Shown here piece after piece: positions 1-64,000 of a stretch of DNA of 64,000 bases. Position 1 is the stretch's first letter; every line of letters begins with the position of its first letter. Origin of the DNA: Wenjunlia vitaminophila DSM 41686 (GTDB lineage: Bacteria > Actinomycetota > Actinomycetes > Streptomycetales > Streptomycetaceae); contig NZ_KB904713.1 of the NCBI RefSeq assembly GCF_000380165.1, positions 107,639 to 171,638 of the forward strand, in the 5' to 3' direction. The notes beneath the pieces are model-generated. The model was not told where the DNA came from. It saw only the letters and a list, made by a program, of their open reading frames with translations, and made no database searches. Position numbers and translations under genes: made by a program.

Positions 1-1
1 A

Positions 2-580
<579 letters not shown>

Positions 581-721
581 GGCCCGTCTGCCGAATCCCG
601 CCCGCGTCGCCACGCCGAGCACGGCCCGCGTCGCCACGCCGAGCGCGGCCCGGGACGCCGGCCGTGCGCCGTCCCCGTCCCGTGCGACCCAGGGCCGGCC
701 CGGCGGTGGCAGACTCGGGCC

Positions 722-1050
722 ATGCGAATTTCCCTCGACGACCGGGTGCGCGACCAGGTGGAGCGGGCGAAGGAGTCCCCGTCTGGCAGGAGCGCCGAAA
801 GCGTGTACGGCGGCCACGACAACGTGCTGCGGCAGACCCTCGTCGCGTTGCGCGCCGGCGCCTCCCTGGCCGAGCACGAGAGCCCCGGCGAGGCGACGCT
901 GCTGGTGCTGCGCGGACGGGTGCGGCTGAACAGCGGCGACACCTCGTCGGAGGGGACGACCGGGGACCTCCTCGTGGTGCCCTCGGCCCGGCACAGCCTG
1001 GACGCGGTGAGGACGCCGCCGTCCTGCTGACGGTGGCCAAGGCCCGGTGA
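722..1050 (+). pseudogene. Small cupin-fold protein, split by a one-base frameshift
   Basis: From ATG 722 the frame reads 102 residues and looks like a one-domain cupin: VYGGHDNVLRQTLVALRAG, ESPGEATLLVLRGRVRL, GDLLVVPSARHSL. After HSLDAV near base 1010 it runs into RTPPSC and a stop at 1030. In the -1 frame the expected family ending resumes (EDAAVLLTVAKAR) and stops at 1050. Restoring a single G near 1010 gives one continuous protein of about 109 residues. The cause could be a true deletion or a sequencing error. A CAGACT hexamer lies 6 bases before the ATG, as in other apparently leaderless genes here. The cupin metal residues are not complete, so a catalytic role is doubtful. Confidence 0.7.
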
Positions 1051-1051
1051 C

Positions 1052-1535
1052 CCGAAGGCCGTTGCCGCCCGGGCCGCGGCGCTCGGCGACCTGCGCGTCA
1101 CACTCCGGGACGCGCCCGACACGACGCTGACCAGCGCCGCGTACGCGGAGCGCACCGAGGAGAACGCGAGAACCGTGGCGCGCCCCTTCCCCGCGCCGAC
1201 GAAGCACGGCGAGGGAGTCCTGGTCGCTGCTGCCGACCCCGCCCGAGGTCTTTGCGTGGGTGCGGCACCTGGACCCGGAGGAGGCGCGCGCGTTCACCGT
1301 GGAGCTGCTCGACGCGTTGTCAGACGCGGCCGAACTCGGCGGTGGGAAAGCCGTACACCGAGCTCTGGTGTCCTGGAGGGCGACGGCCCGCATCAACGCA
1401 GACCCAGAGCAGCTCAAGGCGGTGTCGCGTCCCCTGGACGGTGAGGACCCGGGCCCTGTCGAGGGGACGCAACGCCCGTCGAGGCGGGCGAGCGAGCCCG
1501 AAGCAGGGGCGACCGGGTCGATGTCCCGCCCCTGA
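1052..1535 (+). pseudogene. Conserved hypothetical protein, 5'-truncated and frameshifted
   Basis: Two frames carry adjoining protein-like sequence. The first, from about 1052, reads ALGDLRVTLRDAPDTTLTS and continues to PFPAPTKHGE near 1213. The second continues ESWSLLPTPPEVFAWVRHLD, then EEARAFTVELLDALSDAAEL and ALVSWRATARINADPEQL, stopping at 1535. Removing one G near 1212 joins them as HGEESWSLLP. No start codon exists in the first frame between the stop at 1028 and GTG 1175, so the 5' end also looks lost. The helix-rich C-terminal half resembles small antitoxin-like or regulatory proteins of actinomycetes, but I cannot name the family. Its last codons overlap repeat copy 1. Confidence 0.5.
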
Positions 1536-1678
1536 GCGGGTGGACCCCTGGGGCCAGGGGGCCGCGACGGGCTGGGAGGGGCCGTGCCGAGGCGCGTCAG
1601 CGAACGCCCGCCGTCGCCCGAGGCGCTGCCCACCGCCCCACCCTCCCGTGACCACGGGAACCGTCAGCACCATTCGGG
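1497..1678. repeat. Copy 1 of a dispersed structured repeat element
   Basis: This 182-base stretch aligns over its whole length with 5087-5277. Shared blocks include GAGCCCGAAG at the left, GGGTC in the first loop, GGCTGGGA and GTGCCGAG in the middle, GCGAACGCCC, and a right end TCAGCA..TTCGGGG. The ends form a short inverted repeat, CCCGAA (1497) against TTCGGG (1673). An internal stem CAGGGGCG (1504-1511) pairs perfectly with CGCCCCTG (1527-1534) around a 15-base loop. No reading frame is conserved between the copies, so it looks like a structured non-coding or MITE-like element. Nothing gene-like is visible from 1679 to 1882. Confidence 0.65.
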
Positions 1679-1882
1679 GGAGCCGCGCGACGCAGGACAC
1701 CGAACGGGCATTCGGACGAGCAGGTGACCCCAACCCCACTGTCACACCTTCGGACAACCCGCCCCAGAGTCGGGAAAATCGGCGGGCTGTGCGTGGTAGG
1801 TTCTGTGACCATCCCACTTCAAAGAGTGACCCCGGCAGCGTGCAACCGCCCCGGGGCCTGGCACAAGGACCACTTCTTCCTC

Positions 1883-2830
1883 ATGCACATTCATCGTAGC
1901 GCGCACAGCAGCGGCTTCACCGTACTGCCCAACACTCTGCTCCAGGACCGACGCCTTTCCTACACCGCCCGGGGCCTGCTCGTGGATCTCCTGTCCCGGC
2001 CCGACGGCTGGTCAGAGGACGGCCGGCACATGGCCGACACCAGCCCGCAGGGCCGTCTCACGGTCGCCAAGGCCCTGCGCGAGCTGAGGGACCTCGGTTA
2101 TTACCGGGTTGACAAGGTCCGTCGCGGCGACGGCACCTTCCTCAGCGAGGCCCACGCCTACGACGTTCCGCAGGCGGCACCGGATCTCACCCGTCCGGGT
2201 CCCGGTGCGCCGATCCCTGATGACCCTGGCGCCAAACCCGTAAAGAACCGTGAGAAAGAACCCTCCCTCCCCGGCCAGCGCACCAGCCTTCCCGAGCCGC
2301 GCGGGCTCGCGGCGTGGACGGGCGGGGGGAAGGAGCCCCCCACGGCCAAGACGCTCCCGGCTCACCCCAGCCGTCCGACCGACGGCGTTCCCCAGGAGGC
2401 CGTCGCCACCCTGTTCCGGGTGCTTCGCCCAGAGCCGCGCCTACGGCTCGGCACGGTCGAGGCCCTCGCCCTCGCGCCGCTGGTCCGCCCGTGGCTGGAG
2501 CGCGGCTACGGCCAACGTGACCTTGCCGAAGCCCTGCTCGGTGGGCTGCCCGAGCGCGTCCACTGCGCCCCGGCGTTGCTGCGTGACCGCCTGACACGCA
2601 AGCTCCCCCCGGCCCGGCTGCCCTCCGCGCCGGCCAAGCCGCGCTGGCACGAGTGCGGCAGATGCGCACGACCGATCCCGCACGAGGGCATCTGCCGTGC
2701 CTGCGCGGGCCTGGGCGACCGGCCCGACGACGGCGCGGACAGAGCCCGGGTGGCCGCACGGGGCCGGGCCAAGGTCCGTGCCGCCCTGCTGGCGGACCGT
2801 TCCGGGCTCCGAACCGCCAGCAGAGCCTGA
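1883..2830 (+). CDS. Helix-turn-helix protein with C-terminal zinc ribbon
   Basis: A 315-residue protein of a type common in Streptomyces and relatives. The N-terminus (residues 1-95) carries the conserved run SGFTVLPNTLLQDRRLSYTA followed by a winged-helix region (GRLTVAKALRELRDLGYYRV), as in replication-initiator-like or ICE-associated HTH proteins. The middle is a proline- and lysine-rich linker. The C-terminus has four cysteines spaced CGRC...ICRAC, a likely zinc ribbon. I start at ATG 1883 (MHIHRSAHSS) because family members begin there; the frame is open to 1724 but the extra residues look unrelated. It stands alone, so it may be a regulator of accessory DNA; its target is unknown. Confidence 0.75.
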   Translation: MHIHRSAHSSGFTVLPNTLLQDRRLSYTARGLLVDLLSRPDGWSEDGRHMADTSPQGRLTVAKALRELRDLGYYRVDKVRRGDGTFLSEAHAYDVPQAAPDLTRPGPGAPIPDDPGAKPVKNREKEPSLPGQRTSLPEPRGLAAWTGGGKEPPTAKTLPAHPSRPTDGVPQEAVATLFRVLRPEPRLRLGTVEALALAPLVRPWLERGYGQRDLAEALLGGLPERVHCAPALLRDRLTRKLPPARLPSAPAKPRWHECGRCARPIPHEGICRACAGLGDRPDDGADRARVAARGRAKVRAALLADRSGLRTASRA

Positions 2831-3041
2831 CCCCGCCCAACGGCCCACCAGCTCCGCCTCGGGCCACCCCCAACCAGCCCAACGGGACGCGGAACGCGTT
2901 AGCTGTCCAGGTCGAACTGCGCGAACACCCCCGGTCCACACGCACATGGAGGTCCGCGGAACGTGAGCGGTCCCGTGTCCCTGGGGCACAACTCGCCTGA
3001 TCCCATGCCGTCCTGGGCCTCACCGGCACCCTTCCCGGACC

Positions 3042-3905
3042 TCAGACGAGCACCACCCCCGCCACGGTCGTCGCCGCGAGCGCGACGATCACCAGGACGT
3101 TGAACACCACGTCCTGGTTCTGCGAGCGGTGTTCGGCCGCGCGGTCCAGCGTGAAGTCGGCCGGATCGGCGGGCGCGTAGTGGACCGTGACGTCACGGCC
3201 GTACGCGCCGGCCGGGTCCGGGAGGTTCGACGTGCAGTGGGCCGTGACGGCCACGCCCCCGCGCGTCGTGAACGACACCACCGGGGTGATCGTGGTCCAG
3301 GTGCCGCCGTCGTCCTCGTCGACGCGCACGTCCTGCAGGACCGCGACGACCCGTCCCCGCACGCTCTCCATCGCGGCCAGCCTCGCGACGCGGCCGTTCT
3401 TGGCACGTACCGTCTCGGGCAGGTACGCGGCGGCGTAGACCGCCCACGGCCCGCCGAAGCCGATCAGCGCCCACGGCCACCCCCACTCGAGCGCGGCGAG
3501 GACCACCAGCCCGACGTAGACCAGGAAGACCGCGAAACTCGGCCAGCCCAGCCCACGACTTGGCTCCTCGGGGACGTTGGAGAACTGGTAGGCGTGCGGC
3601 CTGCCCCGCGGGTGGCTGACCCCGATCTCCCGGCCCTCCCACGCCGCGGTGATCATCTCGCCGCGCTCACCGTCGTTCGTCACGGTGACCTCCTGCCCGG
3701 AGGCCGGGTCGTGGTAGGAGACGACCACCGATATCCCGCCGCTGCGGGACCCGCCGTGCCGGGGCTCCCGCACCCGCACGATCCGCCCCGTGAGCCGGAC
3801 CGTCCGCTGCGCCCTGGTCACCCCGGCCAGCGCCATGCCATACCCGGCCAGCGCCACCACACCCCACACCGCGCACCACAGCACCACTGCCTCGTCCCAC
3901 CCCAT
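3042..3905 (-). CDS. DUF3592-like membrane protein
   Basis: A 287-residue protein with a membrane segment near the N-terminus (VVLWCAVWGVVALAGYGMAL), a soluble beta-rich domain (VRLTGRIVRVRE..VSYHDPASGQEVTV), a central pair of membrane segments (about 130-175), a second copy of the same kind of beta domain (VRGRVVAVLQDVRV..VSFTTRGGVAVTAHC) and a C-terminal membrane segment. Two DUF3592-type halves in one chain suggest internal duplication. The start at 3905 is preceded by a strong GGAGGAGGG; a longer start at 3932 lacks one. It follows the next gene upstream on the same strand after 97 bases, probably as one operon. Function unknown; a cell-envelope role is inference. Confidence 0.75.
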   Translation of the reverse strand: MGWDEAVVLWCAVWGVVALAGYGMALAGVTRAQRTVRLTGRIVRVREPRHGGSRSGGISVVVSYHDPASGQEVTVTNDGERGEMITAAWEGREIGVSHPRGRPHAYQFSNVPEEPSRGLGWPSFAVFLVYVGLVVLAALEWGWPWALIGFGGPWAVYAAAYLPETVRAKNGRVARLAAMESVRGRVVAVLQDVRVDEDDGGTWTTITPVVSFTTRGGVAVTAHCTSNLPDPAGAYGRDVTVHYAPADPADFTLDRAAEHRSQNQDVVFNVLVIVALAATTVAGVVLV

Positions 3906-4002
3906 GCGCCCTCCTCCTGCCGACCCGGTCAACCGCCGCTGCGGCGGAGCACACTGCCGTGCCTGTCCGCCTCCAGCGTCGCCGTGCTGCCCCCGTCGCC
4001 GG

Positions 4003-4998
4003 TCACCTGGACCCTGAGACCGAGCCGGTGACGCCGTCAGCAGTGAGCTGCCAGCTCCGTGGGGACTCGACGCCGAGGGTGGTCCTGGCCTCCTCGACCA
4101 GCGCGGGCACGCGGTCGTAGGGCAGGGAATCGAACCCGGCGCCCTTCACACCAGCGGGGGAGAAGACGACGGTCAGCAGGCGGTCCTGTACGACGACGGT
4201 GAGCGCCTGGGGCTTGGCACCGTCCCGCGTCAACGACGCGACCGACTCGCGCGGTTCGCCCTCGTCGAGCGTCGACTGGCCCGGACCGAGGGTGACCGTG
4301 CCGGTCGCCGGCGTCAGGGTGGTCGTGGACGACGAGGAGGAGGACGGCCCTGGCGGGGCTCCGCCCTCGTCGGAGCCGAACAGATCGGCGCGGAACGGCA
4401 CGAGCACGGCGACCGCGCCGAGCAACAGACCGAAGAGCGTGAGGAGACCGCCGGCACAGCCCCCCGCGGGGTCGCTCCGCAGGGCCGGACCGGGCACCGA
4501 GTCCAGGCGTGCCCCGGCCGCCCGCTCCTCCCACTCCGGCGTCGGCCGCTTCACTATGCGCAGCTTCCACGGCCGGTCCGGCGGATACTCGACCACCACG
4601 ACCCCGCGCGGCCGGTAGTCGGGGAGCTCGACGACGTTGACGTCCTGCCGGATCTCGACGCGGAACGCGGGCGCCTCGTCCGGCGCGACGGACAGCTCGA
4701 ACCGAACCGGGACGTCACTGGCCTCACCCTCGACCGCCTCCAGACCCTCGATCATCGCGAGTGCCGTGCGCGGTACGACCGCCGCCTCACGGGTGCGGCG
4801 CGGCAGCGTGGCGAGGAAGAAGACCAGACCGTACGTCGCGGGCAGGACAAGACCCGTGACGATCAGCGACACCTTCCCGACGACGCACCCGCTGATGAAG
4901 GCGGTCAGCGCCGCCCCGATCACACCGCCCGTCAGGAACCCCAGCGCGAGGTCGGCAGGCGTGTTGCGCGTGGGTGGCGCGCCAGGGGTGATCGTCAT
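4003..4998 (-). CDS. Membrane protein of unknown function, DUF3592-operon partner
   Basis: A 331-residue protein. Two membrane segments lie near the N-terminus (LGFLTGGVIGAALTAFIS and VSLIVTGLVLPATYGLVFF), then a cytosolic domain of about 110 residues with a VELPDYRPRGVVVVEYPP strand pair. A third membrane segment (LLTLFGLLLGAVAVLVPF) is followed by a Ser/Thr/Pro-rich linker and a roughly 90-residue C-terminal domain on the far side. That domain (TLTPATGTVTLGPGQS..LLTVVFSPAGVKG) resembles small extracytoplasmic domains but I cannot assign it. The start at MTITPG (4998) is chosen over one seven codons upstream. It is the first gene of the apparent two-gene minus-strand unit. Confidence 0.65.
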   Translation of the reverse strand: MTITPGAPPTRNTPADLALGFLTGGVIGAALTAFISGCVVGKVSLIVTGLVLPATYGLVFFLATLPRRTREAAVVPRTALAMIEGLEAVEGEASDVPVRFELSVAPDEAPAFRVEIRQDVNVVELPDYRPRGVVVVEYPPDRPWKLRIVKRPTPEWEERAAGARLDSVPGPALRSDPAGGCAGGLLTLFGLLLGAVAVLVPFRADLFGSDEGGAPPGPSSSSSSTTTLTPATGTVTLGPGQSTLDEGEPRESVASLTRDGAKPQALTVVVQDRLLTVVFSPAGVKGAGFDSLPYDRVPALVEEARTTLGVESPRSWQLTADGVTGSVSGSR

Positions 4999-5086
4999 GT
5001 GACCGATTGTGCATGTCATGGGTAACGGCCACTAGGTCCTGTGGATAACCTTCGCGGTCCCGGCGGGATCGCCGCGAGCGGGTGAG

Positions 5087-5277
5087 CCCGAAGAAGGGCG
5101 ATCGGGTCAGCGTTCCGCCCTTGAGCGGATGGAACGTGGTGTTCGGGACGACCGAGGCAGTGACCGGCTGGGAAGAGCTGTGCCGAGCCGCACTGCCGAA
5201 CGCCCATCGGTGCCTGGAGGCGCAGCGCACCGACCCACTGTCGCGTGACAACTGGAATCGTCAGCATCAGCTTCGGG
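5087..5277. repeat. Copy 2 of a dispersed structured repeat element
   Basis: A 191-base homologue of 1497-1678. The ends form an inverted repeat, CCCGAAG (5087) against CTTCGGG (5271). The first stem is AAGGGCG (5094-5100) with CGCCCTT (5116-5122), again around a 15-base loop containing GGGTC. Relative to copy 1 one base pair has changed on both sides (G-C to A-T), so pairing is maintained. Further stems are possible here: CAGTG..CACTG enclosing CGGCT..AGCCG, and TCGGTGC..GCACCGA. The element fills much of the 4999-5421 gap between two minus-strand genes; nothing else gene-like is visible there. Confidence 0.65.
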
Positions 5278-5421
5278 GAAGGCACGCGACCAAGGAGTGG
5301 GAGGGTTCCGCCGACCAGGCATCCTGAGGACACCGAGTAGTTCGCAGCCCGGCAAACGGCCCGGCTTCCCTCAGCGAGCGGATGCCGGGCCCTTCGTTCG
5401 CAGTAGCCGTCCGGCTCGCCC

Positions 5422-6585
5422 TCAGGGAGCGAGTCGCTTGAGGCGGGCTACTGCCTCATCCAAGACGGCCTTCCGCTTGCAGAAGGCGAAGCGGACCTGG
5501 CTGCGACCGGCCTCCGGGTCGTCGTAGAAGACGGAGTTGGGGATGGCGACGACACCGCAGCGTTCGGGCAGGGCACGGCAGAAGGCGTAGGCGTCCTTCT
5601 CACCGAAGGGGGCGATGTCGGTGGTGATGAAGTACGTGCCCTGGGGCTGGTGGACCTCGAACCCCGCGGCGCGCAGGCCGTCGCCGAGCAGGTCGCGCTT
5701 GCCGCGGAGGTCGGCGCGGAAGGTGTCGAAGTACTCGTCCGGCAGCCGCAGCGCCTCGGCGATCGCGTACTGGAACGGGCCCGAGCTGACGTAGGTCAGG
5801 AACTGCTTGGCGGTGCGGACGGCAGTGACCAGCGGGCTGGCCGCCGTCACCCAACCGACCTTCCACCCCGTGAAGGAGAAGGTCTTGCCGGCCGAGGAGA
5901 TGGAGACGGTTCGTTCCCGCATGCCGGGCCGGGCCGCGACGGGGTGGTGGGCGCCCTCGTACACCAGGTGCTCGTAGACCTCGTCGGTGACCACGAGCAG
6001 GTCGTGTTCGACGGCGATGGCGGCGATGGCGTCGCACTCCTCGGTGGTGAGCACCATGCCGGTCGGGTTGTGCGGGGAGTTGAGGAGCAGGAGGCGGGTC
6101 CGCGGGGTGATCAGGGACCGCAGCCGGTCCAGGTCAGGGCGGAAGGCCGGTGCGCGCAGGGTGAGCGGCACCCGCGTGGCGCCGGCCATCGCGATGCAGG
6201 CGGCGTAGGAGTCGTAGAAGGGCTCGAAGGCGATCACCTCGTCGCCGGGTTCCAGGAGGGCGAGCATGGTCGCGGCGATCGCCTCGGTCGCCCCCGCGGT
6301 GACCAGGACCTCCGTGTCGGGGTCGAAGTCGAGGCCGTAGAAGCGGCGCTGGTGGTCGCTGATGGCCGCCCGCAGCTCGGGGACGCCCGGTCCCGGCGGG
6401 TACTGGTTGCCGCGCCCGTCCCGCAGCGCCCGCACGGCCGCCTCACGGATCTCTTCGGGCCCGTCGGTGTCGGGGAATCCCTGACCCAGGTTGACCGAGC
6501 CGGTCCGCACCGCCAGCGCGGACATCTCCGCGAAGATCGTCGTGCCGAACCCGGCGAGGCGGCGATTGAGCGGCGGCCGGTCCAT
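5422..6585 (-). CDS. Class I/II PLP-dependent aminotransferase
   Basis: A 387-residue fold-type I aminotransferase. Seen: SVNLGQGFPD near the N-terminus, LLNSPHNPTG in the middle, VTDEVYEHLVY, and the Schiff-base lysine in SSAGKTFSFTGWKVGW at about residue 234. The C-terminal arginine region SQVRFAFCKR binds the substrate carboxylate. The pattern resembles the kynurenine/methionine aminotransferase subgroup (YbdL/DapL-like annotations in actinomycetes), but substrate cannot be read from sequence. The start at MDRPPLN has GGGAGA upstream; an earlier start eight codons before has none. Stand-alone gene, divergent from the small membrane gene at 6732. Confidence 0.88.
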   Translation of the reverse strand: MDRPPLNRRLAGFGTTIFAEMSALAVRTGSVNLGQGFPDTDGPEEIREAAVRALRDGRGNQYPPGPGVPELRAAISDHQRRFYGLDFDPDTEVLVTAGATEAIAATMLALLEPGDEVIAFEPFYDSYAACIAMAGATRVPLTLRAPAFRPDLDRLRSLITPRTRLLLLNSPHNPTGMVLTTEECDAIAAIAVEHDLLVVTDEVYEHLVYEGAHHPVAARPGMRERTVSISSAGKTFSFTGWKVGWVTAASPLVTAVRTAKQFLTYVSSGPFQYAIAEALRLPDEYFDTFRADLRGKRDLLGDGLRAAGFEVHQPQGTYFITTDIAPFGEKDAYAFCRALPERCGVVAIPNSVFYDDPEAGRSQVRFAFCKRKAVLDEAVARLKRLAP

Positions 6586-6731
6586 GGAGTCTCCCTCGGT
6601 CGGGGCCACCTGGGTGGCGGCCGACTGCCCATGGTGCGCCCGACCTCAGAACTTCCTCAACTCCAGTGCCTGTGGCGAAGGCCACCCCCATCCTGGGGGT
6701 CCGTGCTCGACGGACAAGGAAGGCGGATCAG

Positions 6732-6920
6732 ATGACTCTGGTGCCCCTGCTGGTGCTGCTCGTCCTGTTCTGCGGTCTTCTCGCGCTGGTCGTGAAGATG
6801 AAGTCGCCCGGAGCGCGTGGGCGTGCTTCCGGGGGGAGTGACATATTGGGTTCGGACGACAGTTCGGGTAATCACTCCGCATATGTTTCGCCGTACCGCG
6901 GCTGGGACGGCAAATTCTGA
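6732..6920 (+). CDS. Small single-pass membrane protein
   Basis: A 62-residue product: a strongly hydrophobic segment at residues 3-21 (LVPLLVLLVLFCGLLALVV), a short basic stretch (KMKSPGARGR) and a polar, Ser/Gly-rich tail ending RGWDGKF. The start is ATG 6732 behind GGAAGGCGG. It is followed 20 bases later by a strong terminator hairpin, which supports an independently expressed unit. No family recognised; the positive-inside rule would leave the tail in the cytosol. Confidence 0.55.
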   Translation: MTLVPLLVLLVLFCGLLALVVKMKSPGARGRASGGSDILGSDDSSGNHSAYVSPYRGWDGKF

Positions 6921-6940
6921 CAGTCGTGGAAGGAGCTGGT

Positions 6941-6967
6941 GGGGCCGATCGCCTGGCGATCGGCCCC
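6941..6967 (+). terminator. Rho-independent-type terminator hairpin
   Basis: GGGGCCGATCGCC (6941-6953) and GGCGATCGGCCCC (6955-6967) form a perfect 13-base inverted repeat just after the small membrane gene. There is no strong T-run, as is common in high-GC actinomycetes. Confidence 0.7.
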
Positions 6968-7232
6968 TGGTCGTGACCGGATATTTCCGTATCGCTGACT
7001 GAAGAAACATCACTGCAAACGCGCACATATTTTCGGCACGTATGAATACCGGAAGATGCTGAGAATGTTTGCTCGAAGCACGGCACACTTGTTGCCCATG
7101 CACGTGGTGGAGGGCCGACGCCGTCCCTGCGCACGCGGCGGCGTTGGCGGCCCCCGCCTCCCCCGCGGCCCGCTCCGGGCGGGCCGGATGACCCCCGTCA
7201 ACTGTGTGCACTCGTGCTTGCGGAGCCCTTTC

Positions 7233-7832
7233 ATGCTCACCACACTCCATACCCCCTATGCCGACACCCGGGCCGGAGACCTGGCCTGGTGTCTGGGGCA
7301 GGAGCCGCTTCCCGCACTGGCCGCCGTCGATCTCGGCGTGGACGGGGGTGAGGTCCAGATGCGTCTGCTGGGAGCCTCGCACCAGGTCTTGCTGGAGTCG
7401 GAACGAGGCCGGTGCTCGGAAACGGTCGCCTGTCTGCCCGGTCGCAGCGTTCCGTTGCCGGTCGGGGTGGCCGAGCGCGTGGACGACTGGGAGTACGAAT
7501 TCGCCGCGCGGACGGAATCGCTGCCCGCCGCCTCCTTCGCCGGGCGGGCACAGGAACTGCTCGACCTGGTGGCCGAACACCCCCACGGACTAGCGGGAAC
7601 GTTTCCCGGGGACCCGAACGCCTTCACCGCGATGCTGGTGCAGACGACCGACCGGGGTGTGTGCTGGCGCACCTGGCACGCCTATCCGCAGGAACACAGG
7701 CTGGTGGTGACCAGGTCCCGGCTGGTCCTGGCGACGGAACGCGGCCGGGGGCGCCCCGTCCGGCGAAGGCCCCGGCGGGAACACTCGATGGCGCCCCGTC
7801 CGTCCGTCCGGACATTACACCCATGTGAGTGA
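7233..7832 (+). CDS. DUF2617 family protein
   Basis: A 199-residue protein whose N-terminus MLTTLHTPYADTRAGDLAW and the later VQMRLLGASHQVLLE and SETVACLPG are characteristic of DUF2617, an actinomycete family of unknown biochemistry. In related genomes DUF2617 genes often sit beside a membrane-bound spermidine-synthase-like gene, and that is the arrangement here, 35 bases apart. The last 30 residues are Arg/Pro-rich and unlike the family core, so the end may have been extended by loss of the original stop. The start is ATG 7233; the upstream in-frame sequence is not protein-like. Bases 6968-7232 hold only an AT-richer stretch (7010-7090), possibly a promoter. Confidence 0.75.
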   Translation: MLTTLHTPYADTRAGDLAWCLGQEPLPALAAVDLGVDGGEVQMRLLGASHQVLLESERGRCSETVACLPGRSVPLPVGVAERVDDWEYEFAARTESLPAASFAGRAQELLDLVAEHPHGLAGTFPGDPNAFTAMLVQTTDRGVCWRTWHAYPQEHRLVVTRSRLVLATERGRGRPVRRRPRREHSMAPRPSVRTLHPCE

Positions 7833-7867
7833 CCGTATCGTGGCTCTGAGTGACGTAGCGTGCACTC

Positions 7868-9601
7868 ATGATTGACCAGTCCGAACGAATGACGGCAGAC
7901 CCGCGGTCCGGGGCGCGGGTGGGAGTGCGGTCCGGGGCGCAGCCGGGGCCGCGGTCCGGGGCCCCGTTCGGGCCCCGGTTCGAGCCCCCGCAGTCCCCGC
8001 CCGAGCCGGTTCCCGAGCCCCCGCCCGAGCCGGTTCCCGAGCACCAGTCGGGCCCACGGCCCGGGGGGGAGTTACGGCCGCAGCCGGCGCCGCGGCTCCC
8101 GGTCTCCGTCCGCCGTGCTCGCCAGCTCGTGTTGCTGGGCGTCTTCACCTGCGCCGCGTGCGGGTTGGTCTACGAGCTGGCCCTGGTCGCGCTCGCCTCA
8201 TACCTGGTGGGCGATTCGGTCACCCAGGCGTCCGTGGTGCTCTCGGTCATGGTCTTCGCCATGGGGGTCGGCTCGCTCCTGGCCAAGCGGTGGTGCGGCA
8301 GGGCAGCGGCGGCGTTCGGCGTGGTCGAGGCGCTGCTGGCGCTCGTCGGGGGGCTGTCGACGTTCGCCCTGTACGGGTGCTTCGCCTGGTGCGGCCAGGC
8401 CAGGGTGGCGTTGGTCGGCTTCTCGTTCGCCATCGGGGTGCTGGTCGGGGGAGAGATACCGCTGCTGATGGTCCTCATCTCCCGGATCAGACGGCAGGCC
8501 CCCGGCGCCGACGTCGCCGACCTGTTCGCCGCCGACTACGTCGGTGCCCTGGTCGGTGGGCTGGCCTTCCCGTTCCTGCTGCTGCCGCTGCTGGGCCAGC
8601 TCGAGGCGGTGCTGTTGGCCGGGATGGTCAACGCGGTGTCCGGGTGCGTCATGGTGCTGTGGCTCTTCCGGGCGGACCTCACGCGACGGCAGCGGTCGTG
8701 GCTCTACGCGGCGAACGCCGCGGCGTTGTCCGTGCTGGCCGTGGTGGTGGTGTGCGCCGGATCGTTCGAGCAGGCCGCCCGGGAGGCCATCTACGGCCAG
8801 GAGATCCGGCGTTCGGTGCACACCGGGGTCCGGGAGATCGTGCTCGCCGGTGACCGCCCCCAGTCGTTGCGGCTGTTCGTGGACGGGCGGCTGCGGTTGT
8901 CCGGGGCGGACGGGCGCCGCTACCACGAGGGGCTGGTGCACCCCGCGATGGCCGGACCGCACCGGCGAGTGCTGGTGCTGGGCGGTGGGGACGGGCTGGC
9001 GCTGCGGGAGGTGCTGCGCTACCCGGGGGTGCGCGAGGTCACCGTGGTGGACGTGGACCCCGCGCTGATCGAGTTGGCCGACGGTGATCCCGTGCTGTCC
9101 GCGCTCAACGAGCACGCCTTCGACGACCCCCGGGTGCGCGCTGACTCCTCCGACGTCTTCCAGTGGTTGCGCGGTGAGTCCGGCACGTCCCGGTACGACG
9201 TGGTCCTGTCCGACCTGCCTGACCCCGGGGAGTCACGGAGCAGCAAGCTGTACTCCCAGGAGTTCTACGGCCTGCTCGGGCGTGCGCTGGCGCCCGGGGG
9301 ACGGCTGGCGGTGCACGCGGGCTCGTCCGTGGAGCACCCGCGGACTTTCTGGACGGTGGCCTCCACCGTGCGCTCCGCGAACCTGCGCACCGCGGAGTAC
9401 CGAGTGGGCGCGGGGGCCGGCCAGGACTGGGGGTTCGTCCTGGCGTCGCGCCACCGGCCGGAGCTGAGGCTCTGGCCGGTGGGCGGGCTGCGGGATTCCC
9501 GCTCACTGCGTGCGGGGAGCCTGTCCCGGGACCGCCCCCGGCACCTGCCGCCGCCCTCCACGCTGATGCACCCGCGGTACTTGGACGCAACCACGCCTTA
9601 G
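7868..9601 (+). CDS. Membrane spermidine-synthase-like protein (polyamine aminopropyltransferase family)
   Basis: A 577-residue protein in three parts. Residues 1-75 are a Pro/Glu/Gly-rich tail with short repeats ([15 protein letters not shown]). About 80-300 hold several membrane segments of the type found in membrane-anchored SpeE proteins. The C-terminal third is a Rossmann methyltransferase-like domain with [16 protein letters not shown] near residue 370, [12 protein letters not shown], and the family motif [11 protein letters not shown]. Classical SpeE transfers aminopropyl from decarboxylated SAM to putrescine; whether the membrane forms do so is not established. A TAGCGT hexamer ends 6 bases before the ATG, so translation may be leaderless. 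It lies directly after DUF2617. Confidence 0.85.
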
Positions 9602-9631
9602 TTCGCCGGTCGGTGGGTAGGCTCCCCGACC

Positions 9632-10786
9632 ATGGAGCACCAGGTGAAGGTTCCGTATCCGGTAGAGGACGTGCGTCGGGCCCTCGCGGACGCCGAACGG
9701 GTGCGTCGCTGTGTGCCAGGAGCGCAGAGCGACGCGGGCGGTGACGGTCTGTCGGGGCGGCTTCGGCTGCGCATCGCCGGCTCGACCATCACCTACCGCG
9801 GGGAGCTTCGGGTGGAGCCGCGAACCCATGGGGTGCGGCTGGAGGCGCAGGGGCGCGAGGCACGCGGCAACGGCGGTGCCGAGGCCGTGGTGGACATCGT
9901 TGCCGAGCCGGACCCCAGTGGAGGAACGGTCCTGCACGTGACCGGGAGCGTCACTGCCCAGGGCCGTCTGGCCGAGGTGGACGCCCAGACAGCCGGTGCG
10001 GCGGGCAGGCGACTGCTGGACAGGTTCCTCAACGACCTGCTGCCGCGGGAGCGGCCCGCGGGGCCGTCGGCCCGGGACACCGACGCCGCGGTGGCGGCCG
10101 GTGAAGCCCCGGCTGACGTCTCCCCACAGGCCGACGTGCCGCAGGCAGAGGTTCCGACCGAAGTGCCGGAAGCCGTGACCGAAGTGCCAGGAGCAGAGGT
10201 CCCGGAAGCTGAGGTCTCGGAAGCCGAGGCGTTGCAGGCACGCGCGCTGCAGGCCGAGGCCGACGCCCTGGACGCGGAGGCGGACGCCCTGGACGCCGAG
10301 GACGAGGCGGACGCGCTGCGGGCCGAGGGCCTGGACGTCGAGGGCCTGGACATCGAGGGAATCGATCCGGAGGCGTCGCAGGCCGAGGAACTAGAGGCCG
10401 AGGAACTAGAGGCCGAGGACCTGGAGGCCGAGGCGCTCGAAGCGGAGGTGGAAGCGCTCGAGGCCGAGGCGCTGGAGGCAGAGGCCGAGATCATCGAGGC
10501 CGAGGTGATCGAGGCAGAGGCCGAAAGGGCCGCGGCCGAGGGCGCCGGCGCGCCGGCGCCAGCGGAGATGGCACCGGTCGAGGAGCCCCTCGGTGGCAAC
10601 GGCCGGCGCACCATGATCGGCCGATCCGCCGAAGAGGTGGACCACGCCCCGCCCCAGGGCCGGTACGCCCCCGTCGCCAACCCGACGGCACGCGCCGCCG
10701 TGTCGCTGCGCTGGGCCGGTCCCGCGGCGGCGGCCCTGGTGGCCTCGGCGGTGGTGGTGGGAAGGGCCCTGCGGCGCCGCCGCTAA
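9632..10786 (+). CDS. CoxG-like SRPBCC protein with acidic repeat and C-terminal membrane anchor
   Basis: A 384-residue protein. Residues 1-140 are an SRPBCC/CoxG-type lipid-binding fold (KVPYPVEDVRRALADAERV, RRCVPGAQ, VTGSVTAQGRLAEVDAQTAG). From about 165 to 310 the chain is almost only Glu, Ala, Leu, Asp and Val, built on five-residue units such as LEAEE, LEAED, LEAEA, predicting a long acidic helix or coiled coil. A hydrophobic segment (AAAALVASAVVVGRAL) and RRRR end it, a tail anchor. CoxG proteins tether CO dehydrogenase to the membrane, but no cox genes are nearby, so partner and role are unknown. TAGGCT ends 8 bases before the ATG. Confidence 0.75.
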   Translation: MEHQVKVPYPVEDVRRALADAERVRRCVPGAQSDAGGDGLSGRLRLRIAGSTITYRGELRVEPRTHGVRLEAQGREARGNGGAEAVVDIVAEPDPSGGTVLHVTGSVTAQGRLAEVDAQTAGAAGRRLLDRFLNDLLPRERPAGPSARDTDAAVAAGEAPADVSPQADVPQAEVPTEVPEAVTEVPGAEVPEAEVSEAEALQARALQAEADALDAEADALDAEDEADALRAEGLDVEGLDIEGIDPEASQAEELEAEELEAEDLEAEALEAEVEALEAEALEAEAEIIEAEVIEAEAERAAAEGAGAPAPAEMAPVEEPLGGNGRRTMIGRSAEEVDHAPPQGRYAPVANPTARAAVSLRWAGPAAAALVASAVVVGRALRRRR

Positions 10787-10841
10787 TCTTGGAACGGGCC
10801 GGTCCGCCAGCCCTCGGTCGTCGCACAGCGAGGAGTGCCGC

Positions 10842-11726
10842 TTGTCCAGCCCACGCCAGCCCGGTCCTGCTCAGGCGTCTCCCTCCGCCACTGGTCTCGC
10901 CCCCGCCGCCCCGGTCCTGCTGTCCGCCGGCGGTGCCGAGGTCAGCGTGCTGCCGGGAGAGGGGTGCCGGATCGGGTCGTTGCGGATCGACGGCACCGAG
11001 CTGCTGCGCACCGAGTCCCCGGCCCAGTACGGCTACGGCAGCTTCCCGATGGTGCCGTGGGCGGGGCGGGTGGACCACGGCCGGTTCCGCAACGGGCAGG
11101 TGAGCCACCAGCTTCCGGTGGACCCCGGGGCCGCCCCGCACGCCATCCACGGCACCGGGGTCTCGGCCGTCTGGCGCCCGGTGCGGGAGGCGACCAGCGC
11201 CACCTCGGCCGCCTTCTACACGGACCTCGCCGACCCCTGGCCCTACCCCGGCCGGGTCACCCAGACCTTCGACCTCAGGCCGGACAGCCTGACCGTCACC
11301 CTGGCCGTGGAGACCGCGGCGGAGTCGTTCCCGGCCCAGGTCGGTTGGCACCCGTGGTTCCTGCGCCGGCTCGGCGGACACGGGCAGCCGGCACGCCTGG
11401 ACTTCTCCCCGGCGTGGCAGGAGGAACGCGGGGACGACCACCTGCCCACCGGCCGGCGCACCGAGCCCCGCCCCGGCCCGTGGGACGACTGCTTCGGGAT
11501 GCCGGACGGCGTCGATGTCACCCTCACCTGGCCGGGCGCGCTGGAACTCAGGGTGACCAGTGGGGCCCGGTGGGTGGTGATCTACGACGAGCCGGAGGAC
11601 GCCCTGTGCGTGGAGCCGCAGTCCGGCCCGCCCAACGGCCTGAACACCGCCCCCCGCCTGGTCACCCTCATCGACCCTCTGGAGGAATCGACCACGTGGC
11701 ACTGGCGTAGGCTCCAGGAATCATGA
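10842..11726 (+). CDS. Aldose 1-epimerase family protein
   Basis: A 294-residue galactose-mutarotase-fold protein. Seen: YGSFPMVPWAGRVDHGRF near the N-terminal third (substrate-binding Arg), PHAIHGTG with the expected active-site His, VGWHPWFLR with the second His, and a C-terminal Glu in CVEPQSGPPNGLN. These fit aldose 1-epimerase, which interconverts sugar anomers. The start is TTG 10842 with GAGGAG eight bases upstream; no ATG in frame gives the full fold. Its last codon overlaps the pyrE start as ATGA, so the two are probably translationally coupled. Confidence 0.85.
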   Translation: MSSPRQPGPAQASPSATGLAPAAPVLLSAGGAEVSVLPGEGCRIGSLRIDGTELLRTESPAQYGYGSFPMVPWAGRVDHGRFRNGQVSHQLPVDPGAAPHAIHGTGVSAVWRPVREATSATSAAFYTDLADPWPYPGRVTQTFDLRPDSLTVTLAVETAAESFPAQVGWHPWFLRRLGGHGQPARLDFSPAWQEERGDDHLPTGRRTEPRPGPWDDCFGMPDGVDVTLTWPGALELRVTSGARWVVIYDEPEDALCVEPQSGPPNGLNTAPRLVTLIDPLEESTTWHWRRLQES

Positions 11727-12262
11727 GCGTGAACGACCGGGACAACCTGCTGGCACAGATCAAGGAAAAGGCCGTGGTGCACGGCCGGGTCACTCTTTCC
11801 TCGGGGAAGGAGGCCGACTACTACGTGGACCTGCGCCGCATCACCCTGGACGGGGAGGCCGCCCCCCTGGTGGGCCGGGTGATGCTCGACCTGACCGACG
11901 ATCTGGACTACGACGCCGTGGGTGGGCTGACCCTGGGCGCCGACCCGGTCGCCACCGCGATGCTGCACGCGGCCCCCGCCGGCCGCCGCCTTGACGCGTT
12001 CGTGGTGCGCAAGGCGGGCAAGGCCCACGGCCTCCAGCGGCGGATCGAGGGGCCCGACGTGGCCGGCCGCCGGGTGCTGGCGGTGGAGGACACCTCCACC
12101 ACCGGCGGGTCCGTCCTCACCGCCGTCGAGGCGCTGACCGAGGCCGGGGCGCAGGTGGTCGGGGTCGCTGTGATCGTTGAGCGGGGAGCGGAGCCCGCGG
12201 TGCGCGAGGCGGGTCTGCCGTACCGCTACGTGTTCTCCGCTGAGGACCTCGGGCTGGGCTGA
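11723..12262 (+). CDS. pyrE: Orotate phosphoribosyltransferase
   Basis: 179 residues, the usual length. It forms orotidine 5'-phosphate from orotate and PRPP in pyrimidine synthesis. The PRPP loop is VLAVEDTSTTGGSVLTAVEA near residues 114-133, and RKAGKAHGLQRRIEG is the flexible catalytic loop. It overlaps the epimerase gene by four bases. No other pyrimidine genes are in the window. The gene order epimerase-pyrE-fba is shared with other actinomycetes as far as I recall. Confidence 0.95.
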   Translation: MSVNDRDNLLAQIKEKAVVHGRVTLSSGKEADYYVDLRRITLDGEAAPLVGRVMLDLTDDLDYDAVGGLTLGADPVATAMLHAAPAGRRLDAFVVRKAGKAHGLQRRIEGPDVAGRRVLAVEDTSTTGGSVLTAVEALTEAGAQVVGVAVIVERGAEPAVREAGLPYRYVFSAEDLGLG

Positions 12263-12290
12263 CCCCCGGCCCACCGGTTGAGGACGGTCG

Positions 12291-12347
12291 CCCCGGGCCG
12301 TGCCCCAGGACCGTCGCCCCAGGACCGTCGCCCCCGGGCCGTGCCCC
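12291..12347. repeat. Nested short direct repeats
   Basis: Two tandem copies of CAGGACCGTCGCCC (12306-12319 and 12320-12333) are flanked by two copies of CCCCGGGCCGTGCCCC (12291-12306 and 12332-12347). They sit just after pyrE in the 443-base gap before fba. Slipped-strand duplication is the likeliest origin. Confidence 0.6.
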
Positions 12348-12435
12348 ATGGCTGTGGCCGCCCCGCGCGGGCCGCTGCCGCACCGCAGGTGTCCGCCGGT
12401 CGCGCGGGAGCCGCCCGCACGGTCCGCGGCCCCGC

Positions 12436-12451
12436 TGTTTCACGTGAAACG
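12436..12451. promoter_or_regulatory. parS-like ParB-binding site
   Basis: TGTTTCACGTGAAACG matches the bacterial parS consensus (TGTTTCACGTGAAACA) at 15 of 16 positions; the central 14 bases (12437-12450) are a perfect palindrome. ParB binds such sites to build the partition complex and load SMC near the origin. It lies in the pyrE-fba intergenic gap, not in a gene. The rest of the gap holds short repeats and the fba promoter region; a TATGGG about 115 bases before the fba start is a possible -10. Confidence 0.8.
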
Positions 12452-12705
12452 CCAGGTGGGGGAGGCCCGTTGCGCGCCCGGACCCCCGGGCGGCGACGCC
12501 GTCGGGGGACGTGGGGGACCGGTGCTGCGGCCCCGCCGGACCCGGCGGGATTCCGGTGGTGAAAGCGCGGTGGTCGATCTGGGAAGATATGGGGGGCGCG
12601 CCCGGACCGCGGACAGTGAGGTCGGCCGGTGCCGCGGCGCCTTAGCCGCACACCATCCACACGCAGGACGCCTCAGAACAAGGACGCCTCGAAGGAGCGA
12701 ACCAG

Positions 12706-13728
12706 ATGCCCATCGCCACCCCTGAGCTCTACAACGAGATGTTGGACCGCGCCAAGGCCGGGAAGTTCGCGTACCCCGCCATCAACGTCACGTCCTCGCA
12801 GACGCTGCACGCCGCGCTGCGCGGATTCGCCGAGGCGGAGAGCGACGGCATCGTCCAGATCTCCACGGGCGGCGCGGAGTTCCTCGGCGGCCAGTACAAG
12901 AAGGACATGGTCACCGGCGCGGTGGCGCTCGCCGAGTTCGCGCACATCGTGGCGGCCAAGTACCCGGTCAACGTCGCCCTGCACACCGACCACTGCCCCA
13001 AGGGGAAGCTGGACGGCTACGTCCGGCCGCTGCTGAAGATCTCCCAGGAGCGGGTGGCCGGGGGCCGGGAGCCGCTGTTCCAGTCCCACATGTGGGACGG
13101 CTCCGCGGAGACGCTCTCCGACAACCTGGAGATCGCCAAGGAACTGCTGGCTGAGGCGGTCAAGGCACGGATCATCCTCGAGATGGAGATCACGCCCACC
13201 GGTGGCGAGGAGGACGGCGTCTCGCACGAGATCAACGACGAGCTGTACACCACCGTCGAGGACGCCATCCGCACCGCCGAGGCCGTCGGCCTCGGGGAGA
13301 AGGGCCGCTACCTGCTGGCCGCGTCGTTCGGCAACGTGCACGGGGTGTACAAGCCGGGCAACGTCGTGCTCCGCCCCGAGCTGCTCAAGGAGCTCCAGGA
13401 GGCGGTGGGCGCCAAGTACGGCCGGCAGAGCCCGTTCGACTTCGTCTTCCACGGCGGCTCCGGCTCCACCAAGGAGGAGATCGCCACCGCGCTGGACAAC
13501 GGCGTGGTCAAGATGAACCTGGACACCGACACCCAGTACGCCTTCACCCGACCGGTCGCTGACCACATGTTCAAGAACTACGACGGCGTGCTCAAGGTCG
13601 ATGGCGAGGTCGGCTCCAAGAAGACCTACGACCCGCGGGCCTGGGGCAAGTCCGCCGAGGCGGGCATGGCCGCCCGGGTCACCCAGGCCTGCCAGGACCT
13701 GCGTTCGGCCGGCACCACCCTGAAGTAG
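12706..13728 (+). CDS. fba: Class II fructose-bisphosphate aldolase
   Basis: 340 residues, the actinomycete class II length. Zinc and substrate residues are visible in VALHTDHCPKGKLD, EMEITPTGGEEDGV, ASFGNVHGVYK and VFHGGSGSTKEE. The enzyme cleaves fructose 1,6-bisphosphate to DHAP and glyceraldehyde 3-phosphate in glycolysis and works in reverse in gluconeogenesis. The start is ATG 12706; GAAGGAGC precedes it. A strong terminator follows 18 bases after the stop, so it is probably monocistronic. Confidence 0.97.
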   Translation: MPIATPELYNEMLDRAKAGKFAYPAINVTSSQTLHAALRGFAEAESDGIVQISTGGAEFLGGQYKKDMVTGAVALAEFAHIVAAKYPVNVALHTDHCPKGKLDGYVRPLLKISQERVAGGREPLFQSHMWDGSAETLSDNLEIAKELLAEAVKARIILEMEITPTGGEEDGVSHEINDELYTTVEDAIRTAEAVGLGEKGRYLLAASFGNVHGVYKPGNVVLRPELLKELQEAVGAKYGRQSPFDFVFHGGSGSTKEEIATALDNGVVKMNLDTDTQYAFTRPVADHMFKNYDGVLKVDGEVGSKKTYDPRAWGKSAEAGMAARVTQACQDLRSAGTTLK

Positions 13729-13746
13729 CGGCAGCAGGACCCACCG

Positions 13747-13781
13747 ACTGGCCCGGCACGCGGTTCCCGTGCCGGGCCAGT
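13747..13781 (+). terminator. Terminator hairpin after fba
   Basis: ACTGGCCCGGCACG (13747-13760) and CGTGCCGGGCCAGT (13768-13781) pair perfectly over 14 bases around a 7-base loop. No T-run follows. Confidence 0.8.
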
Positions 13782-13805
13782 GCGCGCTCGCGGCAGACTG
13801 GGCAC

Positions 13806-14219
13806 ATGAGCATTCACCAGAACCTGCTCGGCGGACCGCCGGAAACGCTGCTGCCCGACGAGCCCGAGCCCCGCGAGATGCTGGCCTCCGGCGTCGCCCC
13901 GGCCGATGTCGCGGCCAAGCACCCCAGTTCCTCCCTCGTCTGGGCCCGACTCGCCGACGACGCCTTCGAGGCCGGCCGGGTCGTGGAGTCCTACGCGTAC
14001 GCACGCACCGGCTACCACCGGGGCCTGGACGCGCTGCGCCGCAACGGCTGGAAGGGGCACGGCCCGGTCCCCTTCGAGCACGAGCCGAACCGTGGTTTCC
14101 TGCGCGCCCTGCACGCCCTGGCCAGGGCCGCCGCCGCCATCGGGGAGCAGGACGAGGCGGAGCGCTGCGCCACCTTCCTGCGGGAGAGCTCGCAGACGGC
14201 GGCGGACACCCTCTCCTGA
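13806..14219 (+). CDS. DUF3151 family protein
   Basis: A 137-residue protein with N-terminus MSIHQNLLGGPPETLLP, and SSSLVWARLADDAFEAGRVV and YAYARTGYHRGLDALRRNGW in the centre. These are DUF3151 signatures, an actinobacterial family of unknown function usually found directly after fba, as here. The sequence looks like a TPR-type helical repeat. A CAGACT hexamer ends 6 bases before the ATG and no Shine-Dalgarno is visible, suggesting a leaderless transcript with its own promoter between the fba terminator and the start. Confidence 0.85.
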   Translation: MSIHQNLLGGPPETLLPDEPEPREMLASGVAPADVAAKHPSSSLVWARLADDAFEAGRVVESYAYARTGYHRGLDALRRNGWKGHGPVPFEHEPNRGFLRALHALARAAAAIGEQDEAERCATFLRESSQTAADTLS

Positions 14220-14373
14220 ACCGGGGCACCACCCGGCTCCACCGAACCGGGGTGCCGCCGGCCGGCGGCCCGCCCGACGCCCGCGGCGCGGGTCGCCCGG
14301 CGGTGTGCCCCCGGTGCCGCCCCACCACGACGGCCGCCGGCCGGGGTCCCCGACCCCGGCCGGCCCTCCCCTC

Positions 14374-14458
14374 CTCGGTCCGTGGCTCTCCTCGGTCCGT
14401 GGCTCTCCTCGGTCCGTGGCTCTCCTCGGTCCGTGGCTCTCCCCGGTCCGTGACCCTC
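14374..14458. repeat. 17-base tandem repeat
   Basis: Four perfect copies of CTCGGTCCGTGGCTCTC (14374-14441) and a fifth diverged copy (14442-14458). It lies in the 419-base gap between DUF3151 and kynA. There are no spacers, so it is not a CRISPR. The rest of the gap shows nothing gene-like; the kynA promoter should lie in 14460-14620. Confidence 0.85.
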
Positions 14459-14638
14459 GCGGGTGCGACCGCTGGCCGTGCCGCGCGGCAAGACCCCGTA
14501 CCAGTGACATCCTGGGAGTCGGAACACTTTCGTCCTCCGAGGCGGCCAACGGCGGTCGCCGGCACTTGCGGTCGGTGCCCGCCCGCGCGGATGATCTGCG
14601 CGTGGCCCGCGATCTCGGGCACTGATGAGGAGGCGGCC

Positions 14639-15568
14639 ATGTCCCACCCGGACGAGGCGAACAAAGCCGGACCCACACCCACGGGGCCGGCCGCACACCC
14701 GACGACACCCGAGTCCGTGACACCGCAGACCGCGGCCCAGCAGGCCGCCACGGAGGCGGACCTGGAGCCGAACTTCGAGTTCAAGGGCACCACGCCGTAC
14801 GAGGACTACGTCCGGGCGTCGGTCATCACCAGCCTTCAGCACCCACTGAGCGACGAGCCCGGTGAGATGGTGTTCCTGGTGACCTCGCAGGTCATGGAGC
14901 TGTGGTTCACCGTGCTCGTCCACGAGTGGACCGTCGCGGCGCGGGCGCTGCGGGACGACGACCTGCCCAGGGCGATGGCCGCGCTCAAGCGCAGCACCTG
15001 GGAACTCAAGGCGCTCAACGCCTCCTGGAAGCCGATCGACCACCTCACCCCGGCCCAGTTCAACGCCTACCGGACCGCGCTGGGCGAGGGCTCCGGCTTC
15101 CAGTCGGCGATGTACCGGCGGCTGGAGTTCCTGCTCGGCGAGAAGTCCGCGACCATGCTGGTGCCGCACCGCGGAGTGCCCGGCCAGTACGCGGAGCTGG
15201 AGAAGGCGCTGCACGAGCCGAGCCTCTACGACGAGGTGCTGCGCCTGCTGCACCGTCGTGGGTACCCGGTGCCGCAGCACGTGCTGGAACGCGACCCCAC
15301 CCAGCGGTACCAGCCCGACCCGCAGGTCGAACGGGTCTGGGAACAGGTGTACGCCGGCCCCCAGGAGGACGAGTTGGTGCGGCTGGGCGAGGCGTTGACC
15401 GACGTCGCCGAGCTGGTGCTGCGCTGGCGCAACGACCACCTGCTGGCCACCCGGCGGGCGATGGGGGCGAAGGTCGGCACCGGGGGATCGGCGGGCGTCG
15501 CCTGGTTGGAGAAGCGCACACGGAAGAACGTTTTCCCCGAACTTTGGACGGCGCGTAGTCATGTCTGA
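14639..15568 (+). CDS. kynA: Tryptophan 2,3-dioxygenase
   Basis: 309 residues. A Thr/Pro-rich N-terminal extension of about 50 residues precedes the heme-dioxygenase core: NFEFKGTTPYEDYVR, FLVTSQVMELWFTVLVHEW, GSGFQSAMYRRLEFLLGEKS, and LRWRNDHLLATRRAMGAKVGTGGSAG with the C-terminal substrate loop. The enzyme opens L-tryptophan to N-formylkynurenine. The start is ATG 14639 behind GAGGAGGCGG. The last 8 bases overlap the kynureninase gene, so the three kyn genes are coupled. Confidence 0.96.
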   Translation: MSHPDEANKAGPTPTGPAAHPTTPESVTPQTAAQQAATEADLEPNFEFKGTTPYEDYVRASVITSLQHPLSDEPGEMVFLVTSQVMELWFTVLVHEWTVAARALRDDDLPRAMAALKRSTWELKALNASWKPIDHLTPAQFNAYRTALGEGSGFQSAMYRRLEFLLGEKSATMLVPHRGVPGQYAELEKALHEPSLYDEVLRLLHRRGYPVPQHVLERDPTQRYQPDPQVERVWEQVYAGPQEDELVRLGEALTDVAELVLRWRNDHLLATRRAMGAKVGTGGSAGVAWLEKRTRKNVFPELWTARSHV

Positions 15569-16790
15569 TGAAGAACGGCACGACACCTCCGGTGACCCGG
15601 AGCTGACCGGTCTGGCCAAGGAGCTGGACGCCGCGGACCCGCTGGCGTTCGCCCGGGACCGGTTCGTGGTCGAGGACGACGTCATCTACCTGGACGGGAA
15701 CTCCCTCGGGGCGCTGCCCAAGGCCGTTCCCGACCGGATCGCCCAGGTCATCGAGCACGAGTGGGGCCGGCTGCGCATCCGGTCCTGGTTCGAAAGCGGC
15801 TGGTGGACCGCCCCCGAACGGGTCGGGGACCGCATAGCCCCACTGCTCGGCGCGGCCCCGGGACAGGTGGTGGTGGGTGACTCCACCAGCGTCAACCTGT
15901 TCAAGGCCGTGGTGGCCGCGGCACGGATCGCCCAGCGACGGGACCCGGCGCGGGACGAGCTGCTGGTGGACGACTCCACGTTCCCCACCGACGGCTACAT
16001 CGCCGAGTCCGCCGCCCGGATGACCGGCTGCCGGCTGCGCCGGGTCGAGCCCGGGGACGTTCCGGCCGAGCTCGGCGAGCGCACCGCGCTGGTCCTGGTC
16101 AACCACGCCGACTACCGCACCGGCCGGCTGCACGACCTCCCCGGGATCACCCGGGCGGCACACCAGGCGGGTGCCCTGGCCGTCTGGGACCTGTGCCACA
16201 GCGCCGGCGCCCTGCCGGTGGAGCTCGACCGGCACGGAGTGGACCTCGCCGTCGGCTGCACCTACAAGTACCTCAACGGCGGACCCGGTTCCCCGGCGTT
16301 CCTCTACGTCAGGGCCGAGCACCAGCCGCAGTTCGACTCACCGCTTCCGGGCTGGCACTCGCACGTCGAGCCGTTCGCCATGAAGCCCGAGTACGAGGCC
16401 GCGGACGGCGCGGTGCGGGGCCGGGTGGGCACACCCGGAATCCTGTCGCTGCTGGCGCTCGAGGCGGCCCTCGACGCCTGGGACGGGGTCACCGTCGAGC
16501 AGGTCAGGACCAAGAGCCTGGCGCTGACGGACTTCTTCCTGCGGTGCGTGACCACCCTGCTCCCGGACGGGGTCGTCGAGTCGGTCACCCCGGCACGGCA
16601 CGAGGAGCGGGGCAGCCAGGTCTCGTTGCGCTGCGCAGGTGCCCGGAAGGTGATGGACGAGCTGATCAGCCGGGGAGTGGTCGGCGACTTCCGCGAACCC
16701 GACGTGCTGCGCTTCGGGTTCACCCCGCTGTACACGCGCTACGCGGACGCCCTGCGGGCGGCGCGCATCCTGGCGGAGATCCTGGCGTGA
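15561..16790 (+). CDS. kynU: Kynureninase
   Basis: 409 residues, PLP-dependent. Seen: VIYLDGNSLGALPKAVPDRI at the N-terminus, GDSTSVNLFKAVVAA, WDLCHSAGALPVEL with the PLP aspartate, and the Schiff-base lysine in GCTYKYLNGGPGSPAF near residue 238. It cleaves kynurenine to anthranilate and alanine. It overlaps kynA by 8 bases and the following hydrolase by 4 (GTGA). Confidence 0.96.
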   Translation: MSDEERHDTSGDPELTGLAKELDAADPLAFARDRFVVEDDVIYLDGNSLGALPKAVPDRIAQVIEHEWGRLRIRSWFESGWWTAPERVGDRIAPLLGAAPGQVVVGDSTSVNLFKAVVAAARIAQRRDPARDELLVDDSTFPTDGYIAESAARMTGCRLRRVEPGDVPAELGERTALVLVNHADYRTGRLHDLPGITRAAHQAGALAVWDLCHSAGALPVELDRHGVDLAVGCTYKYLNGGPGSPAFLYVRAEHQPQFDSPLPGWHSHVEPFAMKPEYEAADGAVRGRVGTPGILSLLALEAALDAWDGVTVEQVRTKSLALTDFFLRCVTTLLPDGVVESVTPARHEERGSQVSLRCAGARKVMDELISRGVVGDFREPDVLRFGFTPLYTRYADALRAARILAEILA

Positions 16791-17617
16791 CCGGGGAGCG
16801 GGCGACCACGGAGGAGGACCGGGTGCTCGGCCTGCCGGAGCGGGCCGCGGACCACACCGAGCCCTACGGCCCGCACCCCGACCAGGTGATCGACTTCTGG
16901 TTCCCCCGCGGCACCCCGGACGACGAGCCGGACCCCGGGGCCGGGATGCCGCTGGTGACCCTGGTGCACGGAGGGTTCTGGCGGGAACGCTACGACCGGC
17001 GCCACCTGTCGCCGCTCGCCGCGCACCTCGCCGGGCGGGGCTTCCCGGTGGCCTCGGTGGAGTACCGCAGGGTGGGCGGCGCCGGCGGCTGGCCGGCGAC
17101 GTTCCAGGACGTGGCCAGCGCGGTGGCCCTCGCACCCGCGGTCGTGGCCCGGCACCTGCCGGCCCCGGCCCCGCAGGTGCTGGTCGGCCACTCCGCCGGC
17201 GGCCACCTGGCGCTGTGGGCCGCGGCCCGGGCCGCGGCCGACGTCACCGCCGTGGTGGCCCTGGCCCCGGTCGCCGACCTCGGCCACGCCCTCGCCCTCG
17301 GGCTTGGGGCCGGCGCCGTGGCGGACCTGCTGGACGGTGACCCGGGGCGGCTGGCCGACACCGACCCGGTGGCGCTGCTGCCCACGGGGGTGCCGACGAC
17401 GCTGGTCCACGGCCGGGACGACGACACGGTGCCGCTGCTGCTCTCCGAGCGCTTCGTGGCCGCGGCGAGGGCGGCCGGCGACGAGCCCCGCCTGGTGGCC
17501 CTGGACGCCACCGGCCACTTCCCCCTGATCGCCCCCGGCTCGCCGGCCTGCGGGGTGCTCGAGGACGAACTGCGGCGCTGGTCCGGCACGCCGACCTCCG
17601 GCACGCCCCACGCGTGA
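16787..17617 (+). CDS. Alpha/beta hydrolase, probable kynurenine formamidase
   Basis: A 276-residue alpha/beta hydrolase. The oxyanion motif is VHGGFWRERYDRRH, the nucleophile elbow is VGHSAGGHLALW, and the likely acid and base residues lie in HGRDDDTVP and DATGHFPLI. Its start GTG overlaps the kynU stop. Position in a kynA-kynU operon makes kynurenine formamidase (N-formylkynurenine to kynurenine) the best assignment; this fold is one of the known formamidase types, but it differs from the classical KynB metallo-enzyme, so I give no symbol. With its neighbours it completes tryptophan to anthranilate. Confidence 0.82.
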   Translation: MTGERATTEEDRVLGLPERAADHTEPYGPHPDQVIDFWFPRGTPDDEPDPGAGMPLVTLVHGGFWRERYDRRHLSPLAAHLAGRGFPVASVEYRRVGGAGGWPATFQDVASAVALAPAVVARHLPAPAPQVLVGHSAGGHLALWAAARAAADVTAVVALAPVADLGHALALGLGAGAVADLLDGDPGRLADTDPVALLPTGVPTTLVHGRDDDTVPLLLSERFVAAARAAGDEPRLVALDATGHFPLIAPGSPACGVLEDELRRWSGTPTSGTPHA

Positions 17618-17625
17618 CACGCCCG

Positions 17626-17652
17626 TGGCCCGCCCCCGGTCAGGGCGGGCCA
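17626..17652. terminator. Bidirectional terminator hairpin
   Basis: TGGCCCGCCC (17626-17635) pairs with GGGCGGGCCA (17643-17652) around 7 bases. It separates the plus-strand kyn operon from the converging minus-strand DUF397 genes. Confidence 0.7.
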
Positions 17653-17671
17653 GGGACGTCCACCGAGCCGG

Positions 17672-17893
17672 TCAGCCGGTGAGCTCGCCGCGCCTGATCG
17701 CTGAGACGAAGGCCTTCCAGCCGGTGGGTGTGAAGGTGAGGGTGGGGCCGGTGGGGTTCTTGGAGTCGCGGACGGGGACGACGCCGTGGGTGGTGGCGAC
17801 CTCGGGTGCCCACTCCACGCACTGCCCGCCATTGCCGCCGCTGTGACTGGACTTGACCCACCTGGCCCGGGAGAGATCCGGAATGCTGCCCAT
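17672..17893 (-). CDS. DUF397 protein (second copy)
   Basis: 73 residues with the DUF397 core RARWVKSSHSGGNGGQCVEW, VPVRDSKNPTGPTLTFT and GWKAFV. DUF397 proteins are small actinomycete partners of XRE/DUF5753 regulators (the BldB/WhiJ-associated type). It differs from the preceding gene at about ten positions, mostly at the termini, so it arose by recent tandem duplication. It lies 34 bases downstream of that copy in the same operon. Confidence 0.88.
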   Translation of the reverse strand: MGSIPDLSRARWVKSSHSGGNGGQCVEWAPEVATTHGVVPVRDSKNPTGPTLTFTPTGWKAFVSAIRRGELTG

Positions 17894-17927
17894 GGGTGTG
17901 TCTCCCTGCGTTGCGGATGTGGAGCCG

Positions 17928-18149
17928 TCAGGTGGTGAACTCGCCGCGGGTGACTGCGTAGACGAAGGCCTTCCAGCCGGTGGGTGTGAAGGTGAGGGTG
18001 GGGCCGGTGGGGTTCTTGGAGTCGCGGACGGGGACGGTGCCGTGGGTGGCGGCGACGTCGGGTGCCCACTCCACGCACTGCCCGCCGTTGCCGCCGCTGT
18101 GGCTGGACTTGACCCACCTGGCCCGGGAGAGATCCGGAGCGCTGCTCAT
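17928..18149 (-). CDS. DUF397 protein (first copy)
   Basis: 73 residues, near-identical to the next gene in the operon: same RARWVKSSHSGGNGGQCVEW and DSKNPTGPTLTFT core. Its ATG overlaps the stop of the XRE regulator gene (ATGA), which is typical for the regulator/DUF397 pair and implies stoichiometric co-translation. In studied cases the two proteins interact and affect development or antibiotic production; one pair behaves like a toxin-antitoxin unit. Confidence 0.9.
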   Translation of the reverse strand: MSSAPDLSRARWVKSSHSGGNGGQCVEWAPDVAATHGTVPVRDSKNPTGPTLTFTPTGWKAFVYAVTRGEFTT

Positions 18150-18973
18150 GGCGTGTATGCCTCCAATGCCTCACGAATGAAGGCCAGTGAGTCCTCAGGG
18201 GACAGGGCCGTGGCCCGCAGCCGGTCGTACGCGGCTTGGGCGTCCACCACCGATGTCGCCGAGTCGGTCACATGACCTGTCACCAACGTCTCCGAGTACG
18301 CGACGGTCGCACCGTCGTCCTGCCGGAGCAGAGTAAACGGAACATGCGACGCCGGTGCACCCGCGCGGAACGGAAAGACCTGAATCGTCACGTGGGGCGA
18401 CTCGGTTTCGGCCACCAGCCGGCGGAGCTGGTCGCGCATCACCTCCGGCCCACCCACCACCGTCCGCAGCGTCGCCTCGTGCAGCACCACCCACAGCAGG
18501 GGCGGGGTGGGACGGTCGAGGATGTCGTGCCGGTGCATCCGCGCGTCCACCCGGGCCCTGATCTGCTCCGCGTCCTCCCTCGGATGGGTCGCCCGGAAGA
18601 CGGCCTCCGCGTAGGCCGGGGTCTGCACGATGCCCATCACGAACGCGTTGGAGTAGTCGCAGATGGCCGCGGCCTCCTGCTCCAGCCGCAGGTAGGGGAC
18701 GAACCACTCCGGATGCCCCTGCTCGCTCACCCGCCCCCGCAGCCGGGCGAAGTAGCCGGAGGTCTGGAAGGCCCGGTCGCAGGCCGCCGCGAACCGTTCC
18801 GAGGCCAGGCGGCTGCCACCCTCCACCCTGCTGACGTAGGTGCGGTCGTAGCAGGTCTCGTCCGCGAGTTCCTGCTGGGTCAGGCCGGCCCGTTCCCGGG
18901 CGTACCTGACCTCCTGCCCCAGGAACGCCGCTCCGTCCAGCGGAGTGCTGCGCTCCGGCGCGCTGATGTCCAT
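18146..18973 (-). CDS. XRE-family transcriptional regulator, DUF5753 type
   Basis: 275 residues. The N-terminal HTH is FLGQEVRYARERAGLTQQEL, then YDRTYVSRVEGGSR. The DUF5753 domain occupies the rest (EWFVPYLRLEQEAAAICDY, VQTPAYAEAVFRA, LLWVVLHEATLRTVVGG, TIQVFPFRAGAP, YSETLVTGHVTD). This is the regulator of a WhiJ-like regulator/DUF397 system, here with two DUF397 partners. The start at MDISAPE (18973) is chosen because the upstream in-frame sequence is Arg/Pro-rich noise. Autoregulation is common in the family; no operator is evident. Confidence 0.9.
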   Translation of the reverse strand: MDISAPERSTPLDGAAFLGQEVRYARERAGLTQQELADETCYDRTYVSRVEGGSRLASERFAAACDRAFQTSGYFARLRGRVSEQGHPEWFVPYLRLEQEAAAICDYSNAFVMGIVQTPAYAEAVFRATHPREDAEQIRARVDARMHRHDILDRPTPPLLWVVLHEATLRTVVGGPEVMRDQLRRLVAETESPHVTIQVFPFRAGAPASHVPFTLLRQDDGATVAYSETLVTGHVTDSATSVVDAQAAYDRLRATALSPEDSLAFIREALEAYTP

Positions 18974-19176
18974 GTGTGTGCCCCCAGGTGTTCCGGTGAC
19001 GGATTCGCCCCGCTGTGGTCGGCGACCGTAACGCCGGGAACGGCATGCTGTCGGCCAAAGCCACCAAAGGCACCCGAAGTGGCGAATGTCACGTCCGGGA
19101 CCCGACACCGGTGAACACGCTGGGGGTTCCGCTCCGCGGCGAGAGGGCCAGCCGCCGCGTTGGTGCGTCCCGGACC

Positions 19177-19599
19177 TCAGGCACGGGCCTGGCGCAGGGC
19201 ACCGATCTGTAGCAGGGCGAACCCACCGACGGTGGCTGCCTGGAGGGGAATCCAGACCGCGCCCGCGGTGTGGAGGTCGTCGAACCAGGACAGCGGGGCG
19301 ACGATGCTCAGGACGGTCCACACCACGTTGGCCCCGACCACCGCGTACACGCCGGGCGCCGGCGGTCGTGACCGCCCGGCCAGGCAGCCCACCGCCACCG
19401 CGTACAGCGTCAGGAAGACGCCGAGCCCGAGCAGCAGATCCCCGTCCACCCCCAGCCTCCGCCCCACTGGTCCGGAGGCCGCGGCGTACACGAGCCCGTT
19501 GGCGCCGGTGACAACGGCGTCGAGGGCGAGGACGCGGCGTAGCCAGAGGTGCTGGTTCGGGGGAGCCAGGGGTGAGGCACTCCGTTGGATCGTGGCCAT
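19177..19599 (-). CDS. Four-helix membrane protein
   Basis: 140 residues with four predicted membrane segments (VLALDAVVTGANGLVYAAAS, LLLGLGVFLTLYAVAVGCLA, VYAVVGANVVWTVLSIVAP, AVWIPLQAATVGGFALLQIG). The pattern resembles small integral-membrane proteins annotated in actinomycetes, without known function. The start MATIQRS is preceded by GGAGTCC; a start 20 codons upstream has a less plausible Arg/Pro lead. The 200 bases to the XRE gene hold nothing clear. Confidence 0.65.
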   Translation of the reverse strand: MATIQRSASPLAPPNQHLWLRRVLALDAVVTGANGLVYAAASGPVGRRLGVDGDLLLGLGVFLTLYAVAVGCLAGRSRPPAPGVYAVVGANVVWTVLSIVAPLSWFDDLHTAGAVWIPLQAATVGGFALLQIGALRQARA

Positions 19600-19798
19600 G
19601 GCGTGGGACTCCTTGGGTGCTGGAGGACGGGACGTCCGTGGCTGTTCGGCACGTCTCACGATGTCGCCCGGCTCCCGGGGCGTCGATTACCTCGCGGGTA
19701 AGGGACCGGGCACCGTCTTGTTCCGGGGGCGGTCCCCCGGGGGTTCGGCCGGAGAGCCGCGGGCCCAGGGACCGCTCGGGCCACCCGGACCGCCCCGT

Positions 19799-19830
19799 TC
19801 AACGAGTCAACGAGTCAACGAGTCAACGAG
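19799..19830. repeat. 8-base tandem repeat at a gene end
   Basis: Four perfect copies of TCAACGAG. On the minus strand each contains TGA, and the 8-base period places it in all three frames. The methyltransferase gene stops at the first one (19823-19825). The remaining gap up to 19599 is GC-rich and empty. Confidence 0.8.
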
Positions 19831-20881
19831 GGCGGGGGTCCGCCGGCAGGTCCCAGGTGTGTTCCGTGCCGTCGGGGGTCCGGTAGCCGATCCACTGCCG
19901 CCGCCCGGTGACGTGGATCTCGAACCACTCGCGGCGCGGCCGGTGCAGGGCGAGCCAGCGGGTGTGGGCGCGTTCCACCACGGCCCACAGGTCGCGTTGA
20001 CCGGTGACGGTGACCGTGCGGTCGGTGACCCGGGCCCGGGAGCCGTCCCGGGCCACCACGGTCGGGGGGTGTGCGGTCAGTGCGGCACCGCCCAGGTGGA
20101 GCTGGGCGAAGAAAGCGAACGCCGGGTCCCCGAGCACCCCGCCGGGGACCTCGGTCCGCCGGACCATCGCGGGCCAGCCGTCGCTCCCGGTGCCGGCCGG
20201 GGGAGTGGGAACGGGAGGGTCCTGCGGCGACGGGGAACCGGATAACGAGCCCACCGACTCCGCGGGTGAGGGCAGCAGCCGTCCGGCGGCGGTGCCGTCC
20301 GCCGTGACCTGGAGCACGGCCAGCGCCCCGGCCACCGGGGCGGCGAGCAGGGCGCCGGGGAGGCACTGGGTGAGCCAGGCGCGGGGCAGCCGCGGCACCG
20401 GGTGGTGCGCCAACACCCGGTGGTAGGGGCCCCGTTCCGGGTGGCCCTCGGTGGGTGCGGCCCGGGTGAGCAGCGGCCGGTAGCCGATCCCGGCGAGCCG
20501 TTCCCTGGCCCGGGCCAGCCGCTGGGCGCAGACGTCGGTTCCGGTGACGGAGGCGGGGCGGGTGAGCCAGGCGAGCAGGGCGGTGGTGTAGCCGGAGCCG
20601 GTGCCGACGTGCAGCACCCGGTGGCCCGGCCGGACGTCGAGGGCGTCGAGCAGGTCGGCCTCGGCGAGCGGCGGATCGACCCGGGCGGCTGCCTCCGGCC
20701 AGGCCGCGCCGCCCGCCCCCGACCGGGCCGCCCCCGCCCCGGGCAGGAAGGGGTGGCGCGGCACGTACAGCAGGGCTGCGGCAACCCGGGGGGAGAGCAA
20801 CGGCCGGGCGGAGACGAGTCGTTGGTGCGTGGCGATCCGGGCCTCGGCCAGCCGTGCCGCGTCCGCGATCGCGCTGTGCAT
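19823..20881 (-). CDS. Protein-L-isoaspartate methyltransferase-like protein
   Basis: 352 residues. The N-terminal half is a PCMT-type SAM methyltransferase: VPRHPFLPGAG, SAM motif I LDVRPGHRVLHVGTGSGYTT and a motif II region VTGTDVCAQRLARARERL. The C-terminal 170 residues are a separate domain ending RRQWIGYRTPDGTEHTWDL. PCMT repairs isoaspartyl residues, but proteins with this extra domain are abundant in actinomycetes, and some modify lanthipeptides; no precursor peptide is nearby. The start at MHSAIAD follows GGGACG; the longer frame is a translation of the low-complexity repeat upstream. Confidence 0.75.
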   Translation of the reverse strand: MHSAIADAARLAEARIATHQRLVSARPLLSPRVAAALLYVPRHPFLPGAGAARSGAGGAAWPEAAARVDPPLAEADLLDALDVRPGHRVLHVGTGSGYTTALLAWLTRPASVTGTDVCAQRLARARERLAGIGYRPLLTRAAPTEGHPERGPYHRVLAHHPVPRLPRAWLTQCLPGALLAAPVAGALAVLQVTADGTAAGRLLPSPAESVGSLSGSPSPQDPPVPTPPAGTGSDGWPAMVRRTEVPGGVLGDPAFAFFAQLHLGGAALTAHPPTVVARDGSRARVTDRTVTVTGQRDLWAVVERAHTRWLALHRPRREWFEIHVTGRRQWIGYRTPDGTEHTWDLPADPRPR

Positions 20882-20917
20882 CCGTCGTCCCTTCTGTACC
20901 CGCCGTGCCGCGGAGGA

Positions 20918-21034
20918 CCCCAACCGACCCGGACCGACCCAACCGACCCGGACCGACCCGGACCGACCCAACCAACCCGGACCGACCCAACCGACCCAAC
21001 CAACCCGGACCGACCCGGCCGACACCAACCGACC

Positions 21035-21040
<6 letters not shown>
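20918..21040. repeat. Degenerate CCCGGACCGA / CCCAACCGA tandem array
   Basis: About a dozen units alternate between a 10-base form (CCCGGACCGA) and a 9-base form (CCCAACCGA or CCCAACCAA). The array fills the space between the methyltransferase start and the DagK-like stop, both on the minus strand, and just enters the DagK-like stop codon. Confidence 0.75.
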
Positions 21041-24052
<3,012 letters not shown>

Positions 24053-24068
24053 GGTCCGCCGTGGGCCG

Positions 24069-24100
24069 GACCACGCACGGGGGTGACCACGCACGGGGGT
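24069..24100. repeat. 16-base perfect direct repeat
   Basis: GACCACGCACGGGGGT occurs twice in tandem (24069-24084, 24085-24100), just after the GntR gene and before a TACGCT hexamer (24142-24147) that may serve the next gene. Confidence 0.7.
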
Positions 24101-24193
24101 GACCCGGCGCGGTGGCCGGGACGTCGGCGCCGCGCGGCCAGTACGCTGGCCCGACCGCCCCTCCCGCAACCGCCGTCCGCATCAGGAGCGCAC

Positions 24194-24838
24194 GTGGCCT
24201 GTGACCTCTGGCTCGTCCCGCTGGTTGACGTCCTCTGCCACAGCCCCGACAACCCGTTCCACGACGACCTCGCCGCCTACAACCGGGCGCTGGCCGGTGC
24301 CGGACTGCCGCCGGTGCCGGTGTACAGCTACATGCCGGGCCTCTCCGGGGACGTGGCCCCGGTGGCCGGGTTCGACTACGACGCCCTGCACTTCCTGCGC
24401 CGCGCCTACCTGCTCAGGCTCGCCGGTCTCGACGTGACCCCGGTGGACGCGCTCGGCGGGGACTACACCCAGCTCCTGGAGATGTTCGAGCAGTCCGCGG
24501 CCGGCTCCCACCTGGTGTGGCACTACGACCACGCGGGCGCCTACGTCCCGGTGGACTTCCCGGTGCCGCTCGCCGACGACGACCTGCTGGCCTCGGGGGG
24601 ACCGTTGGGTTCCTCGCACGGGCTGCTCCGGGAGCTGGAGGTGGTCGCGCCGGCCATCGGCATCGACCCGCAGCATCCGCCGGTGGCCCCGCCGGCTCCG
24701 GCTCCCACCGCCCTGGACGAGCCGGCCGCGCCGGTGCACGACGACGGCCCGTTCGCCAGGGAACGGCACGTGTGGCTGGGGTTGCACGCCGCGGCGACGC
24801 GGAGCCTCAGCCAGGGCTCGATGATCGTCTTTTCCTGA
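24194..24838 (+). CDS. Conserved hypothetical protein
   Basis: 214 residues from GTG 24194, preceded by AGGAG. The N-terminal part (DLWLVPLVDVLCHSPDNPFH, ALHFLRRAYLLRLAGLDVTP) and the Gly/Pro-rich middle look globular and cytosolic. There is no signal peptide, membrane segment or recognised motif. It ends with RSLSQGSMIVFS. It lies between purA-gntR and the converging SLATT gene, separated by a bidirectional terminator. From memory, homologues occur at this place in Streptomyces, so it is probably vertically inherited. Confidence 0.65.
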   Translation: MACDLWLVPLVDVLCHSPDNPFHDDLAAYNRALAGAGLPPVPVYSYMPGLSGDVAPVAGFDYDALHFLRRAYLLRLAGLDVTPVDALGGDYTQLLEMFEQSAAGSHLVWHYDHAGAYVPVDFPVPLADDDLLASGGPLGSSHGLLRELEVVAPAIGIDPQHPPVAPPAPAPTALDEPAAPVHDDGPFARERHVWLGLHAAATRSLSQGSMIVFS

Positions 24839-24863
24839 CGGCGGTCGGACCGCCGGTCCTGGT

Positions 24864-24891
24864 GCCCCGGCCCCGGTGATCGGGCCGGGGC
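24864..24891. terminator. Bidirectional terminator hairpin
   Basis: GCCCCGGCCC (24864-24873) pairs with GGGCCGGGGC (24882-24891) around 8 bases between two converging genes. Confidence 0.75.
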
Positions 24892-24902
24892 GCGGGTGGC
24901 CG

Positions 24903-25823
24903 TCAGCGCGGCGGCTCCGGAGGGCGCTGGCGGGGCATGCTCGGGCGGTGGTTGACCGGGGGTAGCTGGGTGCGTGCCGTGGCGTAGCCGAACTGCGGGC
25001 GGGGCTCCACCGTGCTCGGGGCATGGGTCTGCACCTGCACCAGCGAGGAACGGAACTCCAGTATCCAGTCCGACGTCTCCGCCCGGACCAGCTCGGAGAG
25101 GTCCTCACAGAACCGCCGGAGCACCCCGAGGCACCGCTCGGCGGCCTCGCTGGCCGTGCCCTCGGTGGGCCCGAGCACCTCGCGCACGCTCTCCGACGCC
25201 CACTCGAACTGGAACGCCTCGAGCCGGCGCTGCACCGCCTGCGCGGTGTGCACGTCCCGCATCCACCCCGAGGTCAGCCCGAAGTAGCGGTCGGCGCCGA
25301 CCGACGCGGCCGCGGCCAGCAGGGCGACGTAGCCCCACGCCCCGTACCCGTCGAGGTCGGCCGCCAGGGACAGCAGCGGCACCGCGGCGCCCACCACCGC
25401 GAACACCACCGCGGCCAGCCGCAGCAGCCGGGCCGTCCGCCGTTTCCACACCCGGTCCCGCAGGTACCACCGCGCGGTGCTCAGCGCCCGGTCCTCCGCC
25501 CAGCGGTAGAGGCCGTCCAGCCGCTGCGCCGGCTCCTGCCAGTCGCCCGGGGGGAACGGCCCCGGCAGCAGGTCGCCGGGGTTCCGCCGCCGGTCCTGGC
25601 CGCCCCGTTCGGCCCGTCCCGGGTCCCCGGCACCCCTGTTCCCGTGGTCCTGGGTCCCGTGGTCCTGGTTGCCCGGGGCACGGTCCCTGCGGAACCTCCG
25701 GGCCCACGAGTCCCGTCGGTCCCGCCAGCCCCGTCGGTCCCGCGGTGTCCCGGGGGCCGGTTCGTCCCGGCGTGGACCCGTGGGTCGAGGAGCCTCCTCG
25801 GGCTGCATCTCCGGCTGGCTCAC
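24903..25823 (-). CDS. SLATT-domain two-helix membrane protein
   Basis: 306 residues. The first 105 are charged and Arg/Gly/Pro-rich. The SLATT module follows: LYRWAEDRALSTARWYLRD, a first membrane helix LLRLAAVVFAVVGAAVPLLS, a second (AWGYVALLAAAASVGADRY), and a cytosolic helical tail (MRDVHTAQAVQRRLEAFQFE, WASESVREVLGP). SLATT proteins are predicted membrane-perturbing effectors of nucleotide-signal defence systems in many bacteria. Here there is no SMODS, SLOG or nuclease partner, and the divergent neighbour is purD, so a housekeeping role is equally possible. The start is GTG 25823 behind GGGAG. Confidence 0.75.
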   Translation of the reverse strand: MSQPEMQPEEAPRPTGPRRDEPAPGTPRDRRGWRDRRDSWARRFRRDRAPGNQDHGTQDHGNRGAGDPGRAERGGQDRRRNPGDLLPGPFPPGDWQEPAQRLDGLYRWAEDRALSTARWYLRDRVWKRRTARLLRLAAVVFAVVGAAVPLLSLAADLDGYGAWGYVALLAAAASVGADRYFGLTSGWMRDVHTAQAVQRRLEAFQFEWASESVREVLGPTEGTASEAAERCLGVLRRFCEDLSELVRAETSDWILEFRSSLVQVQTHAPSTVEPRPQFGYATARTQLPPVNHRPSMPRQRPPEPPR

Positions 25824-26027
25824 CCTGCACTCCCTGTGACTCGGCCAGTTTCCCCGGGAGACCGATCGACTCCCGTCGGTGGGGCTGCTCCCGCTGCGGT
25901 GGGGTTGCAAAGTCACCTTCTTACCGCCGAACGGCTGAGCAGGATGAACTGTTTTCCCAACCTCCCCCCGACACACCCCCTCATTTCGGTGCGGAGCCCC
26001 AGGTACTGTCACCTGAACGAGCGATCC

Positions 26028-26055
26028 GTGACCTTACCGGGCGAGGCACTACGCT
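26028..26055 (+). promoter_or_regulatory. Candidate purD promoter (leaderless)
   Basis: GTGACC (26028-26033) and TACGCT (26050-26055) are spaced 16 bases apart. TACGCT ends 7 bases before the purD GTG, so transcription would begin at or near the start codon. Confidence 0.5.
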
Positions 26056-26062
26056 GGGCGGC

Positions 26063-27328
26063 GTGAACGTCCTAGTCATCGGTGGCGGCGCCCGCGAACA
26101 CGCCCTGTGCCGCTCCCTGTCCCTCGATCCGAGCGTCACCGCCGTGCACTGCGCCCCCGGGAACGCCGGCATCGCCGAGACGGCCACCGTGCACCCGGTG
26201 GACGCGATGGACGGTGCCGCGGTGGCCGCGCTGGCCGAGCGGCTCGGGGCCGACCTGGTCGTGGTCGGCCCGGAGGCCCCGCTGGTGGCGGGGGTCGCCG
26301 ACGCGGTGCGGGAGCGCGGCATCGCCTGCTTCGGCCCGAGCCGGGAGGCGGCCAGGATCGAGGGCTCCAAGGCGTTCGCCAAGGACGTGATGGCCGCCGC
26401 GGGGGTGCCGACCGCGCGTGCCCACGTGTGCGTCACCGCCGAGGAGGTGGACCACGCGCTCGACGCCTTCGGCCCGCCGTACGTGGTCAAGGACGACGGC
26501 CTCGCCGCGGGCAAGGGCGTGGTGGTCACCGAGGACGTCGCGGTGGCCAGGGCACACGCCGCCGCCTGCGACCGGGTGGTCATCGAGGAGTACCTCGACG
26601 GCCCCGAGGTCTCGCTGTTCGCCATCACCGACGGCACCACCGTGCTGCCGCTGCGGCCGGCGCAGGACTTCAAGCGCGCCGCGGACGGCGACGCCGGGCC
26701 GAACACCGGAGGCATGGGCGCCTACTCCCCGTTGCCCTGGGCCGACCCCAAGCTGGTGGACGAGGTGCTCCACACGGTGCTCCAGCCGACCGTGGACGAG
26801 ATGCGGCGCCGCGGCACCCCGTTCGCCGGGGTGCTGTACGCCGGCCTCGCCCTCACCTCCCGCGGGGTCCGGGTGATCGAGTTCAACGCCCGCTTCGGCG
26901 ACCCGGAGACCCAGGTCGTGCTGGCCAGGCTGCGCTCCTCGCTGGCGGGCCTGCTGCACCACGCGGCCACCGGACGCCTGGACGAGTACCCGGAGCTGCG
27001 CTGGAGCCAGGACGCCGCGGTGACCGTGGTGCTCGCGGCGAAGAACTACCCGGCGAGCCCGCGCACGGGCGATCCCATCGACGGGCTCGAGGAGGTCGCG
27101 GAGCTGGACGAGCACGCCTACGTGCTGCACGCGGGCACCCGCAGGGACGAGACGGGCCGGGTGGTCAGCGCGGGCGGGCGGGTCCTGTCCGTCACCGCCA
27201 CCGGGAAGGACGTCGCCCAGGCGAGGGAGCGCGCCTACCGGGCGCTGTCCCGGATTCGGCTTGACGGCTCGCACCACCGCACCGACATCGCCGCCGCCGC
27301 CACGCTGGAGGCCGCGACGCCGGTGTGA
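26063..27328 (+). CDS. purD: Phosphoribosylamine-glycine ligase
   Basis: 421 residues. ATP-grasp enzyme making GAR from phosphoribosylamine, glycine and ATP, step 2 of purine synthesis. Seen: NVLVIGGGAREHALCRSL at the N-terminus, the ATP-binding DDGLAAGKGVVV, DFKRAADGDAGPNTGGMGAY, and IEFNARFGDPETQ with the metal ligands. The start is GTG 26063, not an earlier one, because the N-terminal Gly-rich motif starts there and a -10-like TACGCT sits 7 bases upstream. No Shine-Dalgarno is visible. Confidence 0.96.
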   Translation: MNVLVIGGGAREHALCRSLSLDPSVTAVHCAPGNAGIAETATVHPVDAMDGAAVAALAERLGADLVVVGPEAPLVAGVADAVRERGIACFGPSREAARIEGSKAFAKDVMAAAGVPTARAHVCVTAEEVDHALDAFGPPYVVKDDGLAAGKGVVVTEDVAVARAHAAACDRVVIEEYLDGPEVSLFAITDGTTVLPLRPAQDFKRAADGDAGPNTGGMGAYSPLPWADPKLVDEVLHTVLQPTVDEMRRRGTPFAGVLYAGLALTSRGVRVIEFNARFGDPETQVVLARLRSSLAGLLHHAATGRLDEYPELRWSQDAAVTVVLAAKNYPASPRTGDPIDGLEEVAELDEHAYVLHAGTRRDETGRVVSAGGRVLSVTATGKDVAQARERAYRALSRIRLDGSHHRTDIAAAATLEAATPV

Positions 27329-27699
27329 CCCCACGGGAACGGGAGCGCCAGCAACTGCCGCGCCGAACAACCCCATCGGGTGAAGCGCTGGGCAACGGGG
27401 TGACGCCGTCACGGGGTCGCAACTATGGTGCCCGAAACCGCGTACCAGACGTGGTTATCGGACCGGGAACGATCTCGCGGGCGTCCTGACCGCCACCGAG
27501 CCACCACGCACTGTCAGTGCCCGGAGGCACGGTGGAGTGGACGGCGCGGTCGGTGTCGCGTAGCAATGGAACGGCGAACGCACGGTGCACGACGGCGCGC
27601 CCGAGGGCTCGCGGACGTGCTCTTCGCCGGCCGGGTGCGACGCGTGACACCGCGCACCCGCCGGGCCCGCTCCATCGTCCGTTGGGGGTGACCAGGGTC
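27329..27699. other. Intergenic region purD to M48-like gene
   Basis: 371 bases with no convincing gene. A small hairpin GTGAC..GTCAC lies near 27400. An open frame of 88 codons (27425-27691) is Arg-rich and not protein-like. The promoter of the following gene is probably here. Confidence 0.4.
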
Positions 27700-29343
27700 A
27701 TGGCCGGTGTGCAGGTGGCACGCGCTCACGCTCTGGCCGTGCTGCGCATCCGCGGCACGGCACTGGGGATCGCCCTGCTGCCGGCCGCGTTCGCGGTGGT
27801 GCTGCTGGTCGGCGGCGCCACCGGGTGGATCGGCGGCTCCGACCAGGGCGGCTGGACGGCGTTCCGCTGGGCCGTGGTCGGTTCCGCACTGGTGGTCCTG
27901 GTGCTCGCCGGCAGCGTGGCCGCGGTCCTGGTGCGGGCGCGCCCCGCGCAGAGTCCCACCGTGCCGGTGGACGAGCGGGCCGCCCCGGAGCTCTACCGCA
28001 TGGTCCGTGAGCTGGCGGAGCGCCTCGACGTCCCGGCTCCCTCGGTGGTCGCGCTCACCCCGGACTGCGACAGCTGGCTGGAGGTCCGCCCGGACCGCCG
28101 GCGCCCGCCAGGGCGGCCGCCGCACCGCGGCGCGGAGCCGGCGACCCTGGTCCTGGTGATCGGCTCGCCCTTCCTGTGGTGGATGCGGGTGGCCGAGCTG
28201 CGGGCGCTGCTGGCCCCGGTGGTCGCCGGCACCGGCCCGTCCGCGGACCCGGACGTCGCCGCGGCCCGGAGGTTCGTCCGCGGCCTGGACGCCGCCGTCG
28301 CCATCAGCGCGTCCCCACCGCCCGGGGCGGTACCCGGCGCGGTCTGGGCCGCGCCGTTGCGGCGTCCCGCGTTCGCCCTGCTCGGCGCCGTCGCCAGGGT
28401 GCTGCTGCGGTCCTGTCGGGACCGTGCGTCGGAGATGGAACGGGCGGTCGCCTCATGGGCGTCGGAGCGGGCCCAACAGGTGGACTACGGGCTGCGGATC
28501 GTCGCCCAGGAACAGGTCGGCCTCGCCTACGCCGGCTGGGACCGGCTGCTCACCCGGGTGGCGCTGCCCGCCTGGCGCAGCGGGCGCTGGCCGTCCAGGC
28601 TCAACGCTGGAGTGGTCGCCGCCCTCACCGAGCTGTCCAGGCGGGACCGGCTCGCGGAGGGGTACGAGAGCCGGCTCGGTGAGCGCCCCGCCTGCGACCT
28701 GCTGGAAGACCCCGGGACGGTCGACCAGGAGGTGTCCCTGCTCGCGGCCAGGCTCTTCCACGGCGGCCCGCCGAGCCCCGGGCCGCACTGGTCGCCCGTG
28801 GGCTGGGACGAGTACCCCCAGCAGGTGGTGGACCGGATCTGGCGGGGCGGCGCCGCCCGGCTGCACCGGGTCCTTGACGAACTGGGCCCGGCCCCACGGG
28901 ACGACGCCGGGGCCACGGTCGCCCGGGTCCTCGACCGTCTCGCCCAGGGCGGTGGGGAGCCGCTGGCGGCTCGGCTGGTGGCCGCCCTGTCCCGCGAGGA
29001 CTGCGACCACGGCCCCGACGCCCCCCAGGCTCAGCTCGCCCCGACCCCCGGCGACGGCCAGGGGGTGTACCTGCCCGTCTACCAGCTCCAGCCGGCCCGC
29101 ACCGCGCGGGACCTGCTGATCGAGCACGTGACCGCCATGGTCTGCTGCGCCGCGGTGGACACCGCCGGGGCCCGGCCGGGCCTCGACTGGCTGGACGGGC
29201 CGGCGCTGCTCGTCGGCGGAGCGCGCAGGGCCGACTTCGCCTCGCCGGTGATCCGGTTGGTCGAGGGCGGCGACCCGGCCCCGCTGCGCACCTGGCTGGC
29301 CAACGCCGGCGTGCGCCTGGAGAAGCCGGTGCACCTCGGCTGA
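27700..29343 (+). CDS. M48 peptidase-like membrane protein lacking the zinc motif
   Basis: 547 residues. Two membrane segments lie near the N-terminus (GIALLPAAFAVVLLVGGATG and WAVVGSALVVLVLAGSVAAV), then a domain like the M48 core (LYRMVRELAERLDVPAPSVV, DCDSWLE). Where M48 enzymes have HEXXH after an ELRAVLA-like helix, this protein reads AELRALLAPVVAG, so both zinc histidines are missing. The later helix RASEMERAVASWASERAQ matches the third-ligand region in shape. It therefore looks like a pseudo-peptidase. ATG 27700 is chosen; GTG 27688 is possible. Its function is unknown; the next genes also appear envelope-related. Confidence 0.62.
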   Translation: MAGVQVARAHALAVLRIRGTALGIALLPAAFAVVLLVGGATGWIGGSDQGGWTAFRWAVVGSALVVLVLAGSVAAVLVRARPAQSPTVPVDERAAPELYRMVRELAERLDVPAPSVVALTPDCDSWLEVRPDRRRPPGRPPHRGAEPATLVLVIGSPFLWWMRVAELRALLAPVVAGTGPSADPDVAAARRFVRGLDAAVAISASPPPGAVPGAVWAAPLRRPAFALLGAVARVLLRSCRDRASEMERAVASWASERAQQVDYGLRIVAQEQVGLAYAGWDRLLTRVALPAWRSGRWPSRLNAGVVAALTELSRRDRLAEGYESRLGERPACDLLEDPGTVDQEVSLLAARLFHGGPPSPGPHWSPVGWDEYPQQVVDRIWRGGAARLHRVLDELGPAPRDDAGATVARVLDRLAQGGGEPLAARLVAALSREDCDHGPDAPQAQLAPTPGDGQGVYLPVYQLQPARTARDLLIEHVTAMVCCAAVDTAGARPGLDWLDGPALLVGGARRADFASPVIRLVEGGDPAPLRTWLANAGVRLEKPVHLG

Positions 29344-29496
29344 GCCGCGCGTGCGCCGGCTCGTCCGTTCCCACCCCTGTGAGCTAACACGCTCAGTTAC
29401 TCGCGTGCTGCGTATTGTGATGTGCTGTGGCTCGACGTGGACGTGGACGTGACCGGCAACGGGCCGGTGGATCGGCGAGCCGGAAGGGGCGGGTTC

Positions 29497-30825
29497 GTGG
29501 GTGACGGGCAGACTCCGGGGCGACGGACGGACCCCTGGACGGCGCAGGCGGGGGCCGGGGGACGGATCGAGGGCTTCGCGTCGGACGGTGCGGTGGCCCC
29601 GGGGGAGGCGGTGGACTTCCGGATCACCGTGGACCCACCGCGCGAGTTCCGGGTGGACGTGTACCGGGTGGGCCACTATGGCGGGGCCGGCGCCCACCGG
29701 CTCACTGCCAGCCCCACGCTGCCCGGCATGGTGCAACCGGAGCCGCTGGTGGCCGGGCGCACCGTGTCCTGTCACCACTGGTGGCGGTCCTGGAGACTGC
29801 CCGTTCCCCCGTCCTGGCGGTGCGGCGCCTACGTCGCCCAGCTCACCACCGTGGACGGCGCCCGCGGTCACGTCCCGTTCACCGTGCGCTCCCTGCCCCC
29901 GGCGGGCGAGCCGGGCCCGGAGGAGCCCACCGCGGCCACGTCGCCACCGGTGGCGGACCTGCTGGTGGTGCTGCCCGACATCACCTGGCAGGCCTACAAC
30001 TCCTACCCCGAGCAGGAGCTCCCCCCCGGCGTCCGGGACGCCCCGATGACCGTCTCGTTCGACCGGCCCTACGCCGGGACGGGCGTCCCCCCGTTCGCGG
30101 GGCACGCCCACGGGTTCATCCGGTGGGCCGAGCGCTACGGCTACGACCTCGCCTACGCCGAGGCCAGGGACCTGCACGCGGGCCGTGTCGCCGCGTCCCA
30201 CTACCGCGGCCTGGTCTTCCCCGGCCACGACGAGTACTGGACCGCGCCCATGCGGGCGGCGGTGCGGGAGGCCCGGGACCAGGGCACCTCGCTGGTCTTC
30301 CTGTCCGCCGGCTCCCTGGCCGGGCACGCCGACCTCGACCCGTCCCCGTCCGGTGAGCCGCACCGCCTGCTGACCTGCCGCGGGCGCCGGCGGCACCGCG
30401 GCGGCTCGGGTCGCGAGGCCGGTGACCCGGAGCAGGCGCTGCTCGGCATCCAGCACGCCGGCCCGGTTCCCGAGCCGGCGCCGCTGGTGGTGCGGAACGC
30501 CGGCCACTGGCTGTGGGAGGCCACCGGGGCCGAGGAGGGCGACCTGCTGCCCGGGCTGGTCGCCGGCTGCGCCGACCGCTACTTCCCGCGCACCAGCCTG
30601 CCCGAGTACCGGGAGCGGATCTTGTTGACCCACTCGCCGTACCGGGACGCCCGGGGTGCGCGCCGCCACCAGGAGACCTCGCTGTACCGGGCGCCCAGCG
30701 GCGCGCTGGTGTTCGCCTCGGGGACGTCCGCCTGGTCGCCGGCGCTCGACCGGTCGGGACGGGCCGAGTCCACGGTGCAGCGGGCCACAGCCAACCTGCT
30801 GGATCGGATCTGCAAGGGAGACTGA
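29497..30825 (+). CDS. N,N-dimethylformamidase beta-subunit-like domain protein
   Basis: 442 residues from GTG 29497, which has GGAAGGGGCGGG upstream; the frame is open to GTG 29422. The beta-sandwich N-terminus (IEGFASDGAVAPGEAVDFRI, FRVDVYRVGHYGG) and later ADLLVVLPDITWQAYNSY, GHDEYWTAPMRAAV and AGNSLAG-like SAGSLAGHADL are typical of this family. Family members are common in actinomycetes, and only a few are real DMF hydrolases. No signal peptide is evident. The neighbours are the M48-like gene and an L,D-transpeptidase-like gene, the same direction. A substrate cannot be inferred. Confidence 0.8.
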   Translation: MGDGQTPGRRTDPWTAQAGAGGRIEGFASDGAVAPGEAVDFRITVDPPREFRVDVYRVGHYGGAGAHRLTASPTLPGMVQPEPLVAGRTVSCHHWWRSWRLPVPPSWRCGAYVAQLTTVDGARGHVPFTVRSLPPAGEPGPEEPTAATSPPVADLLVVLPDITWQAYNSYPEQELPPGVRDAPMTVSFDRPYAGTGVPPFAGHAHGFIRWAERYGYDLAYAEARDLHAGRVAASHYRGLVFPGHDEYWTAPMRAAVREARDQGTSLVFLSAGSLAGHADLDPSPSGEPHRLLTCRGRRRHRGGSGREAGDPEQALLGIQHAGPVPEPAPLVVRNAGHWLWEATGAEEGDLLPGLVAGCADRYFPRTSLPEYRERILLTHSPYRDARGARRHQETSLYRAPSGALVFASGTSAWSPALDRSGRAESTVQRATANLLDRICKGD

Positions 30826-30969
30826 GCGCTACGCTGCATGCAGGACCAGCCATTGACCGTCCAGGGCCGAGGAACCCCCGGAGCCCGGGACGCGTCGGAA
30901 CTGAAGGACCCACCGGATTCGTACCCACCCGGGCAGGTCGGTGACCCCCGCGCGGAGCGCCGGGGCCCG

Positions 30970-30999
30970 CCGGTAGTGACCAGCCCGGTAGTGACTAGC
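30970..30999. repeat. 15-base direct repeat upstream of the L,D-transpeptidase-like gene
   Basis: CCGGTAGTGACCAGC (30970-30984) is followed directly by CCGGTAGTGACTAGC (30985-30999), one base different. It ends 17 bases before the start codon and overlaps the approach to the ribosome-binding site GAGGAG (31000-31005). A repressor site is possible. A TACGCT hexamer at 30830-30835 could be the -10 of a transcript with a leader of about 175 bases. Confidence 0.5.
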
Positions 31000-31016
31000 G
31001 AGGAGAACGCCGCCCC

Positions 31017-31577
31017 ATGGCCCGTCAGGTTTCCTCCAGGGTCGTCGTGACAGGTCTCGTCGTCTCCGCCCTGGCCGCAGTCTCCGCTCTGGCGATCCAG
31101 GCGAACGGCGCCACGTCGGGTGACCACACGGCGGGGCACAAGCCGTCGTCGGACAGCTCGTCCACCGCGCCGGGCAAGCCCCGCGCGCCCAAGGCCCCTT
31201 CGCTACCCCCGCATTCGGGCACCGGCAAGCGAATAGTCTATTCCCTGAAACTGGACCGGGTGTGGATCGTGAACGCCAGGGGCAAGCCGCTCAGCACGTT
31301 CGCGGTGTGGCCCGGCACCCTCGATCCTCCGATCGGTCTGCACCGGGTGACGTATCTGCTGCCCAACACCACCGGCTCCGATAACCTCCAGGTGGAACAC
31401 GTGATCTATTTCAGTACGGTGGAGAACACCTGGATCGCGTTTTCCGCCGCATTGGACGGATCTTCCCCCAAACCGGTGCCGGGAAAGAAGACCGGCGGGG
31501 TGCGGATGCGCCGCAGTGACAGTGCGAAACTGTGGGATTTCGCAGCCATCGGGACGCCGGTCATCGTCACCCCCTGA
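31017..31577 (+). CDS. Exported L,D-transpeptidase-like (YkuD fold) protein without catalytic cysteine
   Basis: 186 residues. An N-terminal signal anchor (VVVTGLVVSALAAVSALAIQ) is followed by a Ser/Pro/Lys-rich linker, then a YkuD-like domain: KRIVYSLKLDRVWIVNARGK, TFAVWPGTLDPP and a C-terminal GGVRMRRSDSAKLWDFAAIG. In active L,D-transpeptidases this last motif is SHGCVRM, with Cys as nucleophile. Here the residue is Gly and the His is missing, so cross-linking activity is unlikely. The fold and placement suggest a cell-wall-associated binding or regulatory protein. The start ATG 31017 has GAGGAG 11 bases upstream. Confidence 0.72.
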   Translation: MARQVSSRVVVTGLVVSALAAVSALAIQANGATSGDHTAGHKPSSDSSSTAPGKPRAPKAPSLPPHSGTGKRIVYSLKLDRVWIVNARGKPLSTFAVWPGTLDPPIGLHRVTYLLPNTTGSDNLQVEHVIYFSTVENTWIAFSAALDGSSPKPVPGKKTGGVRMRRSDSAKLWDFAAIGTPVIVTP

Positions 31578-31801
31578 GCCGTCCGGCGGCTCCACCCCCC
31601 CCGGCTGCCGTCCTCCCTCGCCGGTCCGCCCCCGGTCAGGGGCCCCGCCAGGGACCCGCGCGGGGAGCCGGACCGGGGGGCGCTGACGCCGGTCACCTGG
31701 GAAACCTTTCGGCCGAAGAACCGCGCCGCCCCGCCCCGGGGCGGCCCATTCTCGGAAGGTAGTGGAGAATCAATAGCGGCCGAGACGAGCGGGGAGGACT
31801 G

Positions 31802-32707
31802 ATGTCCGGATTTGTCGAGAAGCCCGAACCTGTGCAGGTTCCCGGCCTGGTGCACCTGCACACCGGCAAAGTGCGCGATCTCTACCAGAACGAGGCCGGC
31901 GACCTGGTGATGGTGGCGACCGACCGCATCTCCGCGTACGACTGGGTGCTCCCCACGGAGATCCCCGACAAGGGGCGGATCCTCACCCAGCTCTCCCTGT
32001 GGTGGTTCGACCAGCTCGCCGACCTGGTCCCCAACCACGTCCTGGCCGCCGAGCCACCTCAGGGCGCGCCCGCCGAGTGGGCCGGCCGCACCATGGTCTG
32101 CCGGGCGCTGCAGATGCTTCCCGTCGAGTGCGTGGCCCGCGGCTACCTCACCGGCTCCGGGCTCGTCGAGTACCAGGAGCACCGCACGGTGTGCGGGTTG
32201 GCCCTGCCCGAGGGCCTGGTCAACGGTTCCGAGCTGCCCGCGCCGATCTTCACTCCGGCGACCAAGGCCGAGGTGGGCGAGCACGACGAGAACGTCTCCT
32301 ACGAGGAGGTCGCCCGTCGGGTCGGCGCGGAGAGGGCCGCGCAACTGCGGCAGTGCACCCTCGCGGTGTACGGCCGCGGCAGGGACATGGCCCGGGACCG
32401 GGGCATCATCCTGGCGGACACCAAGTTCGAGTTCGGCCTGGACTCGCAGTCCCAGGAGCTGGTGCTCGCCGACGAGGTGCTGACCCCGGACTCCTCCCGC
32501 TTCTGGGCGCTGGACCAGTGGGAGCCGGGCCGGCAGCAGCCCTCGTTCGACAAGCAGTACGTCCGCGACTGGCTGACGTCGCCCGAGTCCGGCTGGGACC
32601 GGGCCTCCGAGCAGCCGCCGCCCGCCCTGCCCGACCACGTCGTGGAACACACCCGGGCCAGCTATGTCGAGGCCTACGAGCGGCTGACCGGGAGCTCCTG
32701 GAGCTAG
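31802..32707 (+). CDS. purC: Phosphoribosylaminoimidazole-succinocarboxamide synthase
   Basis: 301 residues, the longer actinomycete SAICAR synthetase. Seen: HTGKVRDLYQNEAGDLVMVA, TDRISAYDWVLPTEIPDKGR, MLPVECVARGYLTGSG, and DTKFEFGLDSQSQELVLADE. It ligates aspartate to CAIR with ATP, step 8 of purine synthesis. The start is ATG 31802 behind GGGGAGG. The 224-base region before it has a GCCGCCCCG..CGGGGCGGC hairpin near 31724-31745, either a terminator of the preceding gene or part of the leader. Confidence 0.97.
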   Translation: MSGFVEKPEPVQVPGLVHLHTGKVRDLYQNEAGDLVMVATDRISAYDWVLPTEIPDKGRILTQLSLWWFDQLADLVPNHVLAAEPPQGAPAEWAGRTMVCRALQMLPVECVARGYLTGSGLVEYQEHRTVCGLALPEGLVNGSELPAPIFTPATKAEVGEHDENVSYEEVARRVGAERAAQLRQCTLAVYGRGRDMARDRGIILADTKFEFGLDSQSQELVLADEVLTPDSSRFWALDQWEPGRQQPSFDKQYVRDWLTSPESGWDRASEQPPPALPDHVVEHTRASYVEAYERLTGSSWS

Positions 32708-32965
32708 CCCTGGCTGGTGCCCCCGCCCTCCGGGCGGACGGCGCCACACACCGGGGCCGGTCCGGTCGGAACGGGGCGGTCAACGCGGGGCGCGGACGGA
32801 ACCACGGGGCGCGCGGCACCTGGTGACCGAGTGGCGGGCGGGCACACGGCCAGCCCGCCACGGCGGGGGCGCACGGGTACGGACAGCACGGCACTGACTG
32901 GACGACAAGACGACCGCACCACAACGGCACGACAAGACGGCGGCACGACAAGATGGCGGCACGAC

Positions 32966-32992
32966 AAAGGCCCTGTCATCGACAGGGCCTTT
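32966..32992. terminator. Terminator between purC and the tRNA-Gly genes
   Basis: AAAGGCCCTGTC (32966-32977) pairs perfectly with GACAGGGCCTTT (32981-32992) around ATC, and TTCTTGTTG follows on the plus strand. It separates converging units. Just upstream, at about 32900-32965, GGCACGACAAGA recurs roughly every 16 bases. Bases 32708-32900 are otherwise empty. Confidence 0.85.
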
Positions 32993-33012
32993 TCTTGTTG
33001 CTCTCACATTGG

Positions 33013-33085
33013 AGCGGACGACGGGATTCGAACCCGCGACCCTCACCTTGGCAAGGTGATGCTCTACCAACTGAGCCACGTCCGC
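33013..33085 (-). tRNA. tRNA-Gly (anticodon GCC)
   Basis: 73 bases on the minus strand. The acceptor stem GCGGACG/CGTCCGC is perfect, the D-loop carries GG, the anticodon loop is TTGCCAA on a five-pair stem, and the T-arm is GGGTTCGAATCCC. All canonical features are present. Discriminator U; CCA is not encoded. Confidence 0.97.
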
Positions 33086-33121
33086 ACGAACACTGGAGGT
33101 AACCAGCGTAGCGCCATGCTC

Positions 33122-33141
33122 GACTGCTCTTTCGAGCAGTC
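33122..33141. promoter_or_regulatory. Perfect hairpin between the two tRNA-Gly genes
   Basis: GACTGCTC (33122-33129), loop TTTC, then GAGCAGTC (33134-33141). It may be a processing or termination signal for the minus-strand tRNA transcript; no T-run is present. Confidence 0.4.
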
Positions 33142-33212
33142 CGGCACACGGACCACTGTACCCGATGTCGGGAGGTCGTCCAGGGGCCGGTCTGTTCCGA
33201 TGGAGCAATCAG

Positions 33213-33284
33213 AGCGGGTGACAGGGATCGCACACTGCGCCTCCCCCTTGGAAAGGGGGCGCTCTACTACTGAGCTACACCCGC
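33213..33284 (-). tRNA. tRNA-Gly (anticodon TCC) with aberrant D- and T-arms
   Basis: 72 bases on the minus strand, acceptor stem GCGGGTG/CACCCGC perfect, D-stem GCTC/GAGC intact and anticodon stem CCCCC/GGGGG with loop TTTCCAA. The D-loop is AGTAGTA, where the usual GG is AG. The T-loop reads TGCGATC in place of TTCGANC, so position 55 is G, not T. The standard five-pair T-stem (CAGTG against CCTGT) retains one Watson-Crick pair and one wobble. A shifted pairing GCAG/CTGT gives four pairs with a ten-base loop. The G18-psi55 tertiary contact is therefore lost on both sides. It may be a non-ribosomal or decaying tRNA. Confidence 0.75.
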
Positions 33285-33430
33285 GGGACTCCGGTTCTTC
33301 CGGGCTTCTGCCCGTTTCCCCGGCGCGTATGAGAACCATAGCGGATCACCGGGGGGAGCTGTCCAATCGGCCTCCGACAGCCAAGTCCGGCCCCGAACGC
33401 GCTGGTTGGGGCCGCACCTGGCCGCGCGGC

Positions 33431-33748
33431 TCAGCCCGCCTTGGCGAACGCCTCGTACACCTTCTTGGGGATGCGGCCCCGCGGGGGCACCTCCATCCCG
33501 TGGGACCGGGCCCAGGCGCGCACCGCGGCCGGGTCGGGCGCCACCGAGGTGGTGCGGTAGGTCTTGCCTGACCTGCTGCGTCGCCGTCCCGCATCGACAA
33601 AGGGGGCGAGTGCGTCGCGCAGCTTGTCCGCGTTCGCCGCCGACAGGTCGATCTCGTAGGTCTTCCCGTCGAGGCCGAAGGAGACGGTCTCGGCCGCTTC
33701 GCCGCCGTCGATGTCGTCGAAGAGGCTGACCACCACGCGCTGCACCAT
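33431..33748 (-). CDS. lsr2: Lsr2-family nucleoid-associated protein
   Basis: 105 residues. The N-terminal dimerisation half is VQRVVVSLFDDIDGGEAAET and VSFGLDGKTYEIDLSAANAD. The C-terminal DNA-binding half is VRAWARSHGMEVPPRGRIPK, with the Arg-Gly-Arg minor-groove clamp. Lsr2 proteins silence AT-rich DNA by bridging. In Streptomyces two paralogues exist, and the one next to purS is usually called LsrL; the position here matches that, so this may be the LsrL orthologue. It is divergent from purS across an AT-rich gap. Confidence 0.9.
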   Translation of the reverse strand: MVQRVVVSLFDDIDGGEAAETVSFGLDGKTYEIDLSAANADKLRDALAPFVDAGRRRSRSGKTYRTTSVAPDPAAVRAWARSHGMEVPPRGRIPKKVYEAFAKAG

Positions 33749-34187
33749 AGATCCAGGTCCTTTTCTGCCAAGTCAATGCCGAAACAACCCGAAACTACAT
33801 CGGCACTCACCGTGAGGTGCGGCCTTCGGCTTGGTCGGCTGGTCGGGGCTCCTAGGCTTTCTTTTGTCCGGGCGAAGATGTGCCGTTCGCATTTCGCCGG
33901 ACTGGCGCCCCATGCATAAAGATACTTTTCCTCGCTGATTTTCTACAGAGCTGGCACCCGGTGGTGCCCCGGTGATGCCCAACCGTGATCAAATGTGTGA
34001 TCAAGAACGTCACATAGTGCAAGATCACGATCGCGATCAGAAGCGGAACCGTCCCGGTCACCGACATCCACCGGGAGCCCGTCGCGGGCGGCGCTGATCA
34101 GCACCCGGGACAGCGCCGGAGGGTTCGCCGAGGAGGCCCGCTACCCTGGGAGGACCTCCTTTACGCACCACACCACCGGGAGTGCCA
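33749..34187. promoter_or_regulatory. AT-rich divergent region between the Lsr2 gene and purS
   Basis: 439 bases, clearly AT-richer than the surroundings from about 33850 to 34040. It contains GTGATC..GATCAC and several TGATCA boxes (33985-34030) and a GGCACC..GGTGCC hairpin (33953-33968). Lsr2 binds AT-rich DNA, so autoregulation is plausible. A 71-codon hydrophobic frame on the minus strand (33852-34067) is not convincing as a gene. Confidence 0.5.
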
Positions 34188-34433
34188 GTGGCACGCGTCG
34201 TCGTCGACGTCATGCTCAAGCCGGAGATTCTCGATCCCCAGGGCCAGGCGGTGCAGCGAGCACTACCGCGCCTGGGCTTCTCCGGAATCACCGACGTCCG
34301 TCAGGGGAAGCGTTTCGAGCTCGAGGTGGAGGGGCCGGTTGACGCCGCTGCCCTCGCCCGCATCCGCGAGATGGCCGAGACGTTCCTCGCCAACACCGTC
34401 ATCGAGGACTTCGACGTCAGGGTCCAGTCGTGA
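34188..34433 (+). CDS. purS: FGAM synthase subunit PurS
   Basis: 81 residues: [40 protein letters not shown] and a C-terminal [16 protein letters not shown], the whole PurS fold. It bridges PurQ and PurL in the three-subunit formylglycinamidine synthase. GTG 34188 has GGGAG at a proper distance; GTG 34182 would overlap that site. It ends four bases inside purQ. Confidence 0.96.
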
Positions 34434-35107
34434 CCGCTCGGATCGGTGTGGTCACCTTTCCCGGCTCACTCGACGACCGGGACGCGCGGCGCGCGGTCCA
34501 GCTCGCCGGCGCGGAGCCGGTGGCCCTCTGGCACCGCGACAAGGACCTGCGTCAGGTGGACGCCGTGGTCCTGCCCGGCGGCTTCTCCTACGGGGACTAC
34601 CTGCGCGCCGGTGCCATCGCTCGTTTCTCCCCGGTCATGGAGACAGTGATCGCCGGAGCCCGGGACGGGCTGCCGGTGCTCGGGATCTGCAACGGGTTTC
34701 AGGTGCTATGCGAGTCCCACCTGCTGCCTGGGGCGCTGACCCGCAACGACCACCTGCACTTCGTCTGCCGGGACCAGCGCCTGCGGATCGAGAACGCCAC
34801 CACCGCCTGGACCAGCTCCTACCGACCCGACCAGGAGATCGTCATCCCGTTGAAGAACGGTGAGGGCGGTTACGTAGCCGACGAGCGCACCCTGGACATG
34901 CTGGAGGCCGAGGGCCGGGTGGTCGCCCGTTACCTGGAGCTCAACCCCAACGGTTCCCGGCGGGACATCGCCGGCGTCACCAACGAGGCCGGGAACGTGG
35001 TGGGCCTCATGCCGCACCCCGAGCACGCCGTGGAGTCGCTGACCGGCCCCGGCCTCGACGGCCTCGGCTTCTTCACCTCGGTCCTGAAGCGGCTGGTGAA
35101 CGCATGA
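34430..35107 (+). CDS. purQ: FGAM synthase glutamine amidotransferase subunit
   Basis: 225 residues, class I glutaminase. The nucleophile Cys is in [12 protein letters not shown] and the His/Glu pair in [11 protein letters not shown] near the C-terminus. It supplies ammonia to PurL for step 4 of purine synthesis. It overlaps purS (GTGA) and purL (ATGA), so the three subunits are translationally coupled. Confidence 0.97.
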
Positions 35108-37407
35108 CCACCGATGCAGGAACGGCGAGTGAGCGAGTGAGCACGACCATCGATACCGTCAAGCGTGCCGTGGACACCCCCGGCCTGGCCCAGCCCTGGG
35201 CCGAGCTGGGGCTGAAGCGGGACGAGTACGACCGCATCCGGGAGATCCTGGGCCGCCGGCCCACCGGTGCCGAGCTGGCCATGTACTCGGTGATGTGGTC
35301 CGAGCACTGCTCCTACAAGTCCAGCAAGGTCCACCTTCGGCAGTTCGGCGAGAAGGCACCGCCGAGCGACGCCCTGCTGGTCGGGATCGGCGAGAACGCG
35401 GGCGTGGTGGACGTCGGCCAGGGCTACGCGGTCACGTTCAAGGTGGAGTCGCACAACCACCCCTCCTACGTTGAGCCCTACCAGGGCGCGGCCACCGGGG
35501 TCGGCGGGATCGTCCGGGACATCCTGGCGATGGGAGCCCGGCCGGTGGCGGTGATGGACCCGCTCCGGTTCGGCGCCGCCGACCACCCGGACACCCGGCG
35601 GGTACTGCCAGGAGTGGTCGCCGGTGTCGGGGGCTACGGCAACTGCCTCGGCCTCCCGAACATCGGGGGCGAGGTCGTCTTCGACCCCTGCTACCAGGGG
35701 AACCCGCTGGTCAACGCCCTGTGCGTGGGCGTGATGCGGCACGAGGACATCCATCTGGCCAAGGCTTCCGGCGTCGGCAACAAGGTCATCCTGTACGGCG
35801 CGAGGACCGGCGGGGACGGCATCGGTGGGGTCTCGGTGCTCGCCTCGGAGACCTTCGCGGACCCCAGCGCGGCCGGCACCCGACCGGCGAAGCGCCCCGC
35901 GGTGCAGGTCGGCGACCCGTTCCAGGAGAAGCTGCTCATCGAGTGCACCCTGGAGGTCTTCCGGGAGAAGCTGGTCGTCGGCATCCAGGACCTCGGCGGC
36001 GCCGGCCTGTCCTGCGCCACCAGCGAACTGGCCTCCGCGGGGAGCGGCGGCATGCGGGTCGAGCTGGACTCCGTCCCGCTGCGCGACGCGACGCTCTCCC
36101 CGGAGGAGATCCTGATGAGCGAGTCGCAGGAGCGCATGTGCGCGGTGGTGGAGCCGGACAAGGTCGAGCGTTTCCTGGAGATCTGCGAGAAGTGGGACGT
36201 CCTGGCGACCGTCATCGGTGAGGTGACCGACGGCGACCGGCTGGAGATCCACTGGCGCGGTGAGCAGATCGTGGACGTGCCGCCGCGCACCGTCGCCCAC
36301 GAGGGGCCGGTCTACCAGCGGCCCTACGCCCGGCCGGTGTGGCAGGACGCGCTCCAGGCGGACGACCCGGCGAAGCTGTCCCGCCCCGGCACCCCGGAGG
36401 AGCTGCGAGAGGCGGTGCTGAGCCTGGTCGCGTCGCCGAACCAGGCCTCGAAGTCCTGGATCACCTCCCAGTACGACCGCTACGTCCTGGGCAACACGGT
36501 GCTGGCCCAGCCCGAGGACTCCGGGATGATCCGCGTCGACGAGGAGACCAACCTCGGGGTGGCCCTGGCCACGGACGGCAACGGCCGGTACGCCAAGCTC
36601 GACCCGTACACCGGCGCTCAGCTCGCGCTCGCCGAGGCCTACCGGAACGTCGCCGCCTCCGGCGCCACCCCGCTGGCCGTGACCAACTGCCTGAACTTCG
36701 GATCGCCCGAGGACCCGGCCGCCATGTGGCAGTTCGCCGAGGCGTGCCGGGGCCTGGCCGACGCCTGCCTGGCCCTGGGCACCCCGGTGACCGGCGGCAA
36801 CGTCTCGTTCTACAACCAGACCGGCGAGGTGGCCATCCACCCCACTCCGGTGGTGGGGGTCCTCGGGGTGATCGACGACGTCACCCGGCGCACCCCGATG
36901 GGCTTCACCGGGGAGGGCGACCTGCTCTTCCTGCTCGGTGACACCCGTGAGGAGCTCGGCGGCTCGGCGTGGTCCGAGGTCGCCCACGGCCACCTCGGTG
37001 GTCTGCCGCCGGCCGTGGACCTGGACCGTGAGCGGCTGCTGGCCGAGGTGCTGGTGGCCGGGTCGAGGGACGGCATGCTCGACGCCGCCCACGACCTCTC
37101 GGACGGCGGCCTGGTTCAGGCCCTGGTGGAGAGCTGTCTGCGCGGGGGCCTGGGAGCCAGGATCGTGCTGCCGGAGGGGACGGACCCGTTCGTCGCCCTG
37201 TTCAGCGAGTCCACCGGACGCGCGGTGGTGGCGGTGCCCCGCAGCGAGGAGCTGCGGTTCACCGACATGTGCCGCGCCAGGGGGCTGCCGGCCACCCGGA
37301 TCGGCGTGGTGGACGGGGACAGCCTGGACGTTCAGGGGCAGTTCAGCATCGGCCTCGGGGAGCTCCGCGAGGCCAGCGAGAGCACCATCCCCGCGCTGCT
37401 CGGCTGA
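35104..37407 (+). CDS. purL: FGAM synthase subunit PurL
   Basis: 767 residues, the small PurL type that needs PurQ and PurS. Seen: [40 protein letters not shown], the ATP-binding [20 protein letters not shown], and [19 protein letters not shown]. It converts FGAR to FGAM. The stop is followed by a strong terminator, ending the purSQL operon. Confidence 0.97.
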
Positions 37408-37410
37408 CCC

Positions 37411-37440
37411 GGTGCCCGGCCCCGGAGTGGGCCGGGCACC
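37411..37440 (+). terminator. Terminator of the purSQL operon
   Basis: GGTGCCCGGCCC (37411-37422) pairs perfectly with GGGCCGGGCACC (37429-37440) around CGGAGT. No T-run follows. Confidence 0.8.
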
Positions 37441-37458
37441 CGGTATAGGGTCGCCCGC

Positions 37459-38250
37459 ATGCCGCCTCGCGTCCGCACCCACAACCCGGACCGGATTCGC
37501 AACGCGCTGGTTGCGCAGGCGTGGAGCCTGCGCGGCGCCGTCGGGTCGCTCGACCCCGCGGACCTGGCCCGCCCCACCCGGCTCGACGGGTGGACCGTGG
37601 GGGACCTCGTGGTGCACCTGGCCCTGCAGCTCGAGGCGCTGCCGCGGGTACTGGCCGAGCCGGCGCCCGAAGGGGCCGCGGCCGAGCTGACCCTGTCGCG
37701 GTGGGCGGTGTCCACCGCGTCGGTCGCCGAGCGCCTAGACGCCGACACCCGGGCCGCGGTCGCCGGGTGCCCGGACCCGGTGGTCCGCCTTGACTCGGCG
37801 GTGAACGCACTCCAGGACGCCGTGTCCGCCCCGCTGCCCGACCGCGCGGTCCGCATCCGACTGGGCACCATGACCGCCCTGGACTTCGCGGTGACCCGGC
37901 TGGTGGAGATGGTGGTGCACGCCGACGACCTGGCCGCCGCCACCGGTGCGGACGTCCCCCTGGACCGGCACGCCCTGGCCACCGTGGTGCGGCTGCTCGC
38001 CGACGCTCTGGCCGCCGAGGCGCCAGGGGGCTCGGTGGAGCTGCGGGTCCCCCCGTTCGCCGTGGTGCAGTGCGTGGCCGGTCCCCGACACACCCGGGGC
38101 ACCCCGCCCAACGTGGTGGAAACCGACCCGCTCACCTGGATCCGCCTCGCTGCCGGCCGCCTCACCTGGGCGGACGCCGTGGCCGACGCGGCTCTCACGG
38201 CCAGCGGCGAGCGCTCCGACCTGTCCGGTTTGCTCCCGGTTCTCGGGTGA
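37459..38250 (+). CDS. Maleylpyruvate isomerase-like / sterol-carrier-family protein
   Basis: 263 residues. The N-terminal part is DinB/MDMPI-like (RIRNALVAQAWSLRGAVGSL, LDGWTVGDLVVHLALQLEAL, and VTRLVEMVVHADDLAAATGA with candidate metal histidines). The C-terminal 70 residues resemble an SCP2-like domain (LRVPPFAVVQCVAG, TWIRLAAGRLTWADAVADA). Mycothiol-dependent chemistry is known for some members. A TAGGGT hexamer ends 7 bases before the ATG with no Shine-Dalgarno, consistent with a leaderless transcript. From memory, Streptomyces has a homologue at this place between purL and purF. Confidence 0.8.
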   Translation: MPPRVRTHNPDRIRNALVAQAWSLRGAVGSLDPADLARPTRLDGWTVGDLVVHLALQLEALPRVLAEPAPEGAAAELTLSRWAVSTASVAERLDADTRAAVAGCPDPVVRLDSAVNALQDAVSAPLPDRAVRIRLGTMTALDFAVTRLVEMVVHADDLAAATGADVPLDRHALATVVRLLADALAAEAPGGSVELRVPPFAVVQCVAGPRHTRGTPPNVVETDPLTWIRLAAGRLTWADAVADAALTASGERSDLSGLLPVLG

Positions 38251-38414
38251 CCAGGACCACACCGTTCCGGCCCGCCCCGAGTGTGACCTAACTATCACCC
38301 GAGTGGTGTTCGACCCGTGTTCTCCCGGTTCTGCCGGGGGATCGGCGGCTCCGACGGCCGTGGAAAGGCGCTGGGGGCCACCTCCCCCGTTCGGCCCTCG
38401 CCGAGGACCTGTCC

Positions 38415-38420
38415 TAGACT
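38415..38420 (+). promoter_or_regulatory. Candidate -10 element of purF (leaderless)
   Basis: TAGACT lies 7 bases before the purF GTG start, with no Shine-Dalgarno between. No convincing -35 is seen. Upstream (38282-38300) GTGACC..TATCAC forms a loose inverted repeat that could be an operator. Confidence 0.45.
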
Positions 38421-38427
38421 CGAACTC

Positions 38428-39990
38428 GTGCCACGTGGTGACGGATCCCTCAACCACGATCTCCTTCCCGGTGAGAAGGGCCCCAAGGACGCCTGCGGCG
38501 TCTTCGGTGTCTGGGCCCCCGGTGAAGAGGTCGCCAAACTCACCTACTTCGGGCTGTACGCACTGCAACACCGTGGACAGGAGTCCGCGGGGATAGCAGT
38601 CAGCAACGGCTCCCAGATCCTGGTCTTCAAGGACATGGGCCTGGTCTCCCAGGTCTTCGACGAGACCGCGCTGAGCTCACTGAGTGGGCACCTGGCCATC
38701 GGCCACACCCGTTACTCCACCACCGGTGCCTCGGTGTGGGAGAACGCCCAGCCCACCTTCCGTGCCAGCGACAACGGCTCCATCGCGCTGGGCCACAACG
38801 GCAACCTGGTGAACACCGCCGAGCTCGCCGAACTGGTCGCCGCGCTGCCCCGGCGGCAGGGCCGGCCGTCGCAGGCAGCCGCCACCAACGACACCGACCT
38901 GATCACCGCGCTGCTCGCCGGCCAGTACGACCAGGACGGGGCACCGCTGTCCCTCGAGGAGGCCGCGGCCCGGGTGCTGCCCCAGGTCAAGGGCGCCTTC
39001 TCGTTGGTGTTCATGGACGAGCACACCCTCTACGCGGCCCGCGACCCGCAGGGCATCCGCCCGCTGGTCCTCGGCCGCCTGGAGCGCGGCTGGGTGGTCG
39101 CCTCCGAGACCGCCGCCCTGGACATCGTCGGCGCCTCCTTCATCCGGGAGATCGAGCCGGGCGAGCTGGTGGCGGTGGACGCCAACGGCCTGCGGGCCAC
39201 CAGGTTCGCCGAGGCCCGGCCCAAGGGCTGCGTCTTCGAGTACGTCTACCTGGCCCGCCCCGACACCGACATCGCCGGCCGCAACGTGCACCTGTCACGG
39301 GTCGAGATGGGCCGTCGCCTCGCCAAGGAGGCTCCGGTCGAGGCCGACCTGGTGATACCCACCCCGGAGTCGGGCACCCCGGCCGCCGTCGGCTACGCGG
39401 AGGCCAGCGGCATCCCCTACGGCGCAGGCCTGGTCAAGAACTCCTACGTCGGCCGCACCTTCATCCAGCCCAGCCAGACCATCCGCCAGCTCGGCATACG
39501 GTTGAAGCTGAACCCGCTGAAGGAGGTCATCCGGGGCAAGCGCCTGGTGGTGGTGGACGACTCGATCGTCCGCGGCAACACCCAGCGGGCCCTGGTCCGC
39601 ATGCTGCGTGAGGCCGGCGCCGCCGAGGTGCACATCCGGATCTCCTCGCCGCCGATCAAGTGGCCGTGCTTCTTCGGCATCGACTTCGCCACCCGCGCCG
39701 AACTGATCGCCAACGGCCTGACCGTCGAGGAGATCGGCACCTCGCTCGGCGCCGACTCGTTGGCCTACATCTCCATCGACAGCATGATCGAGGCCACCAC
39801 CATCGCCAAGCCCAACCTCTGCCGGGCCTGCTTCGACGGTGAGTACCCGATGGAGCTGCCCGACCCCCGACTGCTCGGCAAGCACCTGCGGGAGGACGAG
39901 GCGGCGGCCCCGGCCCGCACCGACGTCGCGGACGCGGTCCCCTCGCTGCTCAGCGGGCCCGGCGGCGCGGACGCCCTGCGCCGCCCGTAG
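38428..39990 (+). CDS. purF: Amidophosphoribosyltransferase
   Basis: 520 residues, starting GTG 38428. The first 22 residues are a propeptide; the N-terminal nucleophile after cleavage is Cys 23 in KDACGVFGVWAPGEE. The glutaminase half has GQESAGIAVS, GHTRYSTTG and HNGNLVN. The PRTase half has the PRPP motif LVVVDDSIVRGNTQRALV, and cysteines such as CFFGIDF and LCRACFDG fit a 4Fe-4S cluster type. It makes phosphoribosylamine from PRPP and glutamine, the committed purine step. It is 47 bases before purM and probably cotranscribed. Confidence 0.97.
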   Translation: MPRGDGSLNHDLLPGEKGPKDACGVFGVWAPGEEVAKLTYFGLYALQHRGQESAGIAVSNGSQILVFKDMGLVSQVFDETALSSLSGHLAIGHTRYSTTGASVWENAQPTFRASDNGSIALGHNGNLVNTAELAELVAALPRRQGRPSQAAATNDTDLITALLAGQYDQDGAPLSLEEAAARVLPQVKGAFSLVFMDEHTLYAARDPQGIRPLVLGRLERGWVVASETAALDIVGASFIREIEPGELVAVDANGLRATRFAEARPKGCVFEYVYLARPDTDIAGRNVHLSRVEMGRRLAKEAPVEADLVIPTPESGTPAAVGYAEASGIPYGAGLVKNSYVGRTFIQPSQTIRQLGIRLKLNPLKEVIRGKRLVVVDDSIVRGNTQRALVRMLREAGAAEVHIRISSPPIKWPCFFGIDFATRAELIANGLTVEEIGTSLGADSLAYISIDSMIEATTIAKPNLCRACFDGEYPMELPDPRLLGKHLREDEAAAPARTDVADAVPSLLSGPGGADALRRP

Positions 39991-40037
39991 CCACCCCGAC
40001 GGCGCACCAGTAATCCCAGCGGAAAGAGCTCCTCACC

Positions 40038-41132
40038 GTGTCCGAGACCAACCGATCCCACCCCAAGGACGCCCCCGCCCCCGCGGCCAGCTACGCCGCC
40101 GCGGGCGTGGACATCGAGGCCGGTGACCGCGCCGTCGAACTGATGCGGACCTGGGTCGCCAAGGCCACCCGGCCCGAGGTCGTGGGCGGCCTCGGTGGCT
40201 TCGCCGGCCTGTTCGACGTCTCCTCGCTCAAGGGCTACACCCGTCCGCTGCTGGCCACCTCCACCGACGGCGTCGGCACCAAGGTGGCCGTCGCCCAGCG
40301 CATGGACCGGCACGACACCATCGGCCACGACCTGGTCGGCATGGTGGTGGACGACCTGGTGGTGTGCGGGGCCGAGCCGCTGTTCATGACGGACTACATC
40401 GCCACGGGCAAGGTGCACCCGGAGCGGATCGCCGCGGTGGTCAAGGGCATCGCCGAGGGGTGCGCCCTCGCTGGCTGCGCCCTGGTCGGCGGGGAGACCG
40501 CCGAGCACCCCGGGCTGCTCGGCCCGGACGAGTACGACGTGGCGGGAGCCGGCACCGGGGTGGTGGAGGCGGACCGGGTGCTGGGCCCCGAGCGGGTCCG
40601 CGCCGGGGACGTGGTGATCGCGATGGCCGCGTCCGGGCTCCACTCCAACGGGTACTCACTGGTGCGCCACGTGTTCTTCGAGCGGGCCGGTTGGACCCTG
40701 GACCGGCAGGTTCCGGAGTTCGGCCGCACCCTCGGCGAGGAGCTGCTGGAGCCGACCCGGATCTACGCGCTCGACTGCCTCGCGCTGGCCCGGGCCACCG
40801 AGGTACACGCGTTCGCCCACGTCACCGGGGGTGGGCTGGCCGCCAACCTGGCCCGGGTGATCCCCGAGGGTCTCGCCGCCCGGCTGGACCGCGGCACCTG
40901 GACGCCGCCTCCGGTGTTCACCCTGGTCGGGGCCCTCGGTGGCGTCCACCAGGAGGAACTCGAGCGGACCCTGAACATGGGCGTGGGCATGGTCGCGGTG
41001 GTGCCCCCGCACGCCGTGGACCCGACGCTGGCGCTGCTCGCCGAGCGCGGGGTGGACGCCTGGGCGCTCGGTGACGTGGTGCCGCGGGACGATGACTCGC
41101 TGGCCGCCGCGCTGCGCGGGGAGCACCGCTGA
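40038..41132 (+). CDS. purM: Phosphoribosylformylglycinamidine cyclo-ligase
   Basis: 364 residues, AIR synthetase. Seen: YAAAGVDIEAGDRAVELM, LATSTDGVGTKVAVAQRMDR, GHDLVGMVVDDLVVCGAEPL, and HVTGGGLAANLARVIPEGLA. It closes the imidazole ring using FGAM and ATP. The start is GTG 40038; GGAAAGAG lies upstream. A terminator follows after 34 bases. Confidence 0.97.
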   Translation: MSETNRSHPKDAPAPAASYAAAGVDIEAGDRAVELMRTWVAKATRPEVVGGLGGFAGLFDVSSLKGYTRPLLATSTDGVGTKVAVAQRMDRHDTIGHDLVGMVVDDLVVCGAEPLFMTDYIATGKVHPERIAAVVKGIAEGCALAGCALVGGETAEHPGLLGPDEYDVAGAGTGVVEADRVLGPERVRAGDVVIAMAASGLHSNGYSLVRHVFFERAGWTLDRQVPEFGRTLGEELLEPTRIYALDCLALARATEVHAFAHVTGGGLAANLARVIPEGLAARLDRGTWTPPPVFTLVGALGGVHQEELERTLNMGVGMVAVVPPHAVDPTLALLAERGVDAWALGDVVPRDDDSLAAALRGEHR

Positions 41133-41166
41133 GGTCGGCTCCGGCCGCCGGCCGTCCGGTACCCGG

Positions 41167-41197
41167 GGGCCGTCGGGGGCGACACCCCCGGCGGCCC
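41167..41197 (+). terminator. Terminator after purM
   Basis: GGGCCG-T-CGGGGG (41167-41179) pairs with CCCCCG-G-CGGCCC (41185-41197) around CGACA, one T-G wobble within 13 pairs. Confidence 0.75.
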
Positions 41198-41316
41198 GCC
41201 ACCCTGGGCCCGGTGGCCGCGGGAGGGGCCGGCTTAGCGGCGCGCGGGCGGACCCCGGCGTCCCGGCGGTGTGCGGGAAACCGTCGGACGGCCCCCGGGC
41301 GGCTGGGCACGACGAA

Positions 41317-41349
41317 ACCCGGTCCTGGGCTTCACACCCTGGACCGGGT
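41317..41349 (-). terminator. Terminator of the DUF3073 gene
   Basis: ACCCGGTCC (41317-41325) and GGACCGGGT (41341-41349) pair perfectly; on the minus strand TTTCGTC follows. It lies 25 bases after the DUF3073 stop. Confidence 0.7.
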
Positions 41350-41374
41350 CCCTACGCGGGCGAACCCGCGCGGC

Positions 41375-41626
41375 TCAGGCGCCGCGACGGGCAGGGCCGG
41401 ACTTGCCGCCCTCGTCCTCGTCGTCCTCGTAATAGGCGGCGTACGCCGCATACGGGTCGTCCTCCAGCTCGTCATCGTCATGCAGCGGCTCGTTGTCCCG
41501 GTTGACCGGCTGCGATGTCGATGCGCCCAGCTCTTCGGCCAGGCGGGAAAGGTCTGTCCCGCCGCTGTTGTACTTCAACTGGCGGGCGACCTTCGTCTGC
41601 TTGGCCTTGGCCCGGCCGCGCCCCAT
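41375..41626 (-). CDS. DUF3073 family protein
   Basis: 83 residues beginning MGRGRAKAKQTKVARQLKY, the DUF3073 signature, then TDLSRLAEELGAS and an acidic tail (DDDELEDDPYAAYAAYYEDD) ending in basic residues. A conserved actinobacterial protein of unknown function. The very basic start and acidic tail could suggest nucleic-acid or ribosome contact, which is inference. It has its own terminator and converges on purM. Confidence 0.92.
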   Translation of the reverse strand: MGRGRAKAKQTKVARQLKYNSGGTDLSRLAEELGASTSQPVNRDNEPLHDDDELEDDPYAAYAAYYEDDEDEGGKSGPARRGA

Positions 41627-41948
41627 GGCTCGACCCCCTCAACGACGGGGCTCGACGGCCCCGAGTCTTGACACGCGTTCATGATCTGGAACGGTCCCTC
41701 ATAGGAAAGACCGCCCGTAGGCCACCAACGGTACCTGCTTCCGAGGCCGTACGGTACGCCGCCCGCGCGACGTGCCGAACACCGGGCACCGTTCGTCGCC
41801 TCGTCCCCGCTGGTCAGCATCAATTTTACGGTGTCCGCCCCCGGCGCGCGGCCGGGCTCGGGCACCGTCAGTCCAATGGGCTCATCGGCGGACCCGACGC
41901 CGGCGGGTCACGCCTGGTGCCGGGTCCGCGACGGAGGGCGGAACGGGC
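41627..41948. other. Intergenic region DUF3073 to valine dehydrogenase
   Basis: 322 bases between two minus-strand genes. It should hold the DUF3073 promoter; TATGAG on the minus strand (near 41700) is a possible -10. No gene is visible. Confidence 0.35.
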
Positions 41949-43052
41949 TCACCGGCGCGTCGCCGTCCGTGCCTCGAGGGCCTCCGCCATCCGGGCCTCG
42001 GCCAGCCGGTCGGCGGCGACCGCGGGCGGCACCCCGTCGGCCTCCGCGCGGGCGAAGATGTTCAGGGTGGTGTCGAAGATCTTGGCCGCCTTGCCCTTGG
42101 CCCGCTCGAAGTCGAAGCCGTGGATCTCGTCCGCGACCTGGATCACCCCGCCGGAGTTCACCACGTAGTCGGGTGCGTACAGGACGTGCCGGTCGGCGAG
42201 GTCCTTCTCCACCCCCGGGTGGGCGAGCTGGTTGTTCGCCGCGCCACAGACGATGGAGGCGGTCAGGACCGGGACGGTGGCGTCGTTGAGCGCGCCGCCG
42301 AGCGCGCACGGGGCGTAGACGTCCAGGTTTGATGTGATCAATGTCTCAGTGTCCGCCACCGCGGTCACCTGCGGGTACCGAGCCCTGACTCGCTCCACCG
42401 CGTCCGCCCGGACGTCGGTGACCAGCACCTCGGCGCCGTCGGCGAGCAGGTGCTCGACCAGGATGTGGCCGACCTTTCCGACCCCGGCCACGCCCACCCG
42501 CCGGCCGCGCAGGGTGGGCTCGCCCCAGCGGGCCTGGGCGCTGGCGCGCATGCCCTGGAACACGCCGAACGCCGTCAGGACCGAGGAGTCGCCGGCGCCG
42601 CCCTGCTCCGGGGAGCGACCAGTGGTCCACTGGCACTCCCGGGCCACCACGTCCATGTCGGCCACGTAGGTGCCGACGTCGCAGGCCGTGTAGTAGCGCC
42701 CGCCGAGGGAGGCCACGAAGCGACCGTAGGCGAGCAGCAGGCGCTCGCTCTTGAGGGTGTCCGGGTCACCGATGATCACGGCCTTGCCGCCGCCGTGGTC
42801 GAGCCCGGCGAGGGCGTTCTTGTAGGACATGCCGCGAGCGAGGTTCAAGGCGTCCTCGACTGCTTCGTCCTCGGTGGCGTAGGCGTGGAACCGGGTACCG
42901 CCCAGGGCGGGGCCCAGCGCGGTGGAGTGCAGGGCGATGACGGCCCTGAGGCCGCTGGCACGGTCCTGACAGAGCACGACCTGCTCGTGGCCGCCGAGCT
43001 CGGATGCGAAAAGCCGGGCGACGACACTGTCGGCCTGACGTACGTCGGTCAC
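41949..43052 (-). CDS. vdh: Branched-chain amino acid (valine) dehydrogenase
   Basis: 367 residues of the Leu/Val/Phe/Glu dehydrogenase family. The catalytic lysines lie in [32 protein letters not shown] follows, and the NAD fold is [20 protein letters not shown]. Tail: [15 protein letters not shown]. It oxidatively deaminates branched-chain amino acids to oxoacids, feeding catabolism or acyl starter units. Position next to a hypothetical gene and bldC matches the valine dehydrogenase gene of Streptomyces. The start is GTG 43052 with GGGAG upstream. Confidence 0.9.
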
Positions 43053-43232
43053 TGTGGTGACTCCCGTGGTGGAGAGGTTGGCCCGCCGAGGTGTCAGGCG
43101 GGACTGATGGGCACACAGCGTAGATCCTCCACGGGGGCCGGCCGCTCGAAGTGGCCCGGAACACCCTCACCGGTCCCCGGCCGCGTGCGACGATGCTGAC
43201 GGCCAGCACGGAGCCGCTAGGGGAGTGAGCGC

Positions 43233-44108
43233 GTGGCGCAGTCGTCGGTCGAGGTGCCCTACAACGCCTACCTGCGGGTCTACGAGCCGCTCGCGGCCTT
43301 CCCGGAGCCGGAGCGCTCGCACTGGTCGGAGTACGCGGCCAGGGCCGCTGAGGACCGGCCGACGGAGCAGGACGAGGTGCGGCAGGCGCTGGTGGACCTG
43401 GTGCCCGTCCCCCCGGTGCCCGTTCCGGTGCACGAGAGCCGGGACGCCTTCGTGGCGGTCGTGGACGGGGTCACCCTGGTCTGCCCCTGGCGTACCCGGC
43501 TGCGGTCCTGGTTGGCTCTCGAGGAACTGCGGCACCAGTTCCCGCGTCCGGTGCTGGACGCGGTGCTGCCGCCGGTGGTGCGCGTCCAGGCGGAGGCCGA
43601 CTACGAGCACTGGCGTGAGCGCAACCCCGACGTGCGGCCGTGGATCAGGTCGAGCACCTGGCACGTACCCGTCCGGTGGTTCGTGCTGTTCAGCGATGAC
43701 GAGCGTGAGTTCGAGGCGGGCCGCATCGAGGAGCGCTCCGACGGGCCGGACAAGCGGCGCTCCAGCCCGCTGCTGCGGTACCGCACACCCATGGTGCAGG
43801 CTAGGCGCCGGGTGGCCCGGGGGCTGAAGGTCCTGCGGGACACCATGGGGGAGGGACCGTTGATCGAGGGGCTGATCGAGGTGGGCCGCTGGATCGAGGA
43901 CTTCCATCCCCGCTCGCTCGTGGAGCTGGACTACGGCGGGCTGGTCCACGCGATCGACGAGGACAGCCTGGCCGAGGACCGTTCCGCGGCGGACGTGGCC
44001 GAGGGGCTCGCGGCCCTGAAGGCGGAGGACGGGGCACGCGCCGGACAGGCGTACGAGCGCCTCACCGAGCGGTGGCGCGGGGTTCGCGAACTGGAGTTCG
44101 CGAGCTGA
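43233..44108 (+). CDS. Conserved hypothetical protein upstream of bldC
   Basis: 291 residues from GTG 43233 (GGGGAG upstream). N-terminus VEVPYNAYLRVYEPLAAFPE, then VALVDLVPVPPVPVPV-like Pro/Val stretch, SSTWHVPVRWFVLFSDDERE, and RRRVARGLKVLRDTMGEGPL. No membrane segment or known catalytic motif. The gene between valine dehydrogenase and bldC in Streptomyces is a homologue as far as I recall. Its role is unknown, and it is probably not cotranscribed with bldC because a hairpin and 468 bases separate them. Confidence 0.8.
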   Translation: MAQSSVEVPYNAYLRVYEPLAAFPEPERSHWSEYAARAAEDRPTEQDEVRQALVDLVPVPPVPVPVHESRDAFVAVVDGVTLVCPWRTRLRSWLALEELRHQFPRPVLDAVLPPVVRVQAEADYEHWRERNPDVRPWIRSSTWHVPVRWFVLFSDDEREFEAGRIEERSDGPDKRRSSPLLRYRTPMVQARRRVARGLKVLRDTMGEGPLIEGLIEVGRWIEDFHPRSLVELDYGGLVHAIDEDSLAEDRSAADVAEGLAALKAEDGARAGQAYERLTERWRGVRELEFAS

Positions 44109-44161
44109 AACCGGGCGAGTCGCCGCGAGAATCGCGTTCGCCGTGATTCGGAAATAACGGC

Positions 44162-44187
44162 CCTAACGTGATGTATCGCACGTTAGG
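44162..44187 (+). terminator. Hairpin after the hypothetical gene
   Basis: CCTAACGTG (44162-44170) and CACGTTAGG (44179-44187) pair perfectly around 8 bases. It may terminate the upstream gene or act as an operator for the bldC leader. Confidence 0.55.
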
Positions 44188-44331
44188 CACCTCTGGTGCA
44201 GCCAGCCTAGATGTGTCAAAGTAGGACAAGCAACCGCATGGTTGAGGCTTCTATGTCCTTTCGGGTGGATGGGCTCCGGTTCGGTGGCTCGATGGGGGAT
44301 GGCGGGCCTCTGGGTAAGCTGTGACTGATCG

Positions 44332-44359
44332 TTACTCTCGAGTGACTGTCCGCTATAGG
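44332..44359 (+). promoter_or_regulatory. Candidate bldC promoter with overlapping near-palindrome
   Basis: TTACTC (44332-44337) and TATAGG (44354-44359) are 16 bases apart. The near-palindrome GTTACTC-TC-GAGTGAC (44331-44346) covers the -35. A repressor binding there would block transcription. The leader to bldC would be about 210 bases; the 468-base gap shows no other gene. Confidence 0.45.
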
Positions 44360-44576
44360 CCGGTCCATCGGCATCCGCCAAGGTTGAGCACCTGAGGGGT
44401 CAATTCCATCGGTTTGGCCGACGGGGCTGGACAGATGGTGTAGTTGTAGTGCCGAGGACAAGCCGTTCGTCCTATTACCGACTCGGCCCGCGTGCGCCAT
44501 TTCGGGCATCGCGGGTCAAGGTGCAGAATTTGAAGGAAAGAACCGTGTTGGTTCGGTTCTCCCGAGGAGGCCGCTC

Positions 44577-44783
44577 ATGACCGCTCGCACCCCTGATGCC
44601 GAGCCGCTGCTGACCCCGGCTGAGGTCGCCACCATGTTCCGCGTCGATCCCAAGACGGTCACGCGCTGGGCAAAGGCAGGCAAGCTCACGTCGATCCGCA
44701 CGCTCGGCGGTCACCGCCGCTACCGCGAGGCGGAGGTTCGCGCCCTGCTGGCGGGCATCCCCCAGCAGCGCAGCGAGCCCTGA
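44577..44783 (+). CDS. bldC: MerR-type developmental regulator BldC
   Basis: 68 residues: LLTPAEVATMFRVDPKTVTR, WAKAGKLTSIRTLGGHRRYR, EAEVRALLAGI. This is the single-domain MerR-like winged helix of BldC, which binds head-to-tail on direct repeats and controls the start of sporulation and secondary metabolism in Streptomyces. Start ATG 44577 with GAGGAGGCCG upstream. Presence of BldC supports a sporulating actinomycete. Confidence 0.95.
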   Translation: MTARTPDAEPLLTPAEVATMFRVDPKTVTRWAKAGKLTSIRTLGGHRRYREAEVRALLAGIPQQRSEP

Positions 44784-45144
44784 CCACCAGCCAGAACGCG
44801 GCCCTGGGGTCCCCCAACCCCGCATGGTGTCCGTGTTCTCGGCTCCAGTGCCAACTGCGCTGACTCATCAGGGTTTTGACGAAGGGTCGTATCGGATTCC
44901 GCCGGATCCGGTGCGGCCCTTCTGGCATCCCCGGAGCCCTCTCTGGGGCGCCCCGGGCCAGGGGAAGCAGCCCTTCCGGGGACCGGAACCGGCCAGGCGA
45001 CACATGTCGGCAGGCCCCGCGGGGGTACCCCGCTCCTGGTCCCTCCCAGCTCCTCACTGGGCGGTGAAATTTCACATATAAAATTGATGCCTTCTGAGGG
45101 GCGGATGGCTTCCCTTCTTTTCCAAACTCATTTCGTGATGCGCG
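44784..45144. promoter_or_regulatory. Intergenic region with AT island, palindrome and Crp-like site
   Basis: 361 bases without a convincing gene. GTGAAATTTCAC (45064-45075) is a perfect 12-base palindrome followed by ATATAAAAT, in an otherwise GC-rich region. CGTGATGCGCGTCACA (45134-45149) matches the Crp-type consensus TGTGA-N6-TCACA at all but one position, but it overlaps the 3' end of the minus-strand DUF6274-like gene. A nested stem near 44882-44923 may end bldC transcription. Confidence 0.45.
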
Positions 45145-45381
45145 TCACACTTCGCTGCGGGCCGTGTCGAGGTTCCGACCCCGAGTGGCGGGCCGCGAGG
45201 GGGAGTTCGGGCCGGACGCCGAAGGCCCGGCGATCAGTCGCGGACCCGACGGCGGTAACCGCATGGCCTGATCCAGCAGGTGCCGACAGGCGCGGCAGCG
45301 CTCCGTGCGGTGGCCGGCGCGGGCGGCCGCGGACAGGTGCGCACGCAGCAGGGCGTGCGTCTGTTGTCTGGCAGACCTCAT
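45145..45381 (-). CDS. DUF6274-like small protein
   Basis: 78 residues: RQQTHALLRAHLSAAARAGH, then RCRACRHLLDQAMRLPPSGP and a Ser/Pro/Arg-rich tail. The helix and CRAC motif resemble the DUF6274 proteins found near bldC in Streptomyces. The single CxxC-like pair could bind metal only as a dimer. Start ATG 45381 with a clear GGAGGA upstream on the minus strand. Confidence 0.65.
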   Translation of the reverse strand: MRSARQQTHALLRAHLSAAARAGHRTERCRACRHLLDQAMRLPPSGPRLIAGPSASGPNSPSRPATRGRNLDTARSEV

Positions 45382-45512
45382 CCCGGTCCTCCGTTACCCC
45401 ACCAGCCGGTCGCTGTCGGTGACCGACTCATCGCCCTTGGTCGAACAGGTAGCCATGTCGCGGCGCAGGAGTCAAGGGCCTGGGGCACAACCCAAGGGAC
45501 ACAGACGACAAA

Positions 45513-45539
45513 CGGCCCGAATCCAAGGGATTCGGGCCG
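45513..45539 (-). terminator. Terminator of the tRNA-Phe/tRNA-Asp unit
   Basis: CGGCCCGAATC (45513-45523) and GATTCGGGCCG (45529-45539) pair perfectly; TTTGTCG follows on the minus strand, just after tRNA-Asp. Confidence 0.8.
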
Positions 45540-45547
45540 CTGCTCTG

Positions 45548-45622
45548 CGGTCCTGACGGGATTTGAACCCGCGGCCTCCACCTTGACAGGGTGGCGAGCA
45601 CTCCAAACTGCTCCACAGGACC
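45548..45622 (-). tRNA. tRNA-Asp (anticodon GTC)
   Basis: 75 bases, acceptor GGTCCTG/CAGGACC, anticodon loop CTGTCAA on CCACC/GGTGG, T-arm GGGTTCAAATCCC. Discriminator G, as aspartyl-tRNA synthetase requires. Identical in sequence to the gene at 47584. Confidence 0.97.
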
Positions 45623-45765
45623 AAGTCGATGTGACCAGGCGATGCTCCGGACGAGCCCGCCCCGAGGTCGCTGACACACGATGTCGCGTCCGGTGACACA
45701 ACGAAACCGAGACCTGCTTTCGACCCGGAACGCAGTGAACCCACCGAAGTGACGTGGTGACTTGG

Positions 45766-45839
45766 TGGCCAGGGCCGGGGTCGAACCGGCGACCTTCCGC
45801 TTTTCAGGCGGACGCTCGTACCAACTGAGCTACCTGGCC
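45766..45839 (-). tRNA. tRNA-Phe (anticodon GAA)
   Basis: 74 bases, acceptor GGCCAGG/CCTGGCC, anticodon loop CTGAAAA, T-arm CGGTTCGACCCCG, discriminator A. It lies 143 bases upstream of tRNA-Asp on the same strand and is probably cotranscribed. A 12-base palindrome ACCCCATGGGGT (45874-45885) lies 35 bases upstream of it. Confidence 0.96.
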
Positions 45840-46060
45840 AGGCCCGGAACGCCGGGCGCTGACACAGAGCTTACCCCATGGGGTCAGATGGTTCCGCACG
45901 CGTTTCCCGCGGTGCGGCGCCCGACCGCACCACCACTCCCGACGGGTGCTCCCGCCGCCCAGGTGCCCTCCCGCCCGTGCTGCCCCGCTCCGGGCCACTC
46001 CGGCTCGTCCCCGCCCCCCAGCCCCGCCCAACTCCTTCAAGGGCGGTTTACTGAGGGGCC

Positions 46061-47416
46061 ATGACAGCCGTGCGCACCGTGCCCCCCACCCACAGGGACC
46101 GGACGGCCGCCGACACCGACGCCCCCGCCGGCAACCCGCCGGGCCGTCCTGCCCGCCGCGTCCCCCTCCGTCCGCGCCTCCCGGACTGGACGGGCACCCT
46201 CTACGCGAGGTTCGCCCTCACCATCGCCGTCTGCTGCCTGGTGGCGACCGTGCTCAGCCTGCTGGCCCACCGCGCGGTCACCGAGGAGCCGCTGGACTAC
46301 GCCCGGCAGAAGGCCCTGAGCCGGCTGGACTCCGCCGAGCGGGAGTACGTCGAAGGAGGCGAGCTGGGGCCGGACGCCGCCGTGGACCCGCCGGAGCTGC
46401 CCCCCGCCCTGCGGGCGGGCGCGCTGCGCGGCGAACGGGGCACCACGCTCGCCGATCACCGGGGACGGGCCACGGTGTGGGCCGCGTCATCGAGGGACGG
46501 GCGCGTGCTGGCGGTGCGCGTGGACTACTCCGCGGCGGAACGGTCACTGGAACGCGTCGACTGGGCCATCGCGGGTTCGGCCGCGTTCGTCGTCGGCGTC
46601 ACCGTCCTGGCCGGCCTGGCGATGACCGCCCGGATCAGCCGCCGGCTGCGCCGCACCGCCCAGGTCGCCCGCAGGATCAGTGCCGGGGACCTGGACGCCA
46701 GGGTCGGCTCCGAGGACCGCTCCGACCGCCGAGGTGACGAGGTGGCCGCCGTGGCCGCGGCGCTGGACTCCATGGCCTCCGCCCTGCAGAGCCGGATCAG
46801 GAACGAACAGCGGTTCACCGCCGACGTCGCGCACGAGCTGCGCACCCCGCTGACGGGCCTGCACGCCGCCGCTGAGCTGCTGCCCCCTGGCCGGCCGACC
46901 GAACTGGTCCGGGACCGGGTACAGGCGCTGCGCCGCCTCACCGAGGACCTGCTGGAGATCTCCCGGCTCGACGCGCAGGTGGAGCGGGCGAACCCGGGCG
47001 TGCACCAGTTGGGCCCGCTGGTCGAGGCCGCGGTCGCCGCCACCGGGTTGGCTGCGGAGGTCACGGTGGTCGACGACGTGGTGGTGGAGACCGACCGGCG
47101 GCGCCTCGACCGCGTCATCGGCAACCTGGTCGCCAACGCCCACCAGCACGGCTGCCCTCCCGTGGTGCTCACCGTGGACGGCCCGACGATCACTGTCCGG
47201 GACCACGGTGACGGGTATCCGGACGAACTCCTCGACTACGGCCCGCGGCGGTTCCGCACCGAGTCCACCAGTTCGGGGAAGAAGGGCCATGGCCTGGGGC
47301 TGACCATCGCGGTGGGGCAGGCGCGGGTGCTCGAGGCGGACCTGCGGTTCGCCAACGCCCCCGACGGCGGGGCCCTGACCACCCTCACCCTGCCCGAGCG
47401 GCGCGCCGTCACGTGA
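46061..47416 (+). CDS. Orphan sensor histidine kinase
   Basis: 451 residues. Two membrane helices (FALTIAVCCLVATVLSLLAH and WAIAGSAAFVVGVTVLAGLA) flank a short extracytoplasmic loop of about 100 residues. HAMP follows, then the H box RFTADVAHELRTPLTGLHAA, N box VIGNLVANAHQHG and G boxes VRDHGDGYPDELL and SGKKGHGLGLTIA. No response regulator is adjacent, so its partner is elsewhere. TTTACT ends 8 bases before the ATG, suggesting a leaderless start. The loop is rich in acidic and Pro residues; its ligand is unknown. Confidence 0.9.
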   Translation: MTAVRTVPPTHRDRTAADTDAPAGNPPGRPARRVPLRPRLPDWTGTLYARFALTIAVCCLVATVLSLLAHRAVTEEPLDYARQKALSRLDSAEREYVEGGELGPDAAVDPPELPPALRAGALRGERGTTLADHRGRATVWAASSRDGRVLAVRVDYSAAERSLERVDWAIAGSAAFVVGVTVLAGLAMTARISRRLRRTAQVARRISAGDLDARVGSEDRSDRRGDEVAAVAAALDSMASALQSRIRNEQRFTADVAHELRTPLTGLHAAAELLPPGRPTELVRDRVQALRRLTEDLLEISRLDAQVERANPGVHQLGPLVEAAVAATGLAAEVTVVDDVVVETDRRRLDRVIGNLVANAHQHGCPPVVLTVDGPTITVRDHGDGYPDELLDYGPRRFRTESTSSGKKGHGLGLTIAVGQARVLEADLRFANAPDGGALTTLTLPERRAVT

Positions 47417-47537
47417 CCCGTCCCATGCGGACCGCGGCTCGGATGGAGGCGCCGGGTCGCAGCCGGGGGTGCGCACCCCGTGCCGCCACCGCCCGGCCCT
47501 CCCGAGCGTTCCCGAGCGTTCCCCGAACACGAGAAAA

Positions 47538-47563
47538 TCCCCCCGGCCCACGGCCTGGGGGGA
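47538..47563 (-). terminator. Terminator of the second tRNA-Asp gene
   Basis: TCCCCCC (47538-47544) pairs with GGGGGGA (47557-47563) with GGCC..GGCC inside; TTTTCTC follows on the minus strand. Confidence 0.8.
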
Positions 47564-47583
47564 ACGCAACGTTCACGAAGAGG

Positions 47584-47658
47584 CGGTCCTGACGGGATTT
47601 GAACCCGCGGCCTCCACCTTGACAGGGTGGCGAGCACTCCAAACTGCTCCACAGGACC
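47584..47658 (-). tRNA. tRNA-Asp (anticodon GTC), second copy
   Basis: Same 75-base sequence as 45548-45622, with its own terminator. Here it stands alone between the histidine kinase gene and the P450 gene. The flanks are unrelated to those of the first copy beyond the tRNA itself. Confidence 0.97.
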
Positions 47659-47834
47659 TCGTGCGACGAGCCCGACCGTGATCCCGATGGCCGGACGAGA
47701 GGGACTCGGATGAGTGCCACCCGGCGAGCCGGTTTCGCGGTTGTTGTCGCTGGATCAGCGTAGCAGACCGCGGACCCCGCGCGGACCAACCGCCCGGCGG
47801 GGCCGGGGTGCCCGGCCGGGCGGTTGGGTGCTGC

Positions 47835-49052
47835 TCAGCGCCTACGGCGCCGGTCGGGAACCACCCGGACCGGTAGGTGCGCCCAGCCGCGGAGGACGTT
47901 GTTGAGAGCCCGGGTGGGCTCGCCGGCGAGCTCCAGACGGGTGCAGTGGGTGGCCAGGGCGTCCAGTACGGCGCCCGCCTGGAGGGCCGCGAGGTGGTTC
48001 CCCGCGCAGGCGTGCGGGCCCGCGCCCAGCGCCAGGTGCTCCGCCGCGTCCGGGCGCAGCACGTCGAACTGGTCGGCGCTCGCCCCCCACCTGCGGTGGT
48101 CGCGGCCGGCGGAGCCGTACAGCACCCACACCTGGTCGCCGGCGGGGATCTCGGTGCCGTCGATGGCGGTGTCCGAACCGACCCGCCGCCCGAAGCCCTG
48201 CACCGGCGCGTCGTACCGGATGGCCTCGTGGAACGCCTCCCTGCCGGTGGCCCGCCGGCCCCGCAGGTGGCCCCACTGCCGGGGGTGGGTGGCCAGGAGG
48301 TGGACGGCGTTGGTGATGCCGTTGATGGTGGTGTCCATCCCGGCGACCGTGTACGCGGACATCAGGGGGACCACCTCGGACTCGTCGAGCCGCCCGGCGT
48401 CCACCGCGTCATAGACCGAGGCCATCCACGAGTCGGGCCGCACCGACGTCCTGGTGACCCGCTGGCTCAGGAAGTCGATCATCGCCGCGGCAGCCGGGGC
48501 CGCCACCTGGTAGCGCTGGTTGGCCGGGCCGAACATCTCGAAGGTCGCCGCGGCGTTGTCGATCAACTCGTCCCTGGTGTCCAGGGGCAGGCCCATCAGT
48601 TCCATCACCACGTCCGCGACGAACCCGCGGGCGAGGTCCCCGGCCGCGTCGAAGCTGCCCCTGGTGACCAGGCCGGCCACCAGCCGGTCCGCGCGCCGGT
48701 GGACCTCCGTGGTCAGGGCCCGGATCGAGGCCGGCCTGAGCTGCTCCGCCAGCACCCGGCGCAGCCTGCGGTGGTCCTCGCCGTCCGAGCCGAGCACGGT
48801 CCCGTCGAGGATGACCTGGTTGGCCATGTCGGTGAGGGCGACGCCGTCCTTCGAGCGGAAGGTGTCGGTGTCCCGCAACACCGCCTGGACGTCGGCGTGC
48901 CGGGGGACCGCCCAGACGTCGTGCCCGGGCAACCGGACCGCTGGGCCGAGGTCGCGCAGGGTGCGGTACCAGGGGTAGGGGTCGGCGAGGACGTCGTCGG
49001 TGAACAGGTCCAACGAGGCGAGGGTGCCAGGGTCGCGGGTGGTGGACGTCAT
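47835..49052 (-). CDS. Conservon-associated cytochrome P450
   Basis: 405 residues. I-helix AYTVAGMDTTINGI, ExxR in FHEAIRYDAPVQGFGRRV, and heme loop LALGAGPHACAGNHLAALQA with the cysteine ligand. It begins 15 bases after the GTPase gene and is the last gene of a five-gene conservon. In Streptomyces several cvn operons end with a P450 (CvnE). Substrate and redox partner are unknown; no ferredoxin gene is nearby. Confidence 0.93.
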   Translation of the reverse strand: MTSTTRDPGTLASLDLFTDDVLADPYPWYRTLRDLGPAVRLPGHDVWAVPRHADVQAVLRDTDTFRSKDGVALTDMANQVILDGTVLGSDGEDHRRLRRVLAEQLRPASIRALTTEVHRRADRLVAGLVTRGSFDAAGDLARGFVADVVMELMGLPLDTRDELIDNAAATFEMFGPANQRYQVAAPAAAAMIDFLSQRVTRTSVRPDSWMASVYDAVDAGRLDESEVVPLMSAYTVAGMDTTINGITNAVHLLATHPRQWGHLRGRRATGREAFHEAIRYDAPVQGFGRRVGSDTAIDGTEIPAGDQVWVLYGSAGRDHRRWGASADQFDVLRPDAAEHLALGAGPHACAGNHLAALQAGAVLDALATHCTRLELAGEPTRALNNVLRGWAHLPVRVVPDRRRRR

Positions 49053-49067
49053 CGGGCGGCTCCGGAG

Positions 49068-49655
49068 TCAGGCGTGGACGGGGCGGGCGCGATCGATCAG
49101 GTGGTCCATCAGGGCGATCAGTGCGTCGCGGCTGGAGGTGCGGCTGCGGGCGTCGAGCTCGATGATCGGGGTCTGCGGGTCGGACATCCGCAGCGCGCCA
49201 CGGATCTGCTCGGCGGAGTACGGCTGGTGCCCGTCGAAGGCGTTGACCCCCACGACGAAGGGCAGCCTGCGGTTCTCGAAGAAGTCCACGGCGGGGAAGG
49301 ACCGACCCAGGTGTCTGGTGTCCACCAGGACGATGGCCCCGGCGGCGCCTTCGAGCAGGGCGTCCCAGACGAACCAGAAGCGGTCCTGGCCCGGGGTGCC
49401 GAACAGGTAGACCACCACGCCGGCCTCGGGCAGCGTGATCCGTCCGAAGTCCATGGCGACGGTGGTGTCCGTCTTGTCCTCGATGCCGTCCAGGTCGTCC
49501 ACCCCGATGCCGGCGGTGGTGAGGCGTTCCTCCGTGGTCAGCGGCCGGATCTCGGAGACGGACCCGACCAGGGTCGTCTTACCGACGCCGAACCCGCCGG
49601 CCACGATGATTTTGAACGCCGCCTGGGCCGGCGCGTCGTCAGAGTTGTTTGGCAA
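49068..49655 (-). CDS. cvnD: Conservon GTP/ATP-binding protein CvnD
   Basis: 195 residues, small G-protein-like. P-loop in IIVAGGFGVGKTTLVGSVSE, switch region TAGIGVDDLDGIED, Walker B-like VVVYLFGTPGQDRF and the NKxD-like VVGVNAFDGH. The start is TTG 49655, within the end of the DUF742 gene, behind GGGAG. CvnD is thought to act as the switch of a membrane sensor complex resembling eukaryotic GPCR circuits. Confidence 0.93.
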   Translation of the reverse strand: MPNNSDDAPAQAAFKIIVAGGFGVGKTTLVGSVSEIRPLTTEERLTTAGIGVDDLDGIEDKTDTTVAMDFGRITLPEAGVVVYLFGTPGQDRFWFVWDALLEGAAGAIVLVDTRHLGRSFPAVDFFENRRLPFVVGVNAFDGHQPYSAEQIRGALRMSDPQTPIIELDARSRTSSRDALIALMDHLIDRARPVHA

Positions 49656-49992
49656 GGCACTCCCTGATCCTGGTGAGAAGTACGACGTTGCAGGTCTCGG
49701 CTGGGCTCAGCGGGAGCCGGTGGTGGATCAGTCCGCGTTCGAGCAGCACCCCCAACAGGCGGGTCATCGGGGTGAGCCGCCAGCCCATCCGGGCGGCCAG
49801 CTCGGCGACGGCCAGGGCCCGGGGTGGCCGGCACAGGTCGAGCACCGCCCGCCACTCACTGGGCAGCCCCTGGTCGTCGCCCGCCGCGGTGATGAGGGTG
49901 TCCATGGTCAGCACACTGGTACGGGCGGTGGAGGACCGGCCTCCGGTGGCGGCGTACAGCCGCGGCCTGCGCCCGCGCCCCCGCGACGTCAC
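49639..49992 (-). CDS. cvnC: Conservon DUF742 protein CvnC
   Basis: 117 residues from GTG 49992, overlapping cvnB by 4 bases (GTGA). N-terminus SRGRGRRPRLYAATGGRSST, then SVLTMDTLITAAGDD and a winged-helix-like RPPRALAVAELAARMGWRLT. The tail ERGLIHHRLPLSPAE and LLTRIRECLAKQL is typical of DUF742. It overlaps cvnD by 17 bases. Role in the complex is structural or regulatory. Confidence 0.9.
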   Translation of the reverse strand: MTSRGRGRRPRLYAATGGRSSTARTSVLTMDTLITAAGDDQGLPSEWRAVLDLCRPPRALAVAELAARMGWRLTPMTRLLGVLLERGLIHHRLPLSPAETCNVVLLTRIRECLAKQL

Positions 49993-50405
49993 GGCCGGGT
50001 CGCGCCCTGCCGCTCCGGGGTGCCCAGCCACGGGCCGAGGGCCTGTGCGGTCCTGACCGTCTCGCCACCGAGCTCGCCGACCTTGGCGCCACGGGCGACC
50101 ACGATCAGGGTGCTGCCCTCGCCGCACGCGGTGACGCACGCCTTCAGTCCCGGGGTGATCTCGGCGAGGTGGCGGGTCACCTCGCCCCCGCCGAACTCCT
50201 GGGCCACCGCCGCCATCGACGACGCGATGCCGGAGACCGCGGCGGCGACCCGCTCGGCGCTGTCCCTGGGCAACTGGTAACTGGTGCGCACCAGGCCGTC
50301 CTTGCTGAGCAGCACCGCTCCGCTGACGCCGGCGATCCGGGTGAGGTTCTGCTCCAGGATCGCGTGTAGCTGGGCGCTGTCGGCCTGGTCGTGCTCGGTG
50401 GTCAT
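49989..50405 (-). CDS. cvnB: Conservon roadblock protein CvnB
   Basis: 138 residues, Roadblock/LC7 fold: LHAILEQNLTRIAGVSGAVL, LSKDGLVRTSYQLPRDSAER, GIASSMAAVAQEFGGGEVTR and LIVVARGAKVGELGGETVR. Roadblock proteins serve as GTPase-activating or scaffolding partners of CvnD-like G proteins. ATG 50405 overlaps the cvnA stop (ATGA). Confidence 0.93.
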   Translation of the reverse strand: MTTEHDQADSAQLHAILEQNLTRIAGVSGAVLLSKDGLVRTSYQLPRDSAERVAAAVSGIASSMAAVAQEFGGGEVTRHLAEITPGLKACVTACGEGSTLIVVARGAKVGELGGETVRTAQALGPWLGTPERQGATRP

Positions 50406-52792
50406 CGGGGTTGCTCCTGTCCGACTCGGTGGAAGGTGTGGGCTGGTGGTGCTTGTGTCTCCGCCGCGCTGGTGGCGAGTTCGTACTCCGCGTAGGCGTC
50501 GGCGACCTGCTCGGGGGTGGCGCCGTCGTCCCGGACCACCGGGCCGCGGCGCTGGAGGAGCTGGGGGGCGAGGTGGGTGCCCGGCTGCCGTTCGGGCAAC
50601 GCGGGCAGCCCGGCCGCGGGCGGCCCCGAGGGGGACGGGTCCGACGTCGGCGCGGGCGCCGGCTTTGGCGTTGACACGGCTTCCGGCCGCGGGTGCGGAC
50701 GGGGCCCTGGCTCTGCGCCCGGGTCGGGCTGGTGGTCGGGCTCGGGCTGGTGGTCGGGCTCGGGCTGGTTGTCGGGCCGGTGCGCCACCGGGGTGACCGC
50801 CCCCGCCTCGTTCTCGACCGCCGGTGTCCTTGCCGGAGGTGCCGGGGGCCTGACCAGGAGGCTCCCCGGCAGCAGCACCACCGCCGAGGTGCCGCCGAGG
50901 GCGCCGCGCCGCAGGGTGACCTCGGCCCCGAGCTGTTGGGCGAGGTGCCCGACGGTGAACAGGCCGAGCCGGTGGGCGTCGCGGGCCAGGTCGGCGTACG
51001 GCAGGGCGGTGCGCAGGCGTTCGTTCATCTGCTCGTAGAGGGCGGGCGCGACACCGGGCCCCCGGTCCTCCACCTCGATCACCAGACGGTCGTTGATCGC
51101 CTCGGCGGTCATGGTGACCCGGGAGGCGGAGTAACGGGTGGCGTTGTCCAACAGCTCGGCCAGCAGGTGGATCACCCAGCTCACCGCCTGGGCGTCCAGG
51201 CTGACCTCGCTCAGTGCGTGTTGGTCGACGCGCTCGAAGTCCTCCACCTCGGAGGCGGCGGTGTTGAGCACGTCGGCCAGCCGCATCGGCTCCTGGTACG
51301 GGTCGGGGATCTCGCCGCCGGCGAGCAGCACCACGTTCTCGGTCTGCCGCCGCACCCCCACCACCAGGGCGTCCACCGCCATCAGCCCGTCCAACAACTC
51401 CGGGTTGTCGCCGTAGGTGTCCTGGAGGTCGTCGATGCGGTCCAGGATGCGACCGACGAGGTTGCCGGTGCGCGAGGCCATGCCGGCGGAGAACGCGCCG
51501 AACCCGGCACGCTCCCGGGCGAGCTGCTCGTGGCCGCTCACCGACACCTCGACCACCCGGGCGAACGCGTCGTGCACCCGGCCGATCTCGTCGCGGTCCC
51601 CGCTCACCACGGGCAGGCCGGCCAGGTCGGGGGCCGCCCCGTGCTGCAACTGCTGGACGATCTCGGGAAGCCGCACCTCGGCGACGTCCGTCGCCTCGTC
51701 GCGCAGCCGACCGGTGCGTCGGATGACCTTGTGGCTGATCATGATGATCAGCACGGCGATCAGCACCACCGCCGCCAGACTCCCCCCGACCTGCCACAGC
51801 ACCTGGGTGCGCAGCTCGTCGGCGCGCTGCAGGCCGTGCGCCAGCAGCCCCTGGGTGCGGCTGAGGTTGAGCGCGGCGATCTCCTGGGCCACCTTCGCGT
51901 GGGCGTCCTCCCACCGGGCGACCTCGCGGGGCAGCTCCTCGACGTGACCGTCCGCCGAGGTGGTCGGGGCGTTGATGATCGCCCGCTCGACCCGGGACTT
52001 GGTCGCCCACGCCTCGCTCGCGGTGATCCGGTCGTAGGTCGCCCGGTCGTGGGCGGGGAGGTAGGGCGTGATCCACCGGTCGTACATCACCCGTTGGGTG
52101 CCGTACGCCTCGGCGAACTGCTGGCGGTGGGACGCGGTCATCCGGCCGGCGGCCCGCGCCTCGGCGATCAGCGTGTCCTCCAGGGCCAGCCCGTCACTGG
52201 CCCAGAAGAGACCGACCAGCGCCCGTGTCTCCACGGTGAGTTCAGGATCGTCCATGGCGGACAGCGCCTGGTAGAACTCGATCAACTTGGTGACGAGGCC
52301 CGTGTAGTACGCGGTGGCGAGGTCCTGCTGGATGTCCCGGTTGTCGATCCTGCGGCGGACGTCGTCGAGTTCGTCCAACTCGTCGTAGATCCGCTCGACG
52401 TGCTGCCACTCGTGCCGCTGCTCCACTTCCAGCTCGGAGCCGGACAGGTGGCGGAAGCTGACCACCCCCCGGTCGGTGCGCTGGCGCTGCTCGTCCAGCG
52501 CCCGGCGCGCGGCCGGGGTGGGGTCGGCGAGGTAGGCGGCGCTGAGCCGGCGTTCCGCCTGTGTGCCGACGAACAGCGGCAGGCTCGCCTCGCCGCCCAG
52601 CGTTCCGGTACTGACGTCGTTGCGGAGGTTCTCCTGCCGCTCCCACAGTTGGGCCGCGTTGACGGCGACCAGGCCGAGCAGCGCCAGGATGGAGACCACC
52701 GCGATCAGGGCCAGTTGTATCCGTACGGTCAGGCCGCGGCGGCCCCGTCCCCGGTTGTTCCGGCGCCGGTCCTTCGGTGTTCTCGTGGTCAT
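50402..52792 (-). CDS. cvnA: Conservon sensor kinase CvnA
   Basis: 796 residues. First membrane helix IQLALIAVVSILALLGLVAV, then an extracytoplasmic nitrate-sensing-type helical domain of about 300 residues, a second helix (SLAAVVLIAVLIIMISHKVI), a linker, and a HATPase domain (LLAELLDNATRYSASRVTMT, EVEDRGPGV, HRLGLFTVGHLAQQLGAEVT). The C-terminal 150 residues are Pro-rich with QPEPDHQPEPDHQPDP repeats. A clear phospho-acceptor H box is not seen, as usual for conservon kinases. It heads the cvnABCD-P450 operon. Confidence 0.93.
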   Translation of the reverse strand: MTTRTPKDRRRNNRGRGRRGLTVRIQLALIAVVSILALLGLVAVNAAQLWERQENLRNDVSTGTLGGEASLPLFVGTQAERRLSAAYLADPTPAARRALDEQRQRTDRGVVSFRHLSGSELEVEQRHEWQHVERIYDELDELDDVRRRIDNRDIQQDLATAYYTGLVTKLIEFYQALSAMDDPELTVETRALVGLFWASDGLALEDTLIAEARAAGRMTASHRQQFAEAYGTQRVMYDRWITPYLPAHDRATYDRITASEAWATKSRVERAIINAPTTSADGHVEELPREVARWEDAHAKVAQEIAALNLSRTQGLLAHGLQRADELRTQVLWQVGGSLAAVVLIAVLIIMISHKVIRRTGRLRDEATDVAEVRLPEIVQQLQHGAAPDLAGLPVVSGDRDEIGRVHDAFARVVEVSVSGHEQLARERAGFGAFSAGMASRTGNLVGRILDRIDDLQDTYGDNPELLDGLMAVDALVVGVRRQTENVVLLAGGEIPDPYQEPMRLADVLNTAASEVEDFERVDQHALSEVSLDAQAVSWVIHLLAELLDNATRYSASRVTMTAEAINDRLVIEVEDRGPGVAPALYEQMNERLRTALPYADLARDAHRLGLFTVGHLAQQLGAEVTLRRGALGGTSAVVLLPGSLLVRPPAPPARTPAVENEAGAVTPVAHRPDNQPEPDHQPEPDHQPDPGAEPGPRPHPRPEAVSTPKPAPAPTSDPSPSGPPAAGLPALPERQPGTHLAPQLLQRRGPVVRDDGATPEQVADAYAEYELATSAAETQAPPAHTFHRVGQEQPR

Positions 52793-53586
52793 GGATCCTC
52801 GGCGGTCGTCGAGCACGGACGGGTGGCCGGGCTGGTGACGACGCCGTGCTGGACGACTGCGACGGGTGGGCCCGGACCGGCGGTGAGGCAGCGCAGTGCC
52901 GCGGGAACCCGCTAGGGGGAGCTCCGCGGCGCGTGTTCCTGCGGGGATTCCCCCGGCGCGTCATATCGCTGGTGGGACGGGGAGACAACGCGCCTGGCGG
53001 GCCGGACCGGGAAAGCCGCAATGGGTAAACCCGGGTGCCGGGTCCCGGCTCGTGGAGAGCCGTCACCGCCTTCCGGCAACCTCATCCGCGATACCGTCGG
53101 GCGGCCCTGCTTCCCGTCGGGTTCCCCGGTGTGGCCGGCGGCGCCGCCGCGGTTGACCAGACACCCGTCGACCGGCCGTCGTCCCTGGTGGAAGCCTTGT
53201 TGAGGACGGAACCGCGCACCGTGAGACGCCATGTTGCCGTTCCCCACTCCCTGTCCGCCTGCCGCTCCGTCGGCAACCGACGTGCCCGGGCCACCACCGT
53301 GAGCACCTACCGTGCTCTCCGTGACATGACAATCACATAGTAGGGCGGCGTCTGTGGGGAAGGTTCCAGGCCTGCCATGATCTGATCACATATTCAGCGT
53401 GATTTGTTGCCTTGTGCGGAAATGTGTTCGAGTCGATCGACAGAAGTGAAAAGGGGAAACGGGGAATCCCGCTGTCCGTCGTACCGGCCATGCCCGGCGG
53501 TGTGGTGGGGTCGTCCGGCCACCCGGAACCGGGACTGCCGGGGCGGTGCCCCCCGGCGTGCGGACCAACCGCGGGCACAAAGAAAC
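52793..53586. promoter_or_regulatory. Long upstream region of the conservon
   Basis: About 790 bases without a supported gene. A candidate minus-strand promoter is TTGTCA (53327-53332) and TAGGTG (53304-53309) with a 17-base spacer, which would give a leader of about 500 bases. The stretch 53330-53460 is AT-rich for this genome. Bases 52810-53290 are GC-rich and featureless. Confidence 0.4.
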
Positions 53587-53610
53587 CCGCCCCCGGCGAG
53601 GGGACGGGCA
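53587..53610 (-). terminator. Terminator of tRNA-Glu
   Basis: CCCGCCCCC and GGGGACGGG arms (53587-53609) pair with one G-T wobble; TTTCTTTG follows on the minus strand. Confidence 0.75.
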
Positions 53611-53626
53611 CACACACTTCGATGGT

Positions 53627-53699
53627 GCCCCCAACGGGATTCGAACCCGTGCTACCGCCTTGAAAGGGCGGCGTCCTGGGCCACTAGACGATGAGGGCT
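53627..53699 (-). tRNA. tRNA-Glu (anticodon TTC)
   Basis: 73 bases, acceptor GCCCTCA/TGGGGGC with one T-G wobble, anticodon loop CTTTCAA on CCGCC/GGCGG, T-arm GGGTTCGAATCCC, discriminator A. Confidence 0.96.
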
Positions 53700-53850
53700 G
53701 GTGGGCCGCCTGGCATTGTGCTTCCGCCGGGGACGTCAGCAGCATAGGTGATGTCGCTGGGCAAAGCCAAAACGGTTTCTCCGGGCATCAGCGAGCCGCG
53801 CGGGGAACGCCCGGAAGGCCCCGCCGGCCCCCGGCCGCACCCGCCAGCCG

Positions 53851-55446
53851 TCACCGGGGGGGCCGCACCGGGGCCGGCGTCGAGGACCGGTCCTCGCCCG
53901 GCAGATGCCGAGTGATCTTCGCGGTGGTCTCCCCCAGACCGCCCAGCGTGATGTCGTCCCACGCCTCGAGCCGGTGGCTCTCCCGGTCCAGGTAGAGCAC
54001 GGACAACTCCACCGGCTGGGGCCTGGTGCCCTCCACCGCCCGCAACCCCGCACCGCCGGTGGTGCCCTGGATGAACAGCCGGGTCCCCCCGTCCAGCACC
54101 CGGGTGCTGCGCCGGTGGGTGTGCCCGGCCAGGACCAACGGGGCCGCACCAGCCGCCTCCTCGGCCGCCTGCGGGTTGTGGGTGATGGCGATGTCCACGG
54201 CGTTCCGCTGCGCCCGGACCGCGTCGGCGAGCTGACGGCCCGCCGCCCGCTCCGCCGGGTCCCCCGCCGGGACCACCGAGCGGTCCGGGGTGAACTGCGG
54301 GTCCCCGATGCCCGCGATGCGCAGCCCGGCCACGCTCCTCACCTCGCCGTTGTCCACCACGTACACGTTCTTCCGCTTCTCCATTGCTTCCTGGGTGGCC
54401 ATGGAGTCGTGGTTGCCGCGCACCCAGACGTACGGCGCGCCGAGGTCGGAGACCACCTCGGTGAACCGGTTCTCGGCGGCCGTGCCGTGGTCCATGGTGT
54501 CGCCGGTGTCCACGATCACGTCCACGCCGTAGTCCTCGACGGTCGCGTTGATCAGGCTCCACGCCGCGGGGTTCAGGTGGACGTCGGAGACGTGCAGCAG
54601 GCGCAGCGTCGACGGGGCCGGACTGTACGCCGGCAGGGTGGTGGTCGCGTCGTACAACCTGGTGACGTTGGTGACGAGACGGGCCAGCTCCTCCTGGTAG
54701 ACGTCGAAGTCGCTGACGACACTGCGGGCGTCCCCGATCACCGAGGGCGCCCCGCGCAGCAGCCCCGAGTACCCCGGCTCCACGACCGACCTGGGATTGA
54801 ACGTGGCCGCGGCGAGCACCCCGCTGGCCACGAACACGGCAAGGGCGAGGCCGCCCGCCGCCATGGCCCGCCGCGGCCTGCGGTACACCACGAGACCGGC
54901 GGCGGTGGCCCCGGCCACCACCGCGAGCGCCGAACGCCAGACGACCTGGACGGTGCTGGCGAGCACGTCGCTGCCCACCTCGTCCTCCAGGCCCCGCAAC
55001 CGCTCCGGATGGTTGACGATGGCCTGGGCGCGCACCGGGTCCAGCCGGCGGACGTCCACGTCGAGGCGGAGCGGGGCGTCGTGGGTGTCCAGCTCGAGGG
55101 CGCCCAACGGTGGGATGTTGATGTTGGTGCCCCCGGTCCACGAGGGGTGCAGGGACATCCGGGTGGACACCGGTCCCACGGGCGCCTGCACCGCGCCGAC
55201 CACGACCAGCCCGAGCCAGGCCCCGAACAGCACCACCACGGACATCAGCGCGGCCCGGTGCCACCGGGGCGGCTCGGGAACCCCGAGACCGAGCCCCCGC
55301 GCACCCGGTTCCGGTCCGGAACGCCCCGGGCGGGACGACCCGAACACGCCGGGGCGCGCCCGCGGGGGACCGCCGCGGGCCTTGCGCAGTGTCGCGCGGG
55401 CGCGGCGCAGCCTGGCACGGACCCGCCCGAGGAGTTCGCCGGCCAT
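53851..55446 (-). CDS. Membrane-anchored calcineurin-like metallophosphoesterase
   Basis: 531 residues. A basic N-terminus, a membrane helix LMSVVVLFGAWLGLVVVGAV, a beta-rich external region, more hydrophobic helices (VVWRSALAVVAGATAAGLVV and MAAGGLALAVFVASGVLAAA) and a C-terminal phosphoesterase domain. Metal motifs are LLHVSDVHLNPA, DTGDTMDHGTA, VRGNHDSM, ITHNPQ and LAGHTHRRS, all intact, so it should be active. Substrate is unknown; topology suggests the active site may face outward. Start ATG 55446, the first start before the basic helix. Confidence 0.88.
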   Translation of the reverse strand: MAGELLGRVRARLRRARATLRKARGGPPRARPGVFGSSRPGRSGPEPGARGLGLGVPEPPRWHRAALMSVVVLFGAWLGLVVVGAVQAPVGPVSTRMSLHPSWTGGTNINIPPLGALELDTHDAPLRLDVDVRRLDPVRAQAIVNHPERLRGLEDEVGSDVLASTVQVVWRSALAVVAGATAAGLVVYRRPRRAMAAGGLALAVFVASGVLAAATFNPRSVVEPGYSGLLRGAPSVIGDARSVVSDFDVYQEELARLVTNVTRLYDATTTLPAYSPAPSTLRLLHVSDVHLNPAAWSLINATVEDYGVDVIVDTGDTMDHGTAAENRFTEVVSDLGAPYVWVRGNHDSMATQEAMEKRKNVYVVDNGEVRSVAGLRIAGIGDPQFTPDRSVVPAGDPAERAAGRQLADAVRAQRNAVDIAITHNPQAAEEAAGAAPLVLAGHTHRRSTRVLDGGTRLFIQGTTGGAGLRAVEGTRPQPVELSVLYLDRESHRLEAWDDITLGGLGETTAKITRHLPGEDRSSTPAPVRPPR

Positions 55447-55619
55447 TGAGTCCCTATGCCCATTGTCACGACATGTATGCGGAGCGTGTCCGCTCCCGGG
55501 GGTGCGCCACCCCAATGGCCCGTTCCGTCCTCCACCCCGGGGGGCCGTGACCGGGAGCGCCCGGTGGGGAGTGCGGGCGGGGGCTGTGGGGATGCCGTGG
55601 GGTCGCGGACAATGGCCGT

Positions 55620-55970
55620 GTGCTGGAGATGACGCGTGAGGAGTTCGAGGAACTGGTCGGGGAGGCACTCGACCGCATTCCTCCGGAATTGACCAGGCTC
55701 ATGGACAATGTCGCGATCTTCGTCGAGGACGAGCCGGATCCCAGCGACCCGGACCTGCTCGGTCTCTACGAGGGCACGCCGCTCACCGAGCGGGGGGAGT
55801 GGTACGCCGGAGTCCTCCCGGACCGCATCAGCATCTACCGCAACCCCACACTGCGCATGTGCGACACCCGCGAGGACGTCATCGCCGAAGTAGAGGTGAC
55901 CGTGGTCCACGAGGTGGCCCACCACTTCGGCATCGACGACGCGCGGCTGCACGCCCTGGGCTACGCCTGA
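55620..55970 (+). CDS. Minimal metallopeptidase-family protein (zincin fold)
   Basis: 116 residues: MTREEFEELVGEALDRIPPE, IFVEDEPDPSDPDLLGLYEG, then the zinc motif VVHEVAHHFGIDDARLHALG. This is the short metallopeptidase family once called DUF1025. The HExxH is complete. GTG 55620 has GACAAT ending 6 bases upstream, another leaderless-type start. It is divergent from the phosphoesterase gene. Confidence 0.92.
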   Translation: MLEMTREEFEELVGEALDRIPPELTRLMDNVAIFVEDEPDPSDPDLLGLYEGTPLTERGEWYAGVLPDRISIYRNPTLRMCDTREDVIAEVEVTVVHEVAHHFGIDDARLHALGYA

Positions 55971-56004
55971 CCCGCCCCGGGGCCGACAGGCCGTCCCCCC
56001 ACCC

Positions 56005-56388
56005 TCACAGCGCCCCGCCCAACGCCCAGCCAGCGGTCACCGCGGCGAGCCCCGCCGCCAGGTTGGCGCCGACGTTGAGCAGCGCCCGGCCGGCGCGCCC
56101 GGTCTCGAACAGCAGCAACGTCTGGTGGCCGAAGCTGCTGAAGGTGGTGAGGCCCCCGCACAGCCCCGTGCCGAGCAGCAGGCGGAGGTCGGGCGGGGCG
56201 GCGCGCAGCACCACGCCGAGGGCGAGTGATCCGCTGACGTTCACCGCCAGCGTGCCCCAGGGGAAGGCGTTGCCGTACCGGGCCGACAGCCAACGGTCCG
56301 TCAGGTAGCGCAGTGGCCCGCCCACCGCTGCGCCGAGCGCGACGAGCAGCACGGTCAAGGCCGCACCGGCGCCTTCGTGCCCAGCCAT
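56005..56388 (-). CDS. crcB: Fluoride efflux transporter CrcB, second subunit
   Basis: 127 residues, four membrane helices. Motifs GAAVGGPLRYLTDRW, GNAFPWGTLAVNVSGSLALG and CGGLTTFSSFGHQT are typical of Fluc channels. Start ATG 56388 lies inside the end of the first crcB gene (34-base overlap). Paired CrcB genes are usual in actinobacteria and probably form a heterodimer exporting fluoride. No fluoride riboswitch is recognised upstream. Confidence 0.93.
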   Translation of the reverse strand: MAGHEGAGAALTVLLVALGAAVGGPLRYLTDRWLSARYGNAFPWGTLAVNVSGSLALGVVLRAAPPDLRLLLGTGLCGGLTTFSSFGHQTLLLFETGRAGRALLNVGANLAAGLAAVTAGWALGGAL

Positions 56389-56759
56389 ACCGCGAGCAGC
56401 CCCGCGGCGACGCTGCCGAGGCAGTAGCCGACCGCGGTGCCGTACGCCTGGTGTGCCACCAGGGACCTGGTGTCGGCCGCGTAGGTGGAGAACGTGGTGA
56501 ACCCACCGAGCACGCCGATCCCCCAGAACGGCCGGGCCAGCGGGTGCCGCACCCGCCCAGCGGCGATCGTGGCCATCAGCGCGCCGATGCCCAGGCAACC
56601 GGCGACGTTGACGCCGAACACGGCCCACGGGAACGTGCCAGGACCGGCCGGAACCGCCTCGGTGACCCCGTACCGGGCGAGCGCGCCGAACGTCGCGCCG
56701 AGGGACACGGCCGCGAGGGCGGCCCCGGTGCGCTCGCTGAGTCGAATCCGTCGGCGCAT
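56355..56759 (-). CDS. crcB: Fluoride efflux transporter CrcB, first subunit
   Basis: 134 residues, with GATFGALARYGVTEAVPAG, GTFPWAVFGVNVAGCLGIG and LGGFTTFSTYAADT. It precedes and overlaps the second crcB gene. Start ATG 56759; an upstream GGAAG is at a usable distance. The two subunits are only distantly alike, so this is an old duplication. Confidence 0.93.
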   Translation of the reverse strand: MRRRIRLSERTGAALAAVSLGATFGALARYGVTEAVPAGPGTFPWAVFGVNVAGCLGIGALMATIAAGRVRHPLARPFWGIGVLGGFTTFSTYAADTRSLVAHQAYGTAVGYCLGSVAAGLLAVWLGTKAPVRP

Positions 56760-56829
56760 GGAGCACTTCCTAGCACGCCCACCGGGCCGGTGCCGTGTCC
56801 TGCGCCGCTGCGCCGACGTTGGGCAGTGC

Positions 56830-57297
56830 ATGCGTTGCTCAGCGGTGGCCCGGCACGGTGCGTTCCTCCTCGTCCCGGCCGCCGCGCTGCTGGCGACCGG
56901 ATGCGTGGACGTGGGCGGCCGGCCGCCGCACCCGCGGCCGCAGGGCTCCTCCGCGGTCCGGGTGTTGGACGAGGAGGCGCCGCGACCGGCGCCGGGCGTC
57001 CCCAGCGGCATACCGGAGCCTGGGGCGCCCATACCACGGTCGTCGCCGGCCGAGGTCCGGCCGGCGCGGCCCGAGGCCGGGCCGCCGGAGCCCCGGCCGG
57101 CCCACAGCCCGGTGCTCCCGTCCTCCTCCCGGCGGCCCGGCGCGCCCCCGCGACCCCCGGCCCGCCCGCAGCCCGCCCACCCGCCGCCAGCGGCGCCCCC
57201 GTCCGTCAGTGAGCCGCCGAAGACCGAGCCGCCCCCGGCCACCAAACCGTCCCCGAGTGTCGGTGAGTCCTCCGCACCGCCTGTCCCACCTGCGTGA
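56830..57297 (+). CDS. Proline-rich lipoprotein
   Basis: 155 residues. Signal peptide HGAFLLVPAAALLATGC with a lipobox at Cys 25, followed by a mature part that is almost entirely Pro, Ala, Ser, Arg and Glu. No folded domain is evident; it may be a cell-wall-spanning tether. The start is uncertain since ATG 56830 is 69 bases from the divergent crcB start and the frame is open upstream. It precedes the DEAD-box gene by 280 bases. Confidence 0.6.
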   Translation: MRCSAVARHGAFLLVPAAALLATGCVDVGGRPPHPRPQGSSAVRVLDEEAPRPAPGVPSGIPEPGAPIPRSSPAEVRPARPEAGPPEPRPAHSPVLPSSSRRPGAPPRPPARPQPAHPPPAAPPSVSEPPKTEPPPATKPSPSVGESSAPPVPPA

Positions 57298-57469
57298 ACG
57301 CCGTGGTCGAGGGCGCGGCGTGCTACCCTCGAACAGAACGGTCATGCCGTGGCTGGTGCCGGCGGACGGGAAGGTTTGTTCCTCTCCGAGAACAGGGCGT
57401 ATGCTGGTAGATCGTTTGATCCCTCGTGTTTGATTCCTGTGTTTGACCCCCATTTGCCTGGCGCTGAAA

Positions 57470-57490
57470 GAACGCGCCCCTGGCGCGTTC
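57470..57490 (+). promoter_or_regulatory. Leader hairpin upstream of the DEAD-box gene
   Basis: GAACGCGCC (57470-57478), loop CCT, GGCGCGTTC (57482-57490): perfect nine-pair stem 88 bases before the helicase start. The leader also has an AT-rich part with repeated TTTGA (57413-57446). An RNA helicase could act on its own leader. Confidence 0.55.
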
Positions 57491-57577
57491 CGATCATTCC
57501 GTGGCTGGCCGCATCGAGGCGGTCTGTGAGAACTACGGAGCTGGCGCGTGCCACTCTCCGGAAGGTTCTGCTCTCGC

Positions 57578-59746
57578 ATGTCTGTAACCGCCGCTGACAG
57601 CTTTGCCATGCCCGTGGCCGAGCCGGTCGAGGTCGTGGAAGCCCCCCAGGCCCCCGAGGCCGCCCAGGCCCCTGACGCCCCCGCCGCGGACGCCCCCCAG
57701 TCGCCCGACGCGGCCGAACCGCGGGTCGCCACCTTCGGCGACCTCGGCCTCGCCGACGACATCGTGCGTGCCCTGGACAAGCGTGGGGTGACCACCCCGT
57801 TCCCGATCCAGGCCGCCACCATCCCGGACGCCCTGGCCGGCCGGGACATCCTCGGCCGTGGCCGCACCGGCTCCGGCAAGACCCTCAGCTTCGGACTGCC
57901 CCTGCTGACCCGCCTCGCCGACGGCGGCCGGACCCGGGCCAAGCGCCCCCGGGGGCTGATCCTCACCCCGACCCGCGAGCTGGCCATGCAGGTCTCCGAC
58001 GCGCTCGAGCCCTACGGCGCCGTGCTCGGCCTGGAGCTCAAGGTGGTCTGTGGCGGGACCTCGATGCCCCGTCAGATCTACGCCCTCGAACGCGGTGTGG
58101 ACATCCTCGTCGCCACCCCGGGCCGGCTGCGTGACCTGATCGACCGCGGCGCCTGCACGCTGGACCAGGTCGAGGTCGCGGTCCTCGACGAGGCCGACCA
58201 GATGGCCGACATGGGCTTCCTGCCGGAGGTCACCGAGATCCTCGACCTGGTGCCGCCCGGCGGTCAGCGGATGCTGTTCTCCGCCACGCTGGAGAACGAG
58301 GTGGACACCCTCGTCAAGCGGTACCTGTCCGAGCCGGTCACCCACGAGGTGGACCCCTCGGCGGGCGCGGTCACCACCATGAGCCACCACCTGCTCGTGG
58401 TGAAGCCCAAGGACAAGGCGCCGGTGACGGCCGCCATCGCCGCCCGCAAGGGCCGCACCATCATCTTCGTGCGCACCCAGATGGGTGCCGACCGGGTCGC
58501 CGAGCAGTTGGTCGAGGCAGGGGTGCGCGCCGACGCGCTGCACGGCGGCATGACCCAGGGCGCCCGCACCCGCACCCTCGGGGACTTCAAGGACGGGTAC
58601 GTCAGTGTCCTGGTCGCCACCGACGTCGCCGCCCGCGGCATCCACGTGGACGACATCGACCTGGTGCTGAACGTTGACCCCGCCGCCGACCACAAGGACT
58701 ACCTGCACCGTTCCGGCCGTACCGCTCGCGCTGGCCGCAGCGGCACCGTGGTCACCCTGGTCCTGCCCCACCAGCGCCGCTCCACGTTCCGGCTGCTCGA
58801 GGACGCGGGGGTGGAGGCGTCCCGGCACGTGGTCGGCGGCGCCTTCGACAACGAACTGGCCCAGATCACCGGCGCCCGGTCGCTGACCGAGGTCCAGGCC
58901 GAGTCCGCGGCGAACGCGGCGAGGCAGGCCGAGCGCGAGGTCGAGGAACTGACCCGCAGGCTGGAGAAGGTGCAGCGGCGCGCCGACGAACTGCGGGGGG
59001 ACGCCGACCGTCTGGCGGCCCGCGCCGCCAGGGAGCGCGGCGAGCAGCCGCCGGCCCCCGCGTCGGACGCCACCGCGCGGCCGGAGTCGGACGAGTCCCC
59101 CTCCGCGGTCGAGGAACCCCAGCGGAACGACCAGGCGGAACAGCCGCTCGGTGAGGGCCGTGAGGACTGGGCCCAGCGCCAGGGGGCCGGGGAGCGCGCC
59201 CCCCGGGACACCAGGGACGGCCGTGACTTCCGTGACCGTGACTCCCGCGCCCCGCGCACCGACGAACCGCGTCGCGACCGCTTCCAGAGCCGTGACCGTT
59301 ACGCCGACCGCGACCGTTACGCCGACCGGGACCGGTACCAGGGTCGTGGTGGGCACGACCGCGGTGGCCACCCGCGTCGGGAGGACTCCCGCGGTGACGA
59401 CCGGCGTCCGTACAACCGGCGCGAGGACCGCGGCGACCGCTCGTTCGACCGGCGTGACGACCGCCGGGGCTACGACCGGGACCGTTCGCCCCGTCCGTTC
59501 GAGCGGCGTGACGACCGCGGTGGCCGCCCCTACGACCGGGCACCCGGCCGGGAGCGTTCGCCCCGTCCGTTCGACCGCCGGGACGACCGCCGGGACCGGC
59601 CCCACGGCCGGGACGGTGGCGGCCGCCAGTTCGGCCACGACCGGCGTGACGACCGCCGTCCCACGGACCGCACGTCCGGCCGTGACGACCGCGGTGGCCG
59701 GGCGGGCTTCGGCGACCGCAAACCCCGCTGGAAGCGCGACGGCTGA
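57578..59746 (+). CDS. DEAD-box RNA helicase with Arg/Asp-rich tail
   Basis: 722 residues. Q motif and motif I TPFPIQAATIPDALAGRDIL, GRTGSGKT; Ia PTRELAMQ; II VAVLDEADQMADMG; III FSATLENE; IV-VI IIFVRTQMGADR, VLVATDVAARGIHVDD, HRSGRTARAGRSG. After residue 440 a helical stretch (EREVEELTRRLEKVQRRADE) leads to a 180-residue tail full of DRD, RDDR and RYADRD units, a likely RNA-binding, disordered region as in RhlE/DeaD proteins. ATG 57578 (SVTAADSF) is chosen; GTG 57548 is open. It probably remodels RNA or ribosomes in the cold. Confidence 0.92.
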   Translation: MSVTAADSFAMPVAEPVEVVEAPQAPEAAQAPDAPAADAPQSPDAAEPRVATFGDLGLADDIVRALDKRGVTTPFPIQAATIPDALAGRDILGRGRTGSGKTLSFGLPLLTRLADGGRTRAKRPRGLILTPTRELAMQVSDALEPYGAVLGLELKVVCGGTSMPRQIYALERGVDILVATPGRLRDLIDRGACTLDQVEVAVLDEADQMADMGFLPEVTEILDLVPPGGQRMLFSATLENEVDTLVKRYLSEPVTHEVDPSAGAVTTMSHHLLVVKPKDKAPVTAAIAARKGRTIIFVRTQMGADRVAEQLVEAGVRADALHGGMTQGARTRTLGDFKDGYVSVLVATDVAARGIHVDDIDLVLNVDPAADHKDYLHRSGRTARAGRSGTVVTLVLPHQRRSTFRLLEDAGVEASRHVVGGAFDNELAQITGARSLTEVQAESAANAARQAEREVEELTRRLEKVQRRADELRGDADRLAARAARERGEQPPAPASDATARPESDESPSAVEEPQRNDQAEQPLGEGREDWAQRQGAGERAPRDTRDGRDFRDRDSRAPRTDEPRRDRFQSRDRYADRDRYADRDRYQGRGGHDRGGHPRREDSRGDDRRPYNRREDRGDRSFDRRDDRRGYDRDRSPRPFERRDDRGGRPYDRAPGRERSPRPFDRRDDRRDRPHGRDGGGRQFGHDRRDDRRPTDRTSGRDDRGGRAGFGDRKPRWKRDG

Positions 59747-59879
59747 CCGTGCGCCGGGCCGGGGGCGGGTCCCCCGGCCCGGCGGCGCGGCACGCGGGGC
59801 CGTCGGAGACGCCGGCCCGCCGTCCGCCCCGGAATGCCATGGACGAGGCCGGGGGCAGGACCGGTACCCTTGCCAGTCG

Positions 59880-59952
59880 GGGCCGCTAGCTCAATTGGCA
59901 GAGCTGCGGACTTTTAATCCGTAGGTTCAGGGTTCGAGCCCCTGGCGGCCCA
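59880..59952 (+). tRNA. tRNA-Lys (anticodon TTT)
   Basis: 73 bases, acceptor GGGCCGC/GCGGCCC, D-loop with GG, anticodon loop CTTTTAA, T-arm AGGGTTCGAGCCCT, discriminator A. Confidence 0.97.
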
Positions 59953-59979
59953 CCGAGTGACACCCCGTTGACCAGCACT

Positions 59980-60017
59980 GGAGTGCCCCGACTGGTTCCC
60001 ACCAGTCGGGGCACTCC
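59980..60017 (+). terminator. Terminator of tRNA-Lys
   Basis: GGAGTGCCCCGACTGG (59980-59995) and CCAGTCGGGGCACTCC (60002-60017) pair perfectly over 16 bases around TTCCCA. Confidence 0.9.
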
Positions 60018-60202
60018 GTCGTTCCGGCCCTCGTGCGTGAGCACGGGGCCTCGCGCGGAGGCGTCACCGAACGCCCCCGCGTCGGCACGGGGCGCGGTCG
60101 CCTCCCGGGTGTGGTTCGGCCGTCGCGGGGAACGGTCGGGACCGCGCGGAACGGAGGCATCCGACCAGGCGTGGCGGGTACCCGTCCACGCGGTGGGTCG
60201 GC

Positions 60203-60235
60203 GGAACCCGACCGGAACCCGACCGGAACCCCGAC
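60203..60235. repeat. 11-base tandem repeat
   Basis: GGAACCCGACC occurs twice exactly (60203-60213, 60214-60224) and once imperfectly (60225-60235). It lies in the 310-base stretch between the tRNA-Lys terminator and the DUF2795 gene, which has no gene. Confidence 0.7.
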
Positions 60236-60326
60236 AAGACCGACCGGCGCCCGGCGCCCGGCCGGACCGTCCGCGCGGGGCAGGAACTGCTGGGCCGCGG
60301 CGGACGACGAAGGGCAGGTGGTTGAG

Positions 60327-60644
60327 ATGGCGCACACCAACGTCCACGACGTCCTCGGCGCGCTGAAGGAAGTGGACTTCCCCGCGGACAAGGACGCCCT
60401 GCTGACGGCGGCACGCCGCGCGGGGGCCTCGGACGAGGTGCTGAAGGCACTGCGCGGCATCCCGCCCGAGGAGTACGGCAACCGCCAGGACGTGGCGCGT
60501 TCCGTCCGGGTGGACGCCGACTCTGACCTGCGCCACAGCCGCGCGCAGCGGGCGGAGCAGGCCCGGGGCCACGGCAGGCAGGGCCTGTCCCAGCACCTGC
60601 GCGACGTTCCCAAGCCTCCGGTGGAGGACGAACTGGACCGGTGA
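60327..60644 (+). CDS. DUF2795 family protein
   Basis: 105 residues: DVLGALKEVDFPADKDALLT, RRAGASDEVLKALRGIPPEE, YGNRQDVARSV, then a charged C-terminus. The DUF2795 fold is a small helical domain common in actinomycetes and cyanobacteria, function unknown. Start ATG 60327. It is 55 bases before the next small gene and probably cotranscribed. Confidence 0.85.
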   Translation: MAHTNVHDVLGALKEVDFPADKDALLTAARRAGASDEVLKALRGIPPEEYGNRQDVARSVRVDADSDLRHSRAQRAEQARGHGRQGLSQHLRDVPKPPVEDELDR

Positions 60645-60699
60645 CGGCCAACGCCTCCCCCCCCCGAGCATCGTGACGAGCACCGTGAGGAGTCACACC

Positions 60700-60894
60700 A
60701 TGGGCAACCAGGAAGAACCCGAACCGCGCCACGAGGGCCGGCGGCCGCAGCTCCGCACCGGTGGCGACCAGCCGATCGACCCGGAGGACCTGGTGATGGC
60801 GTCCGGGCGGGAGGTCACGCCGGAGAGGGTCGAGGAGGCCAGGCGGCTCATCGAGGAGAAGGGGGCGGCGGCCATCGAGGAGTACCTGCCCTGA
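60700..60894 (+). CDS. Small charged hypothetical protein
   Basis: 64 residues from ATG 60700 behind AGGAG. The N-terminal half is acidic and disordered (GNQEEPEPRHEGRRPQL). The second half is a helix (TPERVEEARRLIEEKGAAAI) ending EEYLP. No family is recognised; position after DUF2795 suggests a joint unit. Confidence 0.7.
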   Translation: MGNQEEPEPRHEGRRPQLRTGGDQPIDPEDLVMASGREVTPERVEEARRLIEEKGAAAIEEYLP

Positions 60895-61125
60895 GCGGCG
60901 CCCGCGGGGGCGGAGCCGCGGGTGCCGCGGCGGGGTCGCGGTGGTGTGCGGTCAGGTGGCCGTCGCTGCCAGGTACCCGCCAGGTGTGGTGGGTACCTGG
61001 CGGACTCGTGGGCTGTGCGTTGGCCACGGGCCACGCTACGGTGAGGTTTGGGAAAGATGCCCTAGACGTTGTCGATACTCGCATTACTTGGGTTTTCGCT
61101 TTGTTCGTTCTTCTTGGGGCTTCGT

Positions 61126-61398
61126 ATGTCAGATGATCCGTGGACCATTGAGCGCGTCTGCGAGGCCCTCCGCGACGGCGTTCTGGTGCGGGAGTTCCTC
61201 GATGAGATCAACAAAGCGCCCGCACACCAGTTGCTCCATGTGTTCACACGGTGGCAGGTTGTCGCCGGCGATATCGACGCGGCCGTGCGGCGTGGGCGCG
61301 AACTCGCCACCTACGAAGATCGGGGCGAGGATCTGCCGGGCCAGTGGGTTGACGTCACCGACCGCGTCCGGGAGGAGGCAGCGACGGCCCGCACGTAG
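61126..61398 (+). CDS. Small hypothetical protein in an AT-richer leader
   Basis: 90 residues, MSDDPWTIERVCEALRDGVL, REFLDEINKAPAHQLLHVFT, RWQVVAGDIDAAVRRGRELA. It looks like a helical globular domain without membrane part. ATG 61126 is preceded by GGGG. Bases 61060-61125 are far more AT-rich than the surroundings (GTTGTCGATACT.., TTTTCGCTTTG), suggesting recent acquisition or a strong promoter. It has no recognised relatives. It converges on the glycosidase gene. Confidence 0.6.
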   Translation: MSDDPWTIERVCEALRDGVLVREFLDEINKAPAHQLLHVFTRWQVVAGDIDAAVRRGRELATYEDRGEDLPGQWVDVTDRVREEAATART

Positions 61399-61450
61399 GG
61401 AGCCGCCTGATCAGAACGTTCGTCCCCCCGGCACCCTCGACCAGCCCCGG

Positions 61451-63190
61451 TCAGGCGGTCGCCGCGGCCAGCCGTACCGAGTTCTCCAGCAGCACGGCGT
61501 GGACGAAGGCCTGGGGGAGGTTGCCGCGTAGCTGTCGTTGGGCGACGTCGTACTCCTCGGCGAACAGGCCGGAGGGGCCGCAGGCGGCTCGGGTGCGTTC
61601 GAACCAGCGGGCGGCCTGCGTCGTGCGTCCCTCGGTGAGGCAGGCTGAGCACAGCAGGAAGCCGCACAGCAGGAAGGCCCCCTCGTCCTGGCCCAGTGGG
61701 TGGTCCCGGTAACGGAACCGGTAGACGTAGCCGTCGGAGGTCAGGTGGCGTTCCACGGCCTGCCGGGTGGCCGAGAGGCCGGACGTGGCGGGGTCCTGGC
61801 AGCCACGGGCCAGGGGGCGGAGCAGGGCCGCGTCGGGGCCCTCGTCCTCGGAGGAACGTTTCCACGCGCCACCGGGGTGGCGGCAGCAGCGTTCCGTCTC
61901 GCGCCAGATGGCGTCGGCGAGTCCGCGCCAGTGGGTGCTGTCCGCGCCGGGGATCTCCGCCGCGGCGGCGCGCAGACCGGTGACGGCGATGAGCCTGGAG
62001 TGGGTCCACCAGGCGGGTTCGAGTTCCCACAGGCCCGCGTCGGGGGCCTGCCAGTGCTCCTCGATGGCCCGCGCCGCGACGCCTGCCGCGCGCACCGCCT
62101 CGTCGTCGATCCCGCTGCGGCGGGCGACCGTCGCGAACAGGTCGAGCACCTCCCCGAAGACGTCGAGTTGGAACTCGCCGCCCGCCCGGTTGCCGACGCG
62201 GCGACCACCCCCGGGGTACCCGCGCACGGTGAGCTGCCGCTCTTCCGGCAGGGGGTGGCCGTCCACGGTGTAGACGGGCCGGAGCCGTGGCCCGTCGGCG
62301 AGGACGCGTTCGGTGACGAAGCGGACGGCGGTGTCGGCGAGGGGGTGGGCGGTGTGGGTGGCGACGGCGATGCCGGCGTAGCACTGGTCGCGTATCCAGG
62401 CGTAGCGGTAGTCGTAGTTGCGGTTGCTGGTGGCGCGTTCCGGCAGCGACGTGGTGGCCGCCGCCACCATGCCACCTGACGTGCTGGTGAGGCCGCGCAG
62501 CACGGCGTAGGCCTGGCGCGTGTCCCGGGGAGCGGCCGTGGTGGCGCAGTCGGGGACGGCGTCGGCCCAGGCCCGTTCGGTGGTGTCCCACAGGTGGGCG
62601 GGGATCAGGGGGCGGCCGTCCGGGGCGTCGGAGACCTCCAGGACGACGTCGTGCTGCTGTCCCTCGGGGACGTCGATGTGGGTGATCAGGGAACCGTCGG
62701 TGTGGGGCACCGCGTCCGGGGCGCCGAGCAGCCGGACGTGCAGGGCGCCGGAGCGGGCGTGCCACAGGTCCGTGTGGTGGCGCAGGTCGTGCATGGCGTG
62801 CCCGCCGAACCCCGCCCGGACGTCGAGGCGGAGCCGCACCCGCGCGTCGCCCCGCAGGGCGCGGACCCGGCGCAGCAGGACGGCGCGGCCGGTCTCGGCG
62901 GGCATCGCCAGGGCTTGGCGGCACTCGGTCACGCCGTCGCCGTGGATCCACCGGTTGACGTAGATCAGGGTCCCGTCCTCGTAGAAGCCGCCCCAGACGT
63001 TCCAGGGGTCGTCCGGGCTGACGCTGAAGGCTCCGGGGCCGCCGATGAGCTCCGCGAACACCGCCTCGTCGTGCCATCGCGGGGCGCACATCCACACCAC
63101 GTTCCCCCGGGGGCCGATGAGCGCGCCGCGTTCGCCGTCGGCCAGCAGGGCGTAGTCCCGCAGCACCCAGGGGCTGTCGGGTCCGCTCAC
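61451..63190 (-). CDS. Glycoside hydrolase family 15-type protein
   Basis: 579 residues. N-terminal trehalase-like domain (DYALLADGERGALIGPRGNV, VWMCAPRWHDEAVFAELIGG) and an (alpha/alpha)6-barrel core: NRNYDYRYAWIRDQCYAGIA, GEFQLDVFGEVLDLFATVAR, SSEDEGPDAALLRPLARG, RWFERTRAACGPSGLFAEEY. The general-acid and base glutamates of GH15 are plausible in the last segments. Actinomycete members act as trehalases or glucoamylases. GTG 63190 overlaps the stop of the upstream TPP-enzyme gene (GTGA), so they form an operon. Confidence 0.88.
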   Translation of the reverse strand: MSGPDSPWVLRDYALLADGERGALIGPRGNVVWMCAPRWHDEAVFAELIGGPGAFSVSPDDPWNVWGGFYEDGTLIYVNRWIHGDGVTECRQALAMPAETGRAVLLRRVRALRGDARVRLRLDVRAGFGGHAMHDLRHHTDLWHARSGALHVRLLGAPDAVPHTDGSLITHIDVPEGQQHDVVLEVSDAPDGRPLIPAHLWDTTERAWADAVPDCATTAAPRDTRQAYAVLRGLTSTSGGMVAAATTSLPERATSNRNYDYRYAWIRDQCYAGIAVATHTAHPLADTAVRFVTERVLADGPRLRPVYTVDGHPLPEERQLTVRGYPGGGRRVGNRAGGEFQLDVFGEVLDLFATVARRSGIDDEAVRAAGVAARAIEEHWQAPDAGLWELEPAWWTHSRLIAVTGLRAAAAEIPGADSTHWRGLADAIWRETERCCRHPGGAWKRSSEDEGPDAALLRPLARGCQDPATSGLSATRQAVERHLTSDGYVYRFRYRDHPLGQDEGAFLLCGFLLCSACLTEGRTTQAARWFERTRAACGPSGLFAEEYDVAQRQLRGNLPQAFVHAVLLENSVRLAAATA

Positions 63191-64000
63191 CCGCGGCCCG
63201 TGAAGTGCTCGGCGAGCTTCTGCCTGACCCCCCGGGTGGCGATGCCGACGCGCTCGGGGTCGGACACGGCGGCCTTGGCGGCCTTCTTGCCCTGCTCCAG
63301 CATGATGTGCGGGGGGATGGGGGCGATCTCGGCGTCCACCTTGAACTCCAGGACGACCGGGCGGTCGCAGGCGAGCGCCTCGTCCCAGGCCTCGCCGACC
63401 TTCTTGGGCGAGTCGCACATGATGCCCTTCAGCCCGAGCAGGTCGGCGTACGCGGCGTAGGGGACGTCGGGGATCTGCTGCGAGCCGGGGAACTTCGGGT
63501 CGCCGCCCATGGCCCGCTGCTCCCAGGTGACCTGGTTGAGGTCCTGGTTGTTCAGCACGCAGAAGACGAACGGTGGGCCGGCCGCCAGCTCCCGCAGGTA
63601 CCGCTTTACGGTGATCATCTCGTTCATGCCGTTCATCTGGAACGCGCCGTCGCCGACGAACGCGATCACCGGGCGGTCGGGGTGGGCGAAGCGTGCCGCG
63701 ATCGCGTACGGAACGGCGGGTCCCATGGTGGCCAGCGTCCCGGACAGCGAGGCACGCATGCCGTCGTTGAGCCGCAGGTGCCGCGCCCACCAGTTGGTCC
63801 CGGAGCCGGAGTCGGCGGTGACGATGGCGTCGTGGGGCAGCCGGGGGGACAGCTCGCTGGCGACGGCCTGCGGGTTGATCTTCCCGCCGAAGTGCTGGCC
63901 GGCGCGCTTGTCGCAGATGGCGTTCCACTCGCGGACGTTCTTCTCGATCTCCTGGCGCCAGTCCCGCGCGTCCTTGCGCCTCAGCAGGGGGATGAGCTCC
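63187..64000 (-). CDS. Thiamine-pyrophosphate-requiring enzyme (C-terminal part)
   Basis: The gene enters from the right edge on the minus strand; 270 residues before the stop are visible. TPP/Mg site: IAFVGDGAFQMNGMNEMITV and VFCVLNNQDLNQVTWEQRAM. Upstream ADSGSGTNWWARHLRLNDGM and SGTLATMGPAVPYAIAARF are typical of the acetolactate-synthase/pyruvate-oxidase superfamily, closest to pyruvate dehydrogenase (quinone)-like annotations. The reaction cannot be fixed without the N-terminal domains. It is cotranscribed with the GH15 gene. Confidence 0.9.
   Translation of the reverse strand, partial: ELIPLLRRKDARDWRQEIEKNVREWNAICDKRAGQHFGGKINPQAVASELSPRLPHDAIVTADSGSGTNWWARHLRLNDGMRASLSGTLATMGPAVPYAIAARFAHPDRPVIAFVGDGAFQMNGMNEMITVKRYLRELAAGPPFVFCVLNNQDLNQVTWEQRAMGGDPKFPGSQQIPDVPYAAYADLLGLKGIMCDSPKKVGEAWDEALACDRPVVLEFKVDAEIAPIPPHIMLEQGKKAAKAAVSDPERVGIATRGVRQKLAEHFTGRG

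Follow-up and report, generated by a model that had tools for sequence, protein, structure and literature searches.

An extra tRNA-Gly(UCC) that has a bulged T-stem and a replaced 18-55 contact is conserved in Streptomycetaceae and is a candidate glycine donor for the cell wall

In Staphylococcus aureus, certain tRNA-Gly(UCC) isoacceptors are normally charged, yet their binding to EF-Tu is weak, and they supply the synthesis of pentaglycine (PMC4052509, PMC8007984). Both reviews credit these isoacceptors to Giannouli et al. 2009, and the marks of the non-proteogenic tRNA-Gly are A49-U65, A51-U63, and the loss of G18 and G19 (PMC4052509, PMC8007984). How aminoacyl-tRNA is diverted to Fem-type enzymes has been called unclear in most instances (PMC4052509). 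In Streptomyces coelicolor, a single glycine is attached by FemX to the wall peptide and by VanK to the D-Ala-D-Lac (vancomycin-resistant) precursors, with Gly-tRNA as the donor in both cases (PMC4790382, PMC4052509). We found no report of the Streptomyces tRNA described below in the open-access literature; an earlier description elsewhere is possible.

The window, i.e., the whole stretch of 64,000 nucleotides from Wenjunlia vitaminophila DSM 41686 that was analysed, contains an altered tRNA-Gly(UCC) gene of 72 nt on the minus strand (33213..33284), in which the CCA end is not encoded. The gene was called by both ARAGORN and Rfam RF00005 (33212/33213-33284, minus strand, anticodon UCC), and its RF00005 score of 54.9 bits lies well above the gathering score of 29, which places it in the tRNA family. 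Direct reading found the acceptor stem GCGGGTG/CACCCGC, the D stem GCTC/GAGC, and the anticodon stem CCCCC/GGGGG to be fully paired, in agreement with the initial annotation, which had called these three stems perfect. That annotation was also right about the two loops, in which it had seen AG for GG and the sequence TGCGATC, with G18 and psi55 both replaced: the D-loop AGTAGTA has A18 in place of G18 (33268, minus strand) and retains G19 at 33267, and the T-loop TGCGATC (33226..33232, minus strand) has G55 at 33231. The anticodon loop UUUCCAA (33248..33254, minus strand; anticodon 33250-33252) is closed by a Watson-Crick 32-38 pair, here U-A. An alignment of relatives showed that G19-C56, U8-A14, and T54-A58 are retained. 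The bacterial glycine identity set consists of G1-C72, C2-G71, C35 C36, and U73, and all of these elements are present in this gene and in 45/45 relatives.

The altered gene is not the only tRNA-Gly(UCC) of this genome, as the search for another copy that the initial annotation had proposed found a canonical one elsewhere (L009:450, 71.6 bits), with a 4-nt variable loop and the T-stem GCGGG/CCCGT. A canonical UCC copy was matched also in all 37 other family genomes searched, and we therefore rejected the idea of a sole UCC isoacceptor. The canonical copy also served as reference for the T-arm. Read in the conventional register, the altered T-stem is CAGTG/CCTGT with one Watson-Crick pair, as previously noted, plus one G-U. 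When the variable loop is set to 4 nt as in the canonical copy, the stem becomes GCAG-U-G/CCTGT, with five pairs and one bulged U, and the loop has the normal length of 7 nt. The 5' strand of this stem lies at 33233..33238 (bulged U at 33234, A51 at 33236) and the 3' strand CCTGT at 33221..33225 (U63 at 33223), both on the minus strand. In comparison to the canonical stem, it differs only by the exchange of G51-C63 for A51-U63 and by the inserted U, which bulges between the pairs 52-62 and 53-61.

Relatives were compared as 45 distinct sequences from 179 loci, to which the altered core is common, well beyond what chance would give. In these sequences, the bulged register is paired in 45/45 at four pairs and in 44/45 at the fifth, whereas the corresponding counts for the conventional register are 0/45, 0/45, 44/45 (G-U), 1/45, and 45/45. 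The lone exception (L183) has ACATGG/CCTGT, with the bulged U shifted by one place. The 5' strand is invariant in 41/45 and the 3' strand in 45/45 of the distinct relatives, and the T-loop is TGCRATY in 41/45 and TTCRATY in 4/45. Nearest-neighbour energies were -21.0 kcal/mol for the conventional register and -28.5 kcal/mol for both the bulged stem and the four-pair stem with a ten-base loop, which the initial annotation had held to be the only alternative. Despite this tie, we replaced the ten-base loop by the bulge on the grounds of homology and of the shifted bulge in L183, and we thus favour for the T-arm a five-pair stem that is normal apart from a bulged U and carries a 7-base loop. Minimum-free-energy folding was uninformative, as neither the altered nor the canonical copy was predicted to form a cloverleaf.

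The altered tRNA was matched in 246/299 family genomes, and when the 22 weak matches, all from genus g14 (probably Kitasatospora), were set aside, about 224/299 strong matches remained. In a class-wide sample, the D-arm was matched in 38/39 genomes of genus g9, which we infer to be Streptomyces, and the 39th genome (G055) has the T-arm. No genome outside the family showed either pattern in the samples searched, which comprised 397 genomes of the phylum and 41 of the order for the T-arm and 395 genomes of the class for the D-arm. The gene adjoins lsr2 in 80/80 named Streptomycetaceae loci, one of which (L098) is partly masked by N, and is present as one to four tandem copies per locus. In L116, one of four tandem copies (3202-3277) contains an additional A in its T-stem and is possibly decaying.

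The core is almost invariant across the 45 distinct sequences, and compensatory changes occur in the acceptor, D, and anticodon stems. By this pattern, the altered core itself, beyond the paired stems, is held by purifying selection. The UCC anticodon is invariant, and the 32-38 pair is always Watson-Crick (U-A in 23/45, C-G in 22/45), whereas C-A stands at this place in the family's canonical UCC copies. On the lsr2 tree, both letters of this pair change jointly at least 7 times, a count that is approximate because the tree rests on one short gene; with shuffled labels, 45-59 changes are needed. At 49-65, this gene and most relatives have G-U, and four sequences (g3, G010) have A-U.

The immediate surroundings are conserved as well. 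Downstream lies a normal tRNA-Gly(GCC) (33013..33085, minus strand, 73.4 bits), which ARAGORN called in 78/80 named loci, and upstream lies lsr2 (33431..33748, minus strand; PF11774 7e-29, PF23359 7e-17), the closest named relative of which is from Streptantibioticus rubrisoli with 87% protein identity, the other named matches being nearly all from Streptomyces. The three genes sit among purine-biosynthesis genes, which were named by ORF reading. Past the two-tRNA array, there is a terminator-like hairpin (32966..32992; 12-pair stem, T-run on the plus strand). Upstream of the altered tRNA, a promoter-like TTGC..-N19-TAGAGT was found in 125/152 distinct upstream regions of relatives, and the window has a candidate TTGGAC-N20-TATGGT (33335..33366, minus strand) in the same place, with weak spacing and hexamers; a consensus promoter scan of the window found none. 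Downstream of the tRNA-Gly(GCC), the window also contains a short repeated stretch of the type cggcacgacaag (32890-32970). In L027 (92-274), ARAGORN made two adjacent tRNA-Leu(UAA) calls, one of which is about 74 nt long and has no clear long variable arm.

The distribution of states at 18 and 55 bears on how the altered core arose. Four early-branching sequences have G/U and 41 have A/G, and the mixed state was never seen among the 45 distinct sequences. Genera g2 and g5, the early branching of which is deduced from the divergence of their lsr2 and tRNA sequences, combine the bulged T-stem with a normal G18 and U55. The T-stem therefore probably changed before the 18-55 contact was replaced as a pair. 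The initial annotation had regarded the changes at these two partners as selected rather than random; that the two partners changed together is in effect confirmed by the strict coupling of the two positions, although the lsr2 tree needs just one change from G18/U55 to A18/G55 and thus contains a single event. A sister-family genome (G1013; L298 1501-1574) carries a second tRNA-Gly(UCC) with A51-U63, C32-G38, and a different T-stem bulge on the 3' strand, which does not adjoin lsr2 and hints at an older origin. The altered tRNA is missing from genera g11 and g14. When their loci were read (n=11; L172-L182), 10 had a second tRNA-Gly(GCC) in its place and L173 had a single GCC. The tRNA body of the second GCC copy is identical to that of its neighbour, which suggests that the altered tRNA was replaced via duplication or conversion of the GCC gene.

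Enzymes that could use such a tRNA are present. The FemAB family (PF02388) was found in 17/17 family genomes, including this one, which has two such proteins, a FemX-like protein encoded beside ribosomal-protein genes and a VanK-like protein encoded in a van-type cluster. This cluster (L291 2023-8684; contig C35 of this genome, G000) contains VanS-, VanR-, VanK- (FemAB), MurF-, VanH-, and VanA-Sc-like genes, of which the ligase scored 655 bits on NF000129 (VanA-Sc); the names of all genes except FemAB and the ligase were assigned by sequence reading. As FemAB was also found in g11 and g14, co-occurrence in the 17 family genomes does not discriminate; in those lineages, the altered tRNA is not required for FemX, and the link is therefore not strict.

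On balance, we lean towards the altered copy being a specialised second tRNA-Gly(UCC) that is kept off EF-Tu and supplies FemX and VanK with glycine for the wall. As the recognition elements of glycyl-tRNA synthetase are retained (G1-C72, C2-G71, C35 C36, U73), this enzyme would be expected to charge the tRNA with glycine. The bulged U, A51-U63, and the lack of psi55 and G18 would make it a poor substrate for EF-Tu, with presumably weak binding, and for the ribosome. The charged tRNA would thereby remain available to FemX and, in glycopeptide-resistant strains, to VanK, which would each add one glycine from it to the peptidoglycan stem peptide. This proposal is supported by the presence of a canonical UCC copy, the conserved core with its covariation, the conserved locus and promoter, the staphylococcal-type changes, and the FemAB genes. 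Its main weakness is that g11 and g14 have FemAB without the altered tRNA and mostly a duplicated tRNA-Gly(GCC) instead. In addition, the 49-65 pair is mostly G-U, a strong pair for EF-Tu according to reports, the early-branching members have a normal G18 and U55, and the gene is neither linked to nor near femX. The initial annotation had already suggested a non-ribosomal glycyl-tRNA of the staphylococcal kind; conservation, the second, canonical UCC copy, A51-U63, and the loss of G18 bear out the likeness, whereas the non-ribosomal role, like the step from sequence to wall function, is what we infer.

The retained anticodon loop, the invariant UCC, and the 32-38 pair kept through at least 7 joint changes suggest some selection on decoding geometry, and these features, together with G19-C56, U8-A14, T54-A58, and the good tRNA score, would also suit an ordinary translational isoacceptor that tolerates a relaxed elbow and is possibly used with low efficiency for GGA/GGG codons. 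We regard such a role as unlikely, since every genome searched already has a canonical UCC copy, purifying selection acts on the odd core itself and not on the paired stems alone, and the changes match ones that have been reported in staphylococci to go with weak EF-Tu binding. Rather improbable, in our opinion, is some other role that draws on Gly-tRNA or is regulatory, such as aminoacyl transfer in natural-product synthesis, for which Streptomyces offers the precedent of the Gly-tRNA-dependent transferases DhpK and Orf11 (PMC12945691), or a regulation of lsr2 or the tRNA genes, which the strongly conserved position beside lsr2 could indicate; near-universal presence in the family is more in keeping with a core process than with a pathway specific to certain strains. 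The non-canonical core and the lack of an encoded CCA could finally be taken as signs of a pseudogene, a relic, or a sequencing error, the first of which the initial annotation had offered as an option. This is very improbable and was rejected, as relatives carry the same altered core, (near-)identical in many independent assemblies, with compensatory changes, a conserved promoter, and tandem copies.

If the altered tRNA does serve the wall, it would join the staphylococcal tRNA as a second case of such dedication, probably by convergence and with an unusual structure in its bulged T-stem and swapped 18-55 contact, and it would have a bearing on the self-resistance of antibiotic producers. A broader proposal, which in our estimation could go either way, is that Streptomycetaceae evolved, independently of staphylococci, a wall-glycine tRNA-Gly that escapes EF-Tu via the bulged T-stem and the A18/G55 elbow, and that its supply also conditions VanK-dependent glycopeptide resistance in antibiotic producers. 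The occurrence of a family-wide candidate tRNA in genetically tractable Streptomyces makes the diversion of aminoacyl-tRNA to Fem-type enzymes directly testable.

Compared with the canonical tRNA-Gly(UCC) of Streptomyces, the altered tRNA shares the anticodon, the acceptor identity pairs, U73, and four of five T-stem pairs, whereas the canonical tRNA has an AATGGTA D-loop, a TTCGATT T-loop, G51-C63, no bulge, and C32-A38. The FemX/VanK glycine-branching system of S. coelicolor has its counterpart here in the two FemAB-family genes, one of them in a van-type cluster; a dedicated tRNA is not described for that system in the open-access literature found. With the non-proteogenic tRNA-Gly(UCC) of S. 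aureus, the altered tRNA has in common that it is an extra UCC isoacceptor beside canonical copies, with several gene copies in some genomes, that it has A51-U63, a changed T-loop, and no G18, and that FemX-family enzymes of the host add glycine to peptidoglycan. The two differ in that S. aureus has UU or CU for GG at 18-19, whereas the altered tRNA has A18 and keeps G19, and in that the staphylococcal mark A49-U65 corresponds to G-U in most members of the family described here; the bulged U in the T-stem is a feature of the altered tRNA that is unmentioned for S. aureus in PMC4052509 and PMC8007984. As S. aureus belongs to a different phylum, an independent origin of the two tRNAs is presumed.
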